Below are positions 1-64,000 of a stretch of 64,000 nucleotides of DNA, piece after piece. The position numbers and the translations under genes are program-made. The notes under the pieces were generated by a model that saw only the letters and a list, made by a program, of their open reading frames with translations, was not told where the DNA came from and did no database searches. This stretch comes from Rhodobium gokarnense (GTDB lineage: Bacteria > Pseudomonadota > Alphaproteobacteria > Rhizobiales > Rhodobiaceae): contig NZ_JAOQNS010000001.1 in the NCBI RefSeq assembly GCF_025961475.1, positions 1 through 64,000 of the forward strand, in the 5' to 3' direction. Each line of letters starts with the position of its first letter. Position 1 is the stretch's first letter.

Positions 1-366
1 GATGGTCGAGGGCGACGGCACCGGCAGCTTGCGTTCGGCCAGTACAGCACAGATCTCGTAGCGGTTCAGCCCCCGCCGTCGCTCGGCCAGCGCCAGCTCG
101 GCGACCTCGGCCGGCAGCCGGCGCCCCTTCCATTTGGGCCCGCGACGGCACGGCATCAGCGCCGCATCGGCACCGCCCTCCTGCAGGTAGCGATTGTAAT
201 ATTTGCGGAAGGTCTGCGAGCAGGTGCCGTGGTGGCGGTAGAAGGCCCCCACCGTGGCAAAGTCCGACGACCGGCCGGCCTTCACCTCCTCATATTCCCT
301 GATCAGGAAACGCCACTTCTGAACATAGTTCCGTTCGATCGTCCGGTCATAGCTGTTGTCGCGCAT
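1..366 (-). CDS. transposase, N-terminal part (runs off left edge)
   Basis: An open frame of 122 codons runs from an ATG at 366 to the window edge without a stop. The start has a strong ribosome site (AAAGGAG) six bases upstream. The protein is rich in basic and aromatic residues, with a helix-turn-helix-like middle (TCSQTFRKYYNRYLQEGG), then a basic stretch (RRGPKWKGRR) and a second helical unit (GLNRYEICAVLAERKLPVPS). This layout fits the DNA-binding N-terminus of IS481- or IS3-like transposases that carry an rve/DDE domain further on. The catalytic domain would lie left of the window, so I cannot tell whether the gene is intact. The exact family is a guess. A second insertion sequence sits 250 bases away. 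Confidence 0.6.
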   Translation of the reverse strand, partial: MRDNSYDRTIERNYVQKWRFLIREYEEVKAGRSSDFATVGAFYRHHGTCSQTFRKYYNRYLQEGGADAALMPCRRGPKWKGRRLPAEVAELALAERRRGLNRYEICAVLAERKLPVPSPSTI

Positions 367-445
367 GGGTCGCTCCTTTCCGCGATCCCATCACCGAATA
401 TCTGAACTCGCACAGCAATGACGGATTCTCTTTTACCTTCAATCT

Positions 446-483
446 CATTGCGAGGAGGCCGATAGGCCGACGCGGCAATCCAT
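446..483. repeat. dispersed palindromic repeat unit (CATTGCGAGG...GGCAATCCAT)
   Basis: This 38-base unit differs at only two or so positions from the unit at 34771-34808. Its outer parts are CATTGCGAGGAGGCC and GGCCGACGCGGCAATCCAT. Related units occur near 18.6, 20.3 and 34.7 kb, always between genes. It resembles REP/BIME-type intergenic repeats common in alphaproteobacteria. The rest of the stretch 367-614 shows no gene that I can support. Confidence 0.7.
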
Positions 484-541
484 CGGGCGTTGGCGGTAGC
501 CCCCACACTCAATTGAAAGCACTCCCGCACGCTCAACACTC

Positions 542-579
542 CGTCGTCACCCCGGGCTTGACCCGGGGCCTATTGCCCC
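542..579. repeat. dispersed repeat, left arm (CCCCGGGCTTGACCCGGGG)
   Basis: The stretch contains the inverted repeat CCCCGGG-CTTGA-CCCGGGG followed by CCTATTGCCCC. Its complement is mirrored at 1515-1563 (GGGGCAATGGATCCCGGG...CCCGGGATGACG), so the two arms face each other across the insertion sequence. It looks like one intergenic repeat locus opened by the IS. Confidence 0.6.
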
Positions 580-610
580 TTTCCACACGGTATGCCGGGG
601 ATGGTTCGGA

Positions 611-1467
611 CTAGGGCGGATCGACATTCAGGATTCCCATGGCGCTGTTGTCGTGATTCATAAGGTTCCGCATTTTGTCTGCGGAGCGAGCGATGGGGAT
701 CAAGCGGTACGAACTGAACGAAGCGCAGTGGGAACGAATTTCGGCGCTTTTGCCGGGCAAGTCCGGCGATCCAGGGCGGACGGGGAGCGATAACCGCTTG
801 TTCGTCAACGGTTGTCTGTGGGTGCTGCGATCCGGCGCGCATTGGTGCGACCTGCCGGAGCGCTACGGCAAATGGAAGACGGTGCATCGACGCTTCAGTC
901 GCTGGTGCCACGCTGGCGTGTGGGAGCGGGTGTTCGAGGTCCTGGCCGCCGACCGGGACAACCAATATCTGATGATCGACAGCACCATCGTCCGTGCTCA
1001 CCAGCAGGCGGCGAGCGGAAAAGGGGGGCAAAGGATCAGGCGCTGGGGCGTTCCCGAGGCGGACTGACCACCAAGATCCATATGCTGGCCGATACGCTCG
1101 GCCGCCCGGTACGGTTCATCGTCACCGCCGAACAGGTCGGCGACTGCACCCAGGCCGCAGCCCTGCTGGAAGGACAGTCCGCCTCCGCCGTTCTTGCTGA
1201 TAAAGCCTATGACAGCAATGTCTTGCGCGGAAGGATCGCTGCCATGAGGGCCGAGGCAGTCATTCCCTCGAACCGCTCACGCAAGGTCATCATTCCCCAC
1301 GATGCGGAAGCCTATCGCCACCGCAATCGCATCGAACGCTGCTTCAATCGGCTCAAGCACTTCCGTCGTTTCGCTACCCGCTACGACAGGCGAAAAAGCC
1401 ACTTCGAGGGATTTGCCTACCTTGCGGCAATCGCCATCTGGCTCCGCTGAATGTCGATTCGGACTAG
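611..1467 (+). mobile_element. IS5-family (IS427-type) insertion sequence with CTAG target duplication
   Basis: The element spans 615-1463 (849 bp) and is flanked by direct CTAG copies at 611-614 and 1464-1467, read as the target duplication. Its ends are imperfect inverted repeats of 17 bp: GGCGGATCGACATTCAG on the left and the complement of CTGAATGTCGATTCGGA on the right, matching at 14 positions. Length, CTAG/TA target preference and the two-frame transposase all suit the IS427 group of IS5. The outer left flank (TTCGGA) also matches the right end, so the boundaries could be shifted by a few bases. Confidence 0.82.
675..1450 (+). CDS. IS5-family transposase, produced by -1 frameshift
   Basis: Two overlapping frames encode one transposase. 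The first (675-1067) carries the N-terminal DUF4096-like region and the first catalytic Asp in LMIDSTIVRAHQ. The second (usable from about 1015 to 1450, frame -1) carries the second Asp in AVLADKAYD and the Glu in a RIERCFNRLKHFRR block, followed by FAYLAAIAIWLR at the C-terminus. The switch would occur in the A4G6 run near 1019-1029, where glycine tRNA can re-pair after slipping one base. Such two-frame organisation is normal for the IS427 group, so this is probably functional rather than broken. An internal ATG at 705 (MGIKRYELN) is the more usual family start. Confidence 0.82.
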
Positions 1468-1514
1468 GCCTTGACTTCGGCCGGACCGGTATTGGCAACG
1501 GGCTACAGTGTTGA

Positions 1515-1563
1515 TAGGGGCAATGGATCCCGGGTCTGCGCTTCGCTCCGCCCGGGATGACGG
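1515..1563. repeat. dispersed repeat, right arm
   Basis: GGGGCAATGGATCCCGGG, a short spacer and CCCGGGATGACG form an inverted repeat complementary to the unit at 542-579. No gene is supported between the IS and the dehydrogenase stop at 1622. Confidence 0.6.
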
Positions 1564-1621
1564 GAGAGGGTGGAGTGACCGCTATGGTTCCCTAACTCAG
1601 ACCGATCTCTGCTCGGCCCGC

Positions 1622-4048
1622 TCACCCCCGCATCCGTTCCCCGTCCGGATCGAACAGCGGCCGCGGTTGCAGCCGTGCCGTCAGCCGCTCGCCGAGGAGC
1701 TCAATCTCCCAGCCGGCGTCCTCGTCTGCGATCTCCTTCGGCACATAACCCATGGCGACGGAGACGCCGGACGCATGGGCGAAGCCGCCCGATGTCACCC
1801 AGCCTTTCACCTCACCCTGGAACCAGATCGGCTCGTCGCCGATGACGTCGGCGTCGTTCGCCTCGACGATGAAGGTGCGAAGGCGCAGCGTTTCGCCGCT
1901 CTCCTTTTCGCGGGTTGCTGCTTCCTTGCCGATGAAGTCGGCTTCCTTTTTCAGCGCGACGAAGCGCTCGAGGCCGGCTTCGAGCGGCCCGTAGACCGGT
2001 CGGTAATCCCGGGCCCAGGAGCCGTAGCCCTTTTCCAGACGGAGTGCGTTGAGGGCGCGCAGGCCGAAGAGTTTCAGGCCGTGCGGTTCCCCGGCTTCCA
2101 GGATGGTCTGGAACAAATAGCGGAGATATTCCGGCGCGCACCAGATCTCGTAGCCGAGGTCGCCGGTGTAGCTGATGCGGCCGAGGATCACCGGCGCCAT
2201 GCCGATCTCTGCCTCGGCGATGTCCATGAACTTGAAGGCGCTTGGAGAGAGGTCCGTGCGGGTCAGCCCTTGCAGGACCTCGCGCGATTTCGGGCCGGCG
2301 ACGGCAAGGCCGGTGATGCCGACGCCGTGGGGGACGACGGTGACCGAGCCGTCGTCGGGCAGGTGCGCCTCGAACCAGCGCATGTGGTATTCCTCGGCAA
2401 TCCCCGAGCCGGCGAGGAAGTAGCGCTCGGCGCCGAGATTGGCGAGGGTGAAGTCGCCGATCAGCTTGCCGTCTTCCTTCAGCATCGGCGCGAGCGCCAT
2501 GCGGCCCTCGGCCGGGATGCGCCCGGCGAGCATCTTGTCGAGCCAGTCGCGGGCGCCGAAGCCTTCGACCGTGTATTTGGCAAAGCCGGAAATCTCCATC
2601 ATCCCGGCGGAATCGCGGACGGCGCGGGCCTCCGCCCCGACATGCTCGAAATCGGTGGAGCGGCGCCAGGAGAAGCTGTCGGTGACGCCTTCCGGCGCGA
2701 ACCAGAGCGGCTGTTCCAGGCCCCAGGAGGCGCCCATCTGGGCGCCTTTCGCGACCATCAGGTCGTAGATCGGGGTGGTTTTTAAGGGCCGCGCTGCCGG
2801 CAGTTCCTCGTTCGGGTAGCGGATGGAAAACCGCCGCGAATAGTTCTCGCGCACCCTGGCGTTGGTGTAGGCAAGCGTCGCCCAGTTGCCGTAGCGGGCA
2901 ACGTCCATGGCAAAGACGTCGAAGCCGGGATCGCCCTCGATCATCCAGTTGGCGAGGGCGAGGCCGACGCCGCCGCCCTGGCTGAAGCCGGCCATGACCG
3001 CGCAGGCGCACCAGTAGCCGGGCAGGCCCGCGACCGGGCCGACCAGCGGGTTGCCGTCGGGCGCGAAGGTGAAGGGGCCGTTGATGATCTGCTTGATGCC
3101 GGCGTTCTGGAATGCCGGGAAGTGGCGGAACCCGACCTCCAGGGACGGGGCGATGCGGTCGAGATCCGGGGCGAGCAGTTCGTGGCCGAAATCCCAGGGG
3201 GTGTCGATCTCCGACCAGGGCACGCAGGCCTTCTCGTAGGTGCCCATCAGCATGCCCTTGCGCTCCTGGCGCAGGTACAGCTCGCCGTCGAAATCGACCG
3301 CGTGGAGCATTTCCCTGCCCGTCGCCGCGTTGTGGGCGGCGACCTCGGGCATGTCGTCGGTCAGGAGATACATGTGTTCCATGGCGAGCAGCGGGAGTTC
3401 CAGCCCGACCATGCGGCCGACCTCGCGGGCCCAGAGCCCGCCGGCATTGACGACGTGTTCGGCAACGATCTCGCCCTTGTCGGTGATCACCCGCCAGGTG
3501 CCGTCGGGCTTCTGGACGAGGTCTTCGACGCGGGTCTCGATGTGGATTTCCGCGCCGTTCCTGCGTGCGGCCTTGGCGTAGGCGTGGGTGGTGCCGGAGG
3601 GATCGAGATGACCCTCGACCGGATCGTAGAGCCCGCCGACGAACTGCGAGGGATCGATCAGCGGCATCAGCGCGGCGGCTTCCGATGGCGTCACCAACTC
3701 GGCCTCAAGGCCCAGATAGCGGCCCTTGGCGAGAATGCCTTTCAGCCAGTCGAAGCGCTCATTGGTGGCGGCCAGCATGATGCCGCCGGTCATGTGCAGG
3801 CCGATGTCCTGGCCCGAAAGCTCCTCGATCTCCTTGTAGAGCCGGATCGTATATTGCTGCAGCTTGGCGACGTTCGGATCGCCGTTGATGGTGTGCATGC
3901 CGCCGGCGGCGTGCCAGGTGGAGCCGGAGGTGAGCTGCGAGCGCTCCAGAAGCACCACGTCGGTCCAGCCGAACTTGGTCAGGTGATAGAGGACAGAACA
4001 GCCGACGACGCCGCCGCCGATCACGACTGCCTTGGCATGGGACTTCAT
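1622..4048 (-). CDS. FAD-dependent dimethylglycine/sarcosine dehydrogenase-like protein
   Basis: This 808-residue protein has the four-part build of dimethylglycine and sarcosine dehydrogenases. It starts with a DAO-type FAD domain (VVIGGGVVGCS at residues 8-18), then a linking FAO_M region, then a GcvT tetrahydrofolate-binding domain (about 430-700), then the GcvT C-terminal barrel. The motif TSGSTWHAAGG contains His46, equivalent to the histidine that binds FAD covalently in the mammalian enzymes. By family it oxidatively demethylates an N-methyl amine and passes the one-carbon unit to tetrahydrofolate in the cytoplasm. The exact substrate cannot be read from sequence. The GlxA/GbdR-like regulator lies 123 bases upstream on the same strand, which favours a choline/glycine-betaine breakdown role. 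Confidence 0.85.
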   Translation of the reverse strand: MKSHAKAVVIGGGVVGCSVLYHLTKFGWTDVVLLERSQLTSGSTWHAAGGMHTINGDPNVAKLQQYTIRLYKEIEELSGQDIGLHMTGGIMLAATNERFDWLKGILAKGRYLGLEAELVTPSEAAALMPLIDPSQFVGGLYDPVEGHLDPSGTTHAYAKAARRNGAEIHIETRVEDLVQKPDGTWRVITDKGEIVAEHVVNAGGLWAREVGRMVGLELPLLAMEHMYLLTDDMPEVAAHNAATGREMLHAVDFDGELYLRQERKGMLMGTYEKACVPWSEIDTPWDFGHELLAPDLDRIAPSLEVGFRHFPAFQNAGIKQIINGPFTFAPDGNPLVGPVAGLPGYWCACAVMAGFSQGGGVGLALANWMIEGDPGFDVFAMDVARYGNWATLAYTNARVRENYSRRFSIRYPNEELPAARPLKTTPIYDLMVAKGAQMGASWGLEQPLWFAPEGVTDSFSWRRSTDFEHVGAEARAVRDSAGMMEISGFAKYTVEGFGARDWLDKMLAGRIPAEGRMALAPMLKEDGKLIGDFTLANLGAERYFLAGSGIAEEYHMRWFEAHLPDDGSVTVVPHGVGITGLAVAGPKSREVLQGLTRTDLSPSAFKFMDIAEAEIGMAPVILGRISYTGDLGYEIWCAPEYLRYLFQTILEAGEPHGLKLFGLRALNALRLEKGYGSWARDYRPVYGPLEAGLERFVALKKEADFIGKEAATREKESGETLRLRTFIVEANDADVIGDEPIWFQGEVKGWVTSGGFAHASGVSVAMGYVPKEIADEDAGWEIELLGERLTARLQPRPLFDPDGERMRG

Positions 4049-4103
4049 CGGGCGTTCCTCGCTGGCTTTGTTTTTTCCGGGCCTTTGGCGAACTCTATCG
4101 GTG

Positions 4104-4116
4104 CGACCACCGGTCG
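4104..4116. promoter_or_regulatory. possible operator: inverted repeat CGACC-ACC-GGTCG
   Basis: A perfect 5-bp inverted repeat with a 3-base centre lies about 56 bases upstream of the dehydrogenase start, in the 123-base gap behind the regulator gene. It is a candidate site for that regulator, but short palindromes are common in GC-rich DNA. Confidence 0.3.
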
Positions 4117-4171
4117 TTAGCGTATTTGCGACACATCCTGCCGTCGATCCGCGGCAGAGGTCGAGTCGCGG

Positions 4172-5176
4172 TCAGCGCCTGAGCGCCTTCTGGTCGGCAT
4201 AGGGCGAGCGGCCGTACTGCATGCGGTAGCAGCGGGTGAAATGGGAGTGCGAGGAAAAGCCGGCGGCGAGCGAGATCTCCGAGACCGGCATGTTGGTATA
4301 GAGCAGCAGCTCGCGGGCGCGCTTCAGCCGCTCCTGGCGGAAATAGCGGGACGGCGAGATCTGCAGGTGGTCCTTGAAAAGGCGCTTCAGCTGGCGAACC
4401 GTGACGCCGACCTTTTGGGCGACCGCGGCGATCTGGATGGGCGTTTCCAGATTCGCCTTGAAGACCTCGACGGCCCGGGTGACGACGGCGGAGCTGACGC
4501 TGAGTTCGCCCATGGCGCCGATGCTCTGCTCGTCATGGACGTCGCGGATGCGGTTGTGCAGGAACCAGCCGGAAATCTCGTTGGCGACGGAGCGGCCGAG
4601 GGCGTCCGACATCATCGTCAGCATCATGTCGAGGGAGGCGGTGCCGCCGGAACAGGTGCAGCGGTTGCGGTCGATCTCGAAAAGGCGGTTGGTGGCGACG
4701 ACCTTCGGGAAGCTCTCGCGGAAGGACGAGGCGAAATACCAGTGGACGGCGCAGCGGTAGCCGTCGAGGAGGCCGGCGCGGGCCAAGAGGAAGATGCCGC
4801 CGGTGATGGCGCCGAGCATGACGCCGCGGCTGGCGAGAAAGCGCAGGCGGGCGAGCACCTGGGCCTCGTTCTTCAACGGAAAGTCCGGGCTGCCGACGAC
4901 GAAGACCATGTCGAAGCCGGCTCCGTCCTGGTCATCGGCGGGCTCGCGGAAGTCGGTGTCTGGGCTGACCTCGATGCCGGAGGAGGAACGGACGGGATTG
5001 CCGTCCTCGGTCATGATCCGCCAGCGGTAGCGCTCCGCGCCGACCACCTCGTTGGCGGCGCGGTAGGGCTCGACGGCGGCGGAAAAGGTGACGAGCGGAA
5101 AATCGTCGCTCAACAGGAAGCCGACGCGCGTTGCCGCGCCATCCTCTCCCGCCGAATGGCTCTCATCCTGGCTCAT
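4172..5176 (-). CDS. GlxA/GbdR-type transcriptional regulator (DJ-1-like + AraC HTH)
   Basis: The 334-residue product has an N-terminal DJ-1/PfpI-like sensor domain (about 15-185) and a C-terminal AraC-type double HTH (about 225-330, with LLYTNMPVSEISLAAGFSSHSHFTRCY). The nucleophile position of the sensor domain reads GGIFLLARAGLL, so the catalytic cysteine of true DJ-1 enzymes is replaced and the domain is likely a ligand sensor. RCTCSGGTASLDMML is typical of the CdhR/GbdR group, which controls carnitine, choline, dimethylglycine and sarcosine catabolism. Its position just upstream of the dehydrogenase gene supports that role. Which inducer it senses is inference. Confidence 0.85.
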   Translation of the reverse strand: MSQDESHSAGEDGAATRVGFLLSDDFPLVTFSAAVEPYRAANEVVGAERYRWRIMTEDGNPVRSSSGIEVSPDTDFREPADDQDGAGFDMVFVVGSPDFPLKNEAQVLARLRFLASRGVMLGAITGGIFLLARAGLLDGYRCAVHWYFASSFRESFPKVVATNRLFEIDRNRCTCSGGTASLDMMLTMMSDALGRSVANEISGWFLHNRIRDVHDEQSIGAMGELSVSSAVVTRAVEVFKANLETPIQIAAVAQKVGVTVRQLKRLFKDHLQISPSRYFRQERLKRARELLLYTNMPVSEISLAAGFSSHSHFTRCYRMQYGRSPYADQKALRR

Positions 5177-5311
5177 CTCACCGCCGCGCCGGACCGATTC
5201 CTGAAAAGGGGCTCGGCGACCATTCTGGCGGAAGAAACGGCTCAGTCCACCCCGTCATTGCCGCCTTCGGGGCGCAATCCGGGTGTCGTCGGCCGGGGCA
5301 GGCGCCGGCGA

Positions 5312-6127
5312 TCAGTCGTAGAGGTCGAGGCCGAAGCGGTAGGAAATGCCGATGCCGACGCCGAACATGTTTTGATCGCCCGCCTTGACGATCGGCGAGT
5401 CACCCGCGTCGGAGACCAGGCGGTCCCAGGAGGCGCGGCCGTAGAGCGTGGTCTCGTCAGTCAGCTTGTATTCGGCGGTGGCGGCAAGGCCGGCGCTCTT
5501 GATGCCGGCGTCTGGGTCGTAGGTCCGGTAGCCGGAGCGGATGGATTCGCGCCGGGAGACCTTGAAATAGGTGTCCATGTAGTCTTCGCTCGCCAGCGAT
5601 AGGCGCGGGCCGAGCTTGAAGGTCCAGGCGTTGTCCGGGCGGTAGATGCCGTCGACGCCGAGATCGGCGATCCAGCCCTCATGGCCGCCGAAGCCGCGGC
5701 GCACGGCGACGAAGGCGTCGAAATACTCCGCCTCGTAACCGACGGCGAAGCCGGCTTCCAGCGCCCAGTCGACATGCTTCAGGCCGCGCAGGATGCGCTC
5801 GTCAGACGGGTCGCGCTCGCCGAGATAGCGGAAGGACGGGCGGAAATAGATCGCGGATTTTTCGCGGCTGGTCTCGTAGAGGCCGGGGATGCGGATGTAT
5901 TCCAGCTTGATGATCGGATAGGGGCTGAAGGTGTATTCCTCCGAGCCCTCGAAGCGCGGCGAAACGAGACCGCCGATGCCCAGTTCCAGCACCAGGTCGT
6001 CCTGGCTCGATGTCGCAGCGCCATAAGGGGTGGGCGCGGCGTAGGTGTCCGCGTCCTGGGCGAGGGCCGGGGCGGCGCCGATGAGCGCTGCGCTGAAAAC
6101 GATACCGGTGAGAGAAATCCGTCGCAT
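5312..6127 (-). CDS. MipA/OmpV family outer-membrane protein
   Basis: The start at 6127 gives a 271-residue protein with a clear signal peptide (MRRISLTGIVFSAALIGAAPALAQD). The mature part has the alternating aromatic pattern of an outer-membrane beta barrel and ends in YRFGLDLYD, close to the usual aromatic C-terminus. Motifs such as EYTFSPYPIIKLEY match the MipA/OmpV family, whose members scaffold murein-synthesis complexes or act as minor porins. The frame remains open far upstream, but only this start gives a signal peptide. No operon partner is evident. It lies between the regulator gene and mnmA, all on the same strand. Confidence 0.82.
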   Translation of the reverse strand: MRRISLTGIVFSAALIGAAPALAQDADTYAAPTPYGAATSSQDDLVLELGIGGLVSPRFEGSEEYTFSPYPIIKLEYIRIPGLYETSREKSAIYFRPSFRYLGERDPSDERILRGLKHVDWALEAGFAVGYEAEYFDAFVAVRRGFGGHEGWIADLGVDGIYRPDNAWTFKLGPRLSLASEDYMDTYFKVSRRESIRSGYRTYDPDAGIKSAGLAATAEYKLTDETTLYGRASWDRLVSDAGDSPIVKAGDQNMFGVGIGISYRFGLDLYD

Positions 6128-6305
6128 GTACCTGTCCGAGCCCCAATTCCTGATGTCGTCCGCTCCTAGCACGGAATGGGTTTCGATCAAATAAAGGCGG
6201 CACCGCCCCGTTCCCGGAATCGCGGGCTTCGGCGAAGTGGGCAACGGTTTTTCGCCTGACTGTTGCCGAACGGCCATTGCGGCCAGGGCCTTGGCGGCGG
6301 GCGGG

Positions 6306-7505
6306 TCAGCCGGAACGGGCGAGAGAGCCCTCGGCGGTGCCGGCCAGCGGCATTCCGGCCTTCGCCATCTCGCTCTCCGTCGCCACCCGGTCGATCCAGC
6401 CGCCACCGAGGATGCGGGCGGGGCCTTCCGGCGCGTCGTAGAAGACGCAGGCCTGACCCGGCGCGACGCCGAGCTCGCTGTCCATGAGATCGACGACGAC
6501 GGTGCCGTCGCAATAGGACAGGATCGCTGGCTTCGGCGGGCGGGTGGAGCGCACGCGGGCAAAGATCTCGGTGCCCTCGGGCGGCAGGTCGACGAGCGTT
6601 CCGTCGCCGATCCAGTTGACGTCGCGAAGGGCGAGCCGGCGGGTGGCCAGGATCTCGCGCGGGCCGACGACGACGCGGCCGTGGTCGGCGTCGAGGCGCA
6701 CCACATAGAGCGGCTCGCCGGTGGCGACGCCGATGCCGCGGCGCTGGCCGATCGTGTAGTGGATGATGCCGTCGTGCCGGCCGAGCACGCGGCCGTCCAC
6801 ATGGACGATGTCGCCGGGCTCCGCCGCGCCGGGCTTCAGGCGCTCGATGACGTCGGAATATTTTCCGGACGGCACGAAGCAGATGTCCTGGCTGTCCGGC
6901 TTGTCGGAGATCGCAAGGCCGAGCTCGCGGGCGATCTCGCGGGTCTCCGCCTTGGTCATGTCGCCAAGCGGAAAGCGCAGGAAATCGAGCTGCTCGCGCG
7001 TGGTGGCGAACAGGAAATAGCTCTGGTCGCGGTCGTCGTCGACGGGCCGGTAGAGGGAGCGGCGGTCGCCGGTCTTGCGGCTCCTCACATAGTGGCCGGT
7101 GGCGAGCGCCGCGGCGCCGAGGTCGCGCGCGGTGTCGAGCAGGTCGTGGAATTTCACGGTCTGGTTGCAGGCGACGCAGGGCACCGGCGTCTCGCCGGCG
7201 ATGTAGCTCTCGGCAAAGGTGTCGATGACGGCCTCGCGGAAGCGGTCCTCGTAGTCGAGCACATAGTGCGGGATGTCGAGGTGCTCGGCGACGCGGCGGG
7301 CGTCGTGGATATCCTGGCCGGCGCAGCAGGCGCCCTTCCTGTGGGTCGCCGCGCCGTGGTCGTAGAGCTGCAGGGTGATGCCGACGACGTCGTAGCCGGC
7401 GCGCTTCAGGAGCCCGGCGGCAACGGAGGAATCGACGCCGCCAGACATGGCGACGACGACCCGGTTGTCCCCGGGGCGTCCGGGGAGATCGAGAGATTCC
7501 AGCAT
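6306..7505 (-). CDS. mnmA: tRNA-specific 2-thiouridylase MnmA
   Basis: The 399-residue enzyme thiolates U34 of the tRNAs for Lys, Glu and Gln. It shows the ATP pyrophosphatase loop [14 protein letters not shown], the catalytic cysteine in [15 protein letters not shown] and the second cysteine in [13 protein letters not shown]. The tRNA-binding and C-terminal barrel domains follow in the normal order, and the length is normal for the family. The ATG at 7505 is preferred. An in-frame TTG two codons upstream is also possible. It is divergent from the flagellar block. Confidence 0.95.
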
Positions 7506-7776
7506 ATCCAAACCGTTCGTTCCAAGGCGCGTTTGCCCGTCAGGCCGCGCTCCGGCCCGGCAGGCGCGTGCCGGGCTGCCCTATAGTTAGGCGCTTTTGC
7601 CCAAAAAGCCATTGTCGGGACGCAACCGCCGCCGGCCGCCGCCTGCCGCTCTCTTTGCGCCGTCGTGAGGGGCAGCTTTTGCCGACCCGGCAGGGCTTGC
7701 CCCATCGGCGCCGCCCTGTCGCCGACGGTCTAGAGAAAATGCGCTGCGATTTCAACCCGTTGCTAGCGCCGCGCAG

Positions 7777-7793
7777 TTGGCCCCGGGCTTGCA
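7777..7793 (+). promoter_or_regulatory. sigma-54-type promoter upstream of fliK
   Basis: TTGGCCCCGGGCTTGCA matches the sigma-54 consensus YTGGCACGRNNNTTGCW except at two inner -24-box positions, with GG and GC ten bases apart as required. It lies about 45 bases upstream of the proposed fliK start, inside the 332-base divergent gap between mnmA and fliK (7506-7837). That gap shows no other gene. FlbD, a sigma-54 activator of late flagellar genes, is encoded 7 kb downstream. Confidence 0.6.
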
Positions 7794-7837
7794 ATACGGG
7801 TGTCGGGTTGTCATGGCCTTCTTATGGAGTTGCCGCC

Positions 7838-9430
7838 TTGTTCGACATTGGGTTCACGTCCGATTCCGTCCGCACCAGCGATCCGATGGTCCTGGTGAAG
7901 AGAAACCGTGGCGGCGAGGATACGTTCGGGCGCATGCTCGATCGGCCGGAGCCGCGCGAGGCGCAGCGGCCGTCGGAGCCGCCGCGGGACAGCGCTGCCC
8001 CGGAGCGCAGCAAGGCCGCAGCGCCGGCGGACCGGGCACGGAGCGAGCGGCAGCCGTCGACGAAGCCGGCCGAGCCCAGGGTCGAAAGCGAGCCGGCGGC
8101 CGATGCCGCGGCGGACACGCCTGACACGCTGGAAACCGAGGACACCGCTGCACTTGAGGACGCCGCCACCAACGAGGACGGCACCACGACCTCGCGCGAG
8201 GAACTGGTCACCAAGCTGACCGAGGCCAAGACCGAGGACGGCGAGCCGCTGCTCACCGATCCGGACGATATCGAGCACCTCGCCGACCTGCTTCTGGAAC
8301 TGCAGGCCGCGAACGGCTCCGGTGCGACGCGCAGCGCGGAAGAGATTCTTCAGGAGATCAACGCGCTCCTCGGCGACAGGACGCTTGCCGACGGCACCGA
8401 GCTTGCCAATCTCATCGCCCAGTCGAGCGACGATCCGGTCGGCGCGGTGATCGCCGGCCTTGCCGAACAAGATGCGCTGCTGCAGCGGCTCCTGACCGGT
8501 GCCGGAGCCGGCGAGCCCGCTGCCGCCAGGGGCGCGGCGGAAGCGGCGTCTGCTGCTGCAACGAAGGGCGCTGCCGGGCCTCAGCAGGCGGCCGCGGAGC
8601 CGAACGCGAAGGGTACGCAGGCGGGCGCGCAACATCCGAATACCGCGACCGACGACGCGGCCAAGGCGGCGGATGCCAGGCCGGCGAGCCTCTTCGGCTC
8701 CGAGCCGGCGGCCGACGGCGATGGCGAGGGCGATGCGAACCTTGCCAAGCTCTTCGGCCACCTGGCGGGCAAGGAGGGCGGGAGCAAGGCCGCGGCCTCG
8801 GCAACGGCCGGCGCCAACGCCCAGACGTCGGCGTCCGCACTCCTGTCGCAGACCATCGGCCAGGCAGCCGCCGCTCCGGTCGCCGCGGCGCCTGCCGCAA
8901 TGGCAATGCCCGATACGCCCAACAATTTCATCCTGACGCCGACGGGCGTTTCTGCCGCGGCAACCGCCCAGCAGGTGGTGCAGACCCCTCAGGTCGCGGC
9001 GCAGGCGGCAACGGCCGCCTCGAGCGCTGCGGTGGAGATCGCCAAGTTCGCCCGCCAGGGCGAGACGCGGTTCGAGATCCGCCTCGATCCGCCGGAGCTC
9101 GGCCGGGTCGATGTCCGGCTTCGGGTCGGCGACGACGGCATCGTGCGCGCCCACCTCTTCGTGGAACGCTCCGAGACGCTCGACATGTTCATGCGCGATC
9201 CGCGGGCGCTGGAACGCTCGCTGGAACAGCAGGGCATCAAGACGGCCGAGGGCGGTCTGGAGTTCTCGCTGAGTTCCGACAATGGCAGCCAGACCGCGTC
9301 GCAGGACGGGGACGGCGAGCCGTCATTCTTTGGTGGTGACAGCATGGACGAGATCGACGCCGCGGAACGCCCGGTGGCGACCTACACCATGCGGGCCGCC
9401 CATAACGGGCGCCTCGACGTCCGCATCTAG
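7838..9430 (+). CDS. fliK: flagellar hook-length control protein FliK
   Basis: About 530 residues. The long N-terminal two-thirds is low-complexity, rich in Ala, Glu, Asp and Pro. The C-terminal domain (about residues 405-500) contains FEIRLDPPELGRVDVRLRV, the hallmark of the FliK hook domain. FliK is secreted through the flagellar export gate, measures the hook and switches export specificity to filament proteins. The start is uncertain. A TTG at 7838 has GGAG eight bases upstream and follows the sigma-54-like promoter. An ATG at 7886 lacks a ribosome site, and the frame is open back to 7568. flgD follows after 15 bases. Confidence 0.8.
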   Translation: MFDIGFTSDSVRTSDPMVLVKRNRGGEDTFGRMLDRPEPREAQRPSEPPRDSAAPERSKAAAPADRARSERQPSTKPAEPRVESEPAADAAADTPDTLETEDTAALEDAATNEDGTTTSREELVTKLTEAKTEDGEPLLTDPDDIEHLADLLLELQAANGSGATRSAEEILQEINALLGDRTLADGTELANLIAQSSDDPVGAVIAGLAEQDALLQRLLTGAGAGEPAAARGAAEAASAAATKGAAGPQQAAAEPNAKGTQAGAQHPNTATDDAAKAADARPASLFGSEPAADGDGEGDANLAKLFGHLAGKEGGSKAAASATAGANAQTSASALLSQTIGQAAAAPVAAAPAAMAMPDTPNNFILTPTGVSAAATAQQVVQTPQVAAQAATAASSAAVEIAKFARQGETRFEIRLDPPELGRVDVRLRVGDDGIVRAHLFVERSETLDMFMRDPRALERSLEQQGIKTAEGGLEFSLSSDNGSQTASQDGDGEPSFFGGDSMDEIDAAERPVATYTMRAAHNGRLDVRI

Positions 9431-9445
9431 AGACAGGAAAGCACC

Positions 9446-10135
9446 ATGAGCATCGATCCCTCAGGCGCCACCTCCTCGGTGGCCAATCTGGCATCGAGGT
9501 CCTCGGCGTCGACGTCCCAGGCGACGAAGGATGCGACCTCCCTTGCCGACAATTACGAGATGTTCCTGGAGCTCCTGACGGTGCAGCTCCAGAACCAGAA
9601 TCCGCTGGAACCGATGGACGCCGACAAGTTCGCCGAGCAGCTCACCCAGTACTCGTCGGTCGAGCAGCAGATCAAGACCAACGAGCACCTGGAAAACATC
9701 ATCAGCGGCATCTCCGCCTCCAGCACCAGTGCGCTGGTCAGCTATATCGGCAAGACGATCGAGGCGACCGGCGAGACCACGGTGCTGCGCGACGGATCGG
9801 CGGCGTGGACCTATGACGTCAAGACGGCGGCGACGGCGACCGTGACCATCACCAACTCCGCCGGCGCTGCGGTCTATACCGATCAGGTGAGCCTGGAGCA
9901 GGGCGGCGGCGCGTTCGTCTGGAACGGCCAGACGACCAGCGGGCGGACCGTCGAGGACGGCGAGTACACCATCAACATCGAGGCGGAGGACGCCGCCGGC
10001 AACGCCGTCACGGTGTCGACCGCGCTCACCGGCGTCGTCGACGAGGTCGACATGAGCGGCGGCGAGGCGGTCCTCAAGATCGGCGACATCAAGGTCCCGG
10101 TCGGCAACGTCACGGCCATCCGCGACGCCTCCTGA
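9446..10135 (+). CDS. flgD: flagellar hook capping protein FlgD
   Basis: The 229-residue product caps the growing hook and allows FlgE to assemble. The N-terminal export and assembly segment is followed by the family motif LADNYEMFLELLTVQLQNQN-PLEPMD (about residues 30-55) and then by the Ig/tudor-like domain with WNGQTTSGRTVEDGEYT. The start has AGGAAA upstream and lies 15 bases after fliK, so the two genes are probably co-transcribed. The transcript appears to end at the hairpin at 10177-10213. Confidence 0.94.
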   Translation: MSIDPSGATSSVANLASRSSASTSQATKDATSLADNYEMFLELLTVQLQNQNPLEPMDADKFAEQLTQYSSVEQQIKTNEHLENIISGISASSTSALVSYIGKTIEATGETTVLRDGSAAWTYDVKTAATATVTITNSAGAAVYTDQVSLEQGGGAFVWNGQTTSGRTVEDGEYTINIEAEDAAGNAVTVSTALTGVVDEVDMSGGEAVLKIGDIKVPVGNVTAIRDAS

Positions 10136-10176
10136 CGGCGGCAGGCCTGCGTCGGTCCACTTGTCATGGCATCTTT

Positions 10177-10213
10177 TGCACTCCCGGAAGGATCATTTCC
10201 GGGGGTGCATTTT
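10177..10213 (+). terminator. rho-independent terminator after flgD
   Basis: TGCACTCCCGGAA pairs with TTCCGGGGGTGCA (12 Watson-Crick pairs and one G-T) around a 7-base loop. TTTT follows directly. It lies 41 bases after the flgD stop and would end the fliK-flgD transcript. Confidence 0.8.
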
Positions 10214-10300
10214 CGCATGGGTTTTCGCGGGTTCGGCCGGCCGCACGGCGTCCCGGTCGCGGCGGCTGGAGGGGGCGGCGATATAAAGTGAATAAAGAGG

Positions 10301-10317
10301 TTGCCAAGTCCCGGCAA
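10301..10317. promoter_or_regulatory. inverted repeat TTGCC-N7-GGCAA upstream of sciP
   Basis: A perfect 5-bp inverted repeat lies 26 bases before the CtrA-like box and 94 bases before the sciP start. It could be a protein-binding site, but no binding factor can be named from the sequence. Confidence 0.3.
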
Positions 10318-10342
10318 TTCTTACCGATTTGTTGCTGCGCTC

Positions 10343-10357
10343 TTAGGCAAATTTTAA
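10343..10357 (+). promoter_or_regulatory. CtrA-like box upstream of sciP (TTAG-N7-TTAA)
   Basis: TTAG-GCAAATT-TTAA differs at one base from the CtrA consensus TTAA-N7-TTAA and lies 54 bases before the sciP ATG. CtrA is known to activate sciP in Caulobacter, and SciP then represses CtrA activity. Confidence 0.55.
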
Positions 10358-10410
10358 AAGCCGGGGCCTATGCTCGGTCGTCGAAGGTCAGGGTAAAGTG
10401 TGAGAGTACG

Positions 10411-10686
10411 ATGACCGATCGAGTGCGACCGCGAGTTAAATACGTCATTGGTCCGGATGGAAGTCCTCTGACCATCGCCGATCTGCCGCCCGTCGATACC
10501 AAACGATGGGTGATCCGCCGCAAGGCGGAAGTGGTCGCTGCGGTGCGTGGTGGTCTCCTATCCCTTGAGGAAGCGTGCCAGCGCTACACCTTGACGATCG
10601 AGGAGCTGCTGTCATGGCAGAATTCCATCGACCGTCATGGTCTCGCCGGCTTGCGGGCAACGCGGATACAGCAGTATCGCAACTGA
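10411..10686 (+). CDS. sciP: SciP (DUF1153), inhibitor of the cell-cycle regulator CtrA
   Basis: The ATG at 10411 gives a 91-residue protein with the family start PRVKYVIGPDGSPLTIADLP. A helix-turn-helix region follows (KRWVIRRKAEVVAAVRGGLL, then SLEEACQRYTLTIEELLSWQ) and the usual end LRATRIQQYR. In Caulobacter SciP binds CtrA and DNA and blocks CtrA-driven transcription, including that of flagellar genes, during part of the cell cycle. Here it sits between flgD and fliF, each side bounded by a terminator, so it is a single-gene unit with its own promoter. The frame is open further upstream, but homologs begin at this methionine. Confidence 0.93.
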   Translation: MTDRVRPRVKYVIGPDGSPLTIADLPPVDTKRWVIRRKAEVVAAVRGGLLSLEEACQRYTLTIEELLSWQNSIDRHGLAGLRATRIQQYRN

Positions 10687-10726
10687 CCCGCGGCGTTTTC
10701 TCGAAACGACCGACATGACCATTTTG

Positions 10727-10765
10727 AATGGCCGGCCCTTGAGCCGGCCATTTCTCGTTTTTCCT
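10727..10765 (+). terminator. rho-independent terminator after sciP
   Basis: AATGGCCGGC pairs perfectly with GCCGGCCATT around a 6-base loop, followed by TCTCGTTTTT. It ends the sciP unit and isolates it from fliF. Confidence 0.85.
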
Positions 10766-10781
10766 TTACGTTTTGCCGCAC

Positions 10782-10964
10782 GGTTAACCGAATGCCGCGG
10801 CCTCGCGCGCGCGGCGAAAACGCCGTGAAGCGCCGAATACCGCACATTGCAAGGGTTAACCGGCGGCGGCAGAAGCGGCCCCCCGAATTCGCAATCCGCA
10901 ACGGCAACCGTCGCAGGCTGCGAAGAAATCCCCGTCCGGCCGGGAGGTGTTAACGCCTTATTTA
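10782..10964 (+). promoter_or_regulatory. fliF upstream region with GGTTAACC palindromes and a CtrA-like box
   Basis: The 392-base gap between sciP and fliF (10687-11078) holds no gene. After the terminator it contains two perfect GGTTAACC palindromes (10782-10789 and 10854-10861) and TTAA-CGCCTTA-TTTA (10950-10964), one base from the CtrA consensus. The last lies about 115 bases before the fliF start. The fliF operon of Caulobacter is CtrA-activated, so these are reasonable CtrA sites, but binding is inferred. Confidence 0.5.
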
Positions 10965-11078
10965 CCGACAACCCGGAAATTCTTGCCTACCAGATCCGCC
11001 CGGTCGGACGTCCTCGTCCCAAACCCTCATCCGTCCGGGTGGACTGGCCCTTGAGCCTCGGTAGGGTTGATATCAGTC

Positions 11079-12710
11079 GTGAATGGGGTCGTTGATTTCC
11101 TGAAAGCGCTCGGACCGGCACGCCTCGGCGCCATGGGCGCGGTGGCGGCGATCCTGGTCGGTTTCTTCGCCATCGTCATGACGCGGCTGTCGACCCCCCA
11201 GATGGTGCCGCTCTACACCGACCTTTCCTTCGCCGACACCACTGCCATCGTCCGCCAGCTCGAGGCGACGGCCGTGGAGTACGAGCTGCGCAACGACGGC
11301 GCCGTCGTCCTGGTGCCGGAGGGCACGCAGCTTCAGGTGCGCATGCGCCTCGCCGAGCAGGGCCTGCCGAGCGGCGGCAATATCGGCTACGAGATCTTCG
11401 ACAAGACCGACACCCTCGGCACCACCAGCTTCGTGCAGTCGATCAACCATTTGCGGGCGCTGGAAGGCGAGCTGGCCCGTACCATCAAGTCGATCAACCG
11501 CATTTCGGCCGCCCGCGTCCACCTGGTGCTGCCGGAGCGCCAGCTCTTCCAGCGCGACAAGGAGGAGCCGTCGGCCTCGATCGTCGTGCGCGTGCGCGGC
11601 ACCCTCGACCGCAGCCATATCGCCGCCATCCAGCACCTCGTCGCCACCGCCGTGGAAGGCCTGAAGCCGTCCAACGTGTCGATCGTCGACGAGACCGGCC
11701 GCCTGCTCGCCAGCGGCACGGAGGAGGATGCCCAGGGGCTGCTGGCGACCCACCTGCAGGAGCGCACCGTCGCCTATGAGCGCCGTCTGCGCGAGCGCAT
11801 CGAGGGCATCGTGTCGGAAATCGTCGGCTCCGGCCGGGCCCGGGTGCAGGTCGCCGCCGAACTCGACTTCAACCGCATCACCCAGACCGAGCAGAAATTC
11901 GATCCGGAAGGCCAGGTGGTGCGCTCCTCGCAGTCGCGCGAGGAGAACTCGACCGTGCGCAACGAGCAGAAGGGCGTCACCGCCGGCAACCAGATTCCGA
12001 ACGCCGACCAGAATGCAAACGGCGATGACAACCTGCCGCGCGAGGCGTCCAGCACCAGCGAAGAGATCACCAACTACGAAATCTCCAAGACCGAGCGCAC
12101 CGAGGTGGTCGAGGCCGGCCGCATCAAGCGCATTTCGGTCGCCGTCCTTGTCGACGGCATCTACACCCCGCAGGAGGGCGGCACGCTCGACTACGCGCCG
12201 CGCTCGGCCGATGACCTGGAACGCATCGCGGCGCTGGTGCGCTCGGCCGTCGGGTTCGACGATGAGCGCGGTGACCAGGTCGAGGTCGTCAATCTGCGCT
12301 TTGCCTCCGCGCCCTCGCAGCTTCCCCTCGACGGCGCCGAAGAGGGCCTGTTCGACTTCACCAAGCGCGACATCTTCTATTTCTCCGAACTCGGCGTGAT
12401 CGTCCTCTTGTCGCTGCTGACGCTGCTCTTCATCGTCCGGCCGCTGGTCCGCAAGATCGTCGAGCCGGAAAAGGAAGAGGTCGAGGTGCTGACCGGGCCG
12501 AACGGCGAAGTACTGCAGCTCAACGCCGACGGCACGCCCGCCCTGCCGGCGCCGCAGGAGGAAGAGAATTTCGCCGACTGGTTCAACGACGCCCAGGCGG
12601 AGGGCGAGAACCACGCCAACTCCATCGAGCGCGTCGGCGGCCTGATCGAGAACTACCCGAACGAGGCGGTCTCGATCGTCCGCACCTGGCTCAACGAAGC
12701 CCCGGCATGA
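11079..12710 (+). CDS. fliF: flagellar MS-ring protein FliF
   Basis: The protein of about 543 residues forms the inner-membrane MS ring, the base of the motor and housing of the export gate. A first membrane helix lies near residues 15-37 and a second at about 435-455 ([20 protein letters not shown]). Between them are the periplasmic ring-building motifs, with [20 protein letters not shown] and [15 protein letters not shown]-type segments. The C-terminal tail ([20 protein letters not shown]) is the FliG-binding segment. The GTG at 11079 gives [16 protein letters not shown], which resembles other alphaproteobacterial starts. A TTG at 11067 is the alternative. It is the first gene of a five-gene operon. 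Confidence 0.93.
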
Positions 12711-12720
12711 GTGTCTTGAG

Positions 12721-13770
12721 ATGAATCCGGCCCAGCAGATCCAGCAACTGCAGATCCAGGAGGATCAGGAAGAACGCGAACTGAAGGGCGCGGAGCGGGC
12801 GGCCGTGCTGCTGCTCGCGCTCGGCCACGAGCATGGCGCGCCGATCTGGAAGTCGCTCGACGAGATGGAGGTCAAGCAGATCTCCATCGCCATGGCCAAG
12901 CTCGGCCCGATCTCGCCGATCATGCTCGACAAGCTGTTCAAGGACTTCGTCACCAAGCTGTCGGCCAAGGGCGCGCTGCTCGGCAACTTCGATTCCACCG
13001 AACGGATCCTGCAGTCGGTGCTGCCGGCCGACAAGGTGGCGACGATCATGGAGGAAATCCGCGGTCCGGCCGGTCGCAACATGTGGGAAAAGCTCTCCAA
13101 CGTGCAGGAGAACGTGCTCGCCAACTACCTGAAGAACGAATACCCGCAGACCGTCGCCGTGGTGCTGTCCAAGATCCGTTCCGAGCACGCCGCGCGGGTG
13201 CTGGCGATTCTGCCGGACGAGTTCGCGCTCGAAGTCGTCACCCGCATGCTGCGCATGGAGTCGGTGCAGAAGGAGATCCTCGACAAGGTCGAGCAGACGC
13301 TCCGGGTCGAGTTCATGTCGAACCTGTCGACCACCAGCCGGCGCGATGCCCACGAGCTGATGGCCGACATCTTCAACAGTTTCGACCGGCAGACCGAGGC
13401 GCGGTTCATGACGGCGCTGGAAGAGAACAACCGCGAGGCGGCCGAGCACATCAAGAACCTGATGTTCACCTTCGACGATCTGTCGAAGCTCGATGCCGGC
13501 AGCGTCCAGACCCTGCTGCGCCAGGTCGACAAGGACCGGCTGGCGACGGCGCTGAAGGGCGCCAACGAGTCGGTGCGCGAGTTCTTCTTCTCCAACATGT
13601 CGCAGCGCGCGGCGAAGATGATGAAGGACGACATGGACGCGATGGGACCGGTGCGGCTGCGCGACGTCGACGATGCGCAGGCCGGCATGGTCGCCGTCGC
13701 CAAGGATCTGGCCGCCAGCGGCGAGATCATGATCACCAAGAACAAGGGCGAGGACGAGCTTGTCTACTAA
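12721..13770 (+). CDS. fliG: flagellar motor switch protein FliG
   Basis: The 349-residue protein forms the C ring with FliM and FliN, sits on FliF and takes torque from the stators. The N-terminal FliF-binding domain, the middle domain with the EHPQT-like segment [20 protein letters not shown], and the C-terminal domain with charged torque helix ([12 protein letters not shown] and later [20 protein letters not shown]) are all present. Length is normal. It starts 10 bases after fliF and its end overlaps possible starts of the next gene. Confidence 0.95.
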
Positions 13771-13798
13771 GGCGACCTCGACAGGACGAAAGAAAAAG

Positions 13799-14497
13799 AT
13801 GGGAGCCCCGGCACGTTTCCTGTTCGACACGGATTTCGCCGCCCCGGCGGAACCGGAACCCGTCGCCGAGGAGGTCTTCGAGGAGACCGGAGACGCGCCG
13901 CTCGCCGACCATCTCGGCGCGCTGGCGGCAGCCGAAAAGCGCGGCTATGCGCGCGGGCGCGCCGACGGCATGGAGGAAATGACCGCCAAGGCGCGCAAGC
14001 GCATGGCCGATGAGGCCGGCCGGCTGGTATCGGCGGCGCAAGGCATCCTCGGTGCCCTCGACGCCGACCGGGTGCGCATCGAGCGCGAGGCGGCCGATCT
14101 TGCCCGCCAGATCGCCGGCAAGCTCGTCGACCACCTGATCGCGCGCGAGCCGACCGGCGAGATCGCGGCGCTGATCGAGGACTGCCTCGGGCCGCTGCGC
14201 CAGGCGCCGCACATCGTCGTGCGCGTCGAGGAGAACGATGCCGATGCGATCAAGGCCGAGGTTGACCGCATTGCCCATGAGCGCGGCTTCCTCGGGCGCC
14301 TCGTCGTCCTCGGCGAGCCGGACCTTGCCCGCGGCGACTGCCGCATCGAATGGGCCGACGGCGGCATCGTCCGCGACCGGGCGGCCATCGAGGCGGAGAT
14401 CGACGCGGCGATCGAGAGCTATTTCAAGGCCCGCGACGGCGGCGCAGAAGCCGACCCCGCGGCGCAGGCCGCAGCGGCGACGGAGACGGATAAATGA
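13799..14497 (+). CDS. fliH: FliH/FlbE-type flagellar assembly protein
   Basis: About 232 residues. The opening GAPARFLFDTDFAAP is typical of alphaproteobacterial FliH (FlbE in Caulobacter). A helical middle with many Ala, Arg and Glu residues and a C-terminal FliH-like domain (VVRVEENDADAIKAEVDRI to DLARGDCRIEW) follow. FliH dimers hold the export ATPase FliI and link it to FliN. The ATG at 13799 matches homologs. A TTG at 13760 that overlaps the fliG stop would add 13 residues. The stop overlaps the fliN start by four bases, implying translational coupling. Confidence 0.82.
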   Translation: MGAPARFLFDTDFAAPAEPEPVAEEVFEETGDAPLADHLGALAAAEKRGYARGRADGMEEMTAKARKRMADEAGRLVSAAQGILGALDADRVRIEREAADLARQIAGKLVDHLIAREPTGEIAALIEDCLGPLRQAPHIVVRVEENDADAIKAEVDRIAHERGFLGRLVVLGEPDLARGDCRIEWADGGIVRDRAAIEAEIDAAIESYFKARDGGAEADPAAQAAAATETDK

Positions 14498-14886
14498 GCG
14501 ACGACGACGACATCCCGGGCGGCAAGACCGAAACCGCGGAGCAGGACGGCCTGGAAGGCGCCGACCCGATGGCCCTTAAGGAAATGTCGGAGGCCGGCTA
14601 CCGCGTCCTCAGCGAGGACGATGATGAGCCGCAGTCGAAGACGGCGTCGGACCTTGAGGCCGTGTTCGACGTGCCGGTCCGGGTCTCGGCCGTGCTCGGC
14701 CATTCCCGCATGCCGGTGGCCGACCTTCTGAAGATGTCCTCGGGCACGGTCCTGGAGCTCGACCGCAAGGTCGGCGAGGCCATCGACATCTATGTCAACG
14801 ACCGGCTCGTCGCCCGCGGCGAAGTGGTGCTGGTGGACGAAAAGCTCGGCGTGACGATGACCGAGATCATCAAGACCGACCGCTGA
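14494..14886 (+). CDS. fliN: flagellar motor switch protein FliN
   Basis: The 130-residue product ends in a SpoA domain (about residues 50-128) with VFDVPVRVSAVLGHSRMPVA, LELDRKVGEAIDIYVNDRLV and a closing VTMTEIIK. FliN forms the lower rim of the C ring and docks the FliH-FliI complex. The acidic N-terminal stretch of about 45 residues is longer than in enteric FliN, which is common in this class. Its ATG overlaps the fliH stop (ATGA). Confidence 0.92.
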   Translation: MSDDDDIPGGKTETAEQDGLEGADPMALKEMSEAGYRVLSEDDDEPQSKTASDLEAVFDVPVRVSAVLGHSRMPVADLLKMSSGTVLELDRKVGEAIDIYVNDRLVARGEVVLVDEKLGVTMTEIIKTDR

Positions 14887-14911
14887 ACGCGGCGGTTTTC
14901 GGAGAAGAACG

Positions 14912-16273
14912 ATGCGACTCCTCATCATTGGGTCCCTGAACGGCCAGTTGACGATGGCCACCAAGATCGCCATCGACGGCGGCGCGACCGTCACCCATGC
15001 CGACGACACCGCGGTGGCGCTGAAGGTGCTTCGGTCGAGCGGCGCGGACCTTCTGATGGTCGACGTGGCGCTCGACATCGGCGGGCTGATCGAGAAGCTG
15101 GAGCAGGAGCGCATCCACGTGCCGGTGGTGGCCTGCGGCGTGGAAAGCAATGCGCGCGCCGCGGTCGAGGCGATCCGCGCCGGCGCCAAGGAATATGTGC
15201 CGCTGCCGCCGGATCCGGAACTGATCGCCGCGGTGCTGGCTGCCGTCGCCGAGGACGCCGCGGACATGATCTTCCGCGACCAGGCGATGGCGCGGGTGGT
15301 GCAGCTTGCCGACCAGGTGGCGCCGTCCGACGCCTCGATCCTGATCACCGGCGAAAGCGGCACCGGCAAAGAGGTGCTCGCCCGCCACGTCCACCGCAAG
15401 TCGGGGCGCGCCAAGAAGCCGTTCATCTCCGTCAACTGCGCGGCGATCCCGGAGAATCTCCTGGAATCGGAGCTGTTCGGCCACGAGAAGGGCGCCTTCA
15501 CCGGTGCCGTCGCCCGGCGCGTCGGCAAGTTCGAGGAGGCCGACGGCGGCACGCTGCTGCTCGACGAGATCTCCGAAATGGATGCGCGGCTGCAGGCGAA
15601 ACTGCTGCGCGCCCTGCAGGAGCGGGTCATCGACCGGGTCGGCGGCTCGCGGCCGGTGCCCGTCGATATCCGGGTCATTGCCACCTCCAACCGCAATCTC
15701 GCCGATGCCGTGCGCGAGGGAACGTTCCGCGAGGACCTGCTCTACCGGCTCAACGTCGTCAATTTGAAGCTTCCGGCCCTGCGCGAGCGGCCGGAGGACA
15801 TCCTTGAGCTGGCGCAGTTCTTCGTGCGCAAATATTCCGAGGCGAACGGCGTTCCGGTGCGCCCGATCGCGGCCGAGGCCCGCCGCCAGCTTTGCGCGGC
15901 GCGCTGGCACGGCAATGTGCGCGAGCTGGAAAACACCATGCACCGGGCGGTGCTGCTTGCCCGCGGCGAGGAGATCGACGCCGACGCCATCCTGATGCCG
16001 GACGGCAGCCGCATCGAAACGGTGGCCCGCGGCCCGGCCGAGCATGCGGCGATGACCGCGGAGGCGGTGACCCGGACCCTGGTCGGCCAGACCGTGGCGG
16101 ATGTGGAGCGCACGCTGATCCTCGACACCCTCGACCACTGCCTGGGGAATCGCACCCATGCGGCCAAGATCCTCGGCATCTCGATCCGCACGCTGCGCAA
16201 CAAGCTGAACCAGTACAGCGACGAGGGCGTCGACGTGCCGCCGCCGGGCGAGGCCCGCGCTTACGGCGCCTGA
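14912..16273 (+). CDS. flbD: FlbD, sigma-54-dependent flagellar transcription activator
   Basis: This 453-residue NtrC-type activator has a degenerate receiver-like domain (1-120), an AAA+ domain and a Fis-type HTH at the end (GNRTHAAKILGISIRTLRNK). The AAA+ domain shows Walker A GESGTGKE, the sigma-54 contact loop GAFTGA and Walker B GGTLLLDE. FlbD activates late flagellar genes and represses the early fliF promoter in Caulobacter. The gene order fliF-fliG-flbE-fliN-flbD is the Caulobacter arrangement as I recall it. A ribosome site (GGAGAAG) precedes the ATG. The sigma-54-like promoters before fliK and flhA are its likely targets. Confidence 0.93.
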   Translation: MRLLIIGSLNGQLTMATKIAIDGGATVTHADDTAVALKVLRSSGADLLMVDVALDIGGLIEKLEQERIHVPVVACGVESNARAAVEAIRAGAKEYVPLPPDPELIAAVLAAVAEDAADMIFRDQAMARVVQLADQVAPSDASILITGESGTGKEVLARHVHRKSGRAKKPFISVNCAAIPENLLESELFGHEKGAFTGAVARRVGKFEEADGGTLLLDEISEMDARLQAKLLRALQERVIDRVGGSRPVPVDIRVIATSNRNLADAVREGTFREDLLYRLNVVNLKLPALRERPEDILELAQFFVRKYSEANGVPVRPIAAEARRQLCAARWHGNVRELENTMHRAVLLARGEEIDADAILMPDGSRIETVARGPAEHAAMTAEAVTRTLVGQTVADVERTLILDTLDHCLGNRTHAAKILGISIRTLRNKLNQYSDEGVDVPPPGEARAYGA

Positions 16274-16312
16274 GCGGTCCGGTCGATCAAATCGTGCCGC
16301 AATCCCCCTTCG

Positions 16313-16376
16313 TTAACTCCCCGGTAACCATACGCTAGGCAAATTCTGCCTAGCGACCGTTGGCGCCAGGAGTGCG
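16313..16376 (+). promoter_or_regulatory. flhA promoter region: CtrA-like motif, perfect hairpin, sigma-54-like motif
   Basis: Three signals are packed into 64 bases. TTAA-CTCCCCG-GTAA (16313-16327) is one base from the CtrA consensus. CGCTAGGCA-AATTC-TGCCTAGCG (16333-16355) is a perfect 9-bp inverted repeat. TTGGCGCCAGGAGTGCG (16360-16376) keeps the GG-N10-GC spacing of sigma-54 promoters but deviates at several other positions. There is no T-run after the hairpin, so it reads as an operator rather than a terminator. The start of flhA lies 35 bases further on. Confidence 0.45.
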
Positions 16377-16411
16377 CCCGGCCGGCTTCAGGTGACCGGA
16401 GAAGCTTTCAG

Positions 16412-18589
16412 ATGACCGATGTGACGGCAGGCGACGTTTCGGCACAGGCGCCGGCGCAACCGTCCGCTTCCGGCGAGGTCGGCAAGCCCAGGGCCGCCGG
16501 CCCGAGCGCCGGCATGATCACTCTGTCGCGCATCATCGATACGCTGAGGCGCGGCGACCTCCTGCTCGCCGCCGGCGTGATGACCATCCTCGTCCTCCTC
16601 ATCCTGCCGATGCCGGCAATGATGCTGGACGTGTTCCTGGCCATCTCGATCATCTTCTCGGTCCTCATCCTGATGACCGCGCTGTTCATCCAGACGCCGC
16701 TGGAGTTCTCCGCCTTTCCCACGGTACTGCTGATCGCGACGATGCTGCGGCTGGCGCTGAACCTTGCCTCGACGCGGCTGATCCTTGCCAACGGCCACGA
16801 GGGGACCGACGCCGCCGGCTCGGTCATCCAGGCCTTCGGCAGCTTCGTCATGCGCGGCAATTTCGTCATCGGCATGATCGTCTTCGCCATCCTGGTGATC
16901 GTCAATTTCATCGTCATCACCAAGGGTTCGGGGCGCATCGCCGAGGTCGCGGCGCGCTTCACCCTCGATGCCATGCCCGGCAAGCAGATGGCGATCGATG
17001 CAGACCTTTCCGCCGGTCTCATCGACGAGGGCCAGGCGCGCGAGCGGCGCAAGAACCTGGAGGACGAATCGGCCTTCTTCGGCGCCATGGACGGCGCCTC
17101 CAAATTCGTGCGCGGCGACGCCATCGCCGGCCTCCTCATCACCTTCATCAACATCGTCGGCGGTATCATCATTGGCGTTGCGCAGCAGGACCTGTCGCTT
17201 GCCGACGCCAGCCAGGCCTATACGCTGCTGACGGTCGGCGACGGCCTCGTCAGCCAGATCCCGGCGCTGATCGTCTCCACGGCCGCCGGCATGCTGGTCT
17301 CCAAGGCGGGCGTGACGGGCGCCGCCGACAAGGCGCTGGTCGCCCAGCTCTCCGGCTATCCGAAGGCGCTCGGCGTCTCCTCCTTCGTCATGGTGGTAAT
17401 GGCGGCGCTGCCGGGCATGCCGGTGATCCCGTTCCTGACGCTCGCCGCAGGGGCCGGCTACATGGCCTATGTGTCGGACCGCAAGAACCGGGTGCAGGAA
17501 GCGGAAAAGGTGGTCGCGGAGGCCAAGGCCCAGGCGCCGGCGGAACCGGCCGAGCCGCCGATCAGCGAAGTCCTGAAGATGGACGATCTTCGGATCGAGC
17601 TCGGCTACGGCCTGTTGCCGCTGATCAACAAGGCGGACGGGCCGGACCGGCTGACCGACCAGATCAAGGCGCTGCGGCGCCAGCTCGCGGCCGAGCTCGG
17701 CGTCGTCATGCCGCCGGTGCGCATCCTCGACAACGTCCAGATCGAGGCCAACGACTACATCATCAAGATCAAGGAGGTGGAGGCCGGGCGCGGCATCGTC
17801 TATCCGAACCTTTATATGGCGATGGACCCGATGGGCAAGCAGATCGACCTGCCGGGCGCCCACACCACCGAGCCGACCTTCGGACTGCCGGCGACCTGGA
17901 TCGAGGCGTCGTTGCGCGAGGAGGCCTCGATCAAGGGCTATACGGTGGTCGATCCTTCGACGGTGATGTCGACCCACCTGACGGAGACCCTCAGGGCCAA
18001 CGTCTCCGACCTCCTGTCCTATGCCGACGTCCAGAAACTGCTGTCCGAACTGCCGAAGGAGCAGGGCAAGCTGGTGGAGGACATCGTGCCCGGCCAGATC
18101 ACCGTCTCCGGCATCCAGCGGGTGCTGCAGGCGCTGCTCGCCGAGCGGGTGTCGATCCGCGACCTGCCGTCGATCCTGGAAGGTATTGCCGAGGCGACCG
18201 GCTTCACGCGCTCGCCGCAATCGATCGCGGAACATGTGCGCACGCGCCTTGCCCGGCAGATCTGCGCCCAGTACCTGGCCCCGGGCGGCTACCTGCCGCT
18301 GATCGCCCTGTCGCCGAAATGGGAGCAGGAATTCGGCGAGGCGCTGGTCGGCGAGGGCGACAACCGCCAGCTCGCCATGGCGCCCTCCAAGCTGCAGGAA
18401 TTCGTCGTCGCCGTGCGCGATGCCTTCGAGGAGGCGGCGCGCATGGGCGAGGTGCCGGTGCTCCTGACTTCGCCGCCGATCCGCCCCTTCGTGCGCTCCA
18501 TCGTGGAACGCTTCCGCTCGCACACCACGGTGATGAGCCAGAGCGAGATCCACCCGCGGGCGCGGCTGAAGACGGTGGCGAGCATCTAG
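16412..18589 (+). CDS. flhA: flagellar export gate protein FlhA
   Basis: The 725-residue protein forms the ring of the flagellar type III export gate. The first 340 residues hold about eight membrane helices, and the FHIPEP signature loop is visible (GSGRIAEVAARFTLDAMPGK followed by QMAIDADL). The rest is the cytoplasmic domain that binds late chaperone-substrate complexes (LRIELGYGLLPLINKADG, VEDIVPGQITVSGIQRVLQ). Length is normal. The ATG at 16412 is the first after the promoter signals. It is separated from flbD by 138 bases, so it has its own transcription unit. Confidence 0.95.
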   Translation: MTDVTAGDVSAQAPAQPSASGEVGKPRAAGPSAGMITLSRIIDTLRRGDLLLAAGVMTILVLLILPMPAMMLDVFLAISIIFSVLILMTALFIQTPLEFSAFPTVLLIATMLRLALNLASTRLILANGHEGTDAAGSVIQAFGSFVMRGNFVIGMIVFAILVIVNFIVITKGSGRIAEVAARFTLDAMPGKQMAIDADLSAGLIDEGQARERRKNLEDESAFFGAMDGASKFVRGDAIAGLLITFINIVGGIIIGVAQQDLSLADASQAYTLLTVGDGLVSQIPALIVSTAAGMLVSKAGVTGAADKALVAQLSGYPKALGVSSFVMVVMAALPGMPVIPFLTLAAGAGYMAYVSDRKNRVQEAEKVVAEAKAQAPAEPAEPPISEVLKMDDLRIELGYGLLPLINKADGPDRLTDQIKALRRQLAAELGVVMPPVRILDNVQIEANDYIIKIKEVEAGRGIVYPNLYMAMDPMGKQIDLPGAHTTEPTFGLPATWIEASLREEASIKGYTVVDPSTVMSTHLTETLRANVSDLLSYADVQKLLSELPKEQGKLVEDIVPGQITVSGIQRVLQALLAERVSIRDLPSILEGIAEATGFTRSPQSIAEHVRTRLARQICAQYLAPGGYLPLIALSPKWEQEFGEALVGEGDNRQLAMAPSKLQEFVVAVRDAFEEAARMGEVPVLLTSPPIRPFVRSIVERFRSHTTVMSQSEIHPRARLKTVASI

Positions 18590-18616
18590 AGCGCATGGTG
18601 CACAGATCGGCTCGTC

Positions 18617-18783
18617 GTCATTGCGAACGAGCGAAGCGAGTGCGGCAATCCAGTGGCCATACGCTCCGAGCAAGTTGCTCTGGATCGCCGCGTCGCCTAC
18701 GGCTCCTCGCGATGACGATCTTATTTAACGCAACGGCACGTGCACATGCGCCGCTCCCCGTCCTTCGGACCCTCGCGATGACG
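18617..18783. repeat. cluster of dispersed palindromic repeats downstream of flhA
   Basis: Three units fill the 247-base gap between the convergent genes flhA and the ACT-domain protein. 18617-18653 reads GTCATTGCG...GGCAATCCAG. 18680-18716 is its inverted partner (CTGGATCGCCG...CGCGATGACGA). 18749-18783 (CGCCGCTCCCCGTCCTTCGG then CCCTCGCGATGAC) recurs almost unchanged at 20256-20290. Facing copies would fold into a large hairpin and may protect or end both converging transcripts. Confidence 0.75.
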
Positions 18784-18836
18784 GGCGTGTGTCGTCTGGT
18801 CCGCCTGCAAGCGGACCGTTGCCGGGCTCGCGGCGC

Positions 18837-19370
18837 CTAGCTGGATTGACCGTCCAGCTCCTTCAGGTCGATGTCGACCATGATGTCGTGGGCGATCCGC
18901 TCCAGCGCGTCGCGCAGATCGTCGACGTCGAGGCCGTCGGGCAGGATCACCTCCGCATCGGCGGAGAACATCGCCTCGCCGCTCATGGAACCGGAAAAGA
19001 CTTCGGTCCTGAGATCCTCCACGCTGACGCCGTTCGAGGCGAGGATGCGGCTGACGTCGCGCACGATGCCGGCGTGATCCTGGCCGGTGACGGCGAGGTG
19101 GGCGGCCTTGCCGGTGGTGGCGTCGCCGGTCTCGGCCTGGCGCCAGGTCACCGAAATGCCCTCGCCGGCGAGGTCGCAGAGCGCCCGCGTCAGGCCTTCC
19201 ACATGGTCGTCCGGGACCTGGATGCGCACGATGCCGGCGAATTCGCCGCCGAGCCGCGACATGGCGCTGTCGATCCAGTTGCCGTCGGAAAAGGAGACGG
19301 CTTCGGCGACGGCCTCCACGACGCCGGGGCGGTCGCGGGCAATGACGGTAAGGATAAGCTGTTGCGGCAT
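18837..19370 (-). CDS. ACT-domain protein, GcvR-like
   Basis: The 177-residue protein carries two ACT domains. The first starts at residue 4 (LILTVIARDRPGVVEAVAEA) and the second near residue 90 (LAVTGQDHAGIVRDVSRILA). There is no catalytic or DNA-binding domain. Two-ACT proteins of this size resemble GcvR, which senses glycine and regulates the glycine cleavage system, and related amino-acid sensors. Whether it regulates glycine metabolism here is inference. No gcv genes lie in the window. Confidence 0.75.
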   Translation of the reverse strand: MPQQLILTVIARDRPGVVEAVAEAVSFSDGNWIDSAMSRLGGEFAGIVRIQVPDDHVEGLTRALCDLAGEGISVTWRQAETGDATTGKAAHLAVTGQDHAGIVRDVSRILASNGVSVEDLRTEVFSGSMSGEAMFSADAEVILPDGLDVDDLRDALERIAHDIMVDIDLKELDGQSS

Positions 19371-19561
19371 CGTTGGTCGGACGTCCCTTCGGATCTTGTC
19401 GTTGTCTTGTCCCGACGCCGACAGGCGCGGCCGGGACTGGCCGGACGAGTCTCGCTTGCCCGCGCGCCTATCGCAAGGCTTGAATGGTCGCGGGGGTGGT
19501 TGGCGCCGCCGCGGCGATCGGCTATCGAGGAAAAAAACACGTCCCGGAATCCGGCAACAGC

Positions 19562-20191
19562 ATGACCTATCTGGACCTCAACGGCATGACCGACCTGCCA
19601 GCCGGCAAGGTCGCCTCCATCGTCACCTCGCTGGAAATGACGGCACCGCCGGAGCCGCGCGATGCGCCCGGCCGGGACGACCTCGCCCTCGTCCTCATGG
19701 ACTGGCCGTCGGGAGCGCCGGATATCGGCTGGTACCGGGAGCTCTACCGGCGCATCGGCGAGGACTGGCTGTGGTTTTCCCGGCTGGAACTTCCCGACGA
19801 TGCGCTCGCCGCCATCCTCGATCATCCGGACATCGAGGTCTATGCGCTGATGGCGGACGGCCGGGCGGAGGGGATCGTGGAACTCGACCGGCGCCGGGCG
19901 CCGGACGTGGAGCTTGCCTTTTTCGGGCTGAGTGACGGATTCGTCGGCAAGGGCGCCGGGCGTTGGATGATGACGAAGGCGCTGGAAATCGCCTGGTCGA
20001 CCGGCCCGCGCCGGCTCTGGGTGCACACCTGCACGCTCGACCATCCGGCGGCGCTGCCCTTCTACATCCGCTCCGGCTTCCGGCCGTTCCGGCGCTCCAT
20101 CGAGGTGGTCGACGACCCCCGCCTCACCGGCGTCCTCCGCCGCGACGCGGCCGGCCATATCCCGGTGATACTGCCGGGGAAGAGCGGGTAG
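19562..20191 (+). CDS. GNAT family N-acetyltransferase
   Basis: The 209-residue protein has the GNAT fold. A core strand (VELAFFGLSDGFVGKGAGRW) carries the acetyl-CoA pyrophosphate loop in degenerate form, and LWVHTCTLDHPAALPFYIRSGF is the C-terminal strand-helix pair typical of the family. It should acetylate an amine using acetyl-CoA, with an unknown substrate. The ATG at 19562 is chosen because the family-like sequence begins shortly after it and the frame upstream is compositionally unlike coding sequence. It stands alone between two minus-strand genes. Confidence 0.78.
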   Translation: MTYLDLNGMTDLPAGKVASIVTSLEMTAPPEPRDAPGRDDLALVLMDWPSGAPDIGWYRELYRRIGEDWLWFSRLELPDDALAAILDHPDIEVYALMADGRAEGIVELDRRRAPDVELAFFGLSDGFVGKGAGRWMMTKALEIAWSTGPRRLWVHTCTLDHPAALPFYIRSGFRPFRRSIEVVDDPRLTGVLRRDAAGHIPVILPGKSG

Positions 20192-20255
20192 GCGCCTGTA
20201 CTTAGCTTCCAACGCCGTATGGATTACCGCGTCGGCCTTTTCAGGTTCGCGTCAC

Positions 20256-20340
20256 GCGCCGCTCCCCGTCCTTCGGACCCTCGCAATGACTTTGAAATTA
20301 TTGAGAAAATCGTCATTGCGAGCGGAGCGAAGCAATCCAG
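20256..20340. repeat. dispersed palindromic repeats between the GNAT gene and mtnA
   Basis: 20256-20290 repeats the unit at 18749-18783 (CGCCGCTCCCCGTCCTTCGG, then CCCTCGC). 20312-20340 (GTCATTGCGAGCGGAGCGAA then GCAATCCAG) is another family member. A weaker partial copy (GGATTACCGCGTCGGCC) lies at 20221-20237. The gap separates two convergent genes. Confidence 0.72.
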
Positions 20341-20353
20341 AAAGCCGCGACCC

Positions 20354-21457
20354 TCACGAGATCTCGACCCGCTCCGGGAACGCCCTGGCGATCGCCTCCC
20401 TGTTGGCATCGACGATGCCGCGCTCCGTGATCAGGCCGGCGACGAGGCGGGCGGGGGTGACGTCGAAGGCGGGATTGGCCGCCGGCGAGCCGTCCGGCAG
20501 GATGGTGATCGTCGCGATCTCGCCGGCGTCGGTGCGGCCGGTGAGGCGCGAGACCTCTTCCATCGCCCGCTCCTCGATGGGAATCTCCGAAACCCCGTCC
20601 TCGACCCGGAAGTCGATGGTCGGCGAGGGCAGGCCGACATAGAAGGGGATGCCGTTGTCGGCGGCGGCGAGCGCCTTCAGATAGGTGCCGATTTTGTTGC
20701 AGACGTCGCCGGTCGCCGTGGTGCGGTCGGTGCCGGTGATGACGAGGTCGACCTTGCCGTGCTGCATCAGGTGGCCGCCGGCATTGTCGACGATGACGGT
20801 GTGCGGCACGCCGTGGTGGCCGAGCTCCCAGGCCGTCAGCGAGGCGCCCTGGTTGCGCGGCCTTGTCTCGTCGACCCAGACATGGACCGGGATGCCGGCA
20901 TTGTGGGCCATGTAGATGGGGGCCGTCGCCGTGCCCCAGTCGACGGTGGCGAGCCAGCCGGCGTTGCAGTGGGTGAGGACGTTGACGGCCTCACCTTCCG
21001 GCTTCTTGGCCGCGATTGCCTCGATCAGCGCCAGGCCTGCCCTGCCGATGGCGGCGTTGATCTCCACGTCCTCGTCGCAGATTTCCGCAGCCCTCTTGTA
21101 GGCGGCGGCGACGCGCTCGGTGGGGTCGAGCGGCGAGAGCACCTTTTCCATCTCCTCCAGCGCCCAGCGCAAATTGATGGCCGTCGGGCGGGTCGCAAGC
21201 AGCACATCGGTCGCGGTGGCGAGCGCCGTGTCGGAGGCGTCGTCGCGCAGCGCCAGGGCGATGCCGTAGGCGGCGGTCGCCCCGATCAGCGGCGCACCGC
21301 GCACCCACATGTCGCGAATGGCGCGGGCGGCATCGTCGAGGGTTTTCAGGTCCACGGTGGTGAAGACGTGGGGCAGGCGGGTCTGGTCGATGATGCCGAC
21401 GCTCCAGCCGTCGTCGTTGAGCCAGATCGTGCGGTAATGGGTGCCGTCGACTTTCAT
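20354..21457 (-). CDS. mtnA: S-methyl-5-thioribose-1-phosphate isomerase
   Basis: The 367-residue enzyme converts methylthioribose-1-phosphate to methylthioribulose-1-phosphate in methionine salvage. It shows the catalytic-cysteine motif [16 protein letters not shown] and the aspartate motif [20 protein letters not shown]. The N-terminal [22 protein letters not shown] and the central [15 protein letters not shown] motif are also typical. It may work with the methylthioadenosine phosphorylase encoded at 46.6 kb. The stop codon lies 14 bases from a dispersed repeat. Confidence 0.92.
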
Positions 21458-21481
21458 CTCAAAATGCTCCGGAAAAAGGGG

Positions 21482-21961
21482 CTATCCCTTGACGTCGATC
21501 GGCGTCGCGCCGACGGCATCGACAAGGGCGTTGGGATCGCAGGAAAAGACGCATTTCGGCGTTCCGGCCGCCGCCCAGACTACGTCGAAGCCGAGAAGGT
21601 CGGTGTCGATGAAGGTCTGAAGGGGCGTTGCATGGCCGAGCGGCGGGATGCCGCCGATGGCAAAGCCGGTGAGGGCGCGCACGTCGTCGGCGTCGGGCCG
21701 GGTCAGGGCCTCGCCGAGATGTTTCGCGACGCCTTTTTCGTTCACGCGGTTGGCGCCGGAGACGAGGAAGAGATAGGGCTTTTTCGAGGTCTTGCCGCGA
21801 AACACCAGCGACTTGACGATCTGGGCGACCGTGCAGTTGCAGGCGGCGGCCGCTTCCTCGGCGGTGCGGGTCGAGGCCGGCATTTCCATGACGGTGACGT
21901 CGAGCCCGGCATTGGCGGCGGCCTCGCTGACGAGCTGTGCGCTTTTCGGCAATTCGGTCAT
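21482..21961 (-). CDS. YbaK/ProX-type aminoacyl-tRNA deacylase
   Basis: The 159-residue product is a single YbaK/EbsC-type editing domain. Diagnostic parts are AAAACNCTVAQIVKSLVFR with the conserved lysine, FLVSGANRVNEKGVAKHLGE and TGFAIGGIPPLGHATP. Such enzymes hydrolyse mischarged tRNAs such as Cys- or Ala-tRNA(Pro). The ATG at 21961 follows GGGAG and matches family starts. It lies 24 bases upstream of mtnA on the same strand, so the two may be co-transcribed. Confidence 0.85.
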   Translation of the reverse strand: MTELPKSAQLVSEAAANAGLDVTVMEMPASTRTAEEAAAACNCTVAQIVKSLVFRGKTSKKPYLFLVSGANRVNEKGVAKHLGEALTRPDADDVRALTGFAIGGIPPLGHATPLQTFIDTDLLGFDVVWAAAGTPKCVFSCDPNALVDAVGATPIDVKG

Positions 21962-22104
21962 GGCTGCCCGCTCCCATCCCCACGTCATTCGATGGGCGAA
22001 GATGGCTGAGCGTGTATCCAATGGCAAGGGCGCGGCGGGTCGCGGGGCTTGCCTGCCAGATGGGGACAGCGGTGCGGCGGACGTGCCAAGGCGTCGAAAT
22101 TCTG

Positions 22105-22119
22105 TTAACAATTCCTTAA
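22105..22119. promoter_or_regulatory. perfect CtrA box TTAA-N7-TTAA
   Basis: TTAA-CAATTCC-TTAA matches the full CtrA consensus with exact spacing. It lies 33 bases before the ATG at 22153. It is also 144 bases from the divergent deacylase start, but the distance favours the plus-strand gene. Confidence 0.65.
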
Positions 22120-22152
22120 GCAGGGGGGGCCGATCGGGCAAAGGACCGGGTC

Positions 22153-23055
22153 ATGACGATGGAAGACAACGTGGTGCCGCACGAGCGCATTCGCACGCTT
22201 CGCGAAGCCGTGCAGCAGGCGCGCATTGCCGAGGCCGACCGCTCCGATGCGCTGGAACAGCGCCGGCAGACGGAACAGGTGCGCCTGGAACTCGTGGCGC
22301 GCGAGCTTGAAGGCGTCTTTGCCGAGGCGCGGGACAAGAGCGACCAGTTCATCTGCGAGATTTCCGCCGGCGCGACGCCGCGGCTGTGGATCGACGCCAC
22401 CTCCCACGTGGTGATGGCGAGCGACATCCACACCTACCGGTTCCTGAAGGACACGCGGCTCGGCCGCATCGTCCTTGCCGAGACGGACGACACCGGCGCA
22501 CTCGCTGACCGCGTCACGGTCTATATCGCGGAGCGGGTCGTCGACCTGGAGCGGGCGGTGGAGGCCGACTGGCAGATCTGGCGGCTGAACGAGCAGGCGC
22601 AGAAGGAAGCGGCGGAAGCCCAGAAGCGCGACGAGGAAAAGGCGGCAGAGGCAAAGGCGCGGGACGAGAAAGCGGACGCTGCGAACACGCCGCGGCTCGA
22701 CGGGCCGGCGGGAAGGCCGCGCGAGCGGGGCCATGCCGGCTTTGCCTTCCTCTTCGGCCTCATTCTCGGCTGCGCGGCGCTGGCGGTCTGGATGCAGGCC
22801 TCCGGGCAGTACGATTTCCGCCAGCACCTGAAGTTCCTGCAGACGAGCGACACGGCCTCGTTTCCGCAATTGACGGCCGAGCCGGCACCAGAGACGGCAA
22901 CGGCAGCCGAGGAACCGGCGGCGGGCGACGAAGAAGCGGCGGAAGCGCCCGAAGAAACCGGCAGCATCCCGGAACTGGCCGGTGCGCCGACGTCTCAGCC
23001 TGAGGCGGCGACGGGTTCCGAGATGTCTTCGGAAACGGTGGCGCCCGGCGAATAG
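22153..23055 (+). CDS. unknown single-pass membrane protein with coiled coil
   Basis: I do not recognise a named family. The 300-residue protein starts with a charged helical region (5-60) likely to form a coiled coil. A folded segment follows (about 65-130, with ATPRLWIDATSHVVMASDIH and YRFLKDTRLGRIVLAETDD). Next come an Ala/Glu/Lys-rich helix (140-180), one membrane helix (about 196-215, GFAFLFGLILGCAALAVWM) and an acidic, Pro/Ala/Glu-rich tail of 85 residues. There is no signal peptide, so the large N-terminal part is probably cytoplasmic and the tail periplasmic. The perfect CtrA box directly upstream suggests cell-cycle control. Its 3' end overlaps the convergent phosphoesterase gene by 61 bases. 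Confidence 0.7.
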   Translation: MTMEDNVVPHERIRTLREAVQQARIAEADRSDALEQRRQTEQVRLELVARELEGVFAEARDKSDQFICEISAGATPRLWIDATSHVVMASDIHTYRFLKDTRLGRIVLAETDDTGALADRVTVYIAERVVDLERAVEADWQIWRLNEQAQKEAAEAQKRDEEKAAEAKARDEKADAANTPRLDGPAGRPRERGHAGFAFLFGLILGCAALAVWMQASGQYDFRQHLKFLQTSDTASFPQLTAEPAPETATAAEEPAAGDEEAAEAPEETGSIPELAGAPTSQPEAATGSEMSSETVAPGE

Positions 23056-23945
23056 ACGAGGCGCCGGCTGCGGATTTGCGATACCGGCCGGCCGGGCAGG
23101 GTGAGCCCGCGCTCGGTCATGGCGCAGGTCCAGCCATCGTCCGTTTGCTCCACATCGAAGAGGTTGTAGCGGGCCGCCGGGCGCTTGTCGCCGGGGGCGT
23201 TGGAGGCCGACGGCACGCCGACGATCGGCACCGGGCGCGTATTGCCGTCGGTCCATACGAGGCTGTCCACATGGGTGTGGCCGTGCAGCACCAGCTCGGC
23301 GCCGGCCTCGCGGATGGCACGACTGAAATGGCCCGTGCCGATGAGGCGGCGGTGCCAGTATTTGCGCGAGCGGACCGGCGGGTGGTGGATGAGGACGACG
23401 CGGAAGAGGCCTTCCGCACCGAGGCGCTCCAGCGCCCGGCAGAGGGCGCGGGCCTGACCGGTGTCGAAAACGCCAGTCGCCATGAAGGGGGCGGAGGCAT
23501 TGGCGCTGGACAGCGCGACGATGCCGAGCGGACCGCGCCGGCGCACGAACGGAAAGTCGTTGCCGTCGAGGGCCGGGGTGTCTCCGGTCATGAACGGGCG
23601 CCAGGACTTTATCGCCCGCTTCACCGAGCCGGGCACATAGGCGTCGTGATTGCCGGGAATGGCGGTGACGTCATGGGGCGGCCCGAGGCTTTCCAGCCAG
23701 GCCTTTGCCGGTTCGATCTCGGCCTTCAGCGACAGATTGACGAGATCGCCGGTGACCGCGATGTGGTCGGGCTGCTGGCTCGCCATGTCGGCGAGGAGGG
23801 CCATCAGGTGGTCGGCCGTATGGGTTCCGGACCGGTTGCGGTGCCAGTTGACGTAGCCGATGACGCGCTTTGACATCAGCTCGCGGATGCGCGCGTCCGG
23901 CAGCGGGCCGAGATGGGGATCTGAGAGATGGGCGAGGCGATACAT
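22995..23945 (-). CDS. calcineurin-type metallophosphoesterase
   Basis: The 316-residue protein has the metal-ligand blocks of calcineurin-like phosphoesterases in order: LAHLSDPHLG (D-x-H), HIAVTGDLVN (GD), AIPGNHDAYV (GNHD), VVLIHHPP (H) and VLHGHTH (GHxH). It should be a soluble di-metal phosphodiesterase or phosphatase, with unknown substrate. The ATG at 23945 directly precedes the first motif. Another at 23954 would add three residues. The gene is convergent with the CtrA-box gene and shares 61 bases with it. Confidence 0.88.
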   Translation of the reverse strand: MYRLAHLSDPHLGPLPDARIRELMSKRVIGYVNWHRNRSGTHTADHLMALLADMASQQPDHIAVTGDLVNLSLKAEIEPAKAWLESLGPPHDVTAIPGNHDAYVPGSVKRAIKSWRPFMTGDTPALDGNDFPFVRRRGPLGIVALSSANASAPFMATGVFDTGQARALCRALERLGAEGLFRVVLIHHPPVRSRKYWHRRLIGTGHFSRAIREAGAELVLHGHTHVDSLVWTDGNTRPVPIVGVPSASNAPGDKRPAARYNLFDVEQTDDGWTCAMTERGLTLPGRPVSQIRSRRLVYSPGATVSEDISEPVAASG

Positions 23946-24036
23946 GCCCCGCATCTAGTGCCTGGGTCGCCCGGCGTCTACCCTTTGGTCAAGGGGAGCC
24001 AGGCGGACCGGCACGAGCAGTGCCCGGAGCCGTCGT

Positions 24037-24150
24037 TCAGTTGGAGCTGAACGTCATCAGCGCCGCGGCGACGCGACGGTTGGAAAAGTCGACTGCCGGA
24101 CTCCACACATAACGGTGGTCGCGACGACGGCGACGTAAGAAGCTGAACAT
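24037..24150 (-). CDS. small basic protein, 37 residues, unknown
   Basis: An ATG at 24150 is preceded by AAAGGAAAGACC, a good ribosome site seven bases away. The frame runs 37 codons to TGA. The product begins MFSFLRRRRRDHRYVWS, with a run of five arginines, continues PAVDFSNRRVAAALMTF and ends SSN. It is too short for ordinary gene finders. The start signal and amphipathic basic composition suggest a real small protein, perhaps membrane- or nucleic-acid-associated. I know no family for it. It lies 91 bases upstream of the phosphoesterase, same strand. Confidence 0.5.
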   Translation of the reverse strand: MFSFLRRRRRDHRYVWSPAVDFSNRRVAAALMTFSSN

Positions 24151-24422
24151 TGGTCTTTCCTTTTTCAGACGACGAAATCGCCGGGCTCTCGGCGCCGACG
24201 ATTAATTTCTATGCAGAGGATGACCACTTAATAGGCATTCTATTGCTGATTGGTTAGGGGGCGCGAGGCAGGTCAGACCCGCCCAAAACGCATGGCTCAG
24301 TTACCGGATTTTCATACAGGTATGCTCTTAGGACATACTGGCGGCGTTTTTCCCGATCCAAATCCTGCTGGACGGCCCTGCGGGGGTGTGCTAATCGCCT
24401 CGCCCATTCCATCAATGGACCC

Positions 24423-24485
24423 TTGCAATGCAAACCGCTCTGGCCCGACTGCGACGACGAAACCGGTCTTGTGACGCTGCGTCAC
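24423..24485. promoter_or_regulatory. two perfect odd palindromes in the gap before the GNAT gene
   Basis: The gap 24151-24592 holds no gene I can support and is locally AT-richer than its surroundings. It contains TTGCA-A-TGCAA (24423-24433) and GTGACGC-T-GCGTCAC (24471-24485), both perfect. They resemble operators for dimeric regulators. The second lies 114 bases before the ATG at 24599. The binding proteins are unknown. Confidence 0.4.
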
Positions 24486-24598
24486 GAGCCGTTCACGCCT
24501 GCTGACCGTCGCGTCCCGGATCGAGAGCAAAATCATCGCATGATCCCTTGGCGCCGGCCGGCCGGATCGCCAAATCGCACTTTGCGGACCCCATGATC

Positions 24599-25135
24599 AT
24601 GTCGATACAGAGCCCCCAGATAGAGCTGGAATCCCCCGGCGACGACGCCGATATCGAAGCCCTGCACGAAACCGCCTTCGGGCCGGGACGTTTCGCGCGG
24701 ACCGCGTTCCGGCTGCGCGAGGGCGTGCCGCGCGATCCCGCGCTCTCCTTCGTCGTGCGCCGGGACGGCGGCCTTGTCGGGTCGGTCAGGCTGACGCCGA
24801 TCGATATCGGCGGGGTATCGGGGCTGCTGCTCGGCCCGCTCGCCGTGCTGCCGGCCTTCAAGAACAACGGCATCGGCAAGGCGCTGGTGCGCCATGCGGT
24901 GGCGGCGGCAAAGGTCGGGATGGCGGCAAGCGGCCACCGGCTGGTGCTCCTCGTCGGCGACGAGCCCTATTACGGGCCGCTCGGCTTCAAACGGGCGCGG
25001 CCGGGCGCGTTGAGCCTGCCGGGACCGGTCGATCCCAACCGGCTGCTGCTGGCGGAACTGGAAGAGGGTGCGGCCGATGCCGCGCACGGCGCGGTGACGT
25101 CGGGGCGGATGCTGGCGCGCGGATCTGCTGCCTGA
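24599..25135 (+). CDS. GNAT family N-acetyltransferase (YhbS-like)
   Basis: The 178-residue protein matches the YhbS-like GNAT group. It has SFVVRRDGGLVGSVRLTPID, the acetyl-CoA loop region LGPLAVLPAFKNNGIGKALV and a C-terminal GDEPYYGPLGFKRA. It is predicted to be a cytoplasmic acetyltransferase of unknown substrate. Two starts are possible, 24593 and 24599, differing by two residues. It converges with the VWA-protein gene, with only two bases between the stops. Confidence 0.85.
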   Translation: MSIQSPQIELESPGDDADIEALHETAFGPGRFARTAFRLREGVPRDPALSFVVRRDGGLVGSVRLTPIDIGGVSGLLLGPLAVLPAFKNNGIGKALVRHAVAAAKVGMAASGHRLVLLVGDEPYYGPLGFKRARPGALSLPGPVDPNRLLLAELEEGAADAAHGAVTSGRMLARGSAA

Positions 25136-25137
25136 GG

Positions 25138-27210
25138 CTACCGGCCCTCGCGGAACCAGGTGAGCGACAGGATCCCCAGGAGCAGGGCGAGGCCGAGGAG
25201 GCCGGCGAAAAGCGGCAAGCGGTCGATGCCTTTCAGCACGCTGGCGTCGGTCGTCCTCAGCCCGACCCAGCCGGAGCCGGCAAAGGACGTCCGACCCTTC
25301 AAGGCCACCACGTTCGGTACGTCGATGTTTCCGCCGTCTTCGGCGAGGCGGCGGACGCTGCCGTGCGTTTCCTCGGCCATCGGCCGCAGCTTTTCGTCGG
25401 TGGAGCGCATGGCGGAGAATTCGCGCGGATTGGCCGGGCCGACGGAGGCGAGGGCGGTGCGGGTGCCGTCGCTTGCCGAATAGAGCCCGATCTCGGTCGC
25501 CGGGACGAGGGCTTCCCAAAGTCCCGGATCGAGCCGCTGCAGGTCGACCGTTTCGGTCTTGCCCGTCGGGGTGGTCACCGTCACCGGATCGACCGTCTCG
25601 CCGAGCGTCTGGCGGCGCACCACCAGGTCGCGGCCGCGGGCCTCCAGCGTGATGCCTTCCTCTTCGAGGTCCGGTTCCTTCATCAGCCAGTGGGCAAGGC
25701 GCCTCAGAAGAGGGCCGTGCGGGCCGCCATTTTCAAAGGAGCGCGCCCACAGCCAGACATGGTCGGACAGGAGGAGCGCGACGCGGCCCTTGTCGACGCG
25801 CGACAGCACCAGCAGCGGCTGGTTGTCGGCGCCGGTCATCACCGTCTGGCCAGTGGCCGTTTCCGCTGCGATCAGCCGGAACCAGCGGCTCCAGTCGGGC
25901 GGGTCGCTCGCCGCGCCCGGCAGCCCGCGGGTCACCGGGTGGCGCTCGCCGAGCTCGTTGACATGGGCCCGGTAGGGCTGTTCCAGCACGACGCCGGTCG
26001 GCGTTGCCGGCAGCACCTCGGCGAGCGTCGTGCGCGACAGGCTGCCGGGATCGGCAAAATCGGGGCCGGCGGCGATCAGGATGGCGCCGCCGTTGCGCAC
26101 ATATTGCGTGATGTTGTCGAAATAGAGTGAGGGCAGGACGCCGCGCCGGCGGTAGCGGTCGAAGATGATGAGGTCGAACTCATCGATCTTTTCGGAGAAC
26201 AGCTCGCGGGTGGGGAAGGCGATTAGCGAGAGCTGGTTGATCGGCGTGCCGTCCTGCTTGGACGGCGGCCTTAGAATGGTGAAGTGGACGAGGTCGACCG
26301 AGGCGTCGGACTTCAACAGGTCGCGCCAGGTGCGCTCGCCGGAATGGGGCTCGCCGGAGACCAGCAGCACGCGCAGGTTCTCGCGGATGCCCTTGACGGC
26401 GACGACGGCGCGGTTGTTCTGGGTCGTCAGCTCCTCAGGGTGGGCGTCGATCTCGAACTCGAATATGTTCTTGCCGCCATGGGTGATCTCGACCGGCACC
26501 TCGGTCTTTTCCCCGGGCACCATGACGACGGCGCCGACCTCGTCGTCGTTGCGGCGGATGACCATGCGGGCGGGGCTCTGGTCGCCGCCCTCGTCGACAT
26601 AGCGCAGCACCACGGTCTGTTCCGAGCCGACAAGGCCGTAGCGCGGCGCGCGTTCGACGACGATGCGCCGGTCCTGCTCGTCCTTCTTGCCGGTCAGGAG
26701 CACATGGAGCGGCCCGTCGAAGCCGAAGCTCTCCGCGCTCTTCGGGACGTCATGGACCTGGCCGTCGGTGATCATCAGCGTGCCGGCGAAGCGTTCCGGC
26801 GGCACGTCGGCAAGGCTTTCGGCCAGCTTGTCGAAGAGTTCGGTGCCGTCGGCGGTACCGCTGTCATCGCGGCCGGCTTCCACGATCCGGGTCTCGACAT
26901 TGCGCAGGCGCGAGAGCCTTTCGGTCAGGGCCTGAAGGGCTTCGTCCGTCGCCTCGGTGCGGCCGGGAAGGGCCTGGCTCTCGGAGCGGTCGACGACGAT
27001 GGCGGCGATGCTGGTCAGCGGCTCGCGGTTCTCGCGCTGGATCGAGGGATCGAGGAGGGCAAGGATCAAGAGGACGAGCGCGGCCGCGCGCAGCGGTGCG
27101 CCGCGCTGGCGGCGCCAGAAGGCGACGGCCATGAGGACGAGCGCGACGGCGGCGGCCGCCAGGATCAGCGGCAGTGGCAGCAGCGGGGCGGTGTCGATCG
27201 ACCAGGTCAT
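25138..27210 (-). CDS. membrane VWA-domain protein with GATase1-like region
   Basis: The 690-residue protein opens with two membrane helices (about 9-28 and 38-53). A von Willebrand A-like domain follows, with an intact metal-binding motif D-R-S-E-S (VVDRSESQ, near residue 72). After a beta-rich middle there is a glutamine-amidotransferase-like region (VLLVSGEPHSGERTW to GGAILIAAGPDFADP, about 280-400). A final membrane helix (FAGLLGLALLLGILSLTW) lies close to the C-terminus. It is the last gene of the moxR-DUF58-DUF4159 cluster. Such proteins are thought to work with MoxR ATPases in metal-dependent maturation or envelope stress, but the function is unproven. Confidence 0.75.
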   Translation of the reverse strand: MTWSIDTAPLLPLPLILAAAAVALVLMAVAFWRRQRGAPLRAAALVLLILALLDPSIQRENREPLTSIAAIVVDRSESQALPGRTEATDEALQALTERLSRLRNVETRIVEAGRDDSGTADGTELFDKLAESLADVPPERFAGTLMITDGQVHDVPKSAESFGFDGPLHVLLTGKKDEQDRRIVVERAPRYGLVGSEQTVVLRYVDEGGDQSPARMVIRRNDDEVGAVVMVPGEKTEVPVEITHGGKNIFEFEIDAHPEELTTQNNRAVVAVKGIRENLRVLLVSGEPHSGERTWRDLLKSDASVDLVHFTILRPPSKQDGTPINQLSLIAFPTRELFSEKIDEFDLIIFDRYRRRGVLPSLYFDNITQYVRNGGAILIAAGPDFADPGSLSRTTLAEVLPATPTGVVLEQPYRAHVNELGERHPVTRGLPGAASDPPDWSRWFRLIAAETATGQTVMTGADNQPLLVLSRVDKGRVALLLSDHVWLWARSFENGGPHGPLLRRLAHWLMKEPDLEEEGITLEARGRDLVVRRQTLGETVDPVTVTTPTGKTETVDLQRLDPGLWEALVPATEIGLYSASDGTRTALASVGPANPREFSAMRSTDEKLRPMAEETHGSVRRLAEDGGNIDVPNVVALKGRTSFAGSGWVGLRTTDASVLKGIDRLPLFAGLLGLALLLGILSLTWFREGR

Positions 27211-27219
27211 GCCGCCCTC

Positions 27220-30039
27220 CTACTGCCCGAGCCGTTCGAGAAGGGCCGGGATGTGCACCTGATCGGCCTTGTAGTTGCCGGTCAGGGTGTACATGACGAT
27301 GTTGACGCCGACGCGGAACGCCCATTCGCGCTGGAACGGGTCGGGCGCGGACATCGGCAGGTAGAAGCGGCCGTCGTCGGTGATCGCCCAGGCGCCGGCG
27401 AAATCGTTGGAGGTGATGAGGATCGGCGAGACGCCGTCGCCGGTGCTGACCGGGCGGTCGGGCCGGGCCTCGCCTTTCGGCGTCGCCTCGGTCCAGAGCT
27501 GGCCGTCGGCCCAGCGGCCGGGATAGGTCTGCAGGAGATAGAAGGCCTTGGAGAGCACGTGGTCGGAGGGCACCGGCTCCAGCGGCGGGATGTCCAGATT
27601 GGCGAGGATCTCGCGCAGCTTGGCGGTCGCCGGCGTGATGCCCGGCGCGTTGCCGCCGGCCGGCTGGGTGTAGGCGTCGCCGGTATCGAACAGCACCGTG
27701 CCGCCATTCTTCATATAGGCATCGACCCTTGCCATGGTTTGCTGGGTCGGAGCCTCGGCCTCCGGATCGATCGGCCAGTAGATCAGCGGATAGAAGGCGA
27801 GTTCGTCGCTGGCGACATCGATGCCCATGGGCTCGCCCGGCTCCAGCGCCGTCCTCTGGGTGAGGAACTGGGTCAGGCCCATCAGGCCGCGGCGGCTGAC
27901 CGTGTCGATGGTCTCGTTGCCGGTGATGACATAGGCGAGCCGGGTCGAAAGGGTCGCCTCAAGCGCCTTCTGGTCGGCGGCGGAGAGTTCCTGGGCCGAT
28001 GCGGGGCGCGGCATGGCGAGCATCATCGCGGTGGCGCCCGCGAGGAGAATGCCGGCGGCGCGGCGGCGGTGCCAGAAGGTGGACAGGCCGCCCGCGATCA
28101 GGATGACGGCGATGGTATCGATCAGGATGAGTGCGAGCGCGATGCCGAAGAGGATGCCACGCAGGGATTGCGGGCCGGTGACATCATAGGAAGCGATGTT
28201 CGCGGTACCGCCGAGCGGGCCGAGGTCGAGCGGGGCAAGGCTCGCGTCCGGCTTCAGGAGATTGAAAGCAAAGAAGGCCTCGCTGGCGCCATAGAGCCCC
28301 GGCGGGTGGGTGCGGCCCGGCACGGCCGTTGTAAGCTGGGCCTCGCCGATCGGTTCGGCCTCGGCCGGCGGGGACGACAGGGTGCCGAAGCCGTCGAGGG
28401 TTTGCAGCGGGGCGAGCACCGCGGCTTCCGCGCCGTCCGCAGGGGTGCCGGCCTCGGTGCGGGCGGAAAAGGCGACGATCCGCTGCAGCATCTCCACGAA
28501 GACGCCGGAGAGCGGCAGGTTCGACCAGTCGGTGTCGGCGGTCACATGGAAGAGCACCAGCCAGCCGTCGCCGTGGCGGGCGGCGGTGACCAGCGGCGTT
28601 CCGTCGGCAAGGCTCGCCCAGGTCTTGTCGGGAAGGTCCGGATCGGGTTCGGCCAGCACCTGGCGGGTGACGGTGACGTCTTCGGGCAGGCGCAAATCGG
28701 CGAAGGGGCCGTTCTCGGAGAAATTGGCGAGCGCCTGGGGCTGCTCCCAGGTCAGGCTGCCGCCGAGGCTGCGGTCGCCGGAGCGCAGCCGCACCGGCAC
28801 CAGGTCGTCGGTGCTGGAGGCAAGGCGCGGGCCGGCGAAGCGGACCAGCACGCCGCCGCCGCGCACCCATTTTTCCAGCGGGTCGCGGGCCGCCGGCACC
28901 AGCGTGCCGATATCGGCCATGGCGATGACCGAGATGCCGGCATCGACGAGTTCCGGGATCGCCGCGGTGACGTCGTCCTTTTCCGGGATGCGGACATTGG
29001 CGAAGGGATTGAGGGCGCGGGTCAGGTAATGGAGCGAGGCGAGCAGGGGCTGTGCCGTCTCCGTGGCGTCGCTGGCGAGGAGCCCGACGGTGCGCCGGCG
29101 CCAGCGCTCGTCAAGGAGCTGGACGCTGCCGGCGGTCGCCGCGTCGACGGCGGCAAGGCGCGCGATCTCGTTGCGGAGTTCAACGGGCAGGTCGAAACGG
29201 GCCGTGGTCTGGTTGTCCCCGGTCTCGAAGCGGAACGGGGCGGTGCCGAGCACGAAGCCCTTGCGGTCGCGGGCTTCGATGAGGCCGGTGTCGGGGCCGA
29301 GGCCGCCGGTGCGCAGGACCTTGACGGTCAGCGCGTCCGGGTCGTTGGCGGCGCCGGCAAGGCCGACCGGCGAGGTGCCCTCGCGCTCATAGATGGTCAC
29401 GGGCGCGTCGCCGGCGATCCGGGCAAGGGCCGTGGCGAGCGCTGCGCCCGAGCCGTCGTCGACCTCGTCGGCGAGCCAGACGATCTCGCCGGGCGGGGTT
29501 TCGGATGCGGCTTCGTTGAGGGCTTCGACAAGGCTGCCGCGGTCACTGAACCAGGGGCGCGGGGCGATGGCGCGGAGCCGGTTGCGGGCCTCTTCGGGCG
29601 CCGTCGTCACGATCTCCTGGCGGGCGCCGTCCGCGGTGGCGACGAGCAGCACCGGGCGCTCGCCGTCCTTGGCCTTGTCGATGGCCCGTTCGGCGACCGC
29701 CACGCGGGCGTCCCAGCCGGTCGCGGCCGGCCAGCCATTGTCCATGACGATCCACATCGGGCCGTCGGCCGAGGTGCGCTCCAGCGCCGGGCGCCAGATC
29801 GGCTCGGCCAGCGCCAGGATGATCGCGGCGGCGGCGGCAAGGCGCAACAGCGTCAGCCACCAGGGGCTGCGCGACGGGGTCTCCTCGCGGTGGGCGATTT
29901 CGGCGAGCAGCCGCGTCGGCGGAAAGTCGATCTCGCGCGGGCGCGGCGGCACCAGCTTCAGGAGCCACCAGATGGCGATCAAGAGCGCCAGGGCGGCGAG
30001 CATCGCCGGGGCGCCGAAGCCGAGGGGAAGCCAGCTCAT
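27220..30039 (-). CDS. BatA/DUF4159 membrane protein
   Basis: The 939-residue protein has a BatA-type N-terminus: helix 8-28, the conserved segment REIDFPPTRLLAEIA, then a second helix at about 60-80. The following VWA-like domain has lost the metal site (IVMDNGWPA instead of D-x-S-x-S). A long periplasmic or cytoplasmic middle is followed by two membrane helices near 630-675. The C-terminal DUF4159 domain covers about 690-930 (YVITGNETIDTVSRRGLMGL, IYWPIDP, GGTVLFDTGD). It starts within the DUF58 gene stop (4-base overlap) and lies 9 bases before the VWA-protein gene. Confidence 0.82.
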   Translation of the reverse strand: MSWLPLGFGAPAMLAALALLIAIWWLLKLVPPRPREIDFPPTRLLAEIAHREETPSRSPWWLTLLRLAAAAAIILALAEPIWRPALERTSADGPMWIVMDNGWPAATGWDARVAVAERAIDKAKDGERPVLLVATADGARQEIVTTAPEEARNRLRAIAPRPWFSDRGSLVEALNEAASETPPGEIVWLADEVDDGSGAALATALARIAGDAPVTIYEREGTSPVGLAGAANDPDALTVKVLRTGGLGPDTGLIEARDRKGFVLGTAPFRFETGDNQTTARFDLPVELRNEIARLAAVDAATAGSVQLLDERWRRRTVGLLASDATETAQPLLASLHYLTRALNPFANVRIPEKDDVTAAIPELVDAGISVIAMADIGTLVPAARDPLEKWVRGGGVLVRFAGPRLASSTDDLVPVRLRSGDRSLGGSLTWEQPQALANFSENGPFADLRLPEDVTVTRQVLAEPDPDLPDKTWASLADGTPLVTAARHGDGWLVLFHVTADTDWSNLPLSGVFVEMLQRIVAFSARTEAGTPADGAEAAVLAPLQTLDGFGTLSSPPAEAEPIGEAQLTTAVPGRTHPPGLYGASEAFFAFNLLKPDASLAPLDLGPLGGTANIASYDVTGPQSLRGILFGIALALILIDTIAVILIAGGLSTFWHRRRAAGILLAGATAMMLAMPRPASAQELSAADQKALEATLSTRLAYVITGNETIDTVSRRGLMGLTQFLTQRTALEPGEPMGIDVASDELAFYPLIYWPIDPEAEAPTQQTMARVDAYMKNGGTVLFDTGDAYTQPAGGNAPGITPATAKLREILANLDIPPLEPVPSDHVLSKAFYLLQTYPGRWADGQLWTEATPKGEARPDRPVSTGDGVSPILITSNDFAGAWAITDDGRFYLPMSAPDPFQREWAFRVGVNIVMYTLTGNYKADQVHIPALLERLGQ

Positions 30040-30998
30040 CGCGCCGCCTCCGCCGTGTCGCTGCGGTTCATCAGCACCACGTGGCCGTGGTCGCTTTCGG
30101 TAAGTCTATGGTGCAGCGCGAGCAGGGGCTCGGCCGCCGGCCGGTCGGTGTGGTGGATGATGAGGGTCCAGCCGAGCGGATCGACGATGCGGGCAAGGCG
30201 CTCGCGGCGGGCGGCGAGCCTGTCGATATAGGCCTGGCGCCAGGTCTCCGCGCGGCCGGCGACGACCCTGAGGCCGCTTTCCGGATCGAGGAATTCGGTG
30301 CGCCCGGCAAAGGGGAAGGTCTCCTCCACCGGATCGAGGATCTGGACCAGATGGCCCCTTGCGCCATTGGCGGCGAGCTTGCGCACCCAGTCCTCAAGCA
30401 CGTCGATGGGATCGAGCAGGTCGGCGAACAGCACCACGTCGGAAAACCGCTTCACGGCCGCGGTCCGGGGCAGGGCGATCGGCTCGGCGAAATGGCTGAG
30501 GGTGGACGCGATGTGCTCCGCCGCGCCGCGGCTCGCGGTCGGGCGGGTGAGGTCCAGGAGGCCGATGCGCTCGCCGGAAGCGGCCAGGAGGTCGGACAGC
30601 GCCAGCAGGAGGACCAGCGCCCGGTCGCGCTTCGACACGGGCGCAAGGTTGGAGCGGAACGCCATGGACGGCGACAGGTCCGCCCAGAGCCAGACCGTGT
30701 GGGCCGCTTCCCATTCCAGCTCGCGGACATAGAGGTGGTCGTCGCGGGCGGAGCGGCGCCAGTCGACGCGGTTCGCCGGCTCGCCGGGAACGAAGGGACG
30801 GAACTGCCAGAACGTCTCGCCGGGGCCGGGCTGGCGGCGGCCATGCCAGCCGGCGGCAACGGTCACCGCGATGCGCCGCGCCTCCACCAGGAGGTCGGGC
30901 AGGCTCGAGGCGACGGTGCGCGAATCGCGCAGGATCGCCGGCCAATGGGCATCGATCGGCGCGTCCGTTTCGGTTTTCGTCGGCTTCTTCGTTGCCAT
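30036..30998 (-). CDS. DUF58 domain protein
   Basis: The 320-residue protein contains the DUF58 signature PGEPANRVDWRRSARDDHLY followed by a VWA-like core with an intact metal motif (WLWADLSPSMAF, D-x-S-x-S). It lacks clear membrane helices. DUF58 proteins are standard partners of MoxR ATPases. The order moxR, DUF58, BatA/DUF4159, VWA protein on one strand with short gaps or overlaps indicates an operon. The biochemical role of DUF58 proteins remains unsettled. Confidence 0.87.
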   Translation of the reverse strand: MATKKPTKTETDAPIDAHWPAILRDSRTVASSLPDLLVEARRIAVTVAAGWHGRRQPGPGETFWQFRPFVPGEPANRVDWRRSARDDHLYVRELEWEAAHTVWLWADLSPSMAFRSNLAPVSKRDRALVLLLALSDLLAASGERIGLLDLTRPTASRGAAEHIASTLSHFAEPIALPRTAAVKRFSDVVLFADLLDPIDVLEDWVRKLAANGARGHLVQILDPVEETFPFAGRTEFLDPESGLRVVAGRAETWRQAYIDRLAARRERLARIVDPLGWTLIIHHTDRPAAEPLLALHHRLTESDHGHVVLMNRSDTAEAAR

Positions 30999-31031
30999 GC
31001 GGTCAGGCGGTGTCCGTCAAAAGGTGCCGGG

Positions 31032-32033
31032 TCAGCCGAGCCGGGCGACGAGGCGGGCAATCACCTCGCGCACGGTGTGGCCGTCGGCGCGAGCGGCAAA
31101 GGTCAGCGCCATGCGGTGCTGCAGCACGGATTCGGCAAGCGCCACCACATCGTCGACAGAAGGCGCCAGGCGGCCGTCGAGGAGAGCGCGGGCGCGCACG
31201 GTCAGCATCAATGCCTGGCTGGCGCGCGGGCCGGGGCCCCAGGAAATGAGGCGGGCCTCCTGATCCTCGCCGTCGCCCGGACGGGCCGAGCGGACGAGGT
31301 CGAGGATCGCTTCGACGACGGATTCGCCGGCCGGCAGGCGGCGCACCAGTTGCTGGAAGCGCATCAGCTCGGTCGAATTCAGGACGGCTTCCGGCGCCGT
31401 CTCGGCCGCGCCCGTGGTCTCGATGAGGATGCGGCGTTCCGCGTCGCGGTCCGGGTGGTGGATGTCGATCTGGGTCAGGAACCGGTCGAGCTGGGCTTCC
31501 GGCAGCGGATAGGTGCCTTCCTGCTCCAGCGGGTTCTGGGTGGCCAGCACGTGGAACGGCGAGGGCAGGTCGTGACGGGCGCCGGCGACCGTCACATGGT
31601 ATTCCTGCATGGCCTGCAGCAGCGCGGACTGGGTGCGCGGGCTGGCGCGGTTGATCTCGTCGGCCATCAGGAGTTGGGCGAATACCGGGCCGCGCACGAA
31701 GCGGAAGGAGCGGGTGCCGTCGGGCGACTGGTCGAGCACCTCCGAGCCGAGGATGTCGGAGGGCATCAGGTCCGGCGTGAACTGGATGCGGCGCTCGTCG
31801 AGGCCGAGGACCGTGCCCATGGTCTCCACCAGCTTGGTCTTGGCAAGGCCCGGCACGCCGACCAGCAGGCCGTGGCCGCCGGCAAGCACGGTCACCAGCG
31901 CCTTTTCCACCACCTCGCGCTGGCCGAAGATGACGGTTTCGATGGCGCGGCGCGCGGCGACGATGCGCTCGACGGCGGCATCGGCCTCGCGCACGACGTC
32001 GGTGTCGTCGATTTCCTTGATGTCGGTGGTCAC
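31032..32033 (-). CDS. MoxR-family AAA+ ATPase
   Basis: About 333 residues. Walker A is LLVGVPGLAKTKLVE, Walker B with sensor region is LLMADEINRASPRTQSALLQ, and the arginine-rich lid follows. MoxR ATPases act as chaperones that help mature or insert metal cofactors into VWA-domain partners. First gene of the four-gene operon. I chose the GTG at 32033, which has GGCGGGA upstream and gives a normal-length protein. An ATG at 32090 with no ribosome site would add 19 residues. The 206-base gap upstream is shared with the divergent DUF1285 gene. Confidence 0.9.
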   Translation of the reverse strand: MTTDIKEIDDTDVVREADAAVERIVAARRAIETVIFGQREVVEKALVTVLAGGHGLLVGVPGLAKTKLVETMGTVLGLDERRIQFTPDLMPSDILGSEVLDQSPDGTRSFRFVRGPVFAQLLMADEINRASPRTQSALLQAMQEYHVTVAGARHDLPSPFHVLATQNPLEQEGTYPLPEAQLDRFLTQIDIHHPDRDAERRILIETTGAAETAPEAVLNSTELMRFQQLVRRLPAGESVVEAILDLVRSARPGDGEDQEARLISWGPGPRASQALMLTVRARALLDGRLAPSVDDVVALAESVLQHRMALTFAARADGHTVREVIARLVARLG

Positions 32034-32239
32034 GTCAGTCCCGCCTGGCTGTTCCTGGAAAGGCTCGAGTCGCTGGAAGTTTGACAGCATTCAGCTTGTC
32101 ACGCATCCCTATGGGGTCATTTAGGGAGGGACCCCGCCGCGTCACCATCGAAAGCGACGCGAGACCAAAGAAAGCGGCGTTTCCGGCGGAATGATGACGC
32201 CCGGCGACGCGCATATACAGGCAATATTTGGGAAGCAGA

Positions 32240-32830
32240 ATGGCAGACGCAGAAAGCCCGCTCGATGCGCTGGTGCGCCGGGCCGGCGGCCTGAAGGGCG
32301 GGAAACCGCCGATCGAGAAATGGAATCCGCCCGATTGCGGGCCCATCGACATGCGCATCGCCGCCGACGGCACGTGGTTCTATATGGGAACGCCGATCGG
32401 CCGGAAGCCGCTGGTCGAGCTTTTTGCCTCCGTGCTGCGGCGCGAGGAGAACGACAACTATTACCTGGTCACGCCCGTTGAAAAAATCGTGATCGAGGTG
32501 GAGGACGCGCCGTTCGTCGCCGTGGAACTCCATGCCGAGGGGGAAGGTGAGTCGCAACAGATCACGGTGCGCACCAATGTGGGCGATGTGGTTGCGGCCG
32601 GGCCGGAGCATCCGTTGCGCTTTGCCGTGGAAGACGGGACCGGCGGGGTGAAGCCCTATGTCCTCGTGCGTGGACGGCTGGAAGCGCTGTTCGCGCGGCC
32701 GCTGCTCTACCAGCTCGTCGATCTCGGGGCGACGCGCGACGTCGACGGCGTTGCCCATTTCGGGGTGTGGAGCGGGGGAACGTTTTTCCCGATCCTTCCC
32801 GCCGCCGAGCTGGAGCGGGTTGCGCAATGA
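32240..32830 (+). CDS. DUF1285 domain protein
   Basis: The 196-residue protein matches DUF1285: PPIEKWNPPDCGPIDMRIAA near the N-terminus, WFYMGTPIGRKPLVELFASV next, then NYYLVTPVEKIVIEVEDAPF. Members are found next to NUDIX and CCA-adding genes in alphaproteobacteria, and the function is unknown. The ATG at 32240 follows GGAAG. It overlaps the NUDIX gene by four bases (ATGA). Confidence 0.87.
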   Translation: MADAESPLDALVRRAGGLKGGKPPIEKWNPPDCGPIDMRIAADGTWFYMGTPIGRKPLVELFASVLRREENDNYYLVTPVEKIVIEVEDAPFVAVELHAEGEGESQQITVRTNVGDVVAAGPEHPLRFAVEDGTGGVKPYVLVRGRLEALFARPLLYQLVDLGATRDVDGVAHFGVWSGGTFFPILPAAELERVAQ

Positions 32831-33465
32831 GTCTTTCGGCAGAGATCCGGCCGTTCAGCGTCGCCGACTTCCGGGCGCGGGTGGCGCGGCTCGGGGAACA
32901 TGGCACTGACGAGGCGGGGGATCATGTGATCGACCCAAGCCTCGACCGGCTGCACGACAAGCACCTGCGTGACGCCGCGGTGCTGGTGCCGGTGGTGGCA
33001 CGCGAGCCGGAGGCGACGGTGCTGCTGACCGTCCGCACCGAGCACCTGCCGTCCCATGCCGGCCAGATTGCCTTTCCCGGCGGCAAGATCGACGACGACG
33101 ACCATTCCGCGCTCCATGCGGCCCTGCGCGAGGCGGAGGAGGAGATCGGGCTGTCCGCCGCCGTCATCGAGCCGATCGGGCAACTGGAGCCCTATGTCTC
33201 CAATTCCGGCTTCCGGATCGTGCCGGTTCTGTCCGTCGTGGCGCCGGAGTTTTCCCTCACGATCAACGAGAATGAGGTGGCTGACGCCTTCGAGGTGCCG
33301 CTGTCGTTCCTGATGACGGCCTCCAACCACCGGCGCTCGTCGAAGCGCTACAAGGGGCTTAACCGCATCTTTTACGAAATGCCCTATGGTGACCGCTATA
33401 TCTGGGGCGTGACGGCCGGCATCCTCCGGCGCATCTATGAGCGGCTTTATGGTGACGAGGCTTGA
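32827..33465 (+). CDS. NUDIX hydrolase, CoA pyrophosphatase-like
   Basis: The 212-residue protein resembles NudL/YeaB coenzyme A diphosphatases. LTVRTEHLPSHAGQIAFPGG is the CoA-specific motif region, and the NUDIX box follows (GGKIDDDDHSALHAALREAE then EEIGL), with the first acidic position Asp instead of Glu. It is likely to cleave CoA or acyl-CoA to phosphopantetheine and 3',5'-ADP. Its ATG overlaps the DUF1285 stop, and its end overlaps the CCA gene start by 17 bases, so the three genes are translationally coupled. Confidence 0.88.
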   Translation: MSLSAEIRPFSVADFRARVARLGEHGTDEAGDHVIDPSLDRLHDKHLRDAAVLVPVVAREPEATVLLTVRTEHLPSHAGQIAFPGGKIDDDDHSALHAALREAEEEIGLSAAVIEPIGQLEPYVSNSGFRIVPVLSVVAPEFSLTINENEVADAFEVPLSFLMTASNHRRSSKRYKGLNRIFYEMPYGDRYIWGVTAGILRRIYERLYGDEA

Positions 33466-34687
33466 GGCGGGCTGGCTTGTCGACGACAAGCTGCAAGGGG
33501 TGCTCGCCGCGCTGAACGTTGAGGGCGACGAGGCGCGCATCGTCGGCGGGGCGATCCGCAACACGCTCCTCGGCGTTCCTGTCAGCGACATCGACATCGC
33601 CACCACGGCGCGGCCGGAAACGGTCGTCGAACGGGCCGAGGCGGCCGGGTTCCGGGCGGTCCCGACCGGCATCGAGCATGGTACCGTCACCCTCGTCGTG
33701 GACCACACGCCGTTCGAGGTCACCACCCTTCGCGAGGACATCGAGACATTCGGACGGAAGGCCACGGTTCGCTTCGGGCGCGACTGGGAGGCCGACGCGC
33801 GGCGGCGCGACTTCACCATGAACGCGCTCTATGCCGGCGCCGACGGCACGGTCTACGACCTGGTCGGCGGGCGGGCCGACTGCCTGTCGCGCAAGGTTCG
33901 CTTCATCGGCAACGCCGACGAACGCATCCACGAGGACTATTTGCGGATCCTGCGCTTCTTCCGCTTCCATGCCAGCTATGGCGACGGGCCGATCGACCGG
34001 GTGGGCCTGCTCGCGACCGTGCGCGGCCGATCGGGGCTCCGGCATCTGTCCGCGGAGCGCATCGGCCAGGAGATGCGGCGCCTGGCGCTCGCGCCGGGCG
34101 GGGCGGCGACGACGCGGATCATGGCCGACAGCGGCATCCTGCAGATCGTCCTTGGCGGCATCGGACATCCGGAAACCCTCGGCCGGCTGACGGCCCTTGC
34201 CGCAACCATTTCTGCCTCGCCCGATGCCGCGCTCGCCCATGCGGCCCTCAGCGCCCGCATTCCGGAGGACGCGGAGCGGGTCGCGGAGCGGCTCAGGCTT
34301 TCCAACGAGGTGCGCCGGCGCATGGTCAAGGTGCTGCGGCTGGCGCCGAGGCTTTCCGCGGATATGGACGAGGCGGCGGCCAGGCTGGCGCTCTACCGCA
34401 GCGATGCGGAGACGTTCCGCGGCGCGGTGCTGCTTGCCTGGGCCTGGTCGGACGCGGCCGGCGACGATGCGGGCTGGCGCGACCTTTTCGGGCTCGCCGG
34501 GCGCTGGCCCGTGCCGCGCTTTCCGGTCTCCGGCCGCGACCTCGTGGCGCTGGGCATTCCATCGGGGCCGGCCGTGGGCACGTTGCTTTCGCAGGTCGAG
34601 GACTGGTGGATCGGCGAGGGGTTCGCGCCGGGGCGCGAGGCTGCGCTGGATTATGCGAGGGGCCTGATTGCCGACGGGGTGGAGTAG
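33449..34687 (+). CDS. CCA tRNA nucleotidyltransferase / poly(A) polymerase family
   Basis: The 412-residue protein has the class II nucleotidyltransferase head: GGAIRNTLLGVPVSDIDIAT with the two catalytic aspartates, the RRDFTMNALY motif and the ERIxxE-like ERIHEDYLRILRFFRF. A helical body and tail follow. It adds or repairs the CCA end of tRNAs. The ATG at 33449 lies inside the end of the NUDIX gene, and a GTG at 33452 is an alternative. Last gene of the DUF1285-NUDIX-CCA operon. Confidence 0.92.
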   Translation: MVTRLEAGWLVDDKLQGVLAALNVEGDEARIVGGAIRNTLLGVPVSDIDIATTARPETVVERAEAAGFRAVPTGIEHGTVTLVVDHTPFEVTTLREDIETFGRKATVRFGRDWEADARRRDFTMNALYAGADGTVYDLVGGRADCLSRKVRFIGNADERIHEDYLRILRFFRFHASYGDGPIDRVGLLATVRGRSGLRHLSAERIGQEMRRLALAPGGAATTRIMADSGILQIVLGGIGHPETLGRLTALAATISASPDAALAHAALSARIPEDAERVAERLRLSNEVRRRMVKVLRLAPRLSADMDEAAARLALYRSDAETFRGAVLLAWAWSDAAGDDAGWRDLFGLAGRWPVPRFPVSGRDLVALGIPSGPAVGTLLSQVEDWWIGEGFAPGREAALDYARGLIADGVE

Positions 34688-34719
34688 GGCAACGTCGGAG
34701 AGTTTGGGCTATGCCGCTC

Positions 34720-34808
34720 TGGATTGCTTCGCTGCGCTCGCAATGACGGTTTTCTCAGTGTTTTCAGCGTCATTGCGAGGAGGCCGTCAGGCCGACGCGG
34801 CAATCCAT
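34720..34808. repeat. pair of facing dispersed repeats downstream of the CCA gene
   Basis: 34720-34747 (TGGATTGCTTCGCTGCGCTC then GCAATGAC) and 34771-34808 (CATTGCGAGGAGGCC...GGCAATCCAT) are opposed copies of the same family, 23 bases apart. They fill the gap between two convergent genes. The right copy is almost identical to 446-483. Confidence 0.78.
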
Positions 34809-34833
34809 GCGGCCTTTCCGGGCATTCTGCGGC

Positions 34834-35730
34834 TCATGGCCATTTCACCAGCGGCGGCATCGACGACAGGATCGACTCCACATTGCCGCCGGTCTGCAGG
34901 CCGAAGATGGTGCCGCGGTCGTAGAGGAGGTTGAACTCCACGTAGCGGCCACGGCGGACGAGCTGTTCGTCGCGGTCGGCCTCGGTCCAGGGCGTTTCGA
35001 AGTTGCGCCGAACCAGCGCCGGGTAGACGTCGCGGAAGGACTCGCCGACCGAGCGGGTGAAGGCGAGGTCGGCGTCGAAGTCGCCGGAATTGTGGTAGTC
35101 GTAGAAGATGCCGCCGATGCCGCGGGGCTCGTTGCGGTGCTTCAGGAAAAAATACTCATCGCACCAATTCTTGTATTTGGGATAGTCCGCAGCCGGATGG
35201 GCCTCGCAGGCCGCCTTCATGGCGGCGTGGAAGGTTTGGGTGTCCGGGTCTTCCTGCGTCCGCCTGCGGTCCAGCACCGGCGTCAGGTCGGCGCCGCCGC
35301 CGAACCATTGTTTTGTCGTCACCACCATGCGGGTGTTCATGTGGACGGCCGGCACGTTCGGGTTCTGCGGATGGCCGATCAGCGAGATGCCGGAGGCCCA
35401 GAAGCGCGGATCCTCGTCGGCGCCGGGGATGCGGTCGCGAAACTCCGGCGAGAACTCGCCATGGACCGTGGAGATGTGGACGCCGACCTTCTCGAAGACC
35501 CGCCCGCCCATGAGGCTCATTTCGCCGCCGCCGCCATCGGCGCCGGTGGAATCAGTGCGGTGCCAGGGTTTTCTGGCAAAGCGGCCGGCGGGCCTGTTGG
35601 CGCCGGGGGCATCCTCGGGCAGGTCGTCTTCCAGTTTCTCGAAAGCCGCGCAGATGCTGTCGCGCAGCTCGCGGAACCAGGCGCGGGCGCGTTCCTTGCG
35701 CTCTTCGATGTCGGCCGGCAGCTCGCTCAT
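34834..35730 (-). CDS. hemF: oxygen-dependent coproporphyrinogen III oxidase
   Basis: The 298-residue enzyme converts coproporphyrinogen III to protoporphyrinogen IX in haem and bacteriochlorophyll synthesis, using oxygen. Typical segments are [40 protein letters not shown] (with GGIFYDY after it) and [20 protein letters not shown] near the C-terminus. The ATG at 35730 is the first fitting homologs. The open frame upstream is non-coding in composition. Stand-alone gene. Confidence 0.95.
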
Positions 35731-35907
35731 TGTCTCTGTCCCGCTTCTTGATGCCGGCGCGTTCGTCCGCCGCTCTCTCCTCCTTGCATACGCAATGATA
35801 CGGGGGATCGGCAACCGCCGTTCGATGTGGCCGGCCGGCCACAGGCGGGCGAGAGGCGCCGCGAGAGGCATTCCCAAACCGGGAAGGTTCGGCTATAAGG
35901 AAGCCTG

Positions 35908-36018
35908 ATGCTGCGCGCTCGTTGTGCGCGGCGCTTTCCGTCAGCGCAATTGGAGATGCCGATGAGAATCCGTTTCGGATGTTATCCGCCCGGCATCCCA
36001 CGTATGCGAGCCGCCTGA
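35908..36018 (+). CDS. possible 36-residue leader ORF upstream of the ABC exporters
   Basis: The 482-base gap between hemF and the first exporter (35731-36212) holds one short ORF with a recognisable start: AAGGAAG five bases before the ATG at 35908 and TATAAGG just upstream, which could be a -10 box. It encodes 36 residues rich in Arg, Cys and Pro (MLRARCARRFPSAQ at the start, YPPGIPRMRAA at the end). It ends 194 bases before the exporter ATG. It may be a regulatory leader peptide or chance. The rest of the gap shows nothing convincing. Confidence 0.3.
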   Translation: MLRARCARRFPSAQLEMPMRIRFGCYPPGIPRMRAA

Positions 36019-36212
36019 CACCAAAGCGCCCTTTAGCGTTCCTCTTCATCCCTGAATACCGCTTTTGTCGCCGCGTTCGCGCCGTGGATCCGTCACCGGA
36101 CCATGCCGCTCGCCGGGCGTTCGCTGCGTTGCCCCAATGGCGACGCGCCCGCCCGCCTTTCCGGGCTTCCCGAAAAAAGCGCGTCGCCGCGACCCCAATT
36201 CGGAGCTTGGCC

Positions 36213-39916
<3,704 letters not shown>

Positions 39917-39982
39917 CGGGCGGGACCAACAGGGCGGCGCGCTTCCCGCTGCTCTCGACCCGTTCCCGTTCGGAGCCGATCG

Positions 39983-40885
39983 CTACTGCGCCCGGTCGCA
40001 GGTATCGACCACGGTGACGGCCCCCTGCATGGCGATGGCCTCGAAGGTGGCGAAGCCGGAGGGGTAGGTGAGGACGTCGGCATAGATCGACGTGTCCTTG
40101 CCGCGGTGGGCGATATCGGTGATGTCGTATTCGTCGATATCGAGGTTGGGCGCGGTCGATCCGTTCAACGTGTTGTCGCCGAAGTCCAGATGGTTGATGG
40201 ACAGGCGCTCGCCCTTGTAATTGTCGCCTTCCCAGATGATCAGGATGATGACGACCCGGCCGCAGGTCGAGCCGCAGCAGCTTTGGCAGCCGCAGCAATT
40301 GCGCGGCACGGCAACGTGCTTGATGGTGAAATGGTGCGTATGGTTCTTGAGCCAGCCGCCGGCGCCGCCGAGATGCACGTAGATCGCCCGGTGCGGCGCA
40401 CGCTTGTTCTCGTAGACGACGATCAGGGTGGCGCCGCCGTAGGCGGCCTTGGCGCTGCAATACATGCCCGCCCGCGACCAGACGAGGCCGGAGACCGTGA
40501 ACGGCCGGCGCCGGTTCCTCCTCACGATGTCGGTGACGTCGGCATAGGCCTCGAATGTCTTGCGAAAACCGCCGAAACTGACATTGGAGATGCTGGCCGC
40601 GTTGACGGTATTGCCGTTCAGATTGATTGTGCGGTCCGGATTGCCGGTTCCGGACCACAGGAGGAAGGCCTTTTCGATCCGCGCCTTGCGCGGCAGGCCG
40701 ACGTCGATGTCGCGGGTGTCGATGTGGCCGCAGCCGGTTTCGTCGACATTGAAGGTCGTACCGGCCACCTTGACCTCGAAATTGCCCTCGAACCGGGCGA
40801 CCTGGGGCAGCTCCTCCTCGGCCCTTGCCACGGCGCAGACGGATAGGGCCAGGATCACTCCGGCGACGACGGATCGGATTTTCAT
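39983..40885 (-). CDS. secreted protein with cysteine-rich insert (DUF3344-like fold)
   Basis: The 300-residue product has a signal peptide (MKIRSVVAGVILALSVCAVA, cleavage after ARA). The mature protein resembles the beta-sandwich domain found in DUF3344/DUF11-type surface proteins: IEKAFLLWSGTGNPDRTINL, YADVTDIV, YGGATLIVVYEN and, after an insert, EGDNYKGERLSINHLDF and DIDEYDIT. The insert (about residues 197-212) holds NCCGCQSCCGSTCG, six cysteines in fourteen residues, flanked by HTHHFTIKH. This looks like a metal or disulfide cluster. Secreted to the periplasm or beyond. Stand-alone gene. The family resemblance is from memory, not a search. Confidence 0.7.
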   Translation of the reverse strand: MKIRSVVAGVILALSVCAVARAEEELPQVARFEGNFEVKVAGTTFNVDETGCGHIDTRDIDVGLPRKARIEKAFLLWSGTGNPDRTINLNGNTVNAASISNVSFGGFRKTFEAYADVTDIVRRNRRRPFTVSGLVWSRAGMYCSAKAAYGGATLIVVYENKRAPHRAIYVHLGGAGGWLKNHTHHFTIKHVAVPRNCCGCQSCCGSTCGRVVIILIIWEGDNYKGERLSINHLDFGDNTLNGSTAPNLDIDEYDITDIAHRGKDTSIYADVLTYPSGFATFEAIAMQGAVTVVDTCDRAQ

Positions 40886-41112
40886 GTGCTCTCCCCCACG
40901 GCCGTCGGACGGCGTTGCCCTGCGGGGTGCAGCATAAAGCAAAAACAATTAATACGAGTATATTTTATTGTGCTCTCTTTTAAGTCGTGTATCCGGGCGT
41001 TGCAATGCGGGGGCCAGGCGGAGATTCCGGACATCCACGTATCGCAAGTGCCGCTTTGGCGCCCGCTGCAGACCGGCCCCGGGCGGTGTCGGCGGTCGGC
41101 CGCAGGCTCGCG

Positions 41113-41592
41113 TCACGATGCCGGGTGGGGCAGTCCGCCGGTCTGCCGGAGCGCCTCGGTGACGCCCATGGCGACGGAGACGGCGAGGTTCAACGAGCGC
41201 GTGCCCTCGACCATCGGGATCGTCGTGCGGATGTCGGCTCCGGCATGGATGTCGTCCGGCACGCCGGCGGACTCCCGGCCGAAAAGAAGAGTGTCACTTT
41301 CCTCAAATGTCAGGTCGAGGAAGGATTGCGTTGCCCGCGTGGTAAACAGTACGAGGCGCCCGCCGATGCTTTGCCGTGCCGCGTCGAAATCTTCCCAGCC
41401 GGCATGCAGGGTCAGGGCGGCGCGGTCCAGATAGTCGAGCCCGGCACGCCTGAGGGCCCGGTCGTCGGTTCTGAACCCGGTCGGGCCGATGAGGTCAACG
41501 GCGACGCCGAGGCATGCTCCCAACCTTAGAATAGTTCCGGTATTTTGTGGAATATCCGGTTGATACAAGGCGATACGCACGTTTCGTCTCAT
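41113..41592 (-). CDS. trmL: tRNA (cytidine(34)-2'-O)-methyltransferase TrmL
   Basis: The 159-residue SPOUT methyltransferase 2'-O-methylates the wobble base of tRNA(Leu) isoacceptors. It shows the start RIALYQPDIPQNTGTILRLG, then LLFGRESAGVPDDI and the knot-forming RSLNLAVSVAMGVTEALRQT. Length is normal. The ATG at 41592 gives a family-like N-terminus, while the longer open frame upstream covers the petA promoter region. Divergent from petA. Confidence 0.92.
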   Translation of the reverse strand: MRRNVRIALYQPDIPQNTGTILRLGACLGVAVDLIGPTGFRTDDRALRRAGLDYLDRAALTLHAGWEDFDAARQSIGGRLVLFTTRATQSFLDLTFEESDTLLFGRESAGVPDDIHAGADIRTTIPMVEGTRSLNLAVSVAMGVTEALRQTGGLPHPAS

Positions 41593-41837
41593 TCGTGGTT
41601 TCCGATATCGACCTCTCCCGCGCCATGCGCTAAAAGGCTTTCGGGGACGGCTTTTAGAGGGGGCGGTGATTGCGACAAACAGTCGTTTTGACATAAGTCG
41701 GTCTGGACAGTCGACGCACCTCCCCCTAAGAACGCCAATGAGGCCAAGTATCTCGCTTGGTGAATAACATATTGCCCGCGGACTACAGCAGGTGCGACCG
41801 CATATCGCGCGCATCGCATGCGAAAAGAGGACACGCC

Positions 41838-42398
41838 ATGTCTGCTTCTGCCACTGCCGAACCCACCCGTCGCGACATGCTCTACATTTCGACGGCCGCC
41901 GTCGGCGCCGTTGGCATCGCCGCCGTCGCCTGGCCCTTCGTCGACCAGATGAATCCGGACGCCTCCGCGCTCGCACTCGCCTCCATCGAGGTTGACGTCA
42001 GCGCCGTCGAGGTCGGCCAGTCGATCAAGGTCAAATGGCGCGGCAAGCCGGTGTTCATCCGCAACCGCACCGAGAAGGAGCTTGAGGAAGCCAACGCGGT
42101 GCCGATGGACGAGCTGCCGGACACCAACGCCCGCAACGCCAACCTGCCGGGCGATGCCCAGGCGACCGACGAAAACCGCGCTGCCACCGGCAAGGAGCCC
42201 TGGCTGGTGATGATCGGCGTGTGCACCCATCTGGGCTGCATCCCGCTGATGAATGCCGGCGACTATGACGGCTATTTCTGCCCCTGCCACGGCTCGCACT
42301 ACGACACGGCCGGCCGCATCCGCAAGGGCCCGGCGCCGGAGAATCTGCACATCCCGCCCTACGAGTTCCTGTCGGACACGAATATCAAGATCGGCTAG
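41838..42398 (+). CDS. petA: ubiquinol-cytochrome c reductase, Rieske iron-sulfur subunit
   Basis: The 186-residue protein carries a Tat signal/anchor (TRRDMLY then a helix to about residue 40). The 2Fe-2S ligands are in CTHLGCIPL and CPCHGSHYD, with the conserved proline loop after them ([12 protein letters not shown]). It transfers electrons from ubiquinol to cytochrome c1 in complex III, periplasmic side. First gene of petABC. The ATG at 41838 is the one that places the twin-arginine motif near the N-terminus. The 245-base gap to trmL holds the promoter; a TTGACA at 41688 lacks a clear -10 partner. Confidence 0.96.
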
Positions 42399-42431
42399 AG
42401 CCGAAACAACGGCATAAGCCGGAACGAGGAA

Positions 42432-42449
42432 TATCGGCCATCGCCGATA
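42432..42449 (+). promoter_or_regulatory. hairpin between petA and petB
   Basis: TATCGGC-CATC-GCCGATA is a perfect 7-bp stem in the 77-base gap, followed by AAAAGGGG but no T-run. It is more likely an mRNA processing or stability element than a terminator, because petB and petC should be co-transcribed. Confidence 0.45.
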
Positions 42450-42475
42450 AAAGGGGAAGCTTGAAGGAAATATAG

Positions 42476-43753
42476 ATGTCCGAATATTCGAAGTTCCAGT
42501 CGCAGAACCGCTTCGTGAAGTGGATGGAAGCGCGGCTGCCGATCGTCAGCCTTGCCTATAACGAGACCTTCGGGTTCTACAGCCCGAAGAACCTTTCCTA
42601 TTTCTGGACCTTCGGCGCCATTCTCACCTTCATGCTGGTGGCCCAGATCGTGACCGGCATCGTGCTGGTCATGCACTACACGCCGCATGTCGACATGGCG
42701 TTCAATTCGGTCGAACACATCATGCGCGACGTGAACTATGGCTGGCTGCTGCGCTACCTGCATGCGAACGGCGCATCGATGTTCTTCATCGCCGTCTACA
42801 TCCATATTTTCAGGGGCCTCTATTACGGATCCTACAAGGCACCGCGGGAGGTGCTTTGGATCCTCGGCGTCATCATCTATCTCTTGATGATGGCGACGGG
42901 CTTCATGGGCTACGTGCTGCCGTGGGGCCAGATGTCGTTCTGGGGCGCCACCGTCATCACCAACCTGTTCTCGGCTTTCCCGCTGGTCGGCGAGAGCATC
43001 GTGCAGTGGCTTTGGGGCGGCTTCTCGGTCGGCAATCCGGCCCTGCAGCGGTTCTTCTCCCTGCACTATCTGCTGCCGTTCATGATCGCCGCGGTCGTCA
43101 TCCTGCATATCTGGGCGCTGCACGTGGTCGGCAACGGCAACCCGACGGGCGTCGAGCCGAAGTCGCGCCAGGACATGGCGCCCTTCGCACCGCATGTGCT
43201 GATGAAGGACGCCTTCGCGCTGATGCTGTTCTGCATCTTCTTCGGCTGGTTCGTGTTCTACATCCCGAACTATCTCGGCCACCCGGACAACTACATCCAG
43301 GCCGACCCGCTGGTGACCCCGCCGCACATCGTGCCGGAATGGTACTACCTGCCGTTCTACGCCATCCTGCGCGCGATCCCGGACAAGCTCGGCGGCGTCA
43401 TCGCCATGTTCGGCGCCATCCTGGTGCTGTTCATCCTGCCGTGGCTCGATACCTCCAAGGTGCGCTCCGGCGCCTACCGGTCGCTGTGGTTCAAGACCGC
43501 CTTCTGGCTGTTCGCGGTTGACTGCGTCATCCTCGGCTGGCTCGGATCGCAGCCGGCGGAGGGCGTCTACGTCATGGCCGCAAGGTTCGGCACCGCCTAC
43601 TATTTCGGCTACTTCTTCATCATCCTGCCGCTGCTCGGCTTCTTTGAGAAACCGAAACCGTTGCCGGCGAGCATTTCCGATGCGGTTCTGGCCAAGAACG
43701 GTGGCTCGGCACATCCTGCCGACGCGACCTCGGCACCGGAAACGCGCGGTTGA
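42476..43753 (+). CDS. petB: cytochrome b of the bc1 complex
   Basis: The 425-residue membrane protein has eight to nine helices and the paired haem histidines: [20 protein letters not shown] with IHIFRGLYY after it, and [20 protein letters not shown]. The quinol-site motif [16 protein letters not shown] is intact. It holds the two b-haems that move electrons across the inner membrane. The N-terminus lies close to the petA stop (77 bases). petC follows after 26 bases with its own strong ribosome site. Confidence 0.97.
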
Positions 43754-43779
43754 CGCGGGCGAAACAGGAGGTTTTTCCA

Positions 43780-44670
43780 ATGAAGACGATGATCAAATCC
43801 ACCGTCGCCGCCGCCTGCCTCGCCAGTGCGTTCGTCCTTGCCAGCGTCCCGGCGAGCGCGGCCGAAGAAGGCCACCACCTGGAGCAGCTCTCCTGGAGCT
43901 TCTCCGGCCCGTTCGGTCGCTACGACCAGGCGCAGCTCCAGCGCGGCTTCAAGATCTACCGGGAGGTCTGCTCGGCCTGCCACTCCATGGAACTGGTGTC
44001 GTTCCGCAACCTTTCCGATCCGGGCGGACTGGGCTTCACCGAGGAGCAGGTCAAGGCGCTCGCCGAGGAATACACCATCAAGGACGGCCCGAACGAAGAG
44101 GGCGAGATGTTCGAGCGGCCCGGCAAGCCGGCGGACAAGTTCCCGTCTCCGTTCCCGAATGTGGAAGCGGCCAAATATGCCAACAACGGCGCCCATCCGC
44201 CGGACTTCTCGCTGCTGGCCAAGGCCCGCGGTCCGCATCGCGGCTTCCCGTGGTTCCTGTTCGACATCTTCACCCAGTACCAGGAGGGCGGCCCGGACTA
44301 CATCCATGCCATCCTGACGGGCTATGAGGAGTCGCCGGAATGCGGCGCCGACTTCGACGGTTACTACAACACCGCGTTCACCGTCGGCGGCGTTCCGGAA
44401 GGCTGCAAGGAAGGCGGCCAGTCGACCATTGCCGGCACCTATATCGCCATGGCGCCGCCGCTGTTCGACGAACTGGTGGAATATGAGGACGGCACGCCGA
44501 CGACCGTCGACCAGTACGCCAAGGACGTCGCGGCCTTCATGATGTGGGCGGCCGAGCCGAAGCTGGAGCAGCGCAAGCGCATCGGCTTCATGGCCATGAT
44601 CTACATGATCGTGCTGGCCGGCATGCTCTACTTCGTGAAGAAGAAGCTCTGGGCGAACATCGACCACTAG
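43780..44670 (+). CDS. petC: cytochrome c1
   Basis: The 296-residue protein has a signal peptide (MKTMIKSTVAAACLASAFVL, cleavage near ASA). The haem motif CSACH occurs in REVCSACHSMEL, the likely axial methionine in YIAMAPPLFDEL, and a C-terminal membrane anchor in IYMIVLAGMLYFVKKKLW. It accepts electrons from the Rieske protein and passes them to soluble cytochrome c. AGGAGG lies nine bases before the ATG at 43780. Last gene of petABC. Confidence 0.97.
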   Translation: MKTMIKSTVAAACLASAFVLASVPASAAEEGHHLEQLSWSFSGPFGRYDQAQLQRGFKIYREVCSACHSMELVSFRNLSDPGGLGFTEEQVKALAEEYTIKDGPNEEGEMFERPGKPADKFPSPFPNVEAAKYANNGAHPPDFSLLAKARGPHRGFPWFLFDIFTQYQEGGPDYIHAILTGYEESPECGADFDGYYNTAFTVGGVPEGCKEGGQSTIAGTYIAMAPPLFDELVEYEDGTPTTVDQYAKDVAAFMMWAAEPKLEQRKRIGFMAMIYMIVLAGMLYFVKKKLWANIDH

Positions 44671-44694
44671 CGCCCTTCTCACGCCGAATTGCGG

Positions 44695-44733
44695 CCCCCG
44701 CTCTCCTGCCGGAGGGCGGGGGTCTTGCTTTTT
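44695..44733 (+). terminator. rho-independent terminator of the petABC operon
   Basis: CCCCCGCTCTCC pairs with GGAGGGCGGGGG (one wobble) around a TGCC loop, followed by TCTTGCTTTTT. It lies 24 bases after the petC stop. Confidence 0.88.
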
Positions 44734-44803
44734 GTGCCATTCGCGGCGACACCGACATGCCGCCGGCAGGAGCCGGCCCGACCGCAACCCGATACCCTCC
44801 GCC

Positions 44804-45808
44804 ATGCCGCACCGACAGCCCGACCGCCCCGGCCCGTTGAGACGCCTGAAATACCGCATCGAATACGGCCTCTTCCTCGTCGTCGTCGGCCTCTTGCGCC
44901 TGATGCCGCTCGACATGGCCTCTGCGGTCATGGGGCGGACCTGGCGGGTGCTGGCGCCGCTGAGCCGGCGGCAGCAGCGGGTGCTCGGCAATCTTGAACT
45001 GGCGATGCCGGAAAAGAGCGCGGCGGAGCGCCGGGCGATTGCCCTCGGCGCCTGGGAGAATCTCGGGCGGGTGTTCGCCGAGACTCTTCAGCTCGACCGC
45101 ATCGTCGCCGACAAGGAAAACCGCTTTTCCTGGTCTGAGGAGGGCGTTGCGAACCGCTTCGGGACCGATAGCGACCATATCGTCCTGGTCTCGCTCCATC
45201 TCGGCAACTGGGAGGCGGTGATCCTGCCGGCGGTGGCGGCGGGCGTAAAGCCGGTCGGCGTCTATCGCGAGGTCAAGAACCCGCTCGTCGACGACTATCT
45301 GCGCCGCAAGCGCATGCTCGTCTTCCCGCACGGGCTCCTCTCCAAGGGGCACGACACGGCGCAGACCCTGCTCGGCCATTTGCGCCGCACCGGGTCGGTG
45401 GCGCTGGTCGGCGATCTTCGCGAGTCGAAGGGGATCGATGTCAGTTTCTTCGGCCACACGGCCTCGGCGACCTATTTCCCGGCGATGCTGGCGCGCCATT
45501 GCCGGGTGCCGCTGGTCGCCGGGCGCTGCGTGCGCACCGAGGGCGTCCATTTCCGCATCGATACGGCGCCGATCGACTATCCGGTGACCGGCGACCGCAC
45601 CGCCGATGTCGCCGCGGCGACGCAGGCGATTCACGACGTGTTCGAGGGCTGGATCCGCGAGACGCCGGCGCAGTGGATGTGGGTGCAGCGCAAATGGTGG
45701 GCCGGCCGCAGCCGGCGGCGCCAGAGCCGGCACGGCGAGGGCACGGGCGTCGCGGCGGGCGCGGTCGAGGGCGCGGAAATGGACCCGCTGCGGCGCGACA
45801 CTACCTGA
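44804..45808 (+). CDS. LpxL/HtrB-type lysophospholipid acyltransferase
   Basis: The 334-residue protein matches the lipid A biosynthesis acyltransferase family. After an N-terminal membrane helix (about 25-45) comes the catalytic H-x4-E motif in VSLHLGNWEAVILP, then the substrate-binding VGDLRESKGIDVSFFGH. The C-terminal part is normal (QWMWVQRKWW) with a charged extension. It likely adds a secondary fatty acid to lipid A at the inner membrane. The start is uncertain because there is no good ribosome site. The 3' end overlaps the convergent sulfotransferase gene by eight bases. Confidence 0.85.
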   Translation: MPHRQPDRPGPLRRLKYRIEYGLFLVVVGLLRLMPLDMASAVMGRTWRVLAPLSRRQQRVLGNLELAMPEKSAAERRAIALGAWENLGRVFAETLQLDRIVADKENRFSWSEEGVANRFGTDSDHIVLVSLHLGNWEAVILPAVAAGVKPVGVYREVKNPLVDDYLRRKRMLVFPHGLLSKGHDTAQTLLGHLRRTGSVALVGDLRESKGIDVSFFGHTASATYFPAMLARHCRVPLVAGRCVRTEGVHFRIDTAPIDYPVTGDRTADVAAATQAIHDVFEGWIRETPAQWMWVQRKWWAGRSRRRQSRHGEGTGVAAGAVEGAEMDPLRRDTT

Positions 45809-46433
45809 CGAGCGTCGCGTAGCCCTTCATCAGCATGCGATTGGCGGCGATCCGGATCGGTTTCTTGCCGAGGTCGGCCGTGCGGTTGGAGTGGGGCACG
45901 CCGCCATCCCGTACCGGCTCGCCCAAAAAGTCGCAGAGCTCCTTCCAGCCGTCGCCCGTCTCCCAGCAGACCTCCAGGAACTGGTCGCTGGCGCCTTCGC
46001 GGGCGAAGAAATCGCGGACGCGCTGATTATGCGCCTCGTAATAGGCGATGAACTCCTCTTCCCGGCCGACGGGATAGAGATAGCCGTAGACGTCGAGGTT
46101 GAGCTTGTTGCCGAACACGGAGCGGCGCTCGAAATGGGAGATCAGGCTGTTCAGCCATTTCTCCGGCGAGCGCCGGGTCGTCAGCACCGCGCGCATCGCC
46201 TTGCCGTAGCGCTCCAGTCCGACCTCGTAGAGATAGGGCGGGGCAAGGCCGGTGAACGCCTCGTGGGCATCGAGGTGCGGCAGGACACCCTCCATGCGGC
46301 CGGCGCGGGCGTCGAAGAAGACGCGCTTGTGCAGCCGGGCGATGTCGTAACCGAGGAGACCGAGGCATTCGCGCAGCGTCGAAGTGCCGCTTTTTTGCAG
46401 ACCGACGCCGAACACCTTGAATTTCTTGTCCAA
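45801..46433 (-). CDS. sulfotransferase family protein
   Basis: The 210-residue protein begins with the PAPS-binding P-loop-like motif FGVGLQKSGTSTLRECLG and has the 3'-phosphate-binding TTRRSPEKWLNSLISHF. Both are typical of cytosolic-type sulfotransferases of proteobacteria. The acceptor is unknown, possibly a glycan or lipid. The start is a TTG at 46433 with GAGG seven bases upstream, because no in-frame ATG fits. A lysine near the usual catalytic site (QKSGTS) is conserved. No sulfate-activation genes lie in the window. Confidence 0.8.
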   Translation of the reverse strand: MDKKFKVFGVGLQKSGTSTLRECLGLLGYDIARLHKRVFFDARAGRMEGVLPHLDAHEAFTGLAPPYLYEVGLERYGKAMRAVLTTRRSPEKWLNSLISHFERRSVFGNKLNLDVYGYLYPVGREEEFIAYYEAHNQRVRDFFAREGASDQFLEVCWETGDGWKELCDFLGEPVRDGGVPHSNRTADLGKKPIRIAANRMLMKGYATLVR

Positions 46434-46576
46434 TCCGGTACCTCATTGCGTGGGGATCGGGCGGACGATAGTGCGGACGGCCGGGAGTTTCAATGACCGC
46501 CATTGGCGGCGGCGGCCGAGTGCGGCGTCAGGCCTTTTGCCTCGCGTCCTGGCCGGAGCATGGGCGAGGGTCCTCG

Positions 46577-47455
46577 ATGACGAAATCAATGCTTGGCGTA
46601 ATCGGCGGGTCGGGTCTCTACGATCTGCCGGGTCTGGAAAACGCGCGCTGGGAGACGGTGGAAAGCCCTTGGGGCGAGCCGTCCGATGCGATCTGCATCG
46701 GCGAGGTTTCAGGCCTGCCGATCGCCTTCCTGCCGCGGCACGGGCGCGGCCACCGGCTGAGCCCGACCGGCATCAACTACCGGGCCAATATCGATGCCAT
46801 GAAGCGGATCGGCGTCACCGACCTCGTCTCGGTGTCGGCCTGCGGCTCGCTGAAGGAAGAGCTAGCGCCGGGCACCTTCGTGCTCGTGGAGCAGTTCATC
46901 GACCGCACGTTCGCGCGCGAGAAGAGCTTCTTCGGCAATGGCTGCGTCGCCCATGTCTCCATGGCCTATCCGGTCAGCCCCGGCCTTGTCGACGAGATCG
47001 AGAAGGCAGCAAGGGCCGAGGAGATCGCCTACCGGCGCGGCGGCACCTATCTCGCCATGGAAGGCCCGCAGTTCTCCTCGCTCGCCGAAAGCCACCTCTA
47101 TCGCGGCTGGGGCTGCGACGTCATCGGCATGACCAACATGCCGGAGGCCAAGCTCGCCCGCGAGGCGGAGCTCTGCTACGCGACCGTGGCGATGGTCACC
47201 GACTATGATTCCTGGCATCCGGACCACGGCGAGGTCGACATCACGGCGATCCTGAAGGTGCTGAAGGAAAACGCCCACCACGCCCAGCAGCTCGTCGGTC
47301 GGCTTGCGAGCGACTTCCCACGCGAGCACCAGCCCTGTCCGATCGGCTCCGACACCGCCCTCGACTACGCCATGATCACGGCGCCGGATGCGCGCGATCC
47401 GGCGCTCGTCGCCAAGCTCGATGCGGTCGCCGGCCGCGTCCTCAACAGGTCCTGA
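46577..47455 (+). CDS. mtnP: S-methyl-5'-thioadenosine phosphorylase
   Basis: The 292-residue enzyme splits methylthioadenosine into adenine and methylthioribose-1-phosphate. It has the family start [15 protein letters not shown], the phosphate loop [11 protein letters not shown], the nucleobase pocket [12 protein letters not shown] and [15 protein letters not shown]. The ATG at 46577 gives a normal-length protein. apt follows after 10 bases, a fitting partner that reuses the adenine released. Confidence 0.94.
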
Positions 47456-47465
47456 GGAGGCTGCC

Positions 47466-48017
47466 ATGGAACTTCGCAACGGAATGGACCTGAAGCGGCT
47501 GGTGCGCACGATCCCGGATTATCCGAAGCCCGGCATCATGTTCCGCGACCTGACCACGCTGTTCGCCGATCCGGCGGGCCTTCGCGCGGCCGTCGACGAG
47601 ATCGTCTGGCCGTTCTTCAAGGCCAAGGCCCAGATCGACATCATCATCGGTATCGAGGCCCGCGGCTTCATCCTCGGCGGTGCCGTCGCCCACGAACTCG
47701 GCCGCGGCTTCGTGCCGATCCGCAAGAAGGGCAAGCTGCCGCACAAGACCATCGGCCAGGACTACAGCCTGGAATACGGCGTCGACACGATCGAGATCCA
47801 CGCCGACGCCATCAAGCCCGGCGACCGGGTGTTGCTGATCGACGACCTGATCGCCACCGGCGGCACGGCGGTTGCCGCCGCCGAGCTGATCCACCGCTCC
47901 GGCGGCGAGATCGTCGCCGCCGCCTTCATCATCGACCTGCCCGACCTCGGCGGCACCGCCCGCCTGCGCGACAAGGGCATCGCGGTTCACACGCTGATGG
48001 AATTCGAGGGGGATTGA
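47466..48017 (+). CDS. apt: adenine phosphoribosyltransferase
   Basis: The 183-residue enzyme makes AMP from adenine and PRPP. It shows the start [20 protein letters not shown], the substrate loop [20 protein letters not shown] and the PRPP motif [20 protein letters not shown]. It lies 10 bases after mtnP and is very likely co-transcribed. PRPP synthase is encoded at 53.7 kb. Confidence 0.96.
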
Positions 48018-48032
48018 GGAGCGGGGAAGCCG

Positions 48033-48380
48033 ATGACGGAAGAGAAAACGGATACGGTCGTGGCCGGAAGCGGCAACGTCTTCGCCGATCTCGGTCTGCC
48101 CGATGCGGACGAGCATCTTCTGAAGGCAGAAATCGTCGTGCGGCTGAAGCGGCTGATCGTCGAACGCGCGCTCACCCAGACGAAGGCGGCTCACCTGATC
48201 GGGATGGCCCAGCCGGACCTTTCCAATCTCCTGCGCGGGCAGCTTCGCGGAGTGTCGGTGGAACGGCTGATGCGGGCGCTGACCGCGCTCGGCCAGGACA
48301 TCGACATCCGCATCGGCCCGCGCGACGACGACAGCCGGCCGGCCCGCATCCGCGTTCTGGCGCCGGAACCGGATGCGTAA
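48033..48380 (+). CDS. XRE-type HTH protein, HigA-like antitoxin without a toxin
   Basis: The 115-residue protein has an XRE helix-turn-helix (about residues 35-90: LTQTKAAHLIGMAQPDLSNL followed by LRGQLRGVSVERLMRAL) and ends in GQDIDIRIGPRD. This layout is that of HigA2-type antitoxins encoded with RelE/HigB-like toxins. No toxin-sized ORF lies next to it: apt ends 15 bases upstream and a convergent MaoC gene ends nine bases downstream. It may therefore be a regulator of the mtnP-apt operon or a leftover antitoxin. Confidence 0.78.
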   Translation: MTEEKTDTVVAGSGNVFADLGLPDADEHLLKAEIVVRLKRLIVERALTQTKAAHLIGMAQPDLSNLLRGQLRGVSVERLMRALTALGQDIDIRIGPRDDDSRPARIRVLAPEPDA

Positions 48381-48389
48381 CCCGCTGCC

Positions 48390-48866
48390 TCAGGCCGACC
48401 CCAATGGCAAAAAAATGCGGCCGGTGAAGCGCATGACCGGGATACCGTCCTGATTGTCCGCGCCGTTTTCCGACGTCAGGATGCCGAGGTCGGGGCGCGA
48501 GCGGGAGATGCGCTTGTCGGTCACTCTTGAGGAAAAGGTGAGCGTGTCGCCGGCATAGACCGGCTTCGTCCAGCGCAAATCCTCGATGCCCGGCGAGGGG
48601 CCCATGGCGACGACCGGAATGCCGGCGGCCTTAAGGCGCGCGTCCTCGGCTGCCCAGTAGTCCACATAGGCGCGAATCCACAGGGCCGTGGTGTGCCAGC
48701 CGCTGGCGCAGAGGCCGCCGAAATGGCTCTCGCGGGCCGCTTCGTCGGAAAGGTGAAACGCCTGGGGGTCGTATTTTTTCGCGAACGCCACGATCTCCTC
48801 GGCCGTCACAATGCGGCGGCCGAGGTCCATTTCCAGGCCGATCTCGATCTCCTCGAAGCGCCTCAT
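48390..48866 (-). CDS. MaoC-family dehydratase (second of a pair)
   Basis: The 158-residue protein is a single hot-dog domain of the MaoC type. Features are YDPQAFHLSDEAARESHFGG and LCASGWHTTALWIRAYVDYW, then DLRWTKPVYAGDTLTFSSRV. These proteins hydrate enoyl-CoA thioesters or act as degenerate partners. The conserved Asp/His pair of R-hydratases is represented by D and H in this first block. Its ATG overlaps the stop of the upstream MaoC gene by four bases. Confidence 0.85.
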   Translation of the reverse strand: MRRFEEIEIGLEMDLGRRIVTAEEIVAFAKKYDPQAFHLSDEAARESHFGGLCASGWHTTALWIRAYVDYWAAEDARLKAAGIPVVAMGPSPGIEDLRWTKPVYAGDTLTFSSRVTDKRISRSRPDLGILTSENGADNQDGIPVMRFTGRIFLPLGSA

Positions 48867-49315
48867 GGGGCCGCCCTCCGGCCCTGCAGCATCGGGAATT
48901 CCATCTCAAGGAGCGCGGTGCCAGCCGCGTCCATCAGCGTTGCCCGACACTGGACGATGCCCATTTCCGGGCGCGAGCGCGAGGCGCGGGCATCGAGCAC
49001 CAGGAGCCGGGCAAAGAGCGGGCCCGGCACCACCGGCTTCAGCCAGCGCACCCTGTCGATGCTGCCGGCGCCCATGGAGGCGGTGTTGGCGAGGAGCCCG
49101 TCGACCATCAGCCGCATGGTGACGCCGCAGGCCTGCCAGCCGGAGGCGCAGAAGGTTCCGAGCAGCGAGGCGGCACCTGCCTCCTCGTCGAGATGGAAGG
49201 GCTGGGGATCGAAGTCTTTGGCGAAATCGATGATTTCGTCGCGGCCGAGCTCGTAGCTGCCGAGGTCGATCTCCTCGCCGGGAACGAAATCCTCGAAATA
49301 GCGGAAGTCTGTCAT
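48863..49315 (-). CDS. MaoC-family dehydratase (first of a pair)
   Basis: The 150-residue protein is a single MaoC hot-dog domain with FDPQPFHLDEEAGAASLLGT, CASGWQACGVTMRLMVDG and RVRWLKPVVPGPLFARLLVL. It is clearly related to the following gene, so the pair arose by duplication and probably forms a heterodimer resembling a two-domain hydratase. The substrate is unknown. Confidence 0.85.
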   Translation of the reverse strand: MTDFRYFEDFVPGEEIDLGSYELGRDEIIDFAKDFDPQPFHLDEEAGAASLLGTFCASGWQACGVTMRLMVDGLLANTASMGAGSIDRVRWLKPVVPGPLFARLLVLDARASRSRPEMGIVQCRATLMDAAGTALLEMEFPMLQGRRAAP

Positions 49316-49444
49316 GGGCCGGTTGCCGGATGTTGCTACCGGAAGCGGATGCTTCGGGGACGGGGAGGCATTGTGTCAATGCCGGTCCGGCTGGCATGAT
49401 TTTCACCGGGGCCGGGCAACATCGAACGACAGGGGACAAATGTC

Positions 49445-49735
49445 ATGTTCGCAAAGCTCTTTCAATGGCATGAGTTTCTGACGCCGAAGCTCATCCATGT
49501 GTTCTTCCTTCTCGCCATCGCTCTGGTCGTGCTCGGCGGCCTTGCCGGCATCTTCAACGGGCTCTTCGTGATGTTCCGGTACAGCTTCGGCGGCGGGCTG
49601 GTGACGATCCTGTTCGCACTGATCGGCACCGTCATCGGCATCATCCTGGCTCGGATTTCCGCCGAGATGATCCTCGTCGTCTTCAAGATCAACGATACGC
49701 TCGGCGACATTCGCGATCGCGGCGGACGGATGTAA
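49445..49735 (+). CDS. DUF4282 small membrane protein
   Basis: The 96-residue protein has two membrane helices (about 17-40 and 50-75). The pattern FLTPKLIHVFFLLAIALVVL and IGIILARISAEMILVVFKIN matches DUF4282 proteins of unknown function. It stands alone. Its stop lies four bases from the convergent lrgB stop. Confidence 0.82.
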   Translation: MFAKLFQWHEFLTPKLIHVFFLLAIALVVLGGLAGIFNGLFVMFRYSFGGGLVTILFALIGTVIGIILARISAEMILVVFKINDTLGDIRDRGGRM

Positions 49736-49739
49736 CCGC

Positions 49740-50456
49740 TCAGGTCACGAGCCGCCAGATCAGCGGCAGCAGGATGGCGGTCGCCAGCGCGTTGAGGCCC
49801 ATGGCAAGGCCGGAAAAAGCGCCGGCGATCTCCGTTTCCTGAAAGGCCCTTGCGGTGCCGATGCCGTGGCTCGCCGTGCCGAGGCCGAGGCCGCGGGCGG
49901 CGGGATCGCGGATGCCGATGAGGGTGAGGACAAGGGGCCCGACCATCGCCCCGAAGATGCCGGTGACGATGACCAGCACGGCCGTCAGCGAGGGCAGGCC
50001 GCCGAGCCGTTCGGAAATGCCCATGGCGACCGGCGCCGTCACCGATTTGGCGGCAAGGGAGGCAAGGGCATCGCGCGAGCCGTCGAGCAGATAGCCGATG
50101 GTGAGGGCGGAAAGGATGGCCGTCAGCGAGCCGGTGAGGAGGCTAACGGCGATGGCGACGGCGGAGCGGCGGATGCGCTCGAACTGGCGGTAGAGCGGCA
50201 CGGCAAGCGCGACGGTCGCCGGGCCGAGCAGGAAATGGACGAACTGGGCGCCGTCGAAATAGTCCTGGTAGCTGGTGCCGGTGACCAGCAGCAGCGCGAC
50301 GAGGAGCGCGACGGCGAGGAACACCGGGTTGGCGAGCGAGTTCGAACCGCTCTTCTTGTAGACCAGCGTTCCGATCAGGAAGGCGGCAAGGGTCAGCGTC
50401 AGATGGAGGAGCGGCGAGGCGCTCAGATAGACCCAGATGTCGCGGAGATCGTCCAT
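49740..50456 (-). CDS. lrgB: LrgB-family membrane protein
   Basis: The 238-residue protein has about seven membrane helices and the LrgB motifs FLLGPATVALAVPLYRQFER, AKSVTAPVAMGISERLGG and ASHGIGTARAFQETEIAGAF. LrgA and LrgB form a holin/antiholin-like pair linked to murein hydrolase control and to pyruvate or glycolate transport in other bacteria. It begins four bases after lrgA. Confidence 0.92.
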   Translation of the reverse strand: MDDLRDIWVYLSASPLLHLTLTLAAFLIGTLVYKKSGSNSLANPVFLAVALLVALLLVTGTSYQDYFDGAQFVHFLLGPATVALAVPLYRQFERIRRSAVAIAVSLLTGSLTAILSALTIGYLLDGSRDALASLAAKSVTAPVAMGISERLGGLPSLTAVLVIVTGIFGAMVGPLVLTLIGIRDPAARGLGLGTASHGIGTARAFQETEIAGAFSGLAMGLNALATAILLPLIWRLVT

Positions 50457-50460
50457 CGCC

Positions 50461-50814
50461 TCAGCCCTTTTCCGCGTCGCCGCGCCGGCCGAACCAGGCC
50501 ATGATCGTCGCAGTCACCGCGATGGTCAGGATCGTGCTGACGATAAGCGCCGCTCCGATCGGCAGGGCTTCCGACGCGATCAGCCGGAAATGCAGCATGA
50601 CGCCGACGCCGGCCGGCACGAACAGCAGCGAGAGGTGTGCAAGTAGCGTGTCGGCGACCTTGGCGAGGTCGGCGGGGACGCTGCCGCGAAGGACGAGGAA
50701 GGCGAACAGGAGCACCATGCCGACGACCGGGCCGGGCACGGGCAGGCCGAGGAAATGGGTGATCAGTTCGCCGGCAAGCTGGCAGGAAAAGATGAGCGTC
50801 AGATAGGCGAGCAT
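50461..50814 (-). CDS. lrgA: CidA/LrgA-family holin-like protein
   Basis: The 117-residue protein has four membrane helices and the family pattern FLGLPVPGPVVGMVLLFAFL then LLAHLSLLFVPAGVGVMLHF. It is followed by lrgB. In other bacteria this pair is controlled by a LytSR- or LysR-type regulator, none of which lies nearby. Confidence 0.9.
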   Translation of the reverse strand: MLAYLTLIFSCQLAGELITHFLGLPVPGPVVGMVLLFAFLVLRGSVPADLAKVADTLLAHLSLLFVPAGVGVMLHFRLIASEALPIGAALIVSTILTIAVTATIMAWFGRRGDAEKG

Positions 50815-50915
50815 GGCACGGCCCGTGGTTTCGGCAATGCCGAGAGGAGAGCCGCTGGCGCCGGCAAGGTCAAGCGGGCGGTCTGAAGCGGCGGCGCGTC
50901 AGCGCGCGTGCCGCC

Positions 50916-52013
50916 TCACGTGTTGAACTTGAAGAGCATGACGTCGCCGTCCTGGGTGACGTATTCCTTGCCCTCGTCGCGGGCCTTGCCGGCGGTCTTG
51001 GCACCCTGTTCGCCGCCGCAGGCGACGAAATCGTCATAGGCGATGGTCTGGGCGCGGATGAAGCCGCGCTCGAAGTCGGTGTGGATGACGCCGGCGGCCT
51101 GGGGGGCCTTGGCGCCCCGGTAGACGGTCCAGGCGCGCGCCTCCTTCGGGCCGGCGGTGAAGAAGGTGATGAGGTGGAGGAGGTCGTAGCCGGCGCGGAT
51201 CAGCCGGTCGAGGCCCGGCTCCTCAAGGCCGATGGTCTCCAGGAACTCCGCCTGCTCGTCCGCCGAGAGCTGGGCGATCTCCGCCTCAATGGCAGCCGAG
51301 ATGACGACGGCGCCGGCGCCCTGGGACGCCGCCATTTCCTCGACCTTCGCCGACAGCGCATTGCCCGTTGCCGCCGATTCCTCGTCGACATTGCAGACAT
51401 AGAGGACCGGCTTGGAGGTGAGGAGGTTGAGGGCCTTGAAGATGGCTTCGTCGTCCTTGGCCACCTCAAGCATGCGGGCCGGCTTACCGTCCTGGAGGAG
51501 GGCGAGCGCGCCCTCCATCACCGGAAGGATGGCCTTTGCCTCCTTGTCGCCGACCTGCGCCTTCTTGCGCAGCGCGACGACGCGGCGCTCCAGGCTTTCC
51601 AGGTCGGCGAGCATCAACTCGGTCTCGACGGTCTCGGCGTCGGTGACCGGATCGATGCGGCCGTCGACATGGGTGACGTCGCCGTCCTCGAAGCAGCGCA
51701 GCACATGGACGACGGCGTCGACCTCGCGGATGTTGGCGAGAAACTGGTTGCCGAGACCCTCGCCCTTGGAGGCGCCGCGCACCAGGCCCGCGATGTCGAC
51801 GAAGGTGATGCGGGTCGGCACGATATTGGCCGAACCGGCGAATTCGGCGATCTTGTCGAGCCGCGGGTCGGGCACGGCGACCTCGCCGGTGTTCGGCTCG
51901 ATGGTGCAGAACGGATAGTTGGCGGCCTGGGCCGCCGCGGTCTTGGTCAGGGCGTTGAACAGCGTCGACTTGCCGACATTCGGCAGACCGACGATCCCGC
52001 ATTTGAAACCCAT
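50916..52013 (-). CDS. ychF: ribosome-binding ATPase YchF
   Basis: The 365-residue Obg-class protein prefers ATP over GTP. It shows G1 GLPNVGKSTLFNAL, the switch region with FVDIAGLVRGASKGEGLGNQ (catalytic Gln region replaced), and a C-terminal TGS domain with FFTAGPKEARAWTV and the final GDVMLFKFNT. It binds ribosomes and responds to oxidative stress. It ends the rplY-pth-ychF series, 40 bases after pth. Confidence 0.97.
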   Translation of the reverse strand: MGFKCGIVGLPNVGKSTLFNALTKTAAAQAANYPFCTIEPNTGEVAVPDPRLDKIAEFAGSANIVPTRITFVDIAGLVRGASKGEGLGNQFLANIREVDAVVHVLRCFEDGDVTHVDGRIDPVTDAETVETELMLADLESLERRVVALRKKAQVGDKEAKAILPVMEGALALLQDGKPARMLEVAKDDEAIFKALNLLTSKPVLYVCNVDEESAATGNALSAKVEEMAASQGAGAVVISAAIEAEIAQLSADEQAEFLETIGLEEPGLDRLIRAGYDLLHLITFFTAGPKEARAWTVYRGAKAPQAAGVIHTDFERGFIRAQTIAYDDFVACGGEQGAKTAGKARDEGKEYVTQDGDVMLFKFNT

Positions 52014-52053
52014 GGTCTTTTCGTCTTTCCGGTTGGGCGCTCAAAGCCCTTGA

Positions 52054-52818
52054 TCAATCGTGTTTTCCGAACAGGCGGGCAAGGCCCTCGGCGAGCGCGC
52101 CGCGCTTTTGCGGCTCTGCCGGCTTTGCCGCGTCCGCCGGTTTTTCAGGTGCGGCGTCGGCCGACTTTTCCTTGTCGTCCTTTGCCTCCGGCTGGTCGCC
52201 CTTCTTCGCGGCTTTTTTGCCCTTTGCCGGCTTTTTCGGCCCGGTGGGGCTGCCGCCGAGGGCCAGGTGCAGCTTGTTGGCGAAGGCGGAATCGGCGCCG
52301 GTCGCAAGAAGCGGCGCGTTGTCGGCGATGGCGTCCAGAAGCGGCTCCAGCCAGTCGAGGTCGGCCTTGGCGAAATCCTTCAGGACGTAGGAATGGACCA
52401 GCTCCTTGCGGCCGGGATGGCCGATGCCGAGGCGCAGGCGCCGGTAGCGGTCGCCGATCTGGGAGGTGATGGATCTGAGGCCGTTGTGGCCGCCATGGCC
52501 GCCGCCGGTCTTCATCCGCGTCTTTGCCGGTGGCAGGTCGAGCTCGTCATGGACGACGACCACGTCTTCCGGCTGGAGCTTGTAGAAGCGCACGACCTCG
52601 CCGACGGCGCGGCCGGATTCGTTCATATAGGTCATCGGCTTGACGAGAAGCACCTTCTCGCTGCCGAGATGGCCGTCGGCGACCTCCGCCTGGAATTTCC
52701 GCCGCCAGGGCGAAAACCCATGGCGGCGGTGCACGGCGTCGACGGCCATGAAGCCGATATTGTGGCGATTGTCGGCGTAGTCCGAGCCGGGATTACCGAG
52801 GCCAACGAGTATGAACAT
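52054..52818 (-). CDS. pth: peptidyl-tRNA hydrolase with charged C-terminal tail
   Basis: The 254-residue enzyme frees peptides from peptidyl-tRNA. The catalytic region [20 protein letters not shown] contains the active histidine, and [20 protein letters not shown] and [20 protein letters not shown] are intact. The core ends near residue 190. A Lys/Ala/Glu/Pro-rich tail of about 60 residues follows, longer than in E. coli Pth (194 residues). It lies 33 bases after rplY, an order common in bacteria. Confidence 0.95.
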
Positions 52819-52851
52819 GGCCGGCCCTCCCGGCTTGCCGTCCGGGACCGA

Positions 52852-53529
52852 TTACTGGTCGGAGCCCTCTTCCGGCTTCTCGGAATCGCCTTCCTCGCCG
52901 TCGCCCTCGGCTTCGGCCTCTGCTTCCGCAGCCTCGGCTTCTTCCTCGTCCTCCTCCTGGAGGCCGGCAGGAGCCGCGATGGTGGCGATGGTGAAGTCGC
53001 GGTCGGTGATCGTCGGGACGACGCCTTCCGGCAGGGTGACCGCCGAAATGTGGATGGAGTCGCCGAGATCGAGGCCGGCAAGGTCGAGTTCCAGATGGTC
53101 CGGAATGGCGTCGACCGGGCAGTCGAGTTCCACGGTATAGCGCACGACGTTGAGGACGCCGCCGCGCTTCAGACCCTTGCTCGACTCTTCGTTGATGAAG
53201 GTCACCGGCACTTCGACGGTCAGCTTGGCACCCTTGGTGATGCGCAGGAAGTCGATATGCAGGAGTTCATCGCGAACCGGGTGAAGCTGGTAGTCGCGCG
53301 GGATGACCCGGGACTTCTTGCCGTCGACATTGACGGTGGCGACCGTGGTCATGAAGCCGCCGCCATGCAGGCGCATGGTCATGTCCTTCAGGTCGACCGC
53401 AATCGGCTCGGGGGATTTCTTGTCGCCGTAAATCACGGCAGGAATCTTGTTCTCGCGGCGCAATGCACGTGCGGCCCCCTTGCCAACCCGCTCGCGCACC
53501 GTGGCCGCTATCTCGTAGCTCTCGCTCAT
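52852..53529 (-). CDS. rplY: ribosomal protein L25 (Ctc form)
   Basis: The 225-residue protein has an N-terminal 5S rRNA-binding L25 domain ([20 protein letters not shown]) and a Ctc/TL5 C-terminal beta domain ([20 protein letters not shown]). It ends in a highly acidic Glu/Ala tail of about 35 residues. The ATG at 53529 follows AAGGAG. A promoter (see 53613-53641) lies about 85 bases upstream. Confidence 0.96.
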
Positions 53530-53612
53530 CGGTGTCTCCTTAAAGAAAAAAGGCCGCATAACATGCGTGCCTGATCCGGCGCCGCCTCCAGGGGTGCAAG
53601 CGCCGCGCGCCG

Positions 53613-53641
53613 CTTATAGTGGACGGCGCGGCAAAGGGCAA
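53613..53641 (-). promoter_or_regulatory. sigma-70-type promoter for rplY
   Basis: On the minus strand TTGCCC is followed after exactly 17 bases by TATAAG, a good housekeeping promoter. It lies in the 174-base gap between prs and rplY. A GGCGCC-N7-GGCGCC repeat (53645-53663) just upstream may end the prs transcript but lacks a T-run. Confidence 0.55.
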
Positions 53642-53703
53642 GATGGCGCCAGCGCTCGGCGCCCCGGTTTCTTGCCGTTTTTCGTATCGCCGTCCGGCCG
53701 GTC

Positions 53704-54636
53704 CTAGTCGAACAGGCTGGAGACCGACTTTTCCAGGGCCGTGCGGTTGATCGCTTCGCCGAGAAGCGGCGCGATGGAGAGCAGCCGGATGTTGGGCGCG
53801 GCGTTGATCGCCGCCGTCGGCTCGATGGAATTGGAGATCACCAGCTCTTCCAGGCGCGAGGCGGTGATGCGCGCGACGGCGCCGCCGGAGAGGACCCCGT
53901 GGGTGATATAGGCGATGACGCCGGTGGCGCCCTTTTCCAGCAGCGCATTGGCGGCGTTGCACAGCGTGCCGCCGGAATCGACGATGTCGTCGATGAGGAT
54001 GCAGCGCCGGCCTTCCACATCGCCGATGATGTTCATGACTTCCGACTCGCCCGGCTTGTCGCGGCGCTTGTCGACGATGGCGAGCGGCGCATCGATGCGC
54101 TTGGCGAGCGCGCGGGCGCGCACCACGCCGCCGACGTCCGGCGAGACCACCATCAGGTTGTCGCTCTGGTAGCGCTCCTTGATGTCGCGGGTCATCACCG
54201 GCGCGGCATAGAGGTTGTCGGTCGGGATGTCGAAAAACCCCTGGATCTGGCCGGCATGGAGGTCGAGGGTCAGCACCCGGTTGGCGCCGGAGCCGACCAT
54301 CAGGTTGGCGACGAGCTTGGCCGAGATCGGCGTGCGCGGCCCGTGCTTGCGGTCCTGGCGGGCATAGCCGAAATAGGGCAGCACCGCGGTGACACGACGG
54401 GCCGAGGCGCGCCGCAGCGCGTCCATGATGATCAACAGCTCCATCAGGTTGTCGTTCGCCGGATAGCTCGTCGACTGGATGACGAAGACGTCCTGGCCGC
54501 GGACGTTTTCCAGGATCTCCACATAGATTTCCTGGTCGGCAAAGCGGCGGACCTGGCACTTGCAGAGCGGGACTTCGAGATAGGCGGAAATCTCTTCGGC
54601 AAGCGCCCGGTTGGAATTTCCGGCGACGAGCATCAT
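53704..54636 (-). CDS. prs: ribose-phosphate pyrophosphokinase
   Basis: The 310-residue enzyme makes PRPP from ribose-5-phosphate and ATP. It has [20 protein letters not shown], the ATP site [19 protein letters not shown], the catalytic loop [18 protein letters not shown] and the PRPP loop [20 protein letters not shown]. The start [16 protein letters not shown] at 54636 matches homologs, while the open frame upstream is non-coding. Its product feeds Apt and nucleotide synthesis. Confidence 0.96.
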
Positions 54637-55055
54637 GGGCGGGCACGTTTCTATCTGGACACTGGTTTCGCTCGACGGGCGAGCGCTCAGTGCGCTGGGG
54701 ACTGCAAACCACGCCGGGCGCACGACTTTTCGCTGCGGCGCTGAGGGCTTTCTTCTAGCAACGCTGTCGCGGACGCACAACAGGGGTCTGCCGGAGGCGG
54801 CGCCGTCGTGCACCGGGCATTGCCCCGCGTCAGTGCGTCCATCTTTACAACGCTGCTTGGACGGCTAAGCTTCACCCGCCCATCCATGTGCGGCTAGGGT
54901 TCCGCCGATCCGCCAGATATCGCTGGCCGAGATCGGGTCCGGTCCGAGCGCCGTTACGAGCCCGAAATCGGGCAGACACCTTAAAGGCGAAAAAACTAGG
55001 GGGGATGGAAGGGCGTGCTTTGGCACGTCTGTTCACACCCGCCTTTGAGGTTTTC

Positions 55056-55913
55056 ATGACATCTCTCGGTTTCGCTCTCGTCCTGGCGGCGGCGCTCTGC
55101 CACGCGACCTGGAATTTCTTCGTCAAGCGGATCAATGGCGGCGCGGAGCTGATCTGGCTGTTTTCGGTGCTTTCGGCGCTCCTCTACCTGCCGCTGGCGG
55201 TAACGATCTGGATCCGCTCTCCCGCTTTCGACCTCGTCCAGCTCGGCTTCATCGCCGGCAGCACCGTCTTCCATCTTCTCTATTTCATCGTCCTGCAGGC
55301 CGGCTACCGGAACGGCGATCTGTCGCTGGTCTATCCGACCGCGCGGGCGACCGGTCCGCTGTTGTCGTCGGGCCTTGCCGTCGTCGTCCTCGGCGAGGCC
55401 CTTTCCTGGCAGATCGCGGCGGGTGCCGTCGTCATCGTCTTCGGCGTCTTCATGCTGACCGGCGGCCTCAGGCGGTCGGCGGGCAACGCGGCGGTCTCGC
55501 TCGGCTTCGGCGTCGGCGCGGGCCTCCTCATCGGCTGCTATACGGCGTGGGACGCCTACACGGTCTCGGTTCTCGCGGTGCCGCCCCTCCTGGTGGACTA
55601 TGCCTCCAGCGTCGGGCGCAGCATCGTCCTTGCGCCACTCGCGTTCAGGCGCCGGGCCGACGTCGCGCGGCACTGGCGCGAGCACCGGGGCGGGGTTCTG
55701 ACCATCGCGGTCTTCAATTCGCTCGCCTATATCCTCGTCCTCGTCGCGCTGACCTTCACGCCGGTGGTGTTCGTCGCGCCGATCCGCGAAATCAGCGTTC
55801 TCGTCACCGTGCTGATGGGAAGTCTTCTCCTCGGCGAAGGCAATCTGCGTCACCGACTCGGCTGGTCGGCGGTGATCCTTGCCGGCGTGGTCGTACTGGC
55901 CTCTTCGGGCTGA
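55056..55913 (+). CDS. EamA/DMT-family transporter
   Basis: The 285-residue protein has ten membrane helices in two EamA repeats. Recognisable parts are LAAALCHATWNFFVKRINGG, GYRNGDLSLVYPTARATGPL and VFVAPIREISVLVTVLMGSL. It is a drug/metabolite-type exporter or importer with unknown substrate. The ATG at 55056 follows GAGG six bases upstream and sets the first helix at the N-terminus. It converges with the LysE-type gene. Confidence 0.87.
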   Translation: MTSLGFALVLAAALCHATWNFFVKRINGGAELIWLFSVLSALLYLPLAVTIWIRSPAFDLVQLGFIAGSTVFHLLYFIVLQAGYRNGDLSLVYPTARATGPLLSSGLAVVVLGEALSWQIAAGAVVIVFGVFMLTGGLRRSAGNAAVSLGFGVGAGLLIGCYTAWDAYTVSVLAVPPLLVDYASSVGRSIVLAPLAFRRRADVARHWREHRGGVLTIAVFNSLAYILVLVALTFTPVVFVAPIREISVLVTVLMGSLLLGEGNLRHRLGWSAVILAGVVVLASSG

Positions 55914-55935
55914 GGAACCCGCAAGGCGCGTTCTG

Positions 55936-56535
55936 TCATATCCCGATGAGGGCGAACGCGACGGAGATGAGCAGCATTGCCGCGAAGGCAATGTTGACGA
56001 TGCGGCCGAGCGTCGGGTCGCCGAGGAAGCGGGAAAAGACCGAGCCGAAGGCGAGCCACAGGGTCGCGAAGACGACGATGGCGAGGCCGAGGGCGAGGAT
56101 TTTGGCCGCGGCATCGGCAAAGGCGTCGCCGGCAATCAGTGTATGGCTCGTAAAGACCGCGCCGATCGCCGCATAGGCCTTGGGATTGGCGAGCGCCAGG
56201 ATGAGGCCCGGGCCGAAGGCGGGCGGGGTGTCGTTGCCAGCCTTGCGGGCGCCGACGGGGGCCGTGGCGATTTTCCAGGCGAGATAGAGGATGTAGGCGG
56301 CGGCAGCGACGGTCAGGAGCACGACCAGCGCCGGCTCGGCGAGGATCAGGGCCGTCGCGCCGCTCGCGACCAATATGAGGATCGCCCAGGTGCCGAGGAT
56401 GATGCCGGCCCAATAGGGCAGGCCGCGGCGGAAGCCGTAGGCGGTGCCGATACCGGCAAGGCTGAGGGTCGCCGGGCCGGGGCTCGCCATCAGCGGCAGG
56501 GCGGTCAGCCAGAGGAGCAGGAGGTCGTTTGTCAT
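55936..56535 (-). CDS. LysE/RhtB-family amino-acid exporter
   Basis: The 199-residue protein has six membrane helices and LysE motifs: LTALPLMASPGPATLSLAGI near the N-terminus and GPGLILALANPKAYAAIGAV. It is predicted to export amino acids or homoserine-type compounds. The ATG at 56535 (MTNDLLLLWL) is preferred to a TTG at 56553. It is divergent from an AraC regulator gene, a frequent pairing, with a 77-base gap. Confidence 0.87.
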   Translation of the reverse strand: MTNDLLLLWLTALPLMASPGPATLSLAGIGTAYGFRRGLPYWAGIILGTWAILILVASGATALILAEPALVVLLTVAAAAYILYLAWKIATAPVGARKAGNDTPPAFGPGLILALANPKAYAAIGAVFTSHTLIAGDAFADAAAKILALGLAIVVFATLWLAFGSVFSRFLGDPTLGRIVNIAFAAMLLISVAFALIGI

Positions 56536-56612
56536 CGTCGCCGGATTGGTCAATTCTGGGGGGCAGTGCTTGTGACAAGCATTCCGATAATCGACGCGCG
56601 GGTCTTGAACGA

Positions 56613-57416
56613 ATGTGCGGGACGGAAGACATCGGCACGATACGGCCGCTGGCAGCTAGCGAGGGGCTGCAGGTCTTCGAGGCCTCCGCCTTGCGCTATG
56701 CCTTCGCGCCGCACCGGCACGATGCCTATGTGGTCGGCATCACCACGCACGGGGTGCAGAGCTTTCGCTACCGGCGCGAGGCGCGGGCGTCGCTGCCCGG
56801 CCAGGCCTTCGTCATCCACCCGGACGAACAGCATGACGGCCATCCGGGGACGGAGGCCGCCTATGGCTACCTGACCGCCTATCTCGCGCCGGACCTGATC
56901 GCAGAGGCGCTCGGCGGCCGGCCGCTGCCCTTCGTCGGCGATGTGGTCAACGGCGACGCCGAATTGCTTGCGGCGCTACGCGAGCTTTTTTCCACCGCCG
57001 ATCCGGCCGGGGACGACCTCGGAGCCGCCGCGTCGGTCACCCGGCTTGCCGATGTGTTTGCGCGCATGGCCGGAGGGATGGTGCGTGACGGCGCGGCCGA
57101 CTGGCCGGCGATGCGGCGCATCCGCGATCATCTGCTGGCTGGCTTGCAGGAGGGCGTTTCCATGGCGGAGCTTGAGGCCGAGCACGGCCTCGACCGTTTT
57201 GCGATCTCCCGCGGCTTCCGCTGCCATTTCGGCGTCAGCCCGCATCGCTTCCTGGTGCTGAGGCGGCTGGAGCGGGCGCAAGCCGACATCCGCGCCGGCG
57301 CGAGCCTTGCCGACGCCGCGCTCGCCGCCGGCTTTGCCGACCAGGCCCACATGACCCGCCAGTTCCGCCAGGCTTTCGGGGTGACGCCCGGCGTGTGGCG
57401 GCGGCTGGTGGGATAA
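56613..57416 (+). CDS. AraC-family transcriptional regulator
   Basis: The 267-residue protein has an N-terminal cupin-like effector domain (FAPHRHDAYVVGITTHGVQS, FVIHPDEQHDGHPGTEAAYG). Two C-terminal HTH motifs follow, with FAISRGFRCHFGVSPHRFLV and LADAALAAGFADQAHMTRQF then RQAFGVTPGVWRR. It probably regulates the divergent LysE-type exporter and itself. The effector is unknown, perhaps the exported amino acid. Confidence 0.88.
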   Translation: MCGTEDIGTIRPLAASEGLQVFEASALRYAFAPHRHDAYVVGITTHGVQSFRYRREARASLPGQAFVIHPDEQHDGHPGTEAAYGYLTAYLAPDLIAEALGGRPLPFVGDVVNGDAELLAALRELFSTADPAGDDLGAAASVTRLADVFARMAGGMVRDGAADWPAMRRIRDHLLAGLQEGVSMAELEAEHGLDRFAISRGFRCHFGVSPHRFLVLRRLERAQADIRAGASLADAALAAGFADQAHMTRQFRQAFGVTPGVWRRLVG

Positions 57417-57430
57417 GGACGGGCTGCGCT

Positions 57431-58408
57431 TCAGGCGCGTTGCGCATCGAGAGCAGGGGAGCGGCACACCCACGTGTAGAACGTCTCCTCCGATACCTTT
57501 CTCACGAACGCGGCAACGAGGGCGGTTGCGGCGACGGCGAAGGCCAGGCGGCCGATAAGGACGCCGCCGACATCGGCGCCCAGCGCCAGGACGATGAGGG
57601 TGTCTTCGATGATGCTGTGGGCAAAGCCCATGAAGATGCAGGCGATGAAGACCTGGCGCGGGGAGACGGCGCCCGACCGGGCCTCGCGGATCAGGAGGCC
57701 GCCGCCATAGGAAATGCCGAGAAAGAGGCCGACGGCGGCGAATGCGCCGGCCTCTCGGCGGATTCCGGCAAGGCGTAGCAAGGGCGCGAGCGCGGCCATC
57801 ATCAGGTCGAGCAGTCCGATGCGTTTGAGGATTTCCAGGCCGAAGGACAGCGCCAAGAGGATGACGAGCATGGAGGCCATGGTCTCCACAAGGCCGACGG
57901 CAAAGTCCGTCCAGTCGGCGGGCGCGCCCATCGGGATCCAGGCCGGCGCCACGGGGGCCGACAGCCAGCCGGTGGCAGCGTAAAGGCGGTGCAAAAGGAA
58001 TGCGTAGACGAGGGCGCCGGCGAGCCGCAGCAGCGTCGTCAGGAGCATCGCCGGCCCGGCCTTCTCAATGATCTTCTGCTCCATGGGCAGGCCGTGGGCG
58101 ATCACCAGCAGCGCTGAAAACACCGTGATGTCGGCGACGCTGAGCGATCCCGCTGGAACGAGGGCAAAGACCAGGGGGACGGCGCCCCAGACGCCGACCA
58201 GCAGGCCGGTCAGCCACGCCAGCCCCAGCTCGGGCGGCAGCCCGACGAGGCCCATGACGGGCGCGAAGAACGGGGCGACCGCTTCGATGACGCCGAGCCG
58301 GGACAGCACCTCCGTCAGCATGGCCACGGGGACCATGATGCGGGCGAGCACCCAGTAGATCTGCAGCGTTTCCAGGGTCTTCAGTCGGGCGACGTCGAGA
58401 ATTGCCAT
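57431..58408 (-). CDS. nucleoside-recognition (Gate) domain membrane protein
   Basis: The 325-residue protein has about eight to nine membrane helices and two Gate-type regions (EAVAPFFAPVMGLVGLPPEL, and LLDLMMAALAPLLRLAGIRR followed by EAGAFAAVGLFLGISYGGGL). Similar proteins (YjiG/SpmB-like) are linked to spore maturation or to transport of nucleosides or amino acids. AAGGAGG precedes the ATG at 58408. It is divergent from an Lrp-type regulator. Confidence 0.82.
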   Translation of the reverse strand: MAILDVARLKTLETLQIYWVLARIMVPVAMLTEVLSRLGVIEAVAPFFAPVMGLVGLPPELGLAWLTGLLVGVWGAVPLVFALVPAGSLSVADITVFSALLVIAHGLPMEQKIIEKAGPAMLLTTLLRLAGALVYAFLLHRLYAATGWLSAPVAPAWIPMGAPADWTDFAVGLVETMASMLVILLALSFGLEILKRIGLLDLMMAALAPLLRLAGIRREAGAFAAVGLFLGISYGGGLLIREARSGAVSPRQVFIACIFMGFAHSIIEDTLIVLALGADVGGVLIGRLAFAVAATALVAAFVRKVSEETFYTWVCRSPALDAQRA

Positions 58409-58472
58409 TGCCGGCCTCCTTCGGGATTGCCCTTTTTGGGTATCCTGGGCCGGTTCGAATTTGTGGTCTAAT

Positions 58473-58499
58473 ATTGCAGTAATATGCAATTTTATTGCA
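58473..58499. promoter_or_regulatory. AT-rich operator between the Gate-domain gene and the Lrp-type gene
   Basis: ATTGC-AGTAATAT-GCAAT (58473-58490) is a perfect inverted repeat, followed by TTTATTGCA, which adds a third ATTGC-like half-site in phase. The 118-base divergent gap is strongly GC-rich elsewhere. Lrp-family proteins bind AT-rich repeated sites, and the regulator gene adjoins, so auto-control and control of the transporter-like gene are likely. Confidence 0.55.
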
Positions 58500-58527
58500 A
58501 AGTGGGCGAGGCCTTGGGGAGGCGCGC

Positions 58528-58980
58528 ATGGACCGGCTCGACAAGAAGATCCTGAACCTTCTGCAGCGCGATGCGTCGCGGACGAATGTGGCGCTGGCCG
58601 AAGAGGTAGGGCTGTCGCCGTCGAGTTGCCTCCGGCGCGTGCGGCGGCTCGGCCGGTCGGGGATCATCGCGCGCATCGTCGCGATCCTCGATCCCGCGCG
58701 GGCCGGGCGCGTCCTGAAGGCGCTGGTCACGGTCGAACTCAAACTGCACGGCGAACAGCACATGCGCCGCTTCCTCGACCTTGCCGTTGCCGAGGAGGCC
58801 GTCGCCCAGGCCTATGCGGTCACCGGCGAGATCGATGTGGTGCTGGTGCTGCGGCTGAAGGACATGGAGGAGTTCGACGGCCTCTGCGACCGACTGTTCC
58901 GCGACCGGACCAATGTCGCGCGGTTCTACACGATGATGGTCATCCGCACGGCCAAGGACGAGACGGCGATCCCGCTTTGA
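58528..58980 (+). CDS. Lrp/AsnC-family transcriptional regulator
   Basis: The 150-residue protein has an N-terminal winged HTH (LDKKILNLLQRDASRTNVAL, then VGLSPSSCLRRVRRLGRSGI) and a C-terminal RAM/ACT-like ligand domain (VAQAYAVTGEIDVVLVLRLK). It likely senses an amino acid and controls the divergent Gate-domain gene. GGGGAGG precedes the ATG at 58528. Confidence 0.93.
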   Translation: MDRLDKKILNLLQRDASRTNVALAEEVGLSPSSCLRRVRRLGRSGIIARIVAILDPARAGRVLKALVTVELKLHGEQHMRRFLDLAVAEEAVAQAYAVTGEIDVVLVLRLKDMEEFDGLCDRLFRDRTNVARFYTMMVIRTAKDETAIPL

Positions 58981-58995
58981 TGATGCCGTCAGTAA

Positions 58996-59508
58996 CTAAG
59001 CCCGGCGGCCGCCTGCCTGCAGCCACGACTTGATCTCGATGACGGTGCGGGCCGCGATGTTCTTCAGGGCCTCGTTTTCCACGCCGTTCCAGGGATCGCC
59101 GTCGGAGCCTTCGGACACCTCCTGGCCGGAGATGCGGTGGACCCGGGTGTTGCCGGAAAAGATGTCGTAGACATAGACGATGGTGACGCCGGAATCGCTG
59201 CCGACGGCGGTCAGGTAGCCGCGCACCCGGTAGGTCGCCTCGGCGTCGAGCCGGCGCACCAGCTTGAGGTTCTGGCGCTGGGCCTCGGCGCCGATGCGCT
59301 TGGCCAGTTCGTCGGCGCGGTTGCCGGGCATGCCGATGAAGGGCTCGAAGGCGATGGTGGCATCGCTCGCCGGCACCGGCGGCGGCGCGGCGGCGGGCGC
59401 CGGGGCCGAGCCAAGGGCGCCCGGCGTCGGCGGGGTGCCGTTCGGGCCGCAGCCGGCAAGGAGCGTCGTCACTGCCAGGGCAATCGGAAGGAAAAGCCGC
59501 GTCGTCAT
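58996..59508 (-). CDS. lipoprotein of unknown function
   Basis: The 170-residue product has a lipoprotein signal peptide ending in the lipobox LLAGC (LFLPIALAVTTLLAGCGPNG). A Pro/Ala-rich linker of about 30 residues follows, then a globular domain with FEPFIGMPGNRADELAKRIG and VRGYLTAVGSDSGVTIVYVY. I do not recognise the family with certainty. It may be an assembly or stress-related envelope protein. The ATG at 59508 is the only one that places the signal peptide correctly. Confidence 0.75.
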   Translation of the reverse strand: MTTRLFLPIALAVTTLLAGCGPNGTPPTPGALGSAPAPAAAPPPVPASDATIAFEPFIGMPGNRADELAKRIGAEAQRQNLKLVRRLDAEATYRVRGYLTAVGSDSGVTIVYVYDIFSGNTRVHRISGQEVSEGSDGDPWNGVENEALKNIAARTVIEIKSWLQAGGRRA

Positions 59509-59723
59509 TCGTTCAATGTCCCCGTCGGTCACACATCGTCGTCCCACCAGCCGGCACCGGCAAGGCAGTCGCACGACCCTAACCCATGGCGCGTTCGTAC
59601 TGAAACACGCAACATGCGTCAGGTATTTGTTTTAACGCGATTTCTTATTCAAGGCCGGTTGCCGCCTTCTGGGAGCACGCGCCTTTAGATCGCAAGCGCC
59701 CCGGCCCTATCCCGGCCCCATGG

Positions 59724-60875
59724 CTATTTGGTGACGAGGTCGAGGCTCAGCTTCGACAGCGGCTCGGGCGCTCCGTCGGTGGTGAGATAGGTGCGGCCGA
59801 GGGTCATCGCCGTCTCGCTCGAGGAGTCGGCCAGGATGATGTGGACGAAGAGCACCATGTCGGGCACGACCTCGGCCCGGTTGTCGCGGTAGAACATCGG
59901 CCAGTCCATCCAGGACGGCGCGAAGCGGGCGCCGAGCGAATAGCCGCAGGCGTTCAGCCGGTGCGGGGCAAGCCCGCGGGAATCGGATTCGCGGGCATAG
60001 GTCTCAAAGACATCGGCGAATTTGGTGCCGGTCTTCAGCACCTCCTCGATCGCGGCGATGGTCTCGCGCGCCGATTCATAGAGTTCCAGGTGCCGCTTGG
60101 TCGGCTCGCCGACGATGACCGTGCGCATCAGGGCCGCGTGATAGTGATGCGCGACGCCGGCGATCTCCATGGTGATCTGGTCCTGGGGCTCCAGCTTGCG
60201 GCGGCCGGACTTGTAGCGGCAGAGGAGGGCGTCCGGGCCGGAGCCGATGACGAAGGGATTGCCGGGATAGTCGCCGCCGGCCTCAAAGACCGCGCTCTGC
60301 ATGGCGGCGAGGATGTGGCCCTCGGCGGCGCCCGGCTCGATCGCCGCGATGCCGGCCTCGAGCGCGGCATCGCCATAGGCGGCGGCCTGGCGCACGATGG
60401 CGATCTCCGCCGGCGACTTGACGGCGCGCAGCGGCGGGATCAGGTCCGAGGCGTCCTCGGCGCGGGCGAAGGAGCGCAGCATCTCGTCGAGCACCCGCGC
60501 ATTGCTGCCGATCAGGCCGTGGGTGTTGTATTCGACGCCGATGCGGGCGCCGAGGAGGTCGAGGTCGTCGAGGAGGTCGCGCAGCGGGCCGGCCGGATTG
60601 CGGGCGCCGCGCTCCTGCCAGACGCGGACGTCGTCGATCAGCGAGGTGTGCTTGGCCTGGCGCAGGTCCGGCGCGCGCGTGAACAGCACGAACTCGTCCT
60701 TGCGGGTGAAGATCAGGCACTGGAAGAAGGCGAAGCCGAAGGTGTCGTAGCCGGTCAGCCAGTACATGCTCTCCTGGGCGAAGATCAGCAGGGCATCCAG
60801 ATGGCGCTCGTCCATCTTCTCCAGCACCTGTGCTCGTCGGTCGTCGTATTCTTCCAGCGGAAAATGAAGGGCCAT
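59724..60875 (-). CDS. creatinase/DoeA-like M24 protein without metal ligands
   Basis: The 383-residue protein has the two-domain build of the Xaa-Pro dipeptidase/creatinase group. The N-terminal creatinase domain contains YWLTGYDTFGFAFFQCLIFT, and the C-terminal pita-bread domain contains NPFVIGSGPDALLCRYKSGR. The two metal aspartates of aminopeptidases are missing (ITMEIAGVAHHYHAALMRTV), as are the usual His and first Glu (CGYSLGARF, LFVHIILAD). It is therefore closer to metal-free hydrolases such as creatinase or ectoine hydrolase DoeA. The substrate is unknown. It lies 73 bases from pgeF on the same strand. Confidence 0.8.
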   Translation of the reverse strand: MALHFPLEEYDDRRAQVLEKMDERHLDALLIFAQESMYWLTGYDTFGFAFFQCLIFTRKDEFVLFTRAPDLRQAKHTSLIDDVRVWQERGARNPAGPLRDLLDDLDLLGARIGVEYNTHGLIGSNARVLDEMLRSFARAEDASDLIPPLRAVKSPAEIAIVRQAAAYGDAALEAGIAAIEPGAAEGHILAAMQSAVFEAGGDYPGNPFVIGSGPDALLCRYKSGRRKLEPQDQITMEIAGVAHHYHAALMRTVIVGEPTKRHLELYESARETIAAIEEVLKTGTKFADVFETYARESDSRGLAPHRLNACGYSLGARFAPSWMDWPMFYRDNRAEVVPDMVLFVHIILADSSSETAMTLGRTYLTTDGAPEPLSKLSLDLVTK

Positions 60876-60948
60876 GTCTCTCTCCCTCGTCGGCCGCACC
60901 GGCCGTTCTGTCTTTATGGAGCGATCGGTGCCGCCCCTTGCTGTCGGC

Positions 60949-61713
60949 TCAGCCGGCGATGACGATTGCCGAGGCCAGCCGGCCATAGTCGGTTTCCCGG
61001 CGGTGGGTCGCCCGGCGATAGGAGTAGAAACGGGCCTCGTCCGCGTAGGTGCAAAGCCCCAGCATCGCCGCCTTCACGCCGCATCTTTCAAGCCGCTGCA
61101 TAATGTAACCCGGCAAGTCAAAGTATTTGTGGCCGTCGCGTTCCGCATCGCCGAAAAAGCGCCGATTGGTCGCATCCTCGCCGACAAACCTTTCGACGAA
61201 TTCCGGCCCGACCTCATAGTTCTTCACCGAAATCGTGGGTCCGAGGACGGCGCGGATACGCTCCCGCCGCGCGCCTTTTGCTTCCATCGCCGCAATGGTG
61301 TTGTCCAGGACGCCGCCGATGGCGCCTTTCCAGCCGGCATGGGCGGCGCCGACGACGCCGGCCTCCGCGTCGGCAAAGAGCACCGGCCCGCAGTCGGCGG
61401 TCGTCACGCCGACGGCGATGCCCGGCGTTGCGGTGACGACGGCATCGACGCGCGGGCGTTCCTCGGTGCCCCAGGGCGCGTCGAGCACGGCGACGTCGGG
61501 CGAATGGATCTGGTAGGGCAGCGCGAGCCGGTCGGCGGCAACGTCGAGGCCTTTCGCGACCCGCCGGCGGTTTTCCAGAACCGCCTCGCGGTCGTCGTTC
61601 GAGCCGAGGCCGATATTGAGGCTCTCATAAACCCCTTTGGAAACGCCGCCATTGCGCGTGAAGAAGCCGTGGCGAATGCCCGTGAGCGCGGCGAGGTCCG
61701 GCGCTTCGATCAT
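60949..61713 (-). CDS. pgeF: peptidoglycan editing factor PgeF (polyphenol oxidase-like)
   Basis: The 254-residue protein belongs to the YfiH/PgeF family, copper- or zinc-binding enzymes that remove misplaced serine from peptidoglycan precursors. Conserved parts are IRHGFFTRNGGVSKGVYESL, VTTADCGPVLFADAEAGVVG, GAAHAGWKGAIGGVL and the end LCTYADEARFYSYRR. The ATG at 61713 has GGGGA close by. Another at 61728 would add five residues. It follows the NDUFAF7-like gene, an order often seen in alphaproteobacteria. Confidence 0.9.
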   Translation of the reverse strand: MIEAPDLAALTGIRHGFFTRNGGVSKGVYESLNIGLGSNDDREAVLENRRRVAKGLDVAADRLALPYQIHSPDVAVLDAPWGTEERPRVDAVVTATPGIAVGVTTADCGPVLFADAEAGVVGAAHAGWKGAIGGVLDNTIAAMEAKGARRERIRAVLGPTISVKNYEVGPEFVERFVGEDATNRRFFGDAERDGHKYFDLPGYIMQRLERCGVKAAMLGLCTYADEARFYSYRRATHRRETDYGRLASAIVIAG

Positions 61714-61738
61714 GGGTCCCCGTTTCATTAGCAAATCA

Positions 61739-62854
61739 TCATTCTTGTGGATCGTGCGGCGCAGCGGGCCGGCTGTCAAACGGTTCCGGCAGGATTCCGG
61801 GGCCGGTGACCGCCAGCACCTTGAAGAGATGGCCCATGGCATCGGGTCCGGCAAGGCGCTCCACCGCATCGCGAATGTCGTTCTGCACCCGCTCCTCCTG
61901 GCCATTGCCGAGCCGGCCGGCGCGCTCAATGAGACCCAGTTTGAGGAGAAAATCGGTTTGAGTAAGGCCGGAATGGGCGACGGCTCCGGCCGCTTCCGCC
62001 GCCGCGGCAAGGGCCTCGAAATCCACATGGGCAGTGAGGTCGGCACGGCCCGGCTCGGCGAGCGGGTCGGCATAGGCATGGCCGCGGATGGCCTGGAAGG
62101 TGTCGCCCGGCGCCGCGCGGAAATGGCCGTAGTCGATGGCGAGGGCGCCTCCCCCATCCTTTACGATGCGATCCGCGATGGCGGTCATGACGGCGGTGCT
62201 TGCCGGCGAGGTTTCCAGGATGGCGCCAACCCCGGCGCTGCGACAGGAAGGCGGCACTGCGGCGTCGGGCAGGCGGGTCGGGCCGGTGACGAATGCAAGG
62301 GCGCCGTCGCCGTCGAGGCCGACGAGGCGTTCCTGCCAGCCGGTCTCGGTGCGGACGAACTGATGGACCGGCAGGGCATCGAAGAATTCGTTGGCGACGA
62401 CCAGCACCGGGCCATCGGGGATGTCTTCGAAGCGGTCGTGCCATTCGGGCATCAAGGGTGCGCCGTTCAGCGTCTCGGCCTGCCGGGCTTTCAGCGCCGG
62501 GCTGATCTCCACGAGGTGCAGGGAGGCGGCCTTCAGGAAGGCCGCATCGAGGCTCGCAACGCGCAGGAAATCGGCCATCAGCGTGCCGCGTCCGGGACCG
62601 AGTTCCACGAGGCGGATCGGGTCCGGCGCGCCGATCCTGTACCAGAGGGCAAGGGTCCAGGCGCCGATCAGTTCGCCGAACATCTGGCTCACTTCCGGGG
62701 CGGTGACGAAGTCGCCGGCCGCGCCGAAGGGATCGCCACCCATGTAGTAGCCGTCGGCCGGGTCGGCGAGGCATTCGGCCATATAGGCGGCAACGGTGAT
62801 CGGCCCGGTCTCGCGAATGCGGGCGATGAGCCTCTCGCGCAGCGGATTGGTCAT
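61739..62854 (-). CDS. SAM-dependent methyltransferase, NDUFAF7 family
   Basis: The 371-residue protein has an N-terminal helical region (ARIRETGPITVAAYMAECLA) and the SAM-binding motif VELGPGRGTLMADFLRVA. Both are characteristic of the NDUFAF7/MidA family, which methylates an arginine of a complex I subunit in mitochondria. It begins inside the lgt stop (4-base overlap), so the two are coupled. The family usually lies next to lgt and pgeF in this class. Confidence 0.9.
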   Translation of the reverse strand: MTNPLRERLIARIRETGPITVAAYMAECLADPADGYYMGGDPFGAAGDFVTAPEVSQMFGELIGAWTLALWYRIGAPDPIRLVELGPGRGTLMADFLRVASLDAAFLKAASLHLVEISPALKARQAETLNGAPLMPEWHDRFEDIPDGPVLVVANEFFDALPVHQFVRTETGWQERLVGLDGDGALAFVTGPTRLPDAAVPPSCRSAGVGAILETSPASTAVMTAIADRIVKDGGGALAIDYGHFRAAPGDTFQAIRGHAYADPLAEPGRADLTAHVDFEALAAAAEAAGAVAHSGLTQTDFLLKLGLIERAGRLGNGQEERVQNDIRDAVERLAGPDAMGHLFKVLAVTGPGILPEPFDSRPAAPHDPQE

Positions 62855-63702
62855 TCGCGCGGCGCCCCCGCGCCTTCGGCGTTGCCGCGCTTGCGCCGCG
62901 CGGCCCAGACCATCACGCCGATGCCGGCCAGAATCATCGGCAGCGACAGGATCATACCCATGGTGAGGCCGCCGGCCAGGAAGCCGATATGGGCGTCGGG
63001 CATGCGGAAGAATTCGCCGATGACGCGCGTGCAGCCATAGAGCGCAGCGAAGGCGCCGGCGATGAAACCGGGCTTGTCGAGCACCTTGGCCTTGTGGGTG
63101 AGGAGGCGCAGCAGCAGGAAGATTACCACGCCCTCAAGGGCGGCCTCGTAGAGCTGGCTCGGGTGGCGCGGAAGCTGGAAATGGTCGGTCGGAAAGACCA
63201 TCGCCCAGGGCACGTCGGTCGGTCGGCCGAACAGCTCGGCATTGATGAAATTGGCGATGCGGCCAAAGAAGAGCCCGAAGGGAACGCTCGCGGCGATGAC
63301 GTCGAACAGGCTCCAGATGCGGATGCCGCGGTTGCGGGCGAACAGCACCATGGCGACGACGACGCCGAGGAAGCCGCCGTGGAACGCCATGCCACCCTGC
63401 CAGACCTGAAAGATCTCCAGCGGATTGGCGAGGTAGAAGGCGGGCTTGTAGAACAGCACGTAGCCGAGACGGCCGCCCAGCACGATGCCGAGAGTCGCCC
63501 AGACGACGAAATCGTCGATGTCGGTCGGCGTCATCGCCGGCCTGCCGCGCCACAGCTCCTCGCGCGCCACCAGCCGGCGGGCATACCACCAGCCGAGCAG
63601 GATGCCGGCGATATAGGCGAGGGCGTACCAGCGGATCGCGAACGGGCCGATGGAGATCAGCACCGGGTCGATGGCCGGATAGGGAAGGATAAGGGTCGGC
63701 AT
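62851..63702 (-). CDS. lgt: prolipoprotein diacylglyceryl transferase
   Basis: The 283-residue inner-membrane enzyme adds diacylglycerol to the lipobox cysteine of lipoproteins. It has seven membrane helices and the Lgt signature FGRIANFINAELFGRPT. The motif FHGGFLGVVVAMVLFARNRG and the RHPSQLYEAALEG segment are also diagnostic. The ATG at 63702 starts directly before the first helix. It lies 235 bases from the divergent UbiK-like gene, with no gene between them. Confidence 0.96.
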   Translation of the reverse strand: MPTLILPYPAIDPVLISIGPFAIRWYALAYIAGILLGWWYARRLVAREELWRGRPAMTPTDIDDFVVWATLGIVLGGRLGYVLFYKPAFYLANPLEIFQVWQGGMAFHGGFLGVVVAMVLFARNRGIRIWSLFDVIAASVPFGLFFGRIANFINAELFGRPTDVPWAMVFPTDHFQLPRHPSQLYEAALEGVVIFLLLRLLTHKAKVLDKPGFIAGAFAALYGCTRVIGEFFRMPDAHIGFLAGGLTMGMILSLPMILAGIGVMVWAARRKRGNAEGAGAPRE

Positions 63703-63937
63703 GCGGGGCCTTTTTGCGGTCGGCGTCGGCGCAGCCTTGCCGGGCGATGGCGGCAACGTCAAGCGCGGCGGGCACTCGGCCACGATGCCATGGCAGGAAG
63801 ATGACGCGGGTGTTCTCCGACGTCTGGCTCCGCCATGCGGCAATGCGCGGGGTTGGCCCGGCGCAGTTGAAACCGCATGCAAACCCGCTTACCTGATAGG
63901 ACAGCAGAAACGCCGTGGTGCGCAAGGAATCCCGACA

Positions 63938-64000
63938 ATGACGCAGACCAACAACAAGCTTTTCGACGAATTCGCCAAGCTGATGACCGACGCCTCCGGC
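63938..64000 (+). CDS. BMFP/UbiK-type accessory factor, start only (runs off right edge)
   Basis: The 21 visible codons read MTQTNNKLFDEFAKLMTDAS and continue off the window. The pattern matches the N-terminus of BMFP (DUF526/YqiC, UbiK) proteins, which help ubiquinone synthesis or membrane fusion. AAGGAAT lies 11 bases before the ATG. Only the start can be judged. Confidence 0.6.
   Translation, partial: MTQTNNKLFDEFAKLMTDASG

Follow-up and report, generated by a model that had tools for sequence, protein, structure and literature searches.

PodJ, MipZ, ZitP and PopZ are polar and division proteins under the control of CtrA. The promoters of PodJ and MipZ are treated in work on Caulobacter, parts of which also place the CtrA box near −35 of the start site where it serves activation, put it at −14 for ctrA P3, a repressed promoter, and report that full boxes mostly mark activation (PMC4287350). 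ChIP-seq of CtrA in Hyphomonas gave the consensus TTAA-N7-TTAAC, with 211 of 222 sites intergenic, according to the sections of the report drawn on here (PMC7200025), and the portions used of a study of S. meliloti count among the direct targets the mcp genes, cell envelope genes and 19 hypothetical genes, most of the latter without a Caulobacter ortholog (PMC4433202). Much of the CtrA regulon in the Hyphomicrobiales is unnamed. We describe here a locus of Rhodobium gokarnense encoding what appears to be a CtrA-controlled membrane protein of an unnamed family, for which a role in the cell cycle or in polarity is a good candidate.

The gene lies in a window of 64 kb, by which we mean the whole stretch of DNA that was analysed; the features discussed are collected in Table 1. 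As the preliminary description had noted, an exact TTAA-N7-TTAA, TTAACAATTCCTTAA (TTAA-CAATTCC-TTAA), stands 33 bases ahead of the ATG (22153) of a 300-residue ORF, its 5′ end being 48 bases from that codon. It is the sole occurrence of the pattern in the window, for which dinucleotide shuffles give an expectation of 0.03, and 3 of 100 shuffles contain one. The second half-site is followed by a G, whereas in the Hyphomonas consensus it is followed by a C. A scan for promoters and terminators found no sigma-70 promoter, and the one terminator-like site that it placed within the coding sequence is not above the shuffle level.

Table 1. Features of the locus, with positions in the 64-kb window
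Feature	Position	Strand	Basis
SciP	10414..10686	+	DUF1153
FlhA	16412..18589	+	
Divergent aminoacyl-tRNA editing (YbaK-like) gene, far side of box	21482..21961	-	Pfam tRNA_edit
CtrA-type box TTAA-N7-TTAA	22105..22119	+	Exact match; N7 enriched in the genome and upstream of orthologs
Putative ribosome-binding site AAAGGA	22140..22145	+	Read from the sequence
300-residue membrane protein, undescribed family	22153..23055	+	ORF; orthologs (counts in text)
N-terminal helical part, residues 16-62	22198..22338	+	AlphaFold2 model
Five-strand sheet, residues 69-111	22357..22485	+	Conservation and AlphaFold2 model
Long helix (stalk), residues 114-178	22492..22686	+	AlphaFold2 model
Membrane helix, residues 193-217	22729..22803	+	Model and hydrophobicity
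Acidic Pro/Glu-rich tail, residues 218-300, Rhodobium-specific	22804..23052	+	Low pLDDT; long in three same-genus sequences
Convergent metallophosphoesterase	22995..23954	-	Pfam Metallophos; neighbour cluster (count in text)

Study of the whole R. gokarnense genome revealed 39 sites of the N7 type, against 2 for N6 and 6 for N8, while the reversed control pattern stayed flat at 24, 21 and 23 sites for the same three spacings; a spacing of 7 is therefore a regulatory signal in this organism. By our own GC3-based ORF calls, 36 of the other 38 sites are intergenic. Among 21 proteins sampled from those adjoining these 38 boxes, the Pfam matches include flagellin, FliO, three methyl-accepting chemotaxis proteins (MCPs), PilZ, GGDEF, LuxR and LuxI, and one gene for outer-membrane efflux and one of the MotA/TolQ/ExbB type also adjoin boxes. 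This set resembles the CtrA regulons of the literature; HU, an RTX-repeat protein and an alcohol dehydrogenase are unlike CtrA targets, and 5 of the 21 proteins have no Pfam family at 1e-5. An ortholog of the regulator itself is encoded on the same contig (C1:591046-591717), 84% identical across 224 residues to a CtrA sequence, and SciP, recognized by its DUF1153, is encoded in the window as had been claimed.

A few other perfect boxes of this genome are worth recording in their own right. On contig C8, a LuxR-type gene has its own box 43 bases ahead of the called start (L150:1548-1562) and the adjoining LuxI-type gene has another, 13 bases ahead of its called start (L150:2543-2557), an arrangement by which quorum sensing looks tied into the CtrA network in the genus Rhodobium. 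Another box on the same contig (L149:2027-2041) lies between an ABC ATPase gene resembling ftsE and a zinc-ribbon gene (Pfam Zn_ribbon_4), whose product is presumably ZitP-like. On contig C6 a box (L142:1999-2013) is found 75 bases ahead of a gene with a beginning like that of a PAS-type sensor kinase, the PAS matches being weak and all below the cut-off.

The preliminary description had proposed conservation of the box upstream of orthologs as the test of its reading, and the reading passes it. The orthologs were gathered as 99 rows. With start codons chosen by rule and redundancy removed, these gave 81 upstream stretches, each 110 bases long; removal of 22 rows (9 repeat genomes under other locus numbers and 13 additional f41 family members) left a set of 77 loci. 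In the latter set the N7 box, with at most one mismatch and within 110 bases upstream, is present at 31 loci belonging to 10 of 26 families, while other spacings from 3 to 12 give 1 to 8 loci and 1 to 3 families, N8 being the second commonest (8/77). The 81 stretches behave alike: 35 carry the N7 box with at most one mismatch, against 1 to 5 for other spacings between 2 and 15 and 10 for N8, and in 29 of them it falls between −80 and −15, where shuffles average 0.64 and reach 4 at most. When neighbouring genes of the same regions serve as controls, the box is found upstream of 26 of 60 orthologs vs 7 of 218 neighbours; the corresponding Fisher value of 4e-14 overstates the evidence because the rows are related, and for the same reason none of these box counts (35/81, 26/60, 31/77) is made of independent observations. 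Bases outside the search pattern are consistent with the N7 box: G precedes the first half-site in 26 of the 31 cases and the second in 19, and C follows the second in 18. Two orthologs outside the 99 rows add one box with one mismatch (L019) and one locus without any (L016).

Closer to R. gokarnense, the relative Rhodobium orientis (96% identity over 156 residues) keeps both TTAA cores, the two substitutions within the box being in the spacer, and a box with one mismatch occurs in the third Rhodobium genome. Over the whole set, the full box with at most one mismatch is absent from 46 of the 77 ortholog loci. A quick tree built on 76 rows, of which 31 have the box, requires at least 17 changes in its presence. 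Taken with the 31 positive loci, this indicates that control through the box is widely shared yet not universal, and that it turns over.

Could the box nevertheless be unrelated to the gene, that is, be there by chance, serve the divergent YbaK-like gene or belong to another regulator? TTAA-rich DNA is commoner between genes, and in the window the box does sit between divergent genes. The specificity of the spacing and the low rate at the control genes argue against such an explanation, and so do the layouts. In the 26 box-bearing regions the called upstream gene is in tandem in 14 (within 200 bases in 10), divergent and not YbaK in 9, and divergent YbaK in 3. These neighbour and layout counts rely on our own GC3-based ORF scripts, which miss some genes, a short YbaK perhaps among them; as a measure, they picked up the gene itself (cluster 0) in 54 of 61 regions. 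A site serving the YbaK-like gene is thus unsupported by the layouts, and we regard the whole explanation as very improbable. Upstream neighbours of the orthologs vary between regions, and the box is kept in 10 of 26 families while those genes change. The box being of the CtrA type, as first described, both by its spacing in the genome and by its recurrence at a similar place ahead of many orthologs, the gene is very probably under CtrA control and a member of the CtrA regulon.

The sign of this control is a separate matter. Activation by CtrA would be our first choice, since full boxes mostly activate in Caulobacter and since three MCP genes of R. gokarnense have boxes as well (43, 27 and 6 bases ahead of their called starts), mcp genes being direct targets in S. 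meliloti. Given these 48 bases between the ATG and the 5′ end of the box, activation would need a leader of only about 9–15 bases. Because the 33-base gap leaves such a very short leader, repression, with a start site just past the box, has to be considered too, and we see it as the less probable sign, though by no means a negligible one.

As to the protein, it had been presented as belonging to no recognised family, and our searches agree. No convincing match was obtained for it in Pfam, NCBIfam, PHROGs or the sequences of the PDB, housekeeping families included, and searches with 76 members of the family returned scattered weak matches in Pfam (best E-value 0.0023, for one member) and in NCBIfam (best 0.0041, again for one member). 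Comparison of structures by Foldseek gave nothing at E ≤ 0.001 in the PDB, the best values being 0.29 for the whole model and 0.40 for an 85-residue domain, and nothing at that threshold in BFVD for the whole model, whose best row reached 0.04. Polo-box and XRCC4 folds, which share with the model a small sheet beside a long helix, were set aside because their Foldseek matches were not significant. A tblastn search of a plasmid collection gave no match, and among the titles and openings of abstracts surveyed there is no description of the protein.

The distribution of the gene is that of an order-level family. Orthologs were found in 28 of 61 relatives, and a profile search, scoring at most 7 candidates per genome, placed the gene in 241 of 394 sampled Hyphomicrobiales genomes (83 of 137 genera), nearly always as one copy. 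Across the class, a profile search of 289 sampled genomes, members of the order included, scoring at most 10 candidates per genome, brought two matches, both inside the order.

In one respect the anatomy differs from what had been proposed: in place of a coiled-coil part, AlphaFold2 predicts a folded core made of a helix, a five-strand sheet and a long helix, with a pLDDT of about 97 over residues 21–170, and the 85-residue domain modelled alone has a mean pLDDT of 93.6. The most conserved residues (P76, R77, W79, D81, D91, Y95, R96, G104, R105 and E110) are mainly in the sheet. The claim of one membrane helix and no signal peptide holds, since the protein has a single hydrophobic segment, with its best 19-mer at residues 196–214, and none near the N-terminus. 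Of 76 orthologs, 75 have such a segment and none has a second one; in 70 of the 76, at most 20 residues separate the 19-mer from the end of the protein. Strictly tail-anchored proteins lack a signal peptide and carry a single membrane helix at their extreme C-terminus. The window protein continues for 86 residues past the 19-mer and is therefore not tail-anchored in this strict sense. The N-terminal flank of the membrane segment carries a net positive charge in 59 of the 76 orthologs, which fits a domain located in the cytosol.

The acidic Pro/Glu tail singled out in the preliminary description is present (about residues 218–300), but it is not a trait of the family, as the short C-termini of most orthologs indicate. 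Long acidic tails were seen in three sequences of the genus, and three further rows have 28–31 residues; the tail is thus a Rhodobium addition. Over positions 22995–23055 its final codons run, tail to tail, into the end of the convergent ORF for the metallophosphoesterase, and the tail may stem from a stop codon shifted into the neighbour gene.

This metallophosphoesterase is the commonest neighbour of the orthologs (51 of 61 regions), and its persistence is one of the points in favour of a different function under the same control: the gene could be CtrA-controlled and timed with the cell cycle and yet act in the envelope or at the surface (transport, lipid, polysaccharide or stress), with no part in organising a pole or a division site. 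That the direct CtrA regulon of S. meliloti holds cell envelope genes, as the consulted portions of PMC4433202 state, goes in the same direction, and so do the efflux and MotA/TolQ/ExbB-type genes adjoining boxes in R. gokarnense. However, the neighbour is convergent and not in an operon with the gene, and a protein with a single membrane segment that matches no enzyme or transporter family is not what such a function would lead one to expect. An envelope function of this kind seems to us rather unlikely, though it is the rival to be taken most seriously.

Another possibility is an accessory role in motility, chemotaxis or the pilus, as for many CtrA targets. FlhA and SciP are encoded within the same window, flhA lies near the gene there and in four further regions, and the flhA-like cluster (cluster 12) was met in 5 of 61 regions, all of family f41, the flhA of the window being outside the stretch used for this count. 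Over the 394 genomes of the order, however, FlhA (310 in total) accompanies the gene in 186 of 241 genomes (77%) and is also encoded in 124 of the 153 genomes that lack the gene (81%), so that gene and FlhA are not associated; 55 genomes have the gene without FlhA and 29 have neither. In addition, the box is retained in four of the genomes lacking FlhA (L090, L091, L093 and L094). A purely flagellar gene is rejected on the ground that the gene persists in those 55 genomes, and an accessory role of this sort, largely refuted for flagella, is very improbable as a whole. The gene and its control appear, from these genomes, to outlive the flagellum.

The reading that we prefer is the following. 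CtrA would bind the full box just ahead of the start and so time transcription, which would most likely be switched on in predivisional cells. A single helix, C-terminal in nearly all orthologs, would hold the product in the inner membrane, and the predicted elongated helix-sheet-helix domain would face the cytosol. Most likely the protein would be a scaffold or adaptor, non-enzymatic and probably oligomeric, that recruits a partner to the membrane when cells of the Hyphomicrobiales divide, grow at the pole or assemble their envelope. The role as membrane-tethered scaffold or adaptor is suggested by anatomy and regulation, and we consider the arguments for and against it to be about balanced; the same even weight is what we would give to the reading in full, in which timing by CtrA, anchoring in the membrane and a cytosolic scaffold or adaptor function in one of these processes come together. 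Only tentatively do we go one step farther and propose that the protein is the first to be described from a family specific to the order, that its fold has no counterpart in solved structures, and that it acts as a CtrA-timed membrane-tethered scaffold that would organise the new pole or the division site and be kept where flagella are lost. With the gene in 83 of 137 genera and the box in 10 of 26 families, the locus would lead by a short, testable route to a cell-cycle output that is new and particular to an order of bacteria growing at the pole; the fold of the family is worth solving.

Compared with the CtrA regulons of Caulobacter, S. meliloti and Hyphomonas, the locus has the same intergenic TTAA-N7-TTAA in a genome encoding both CtrA and SciP; it differs in that its family is without a named member in the libraries searched. 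With PodJ, MipZ, ZitP and PopZ it would share a cell-cycle timing through the CtrA box, the anchoring or scaffold role being a proposed analogy, but it has no Pfam or NCBIfam match to these proteins and was found in one order in the samples. A further lead is provided by the Rgs growth-pole proteins of S. meliloti (PMC7327166, PMC6107284, PMC7822825), which may resemble the family in their order-level distribution and in their anchoring in the inner membrane.
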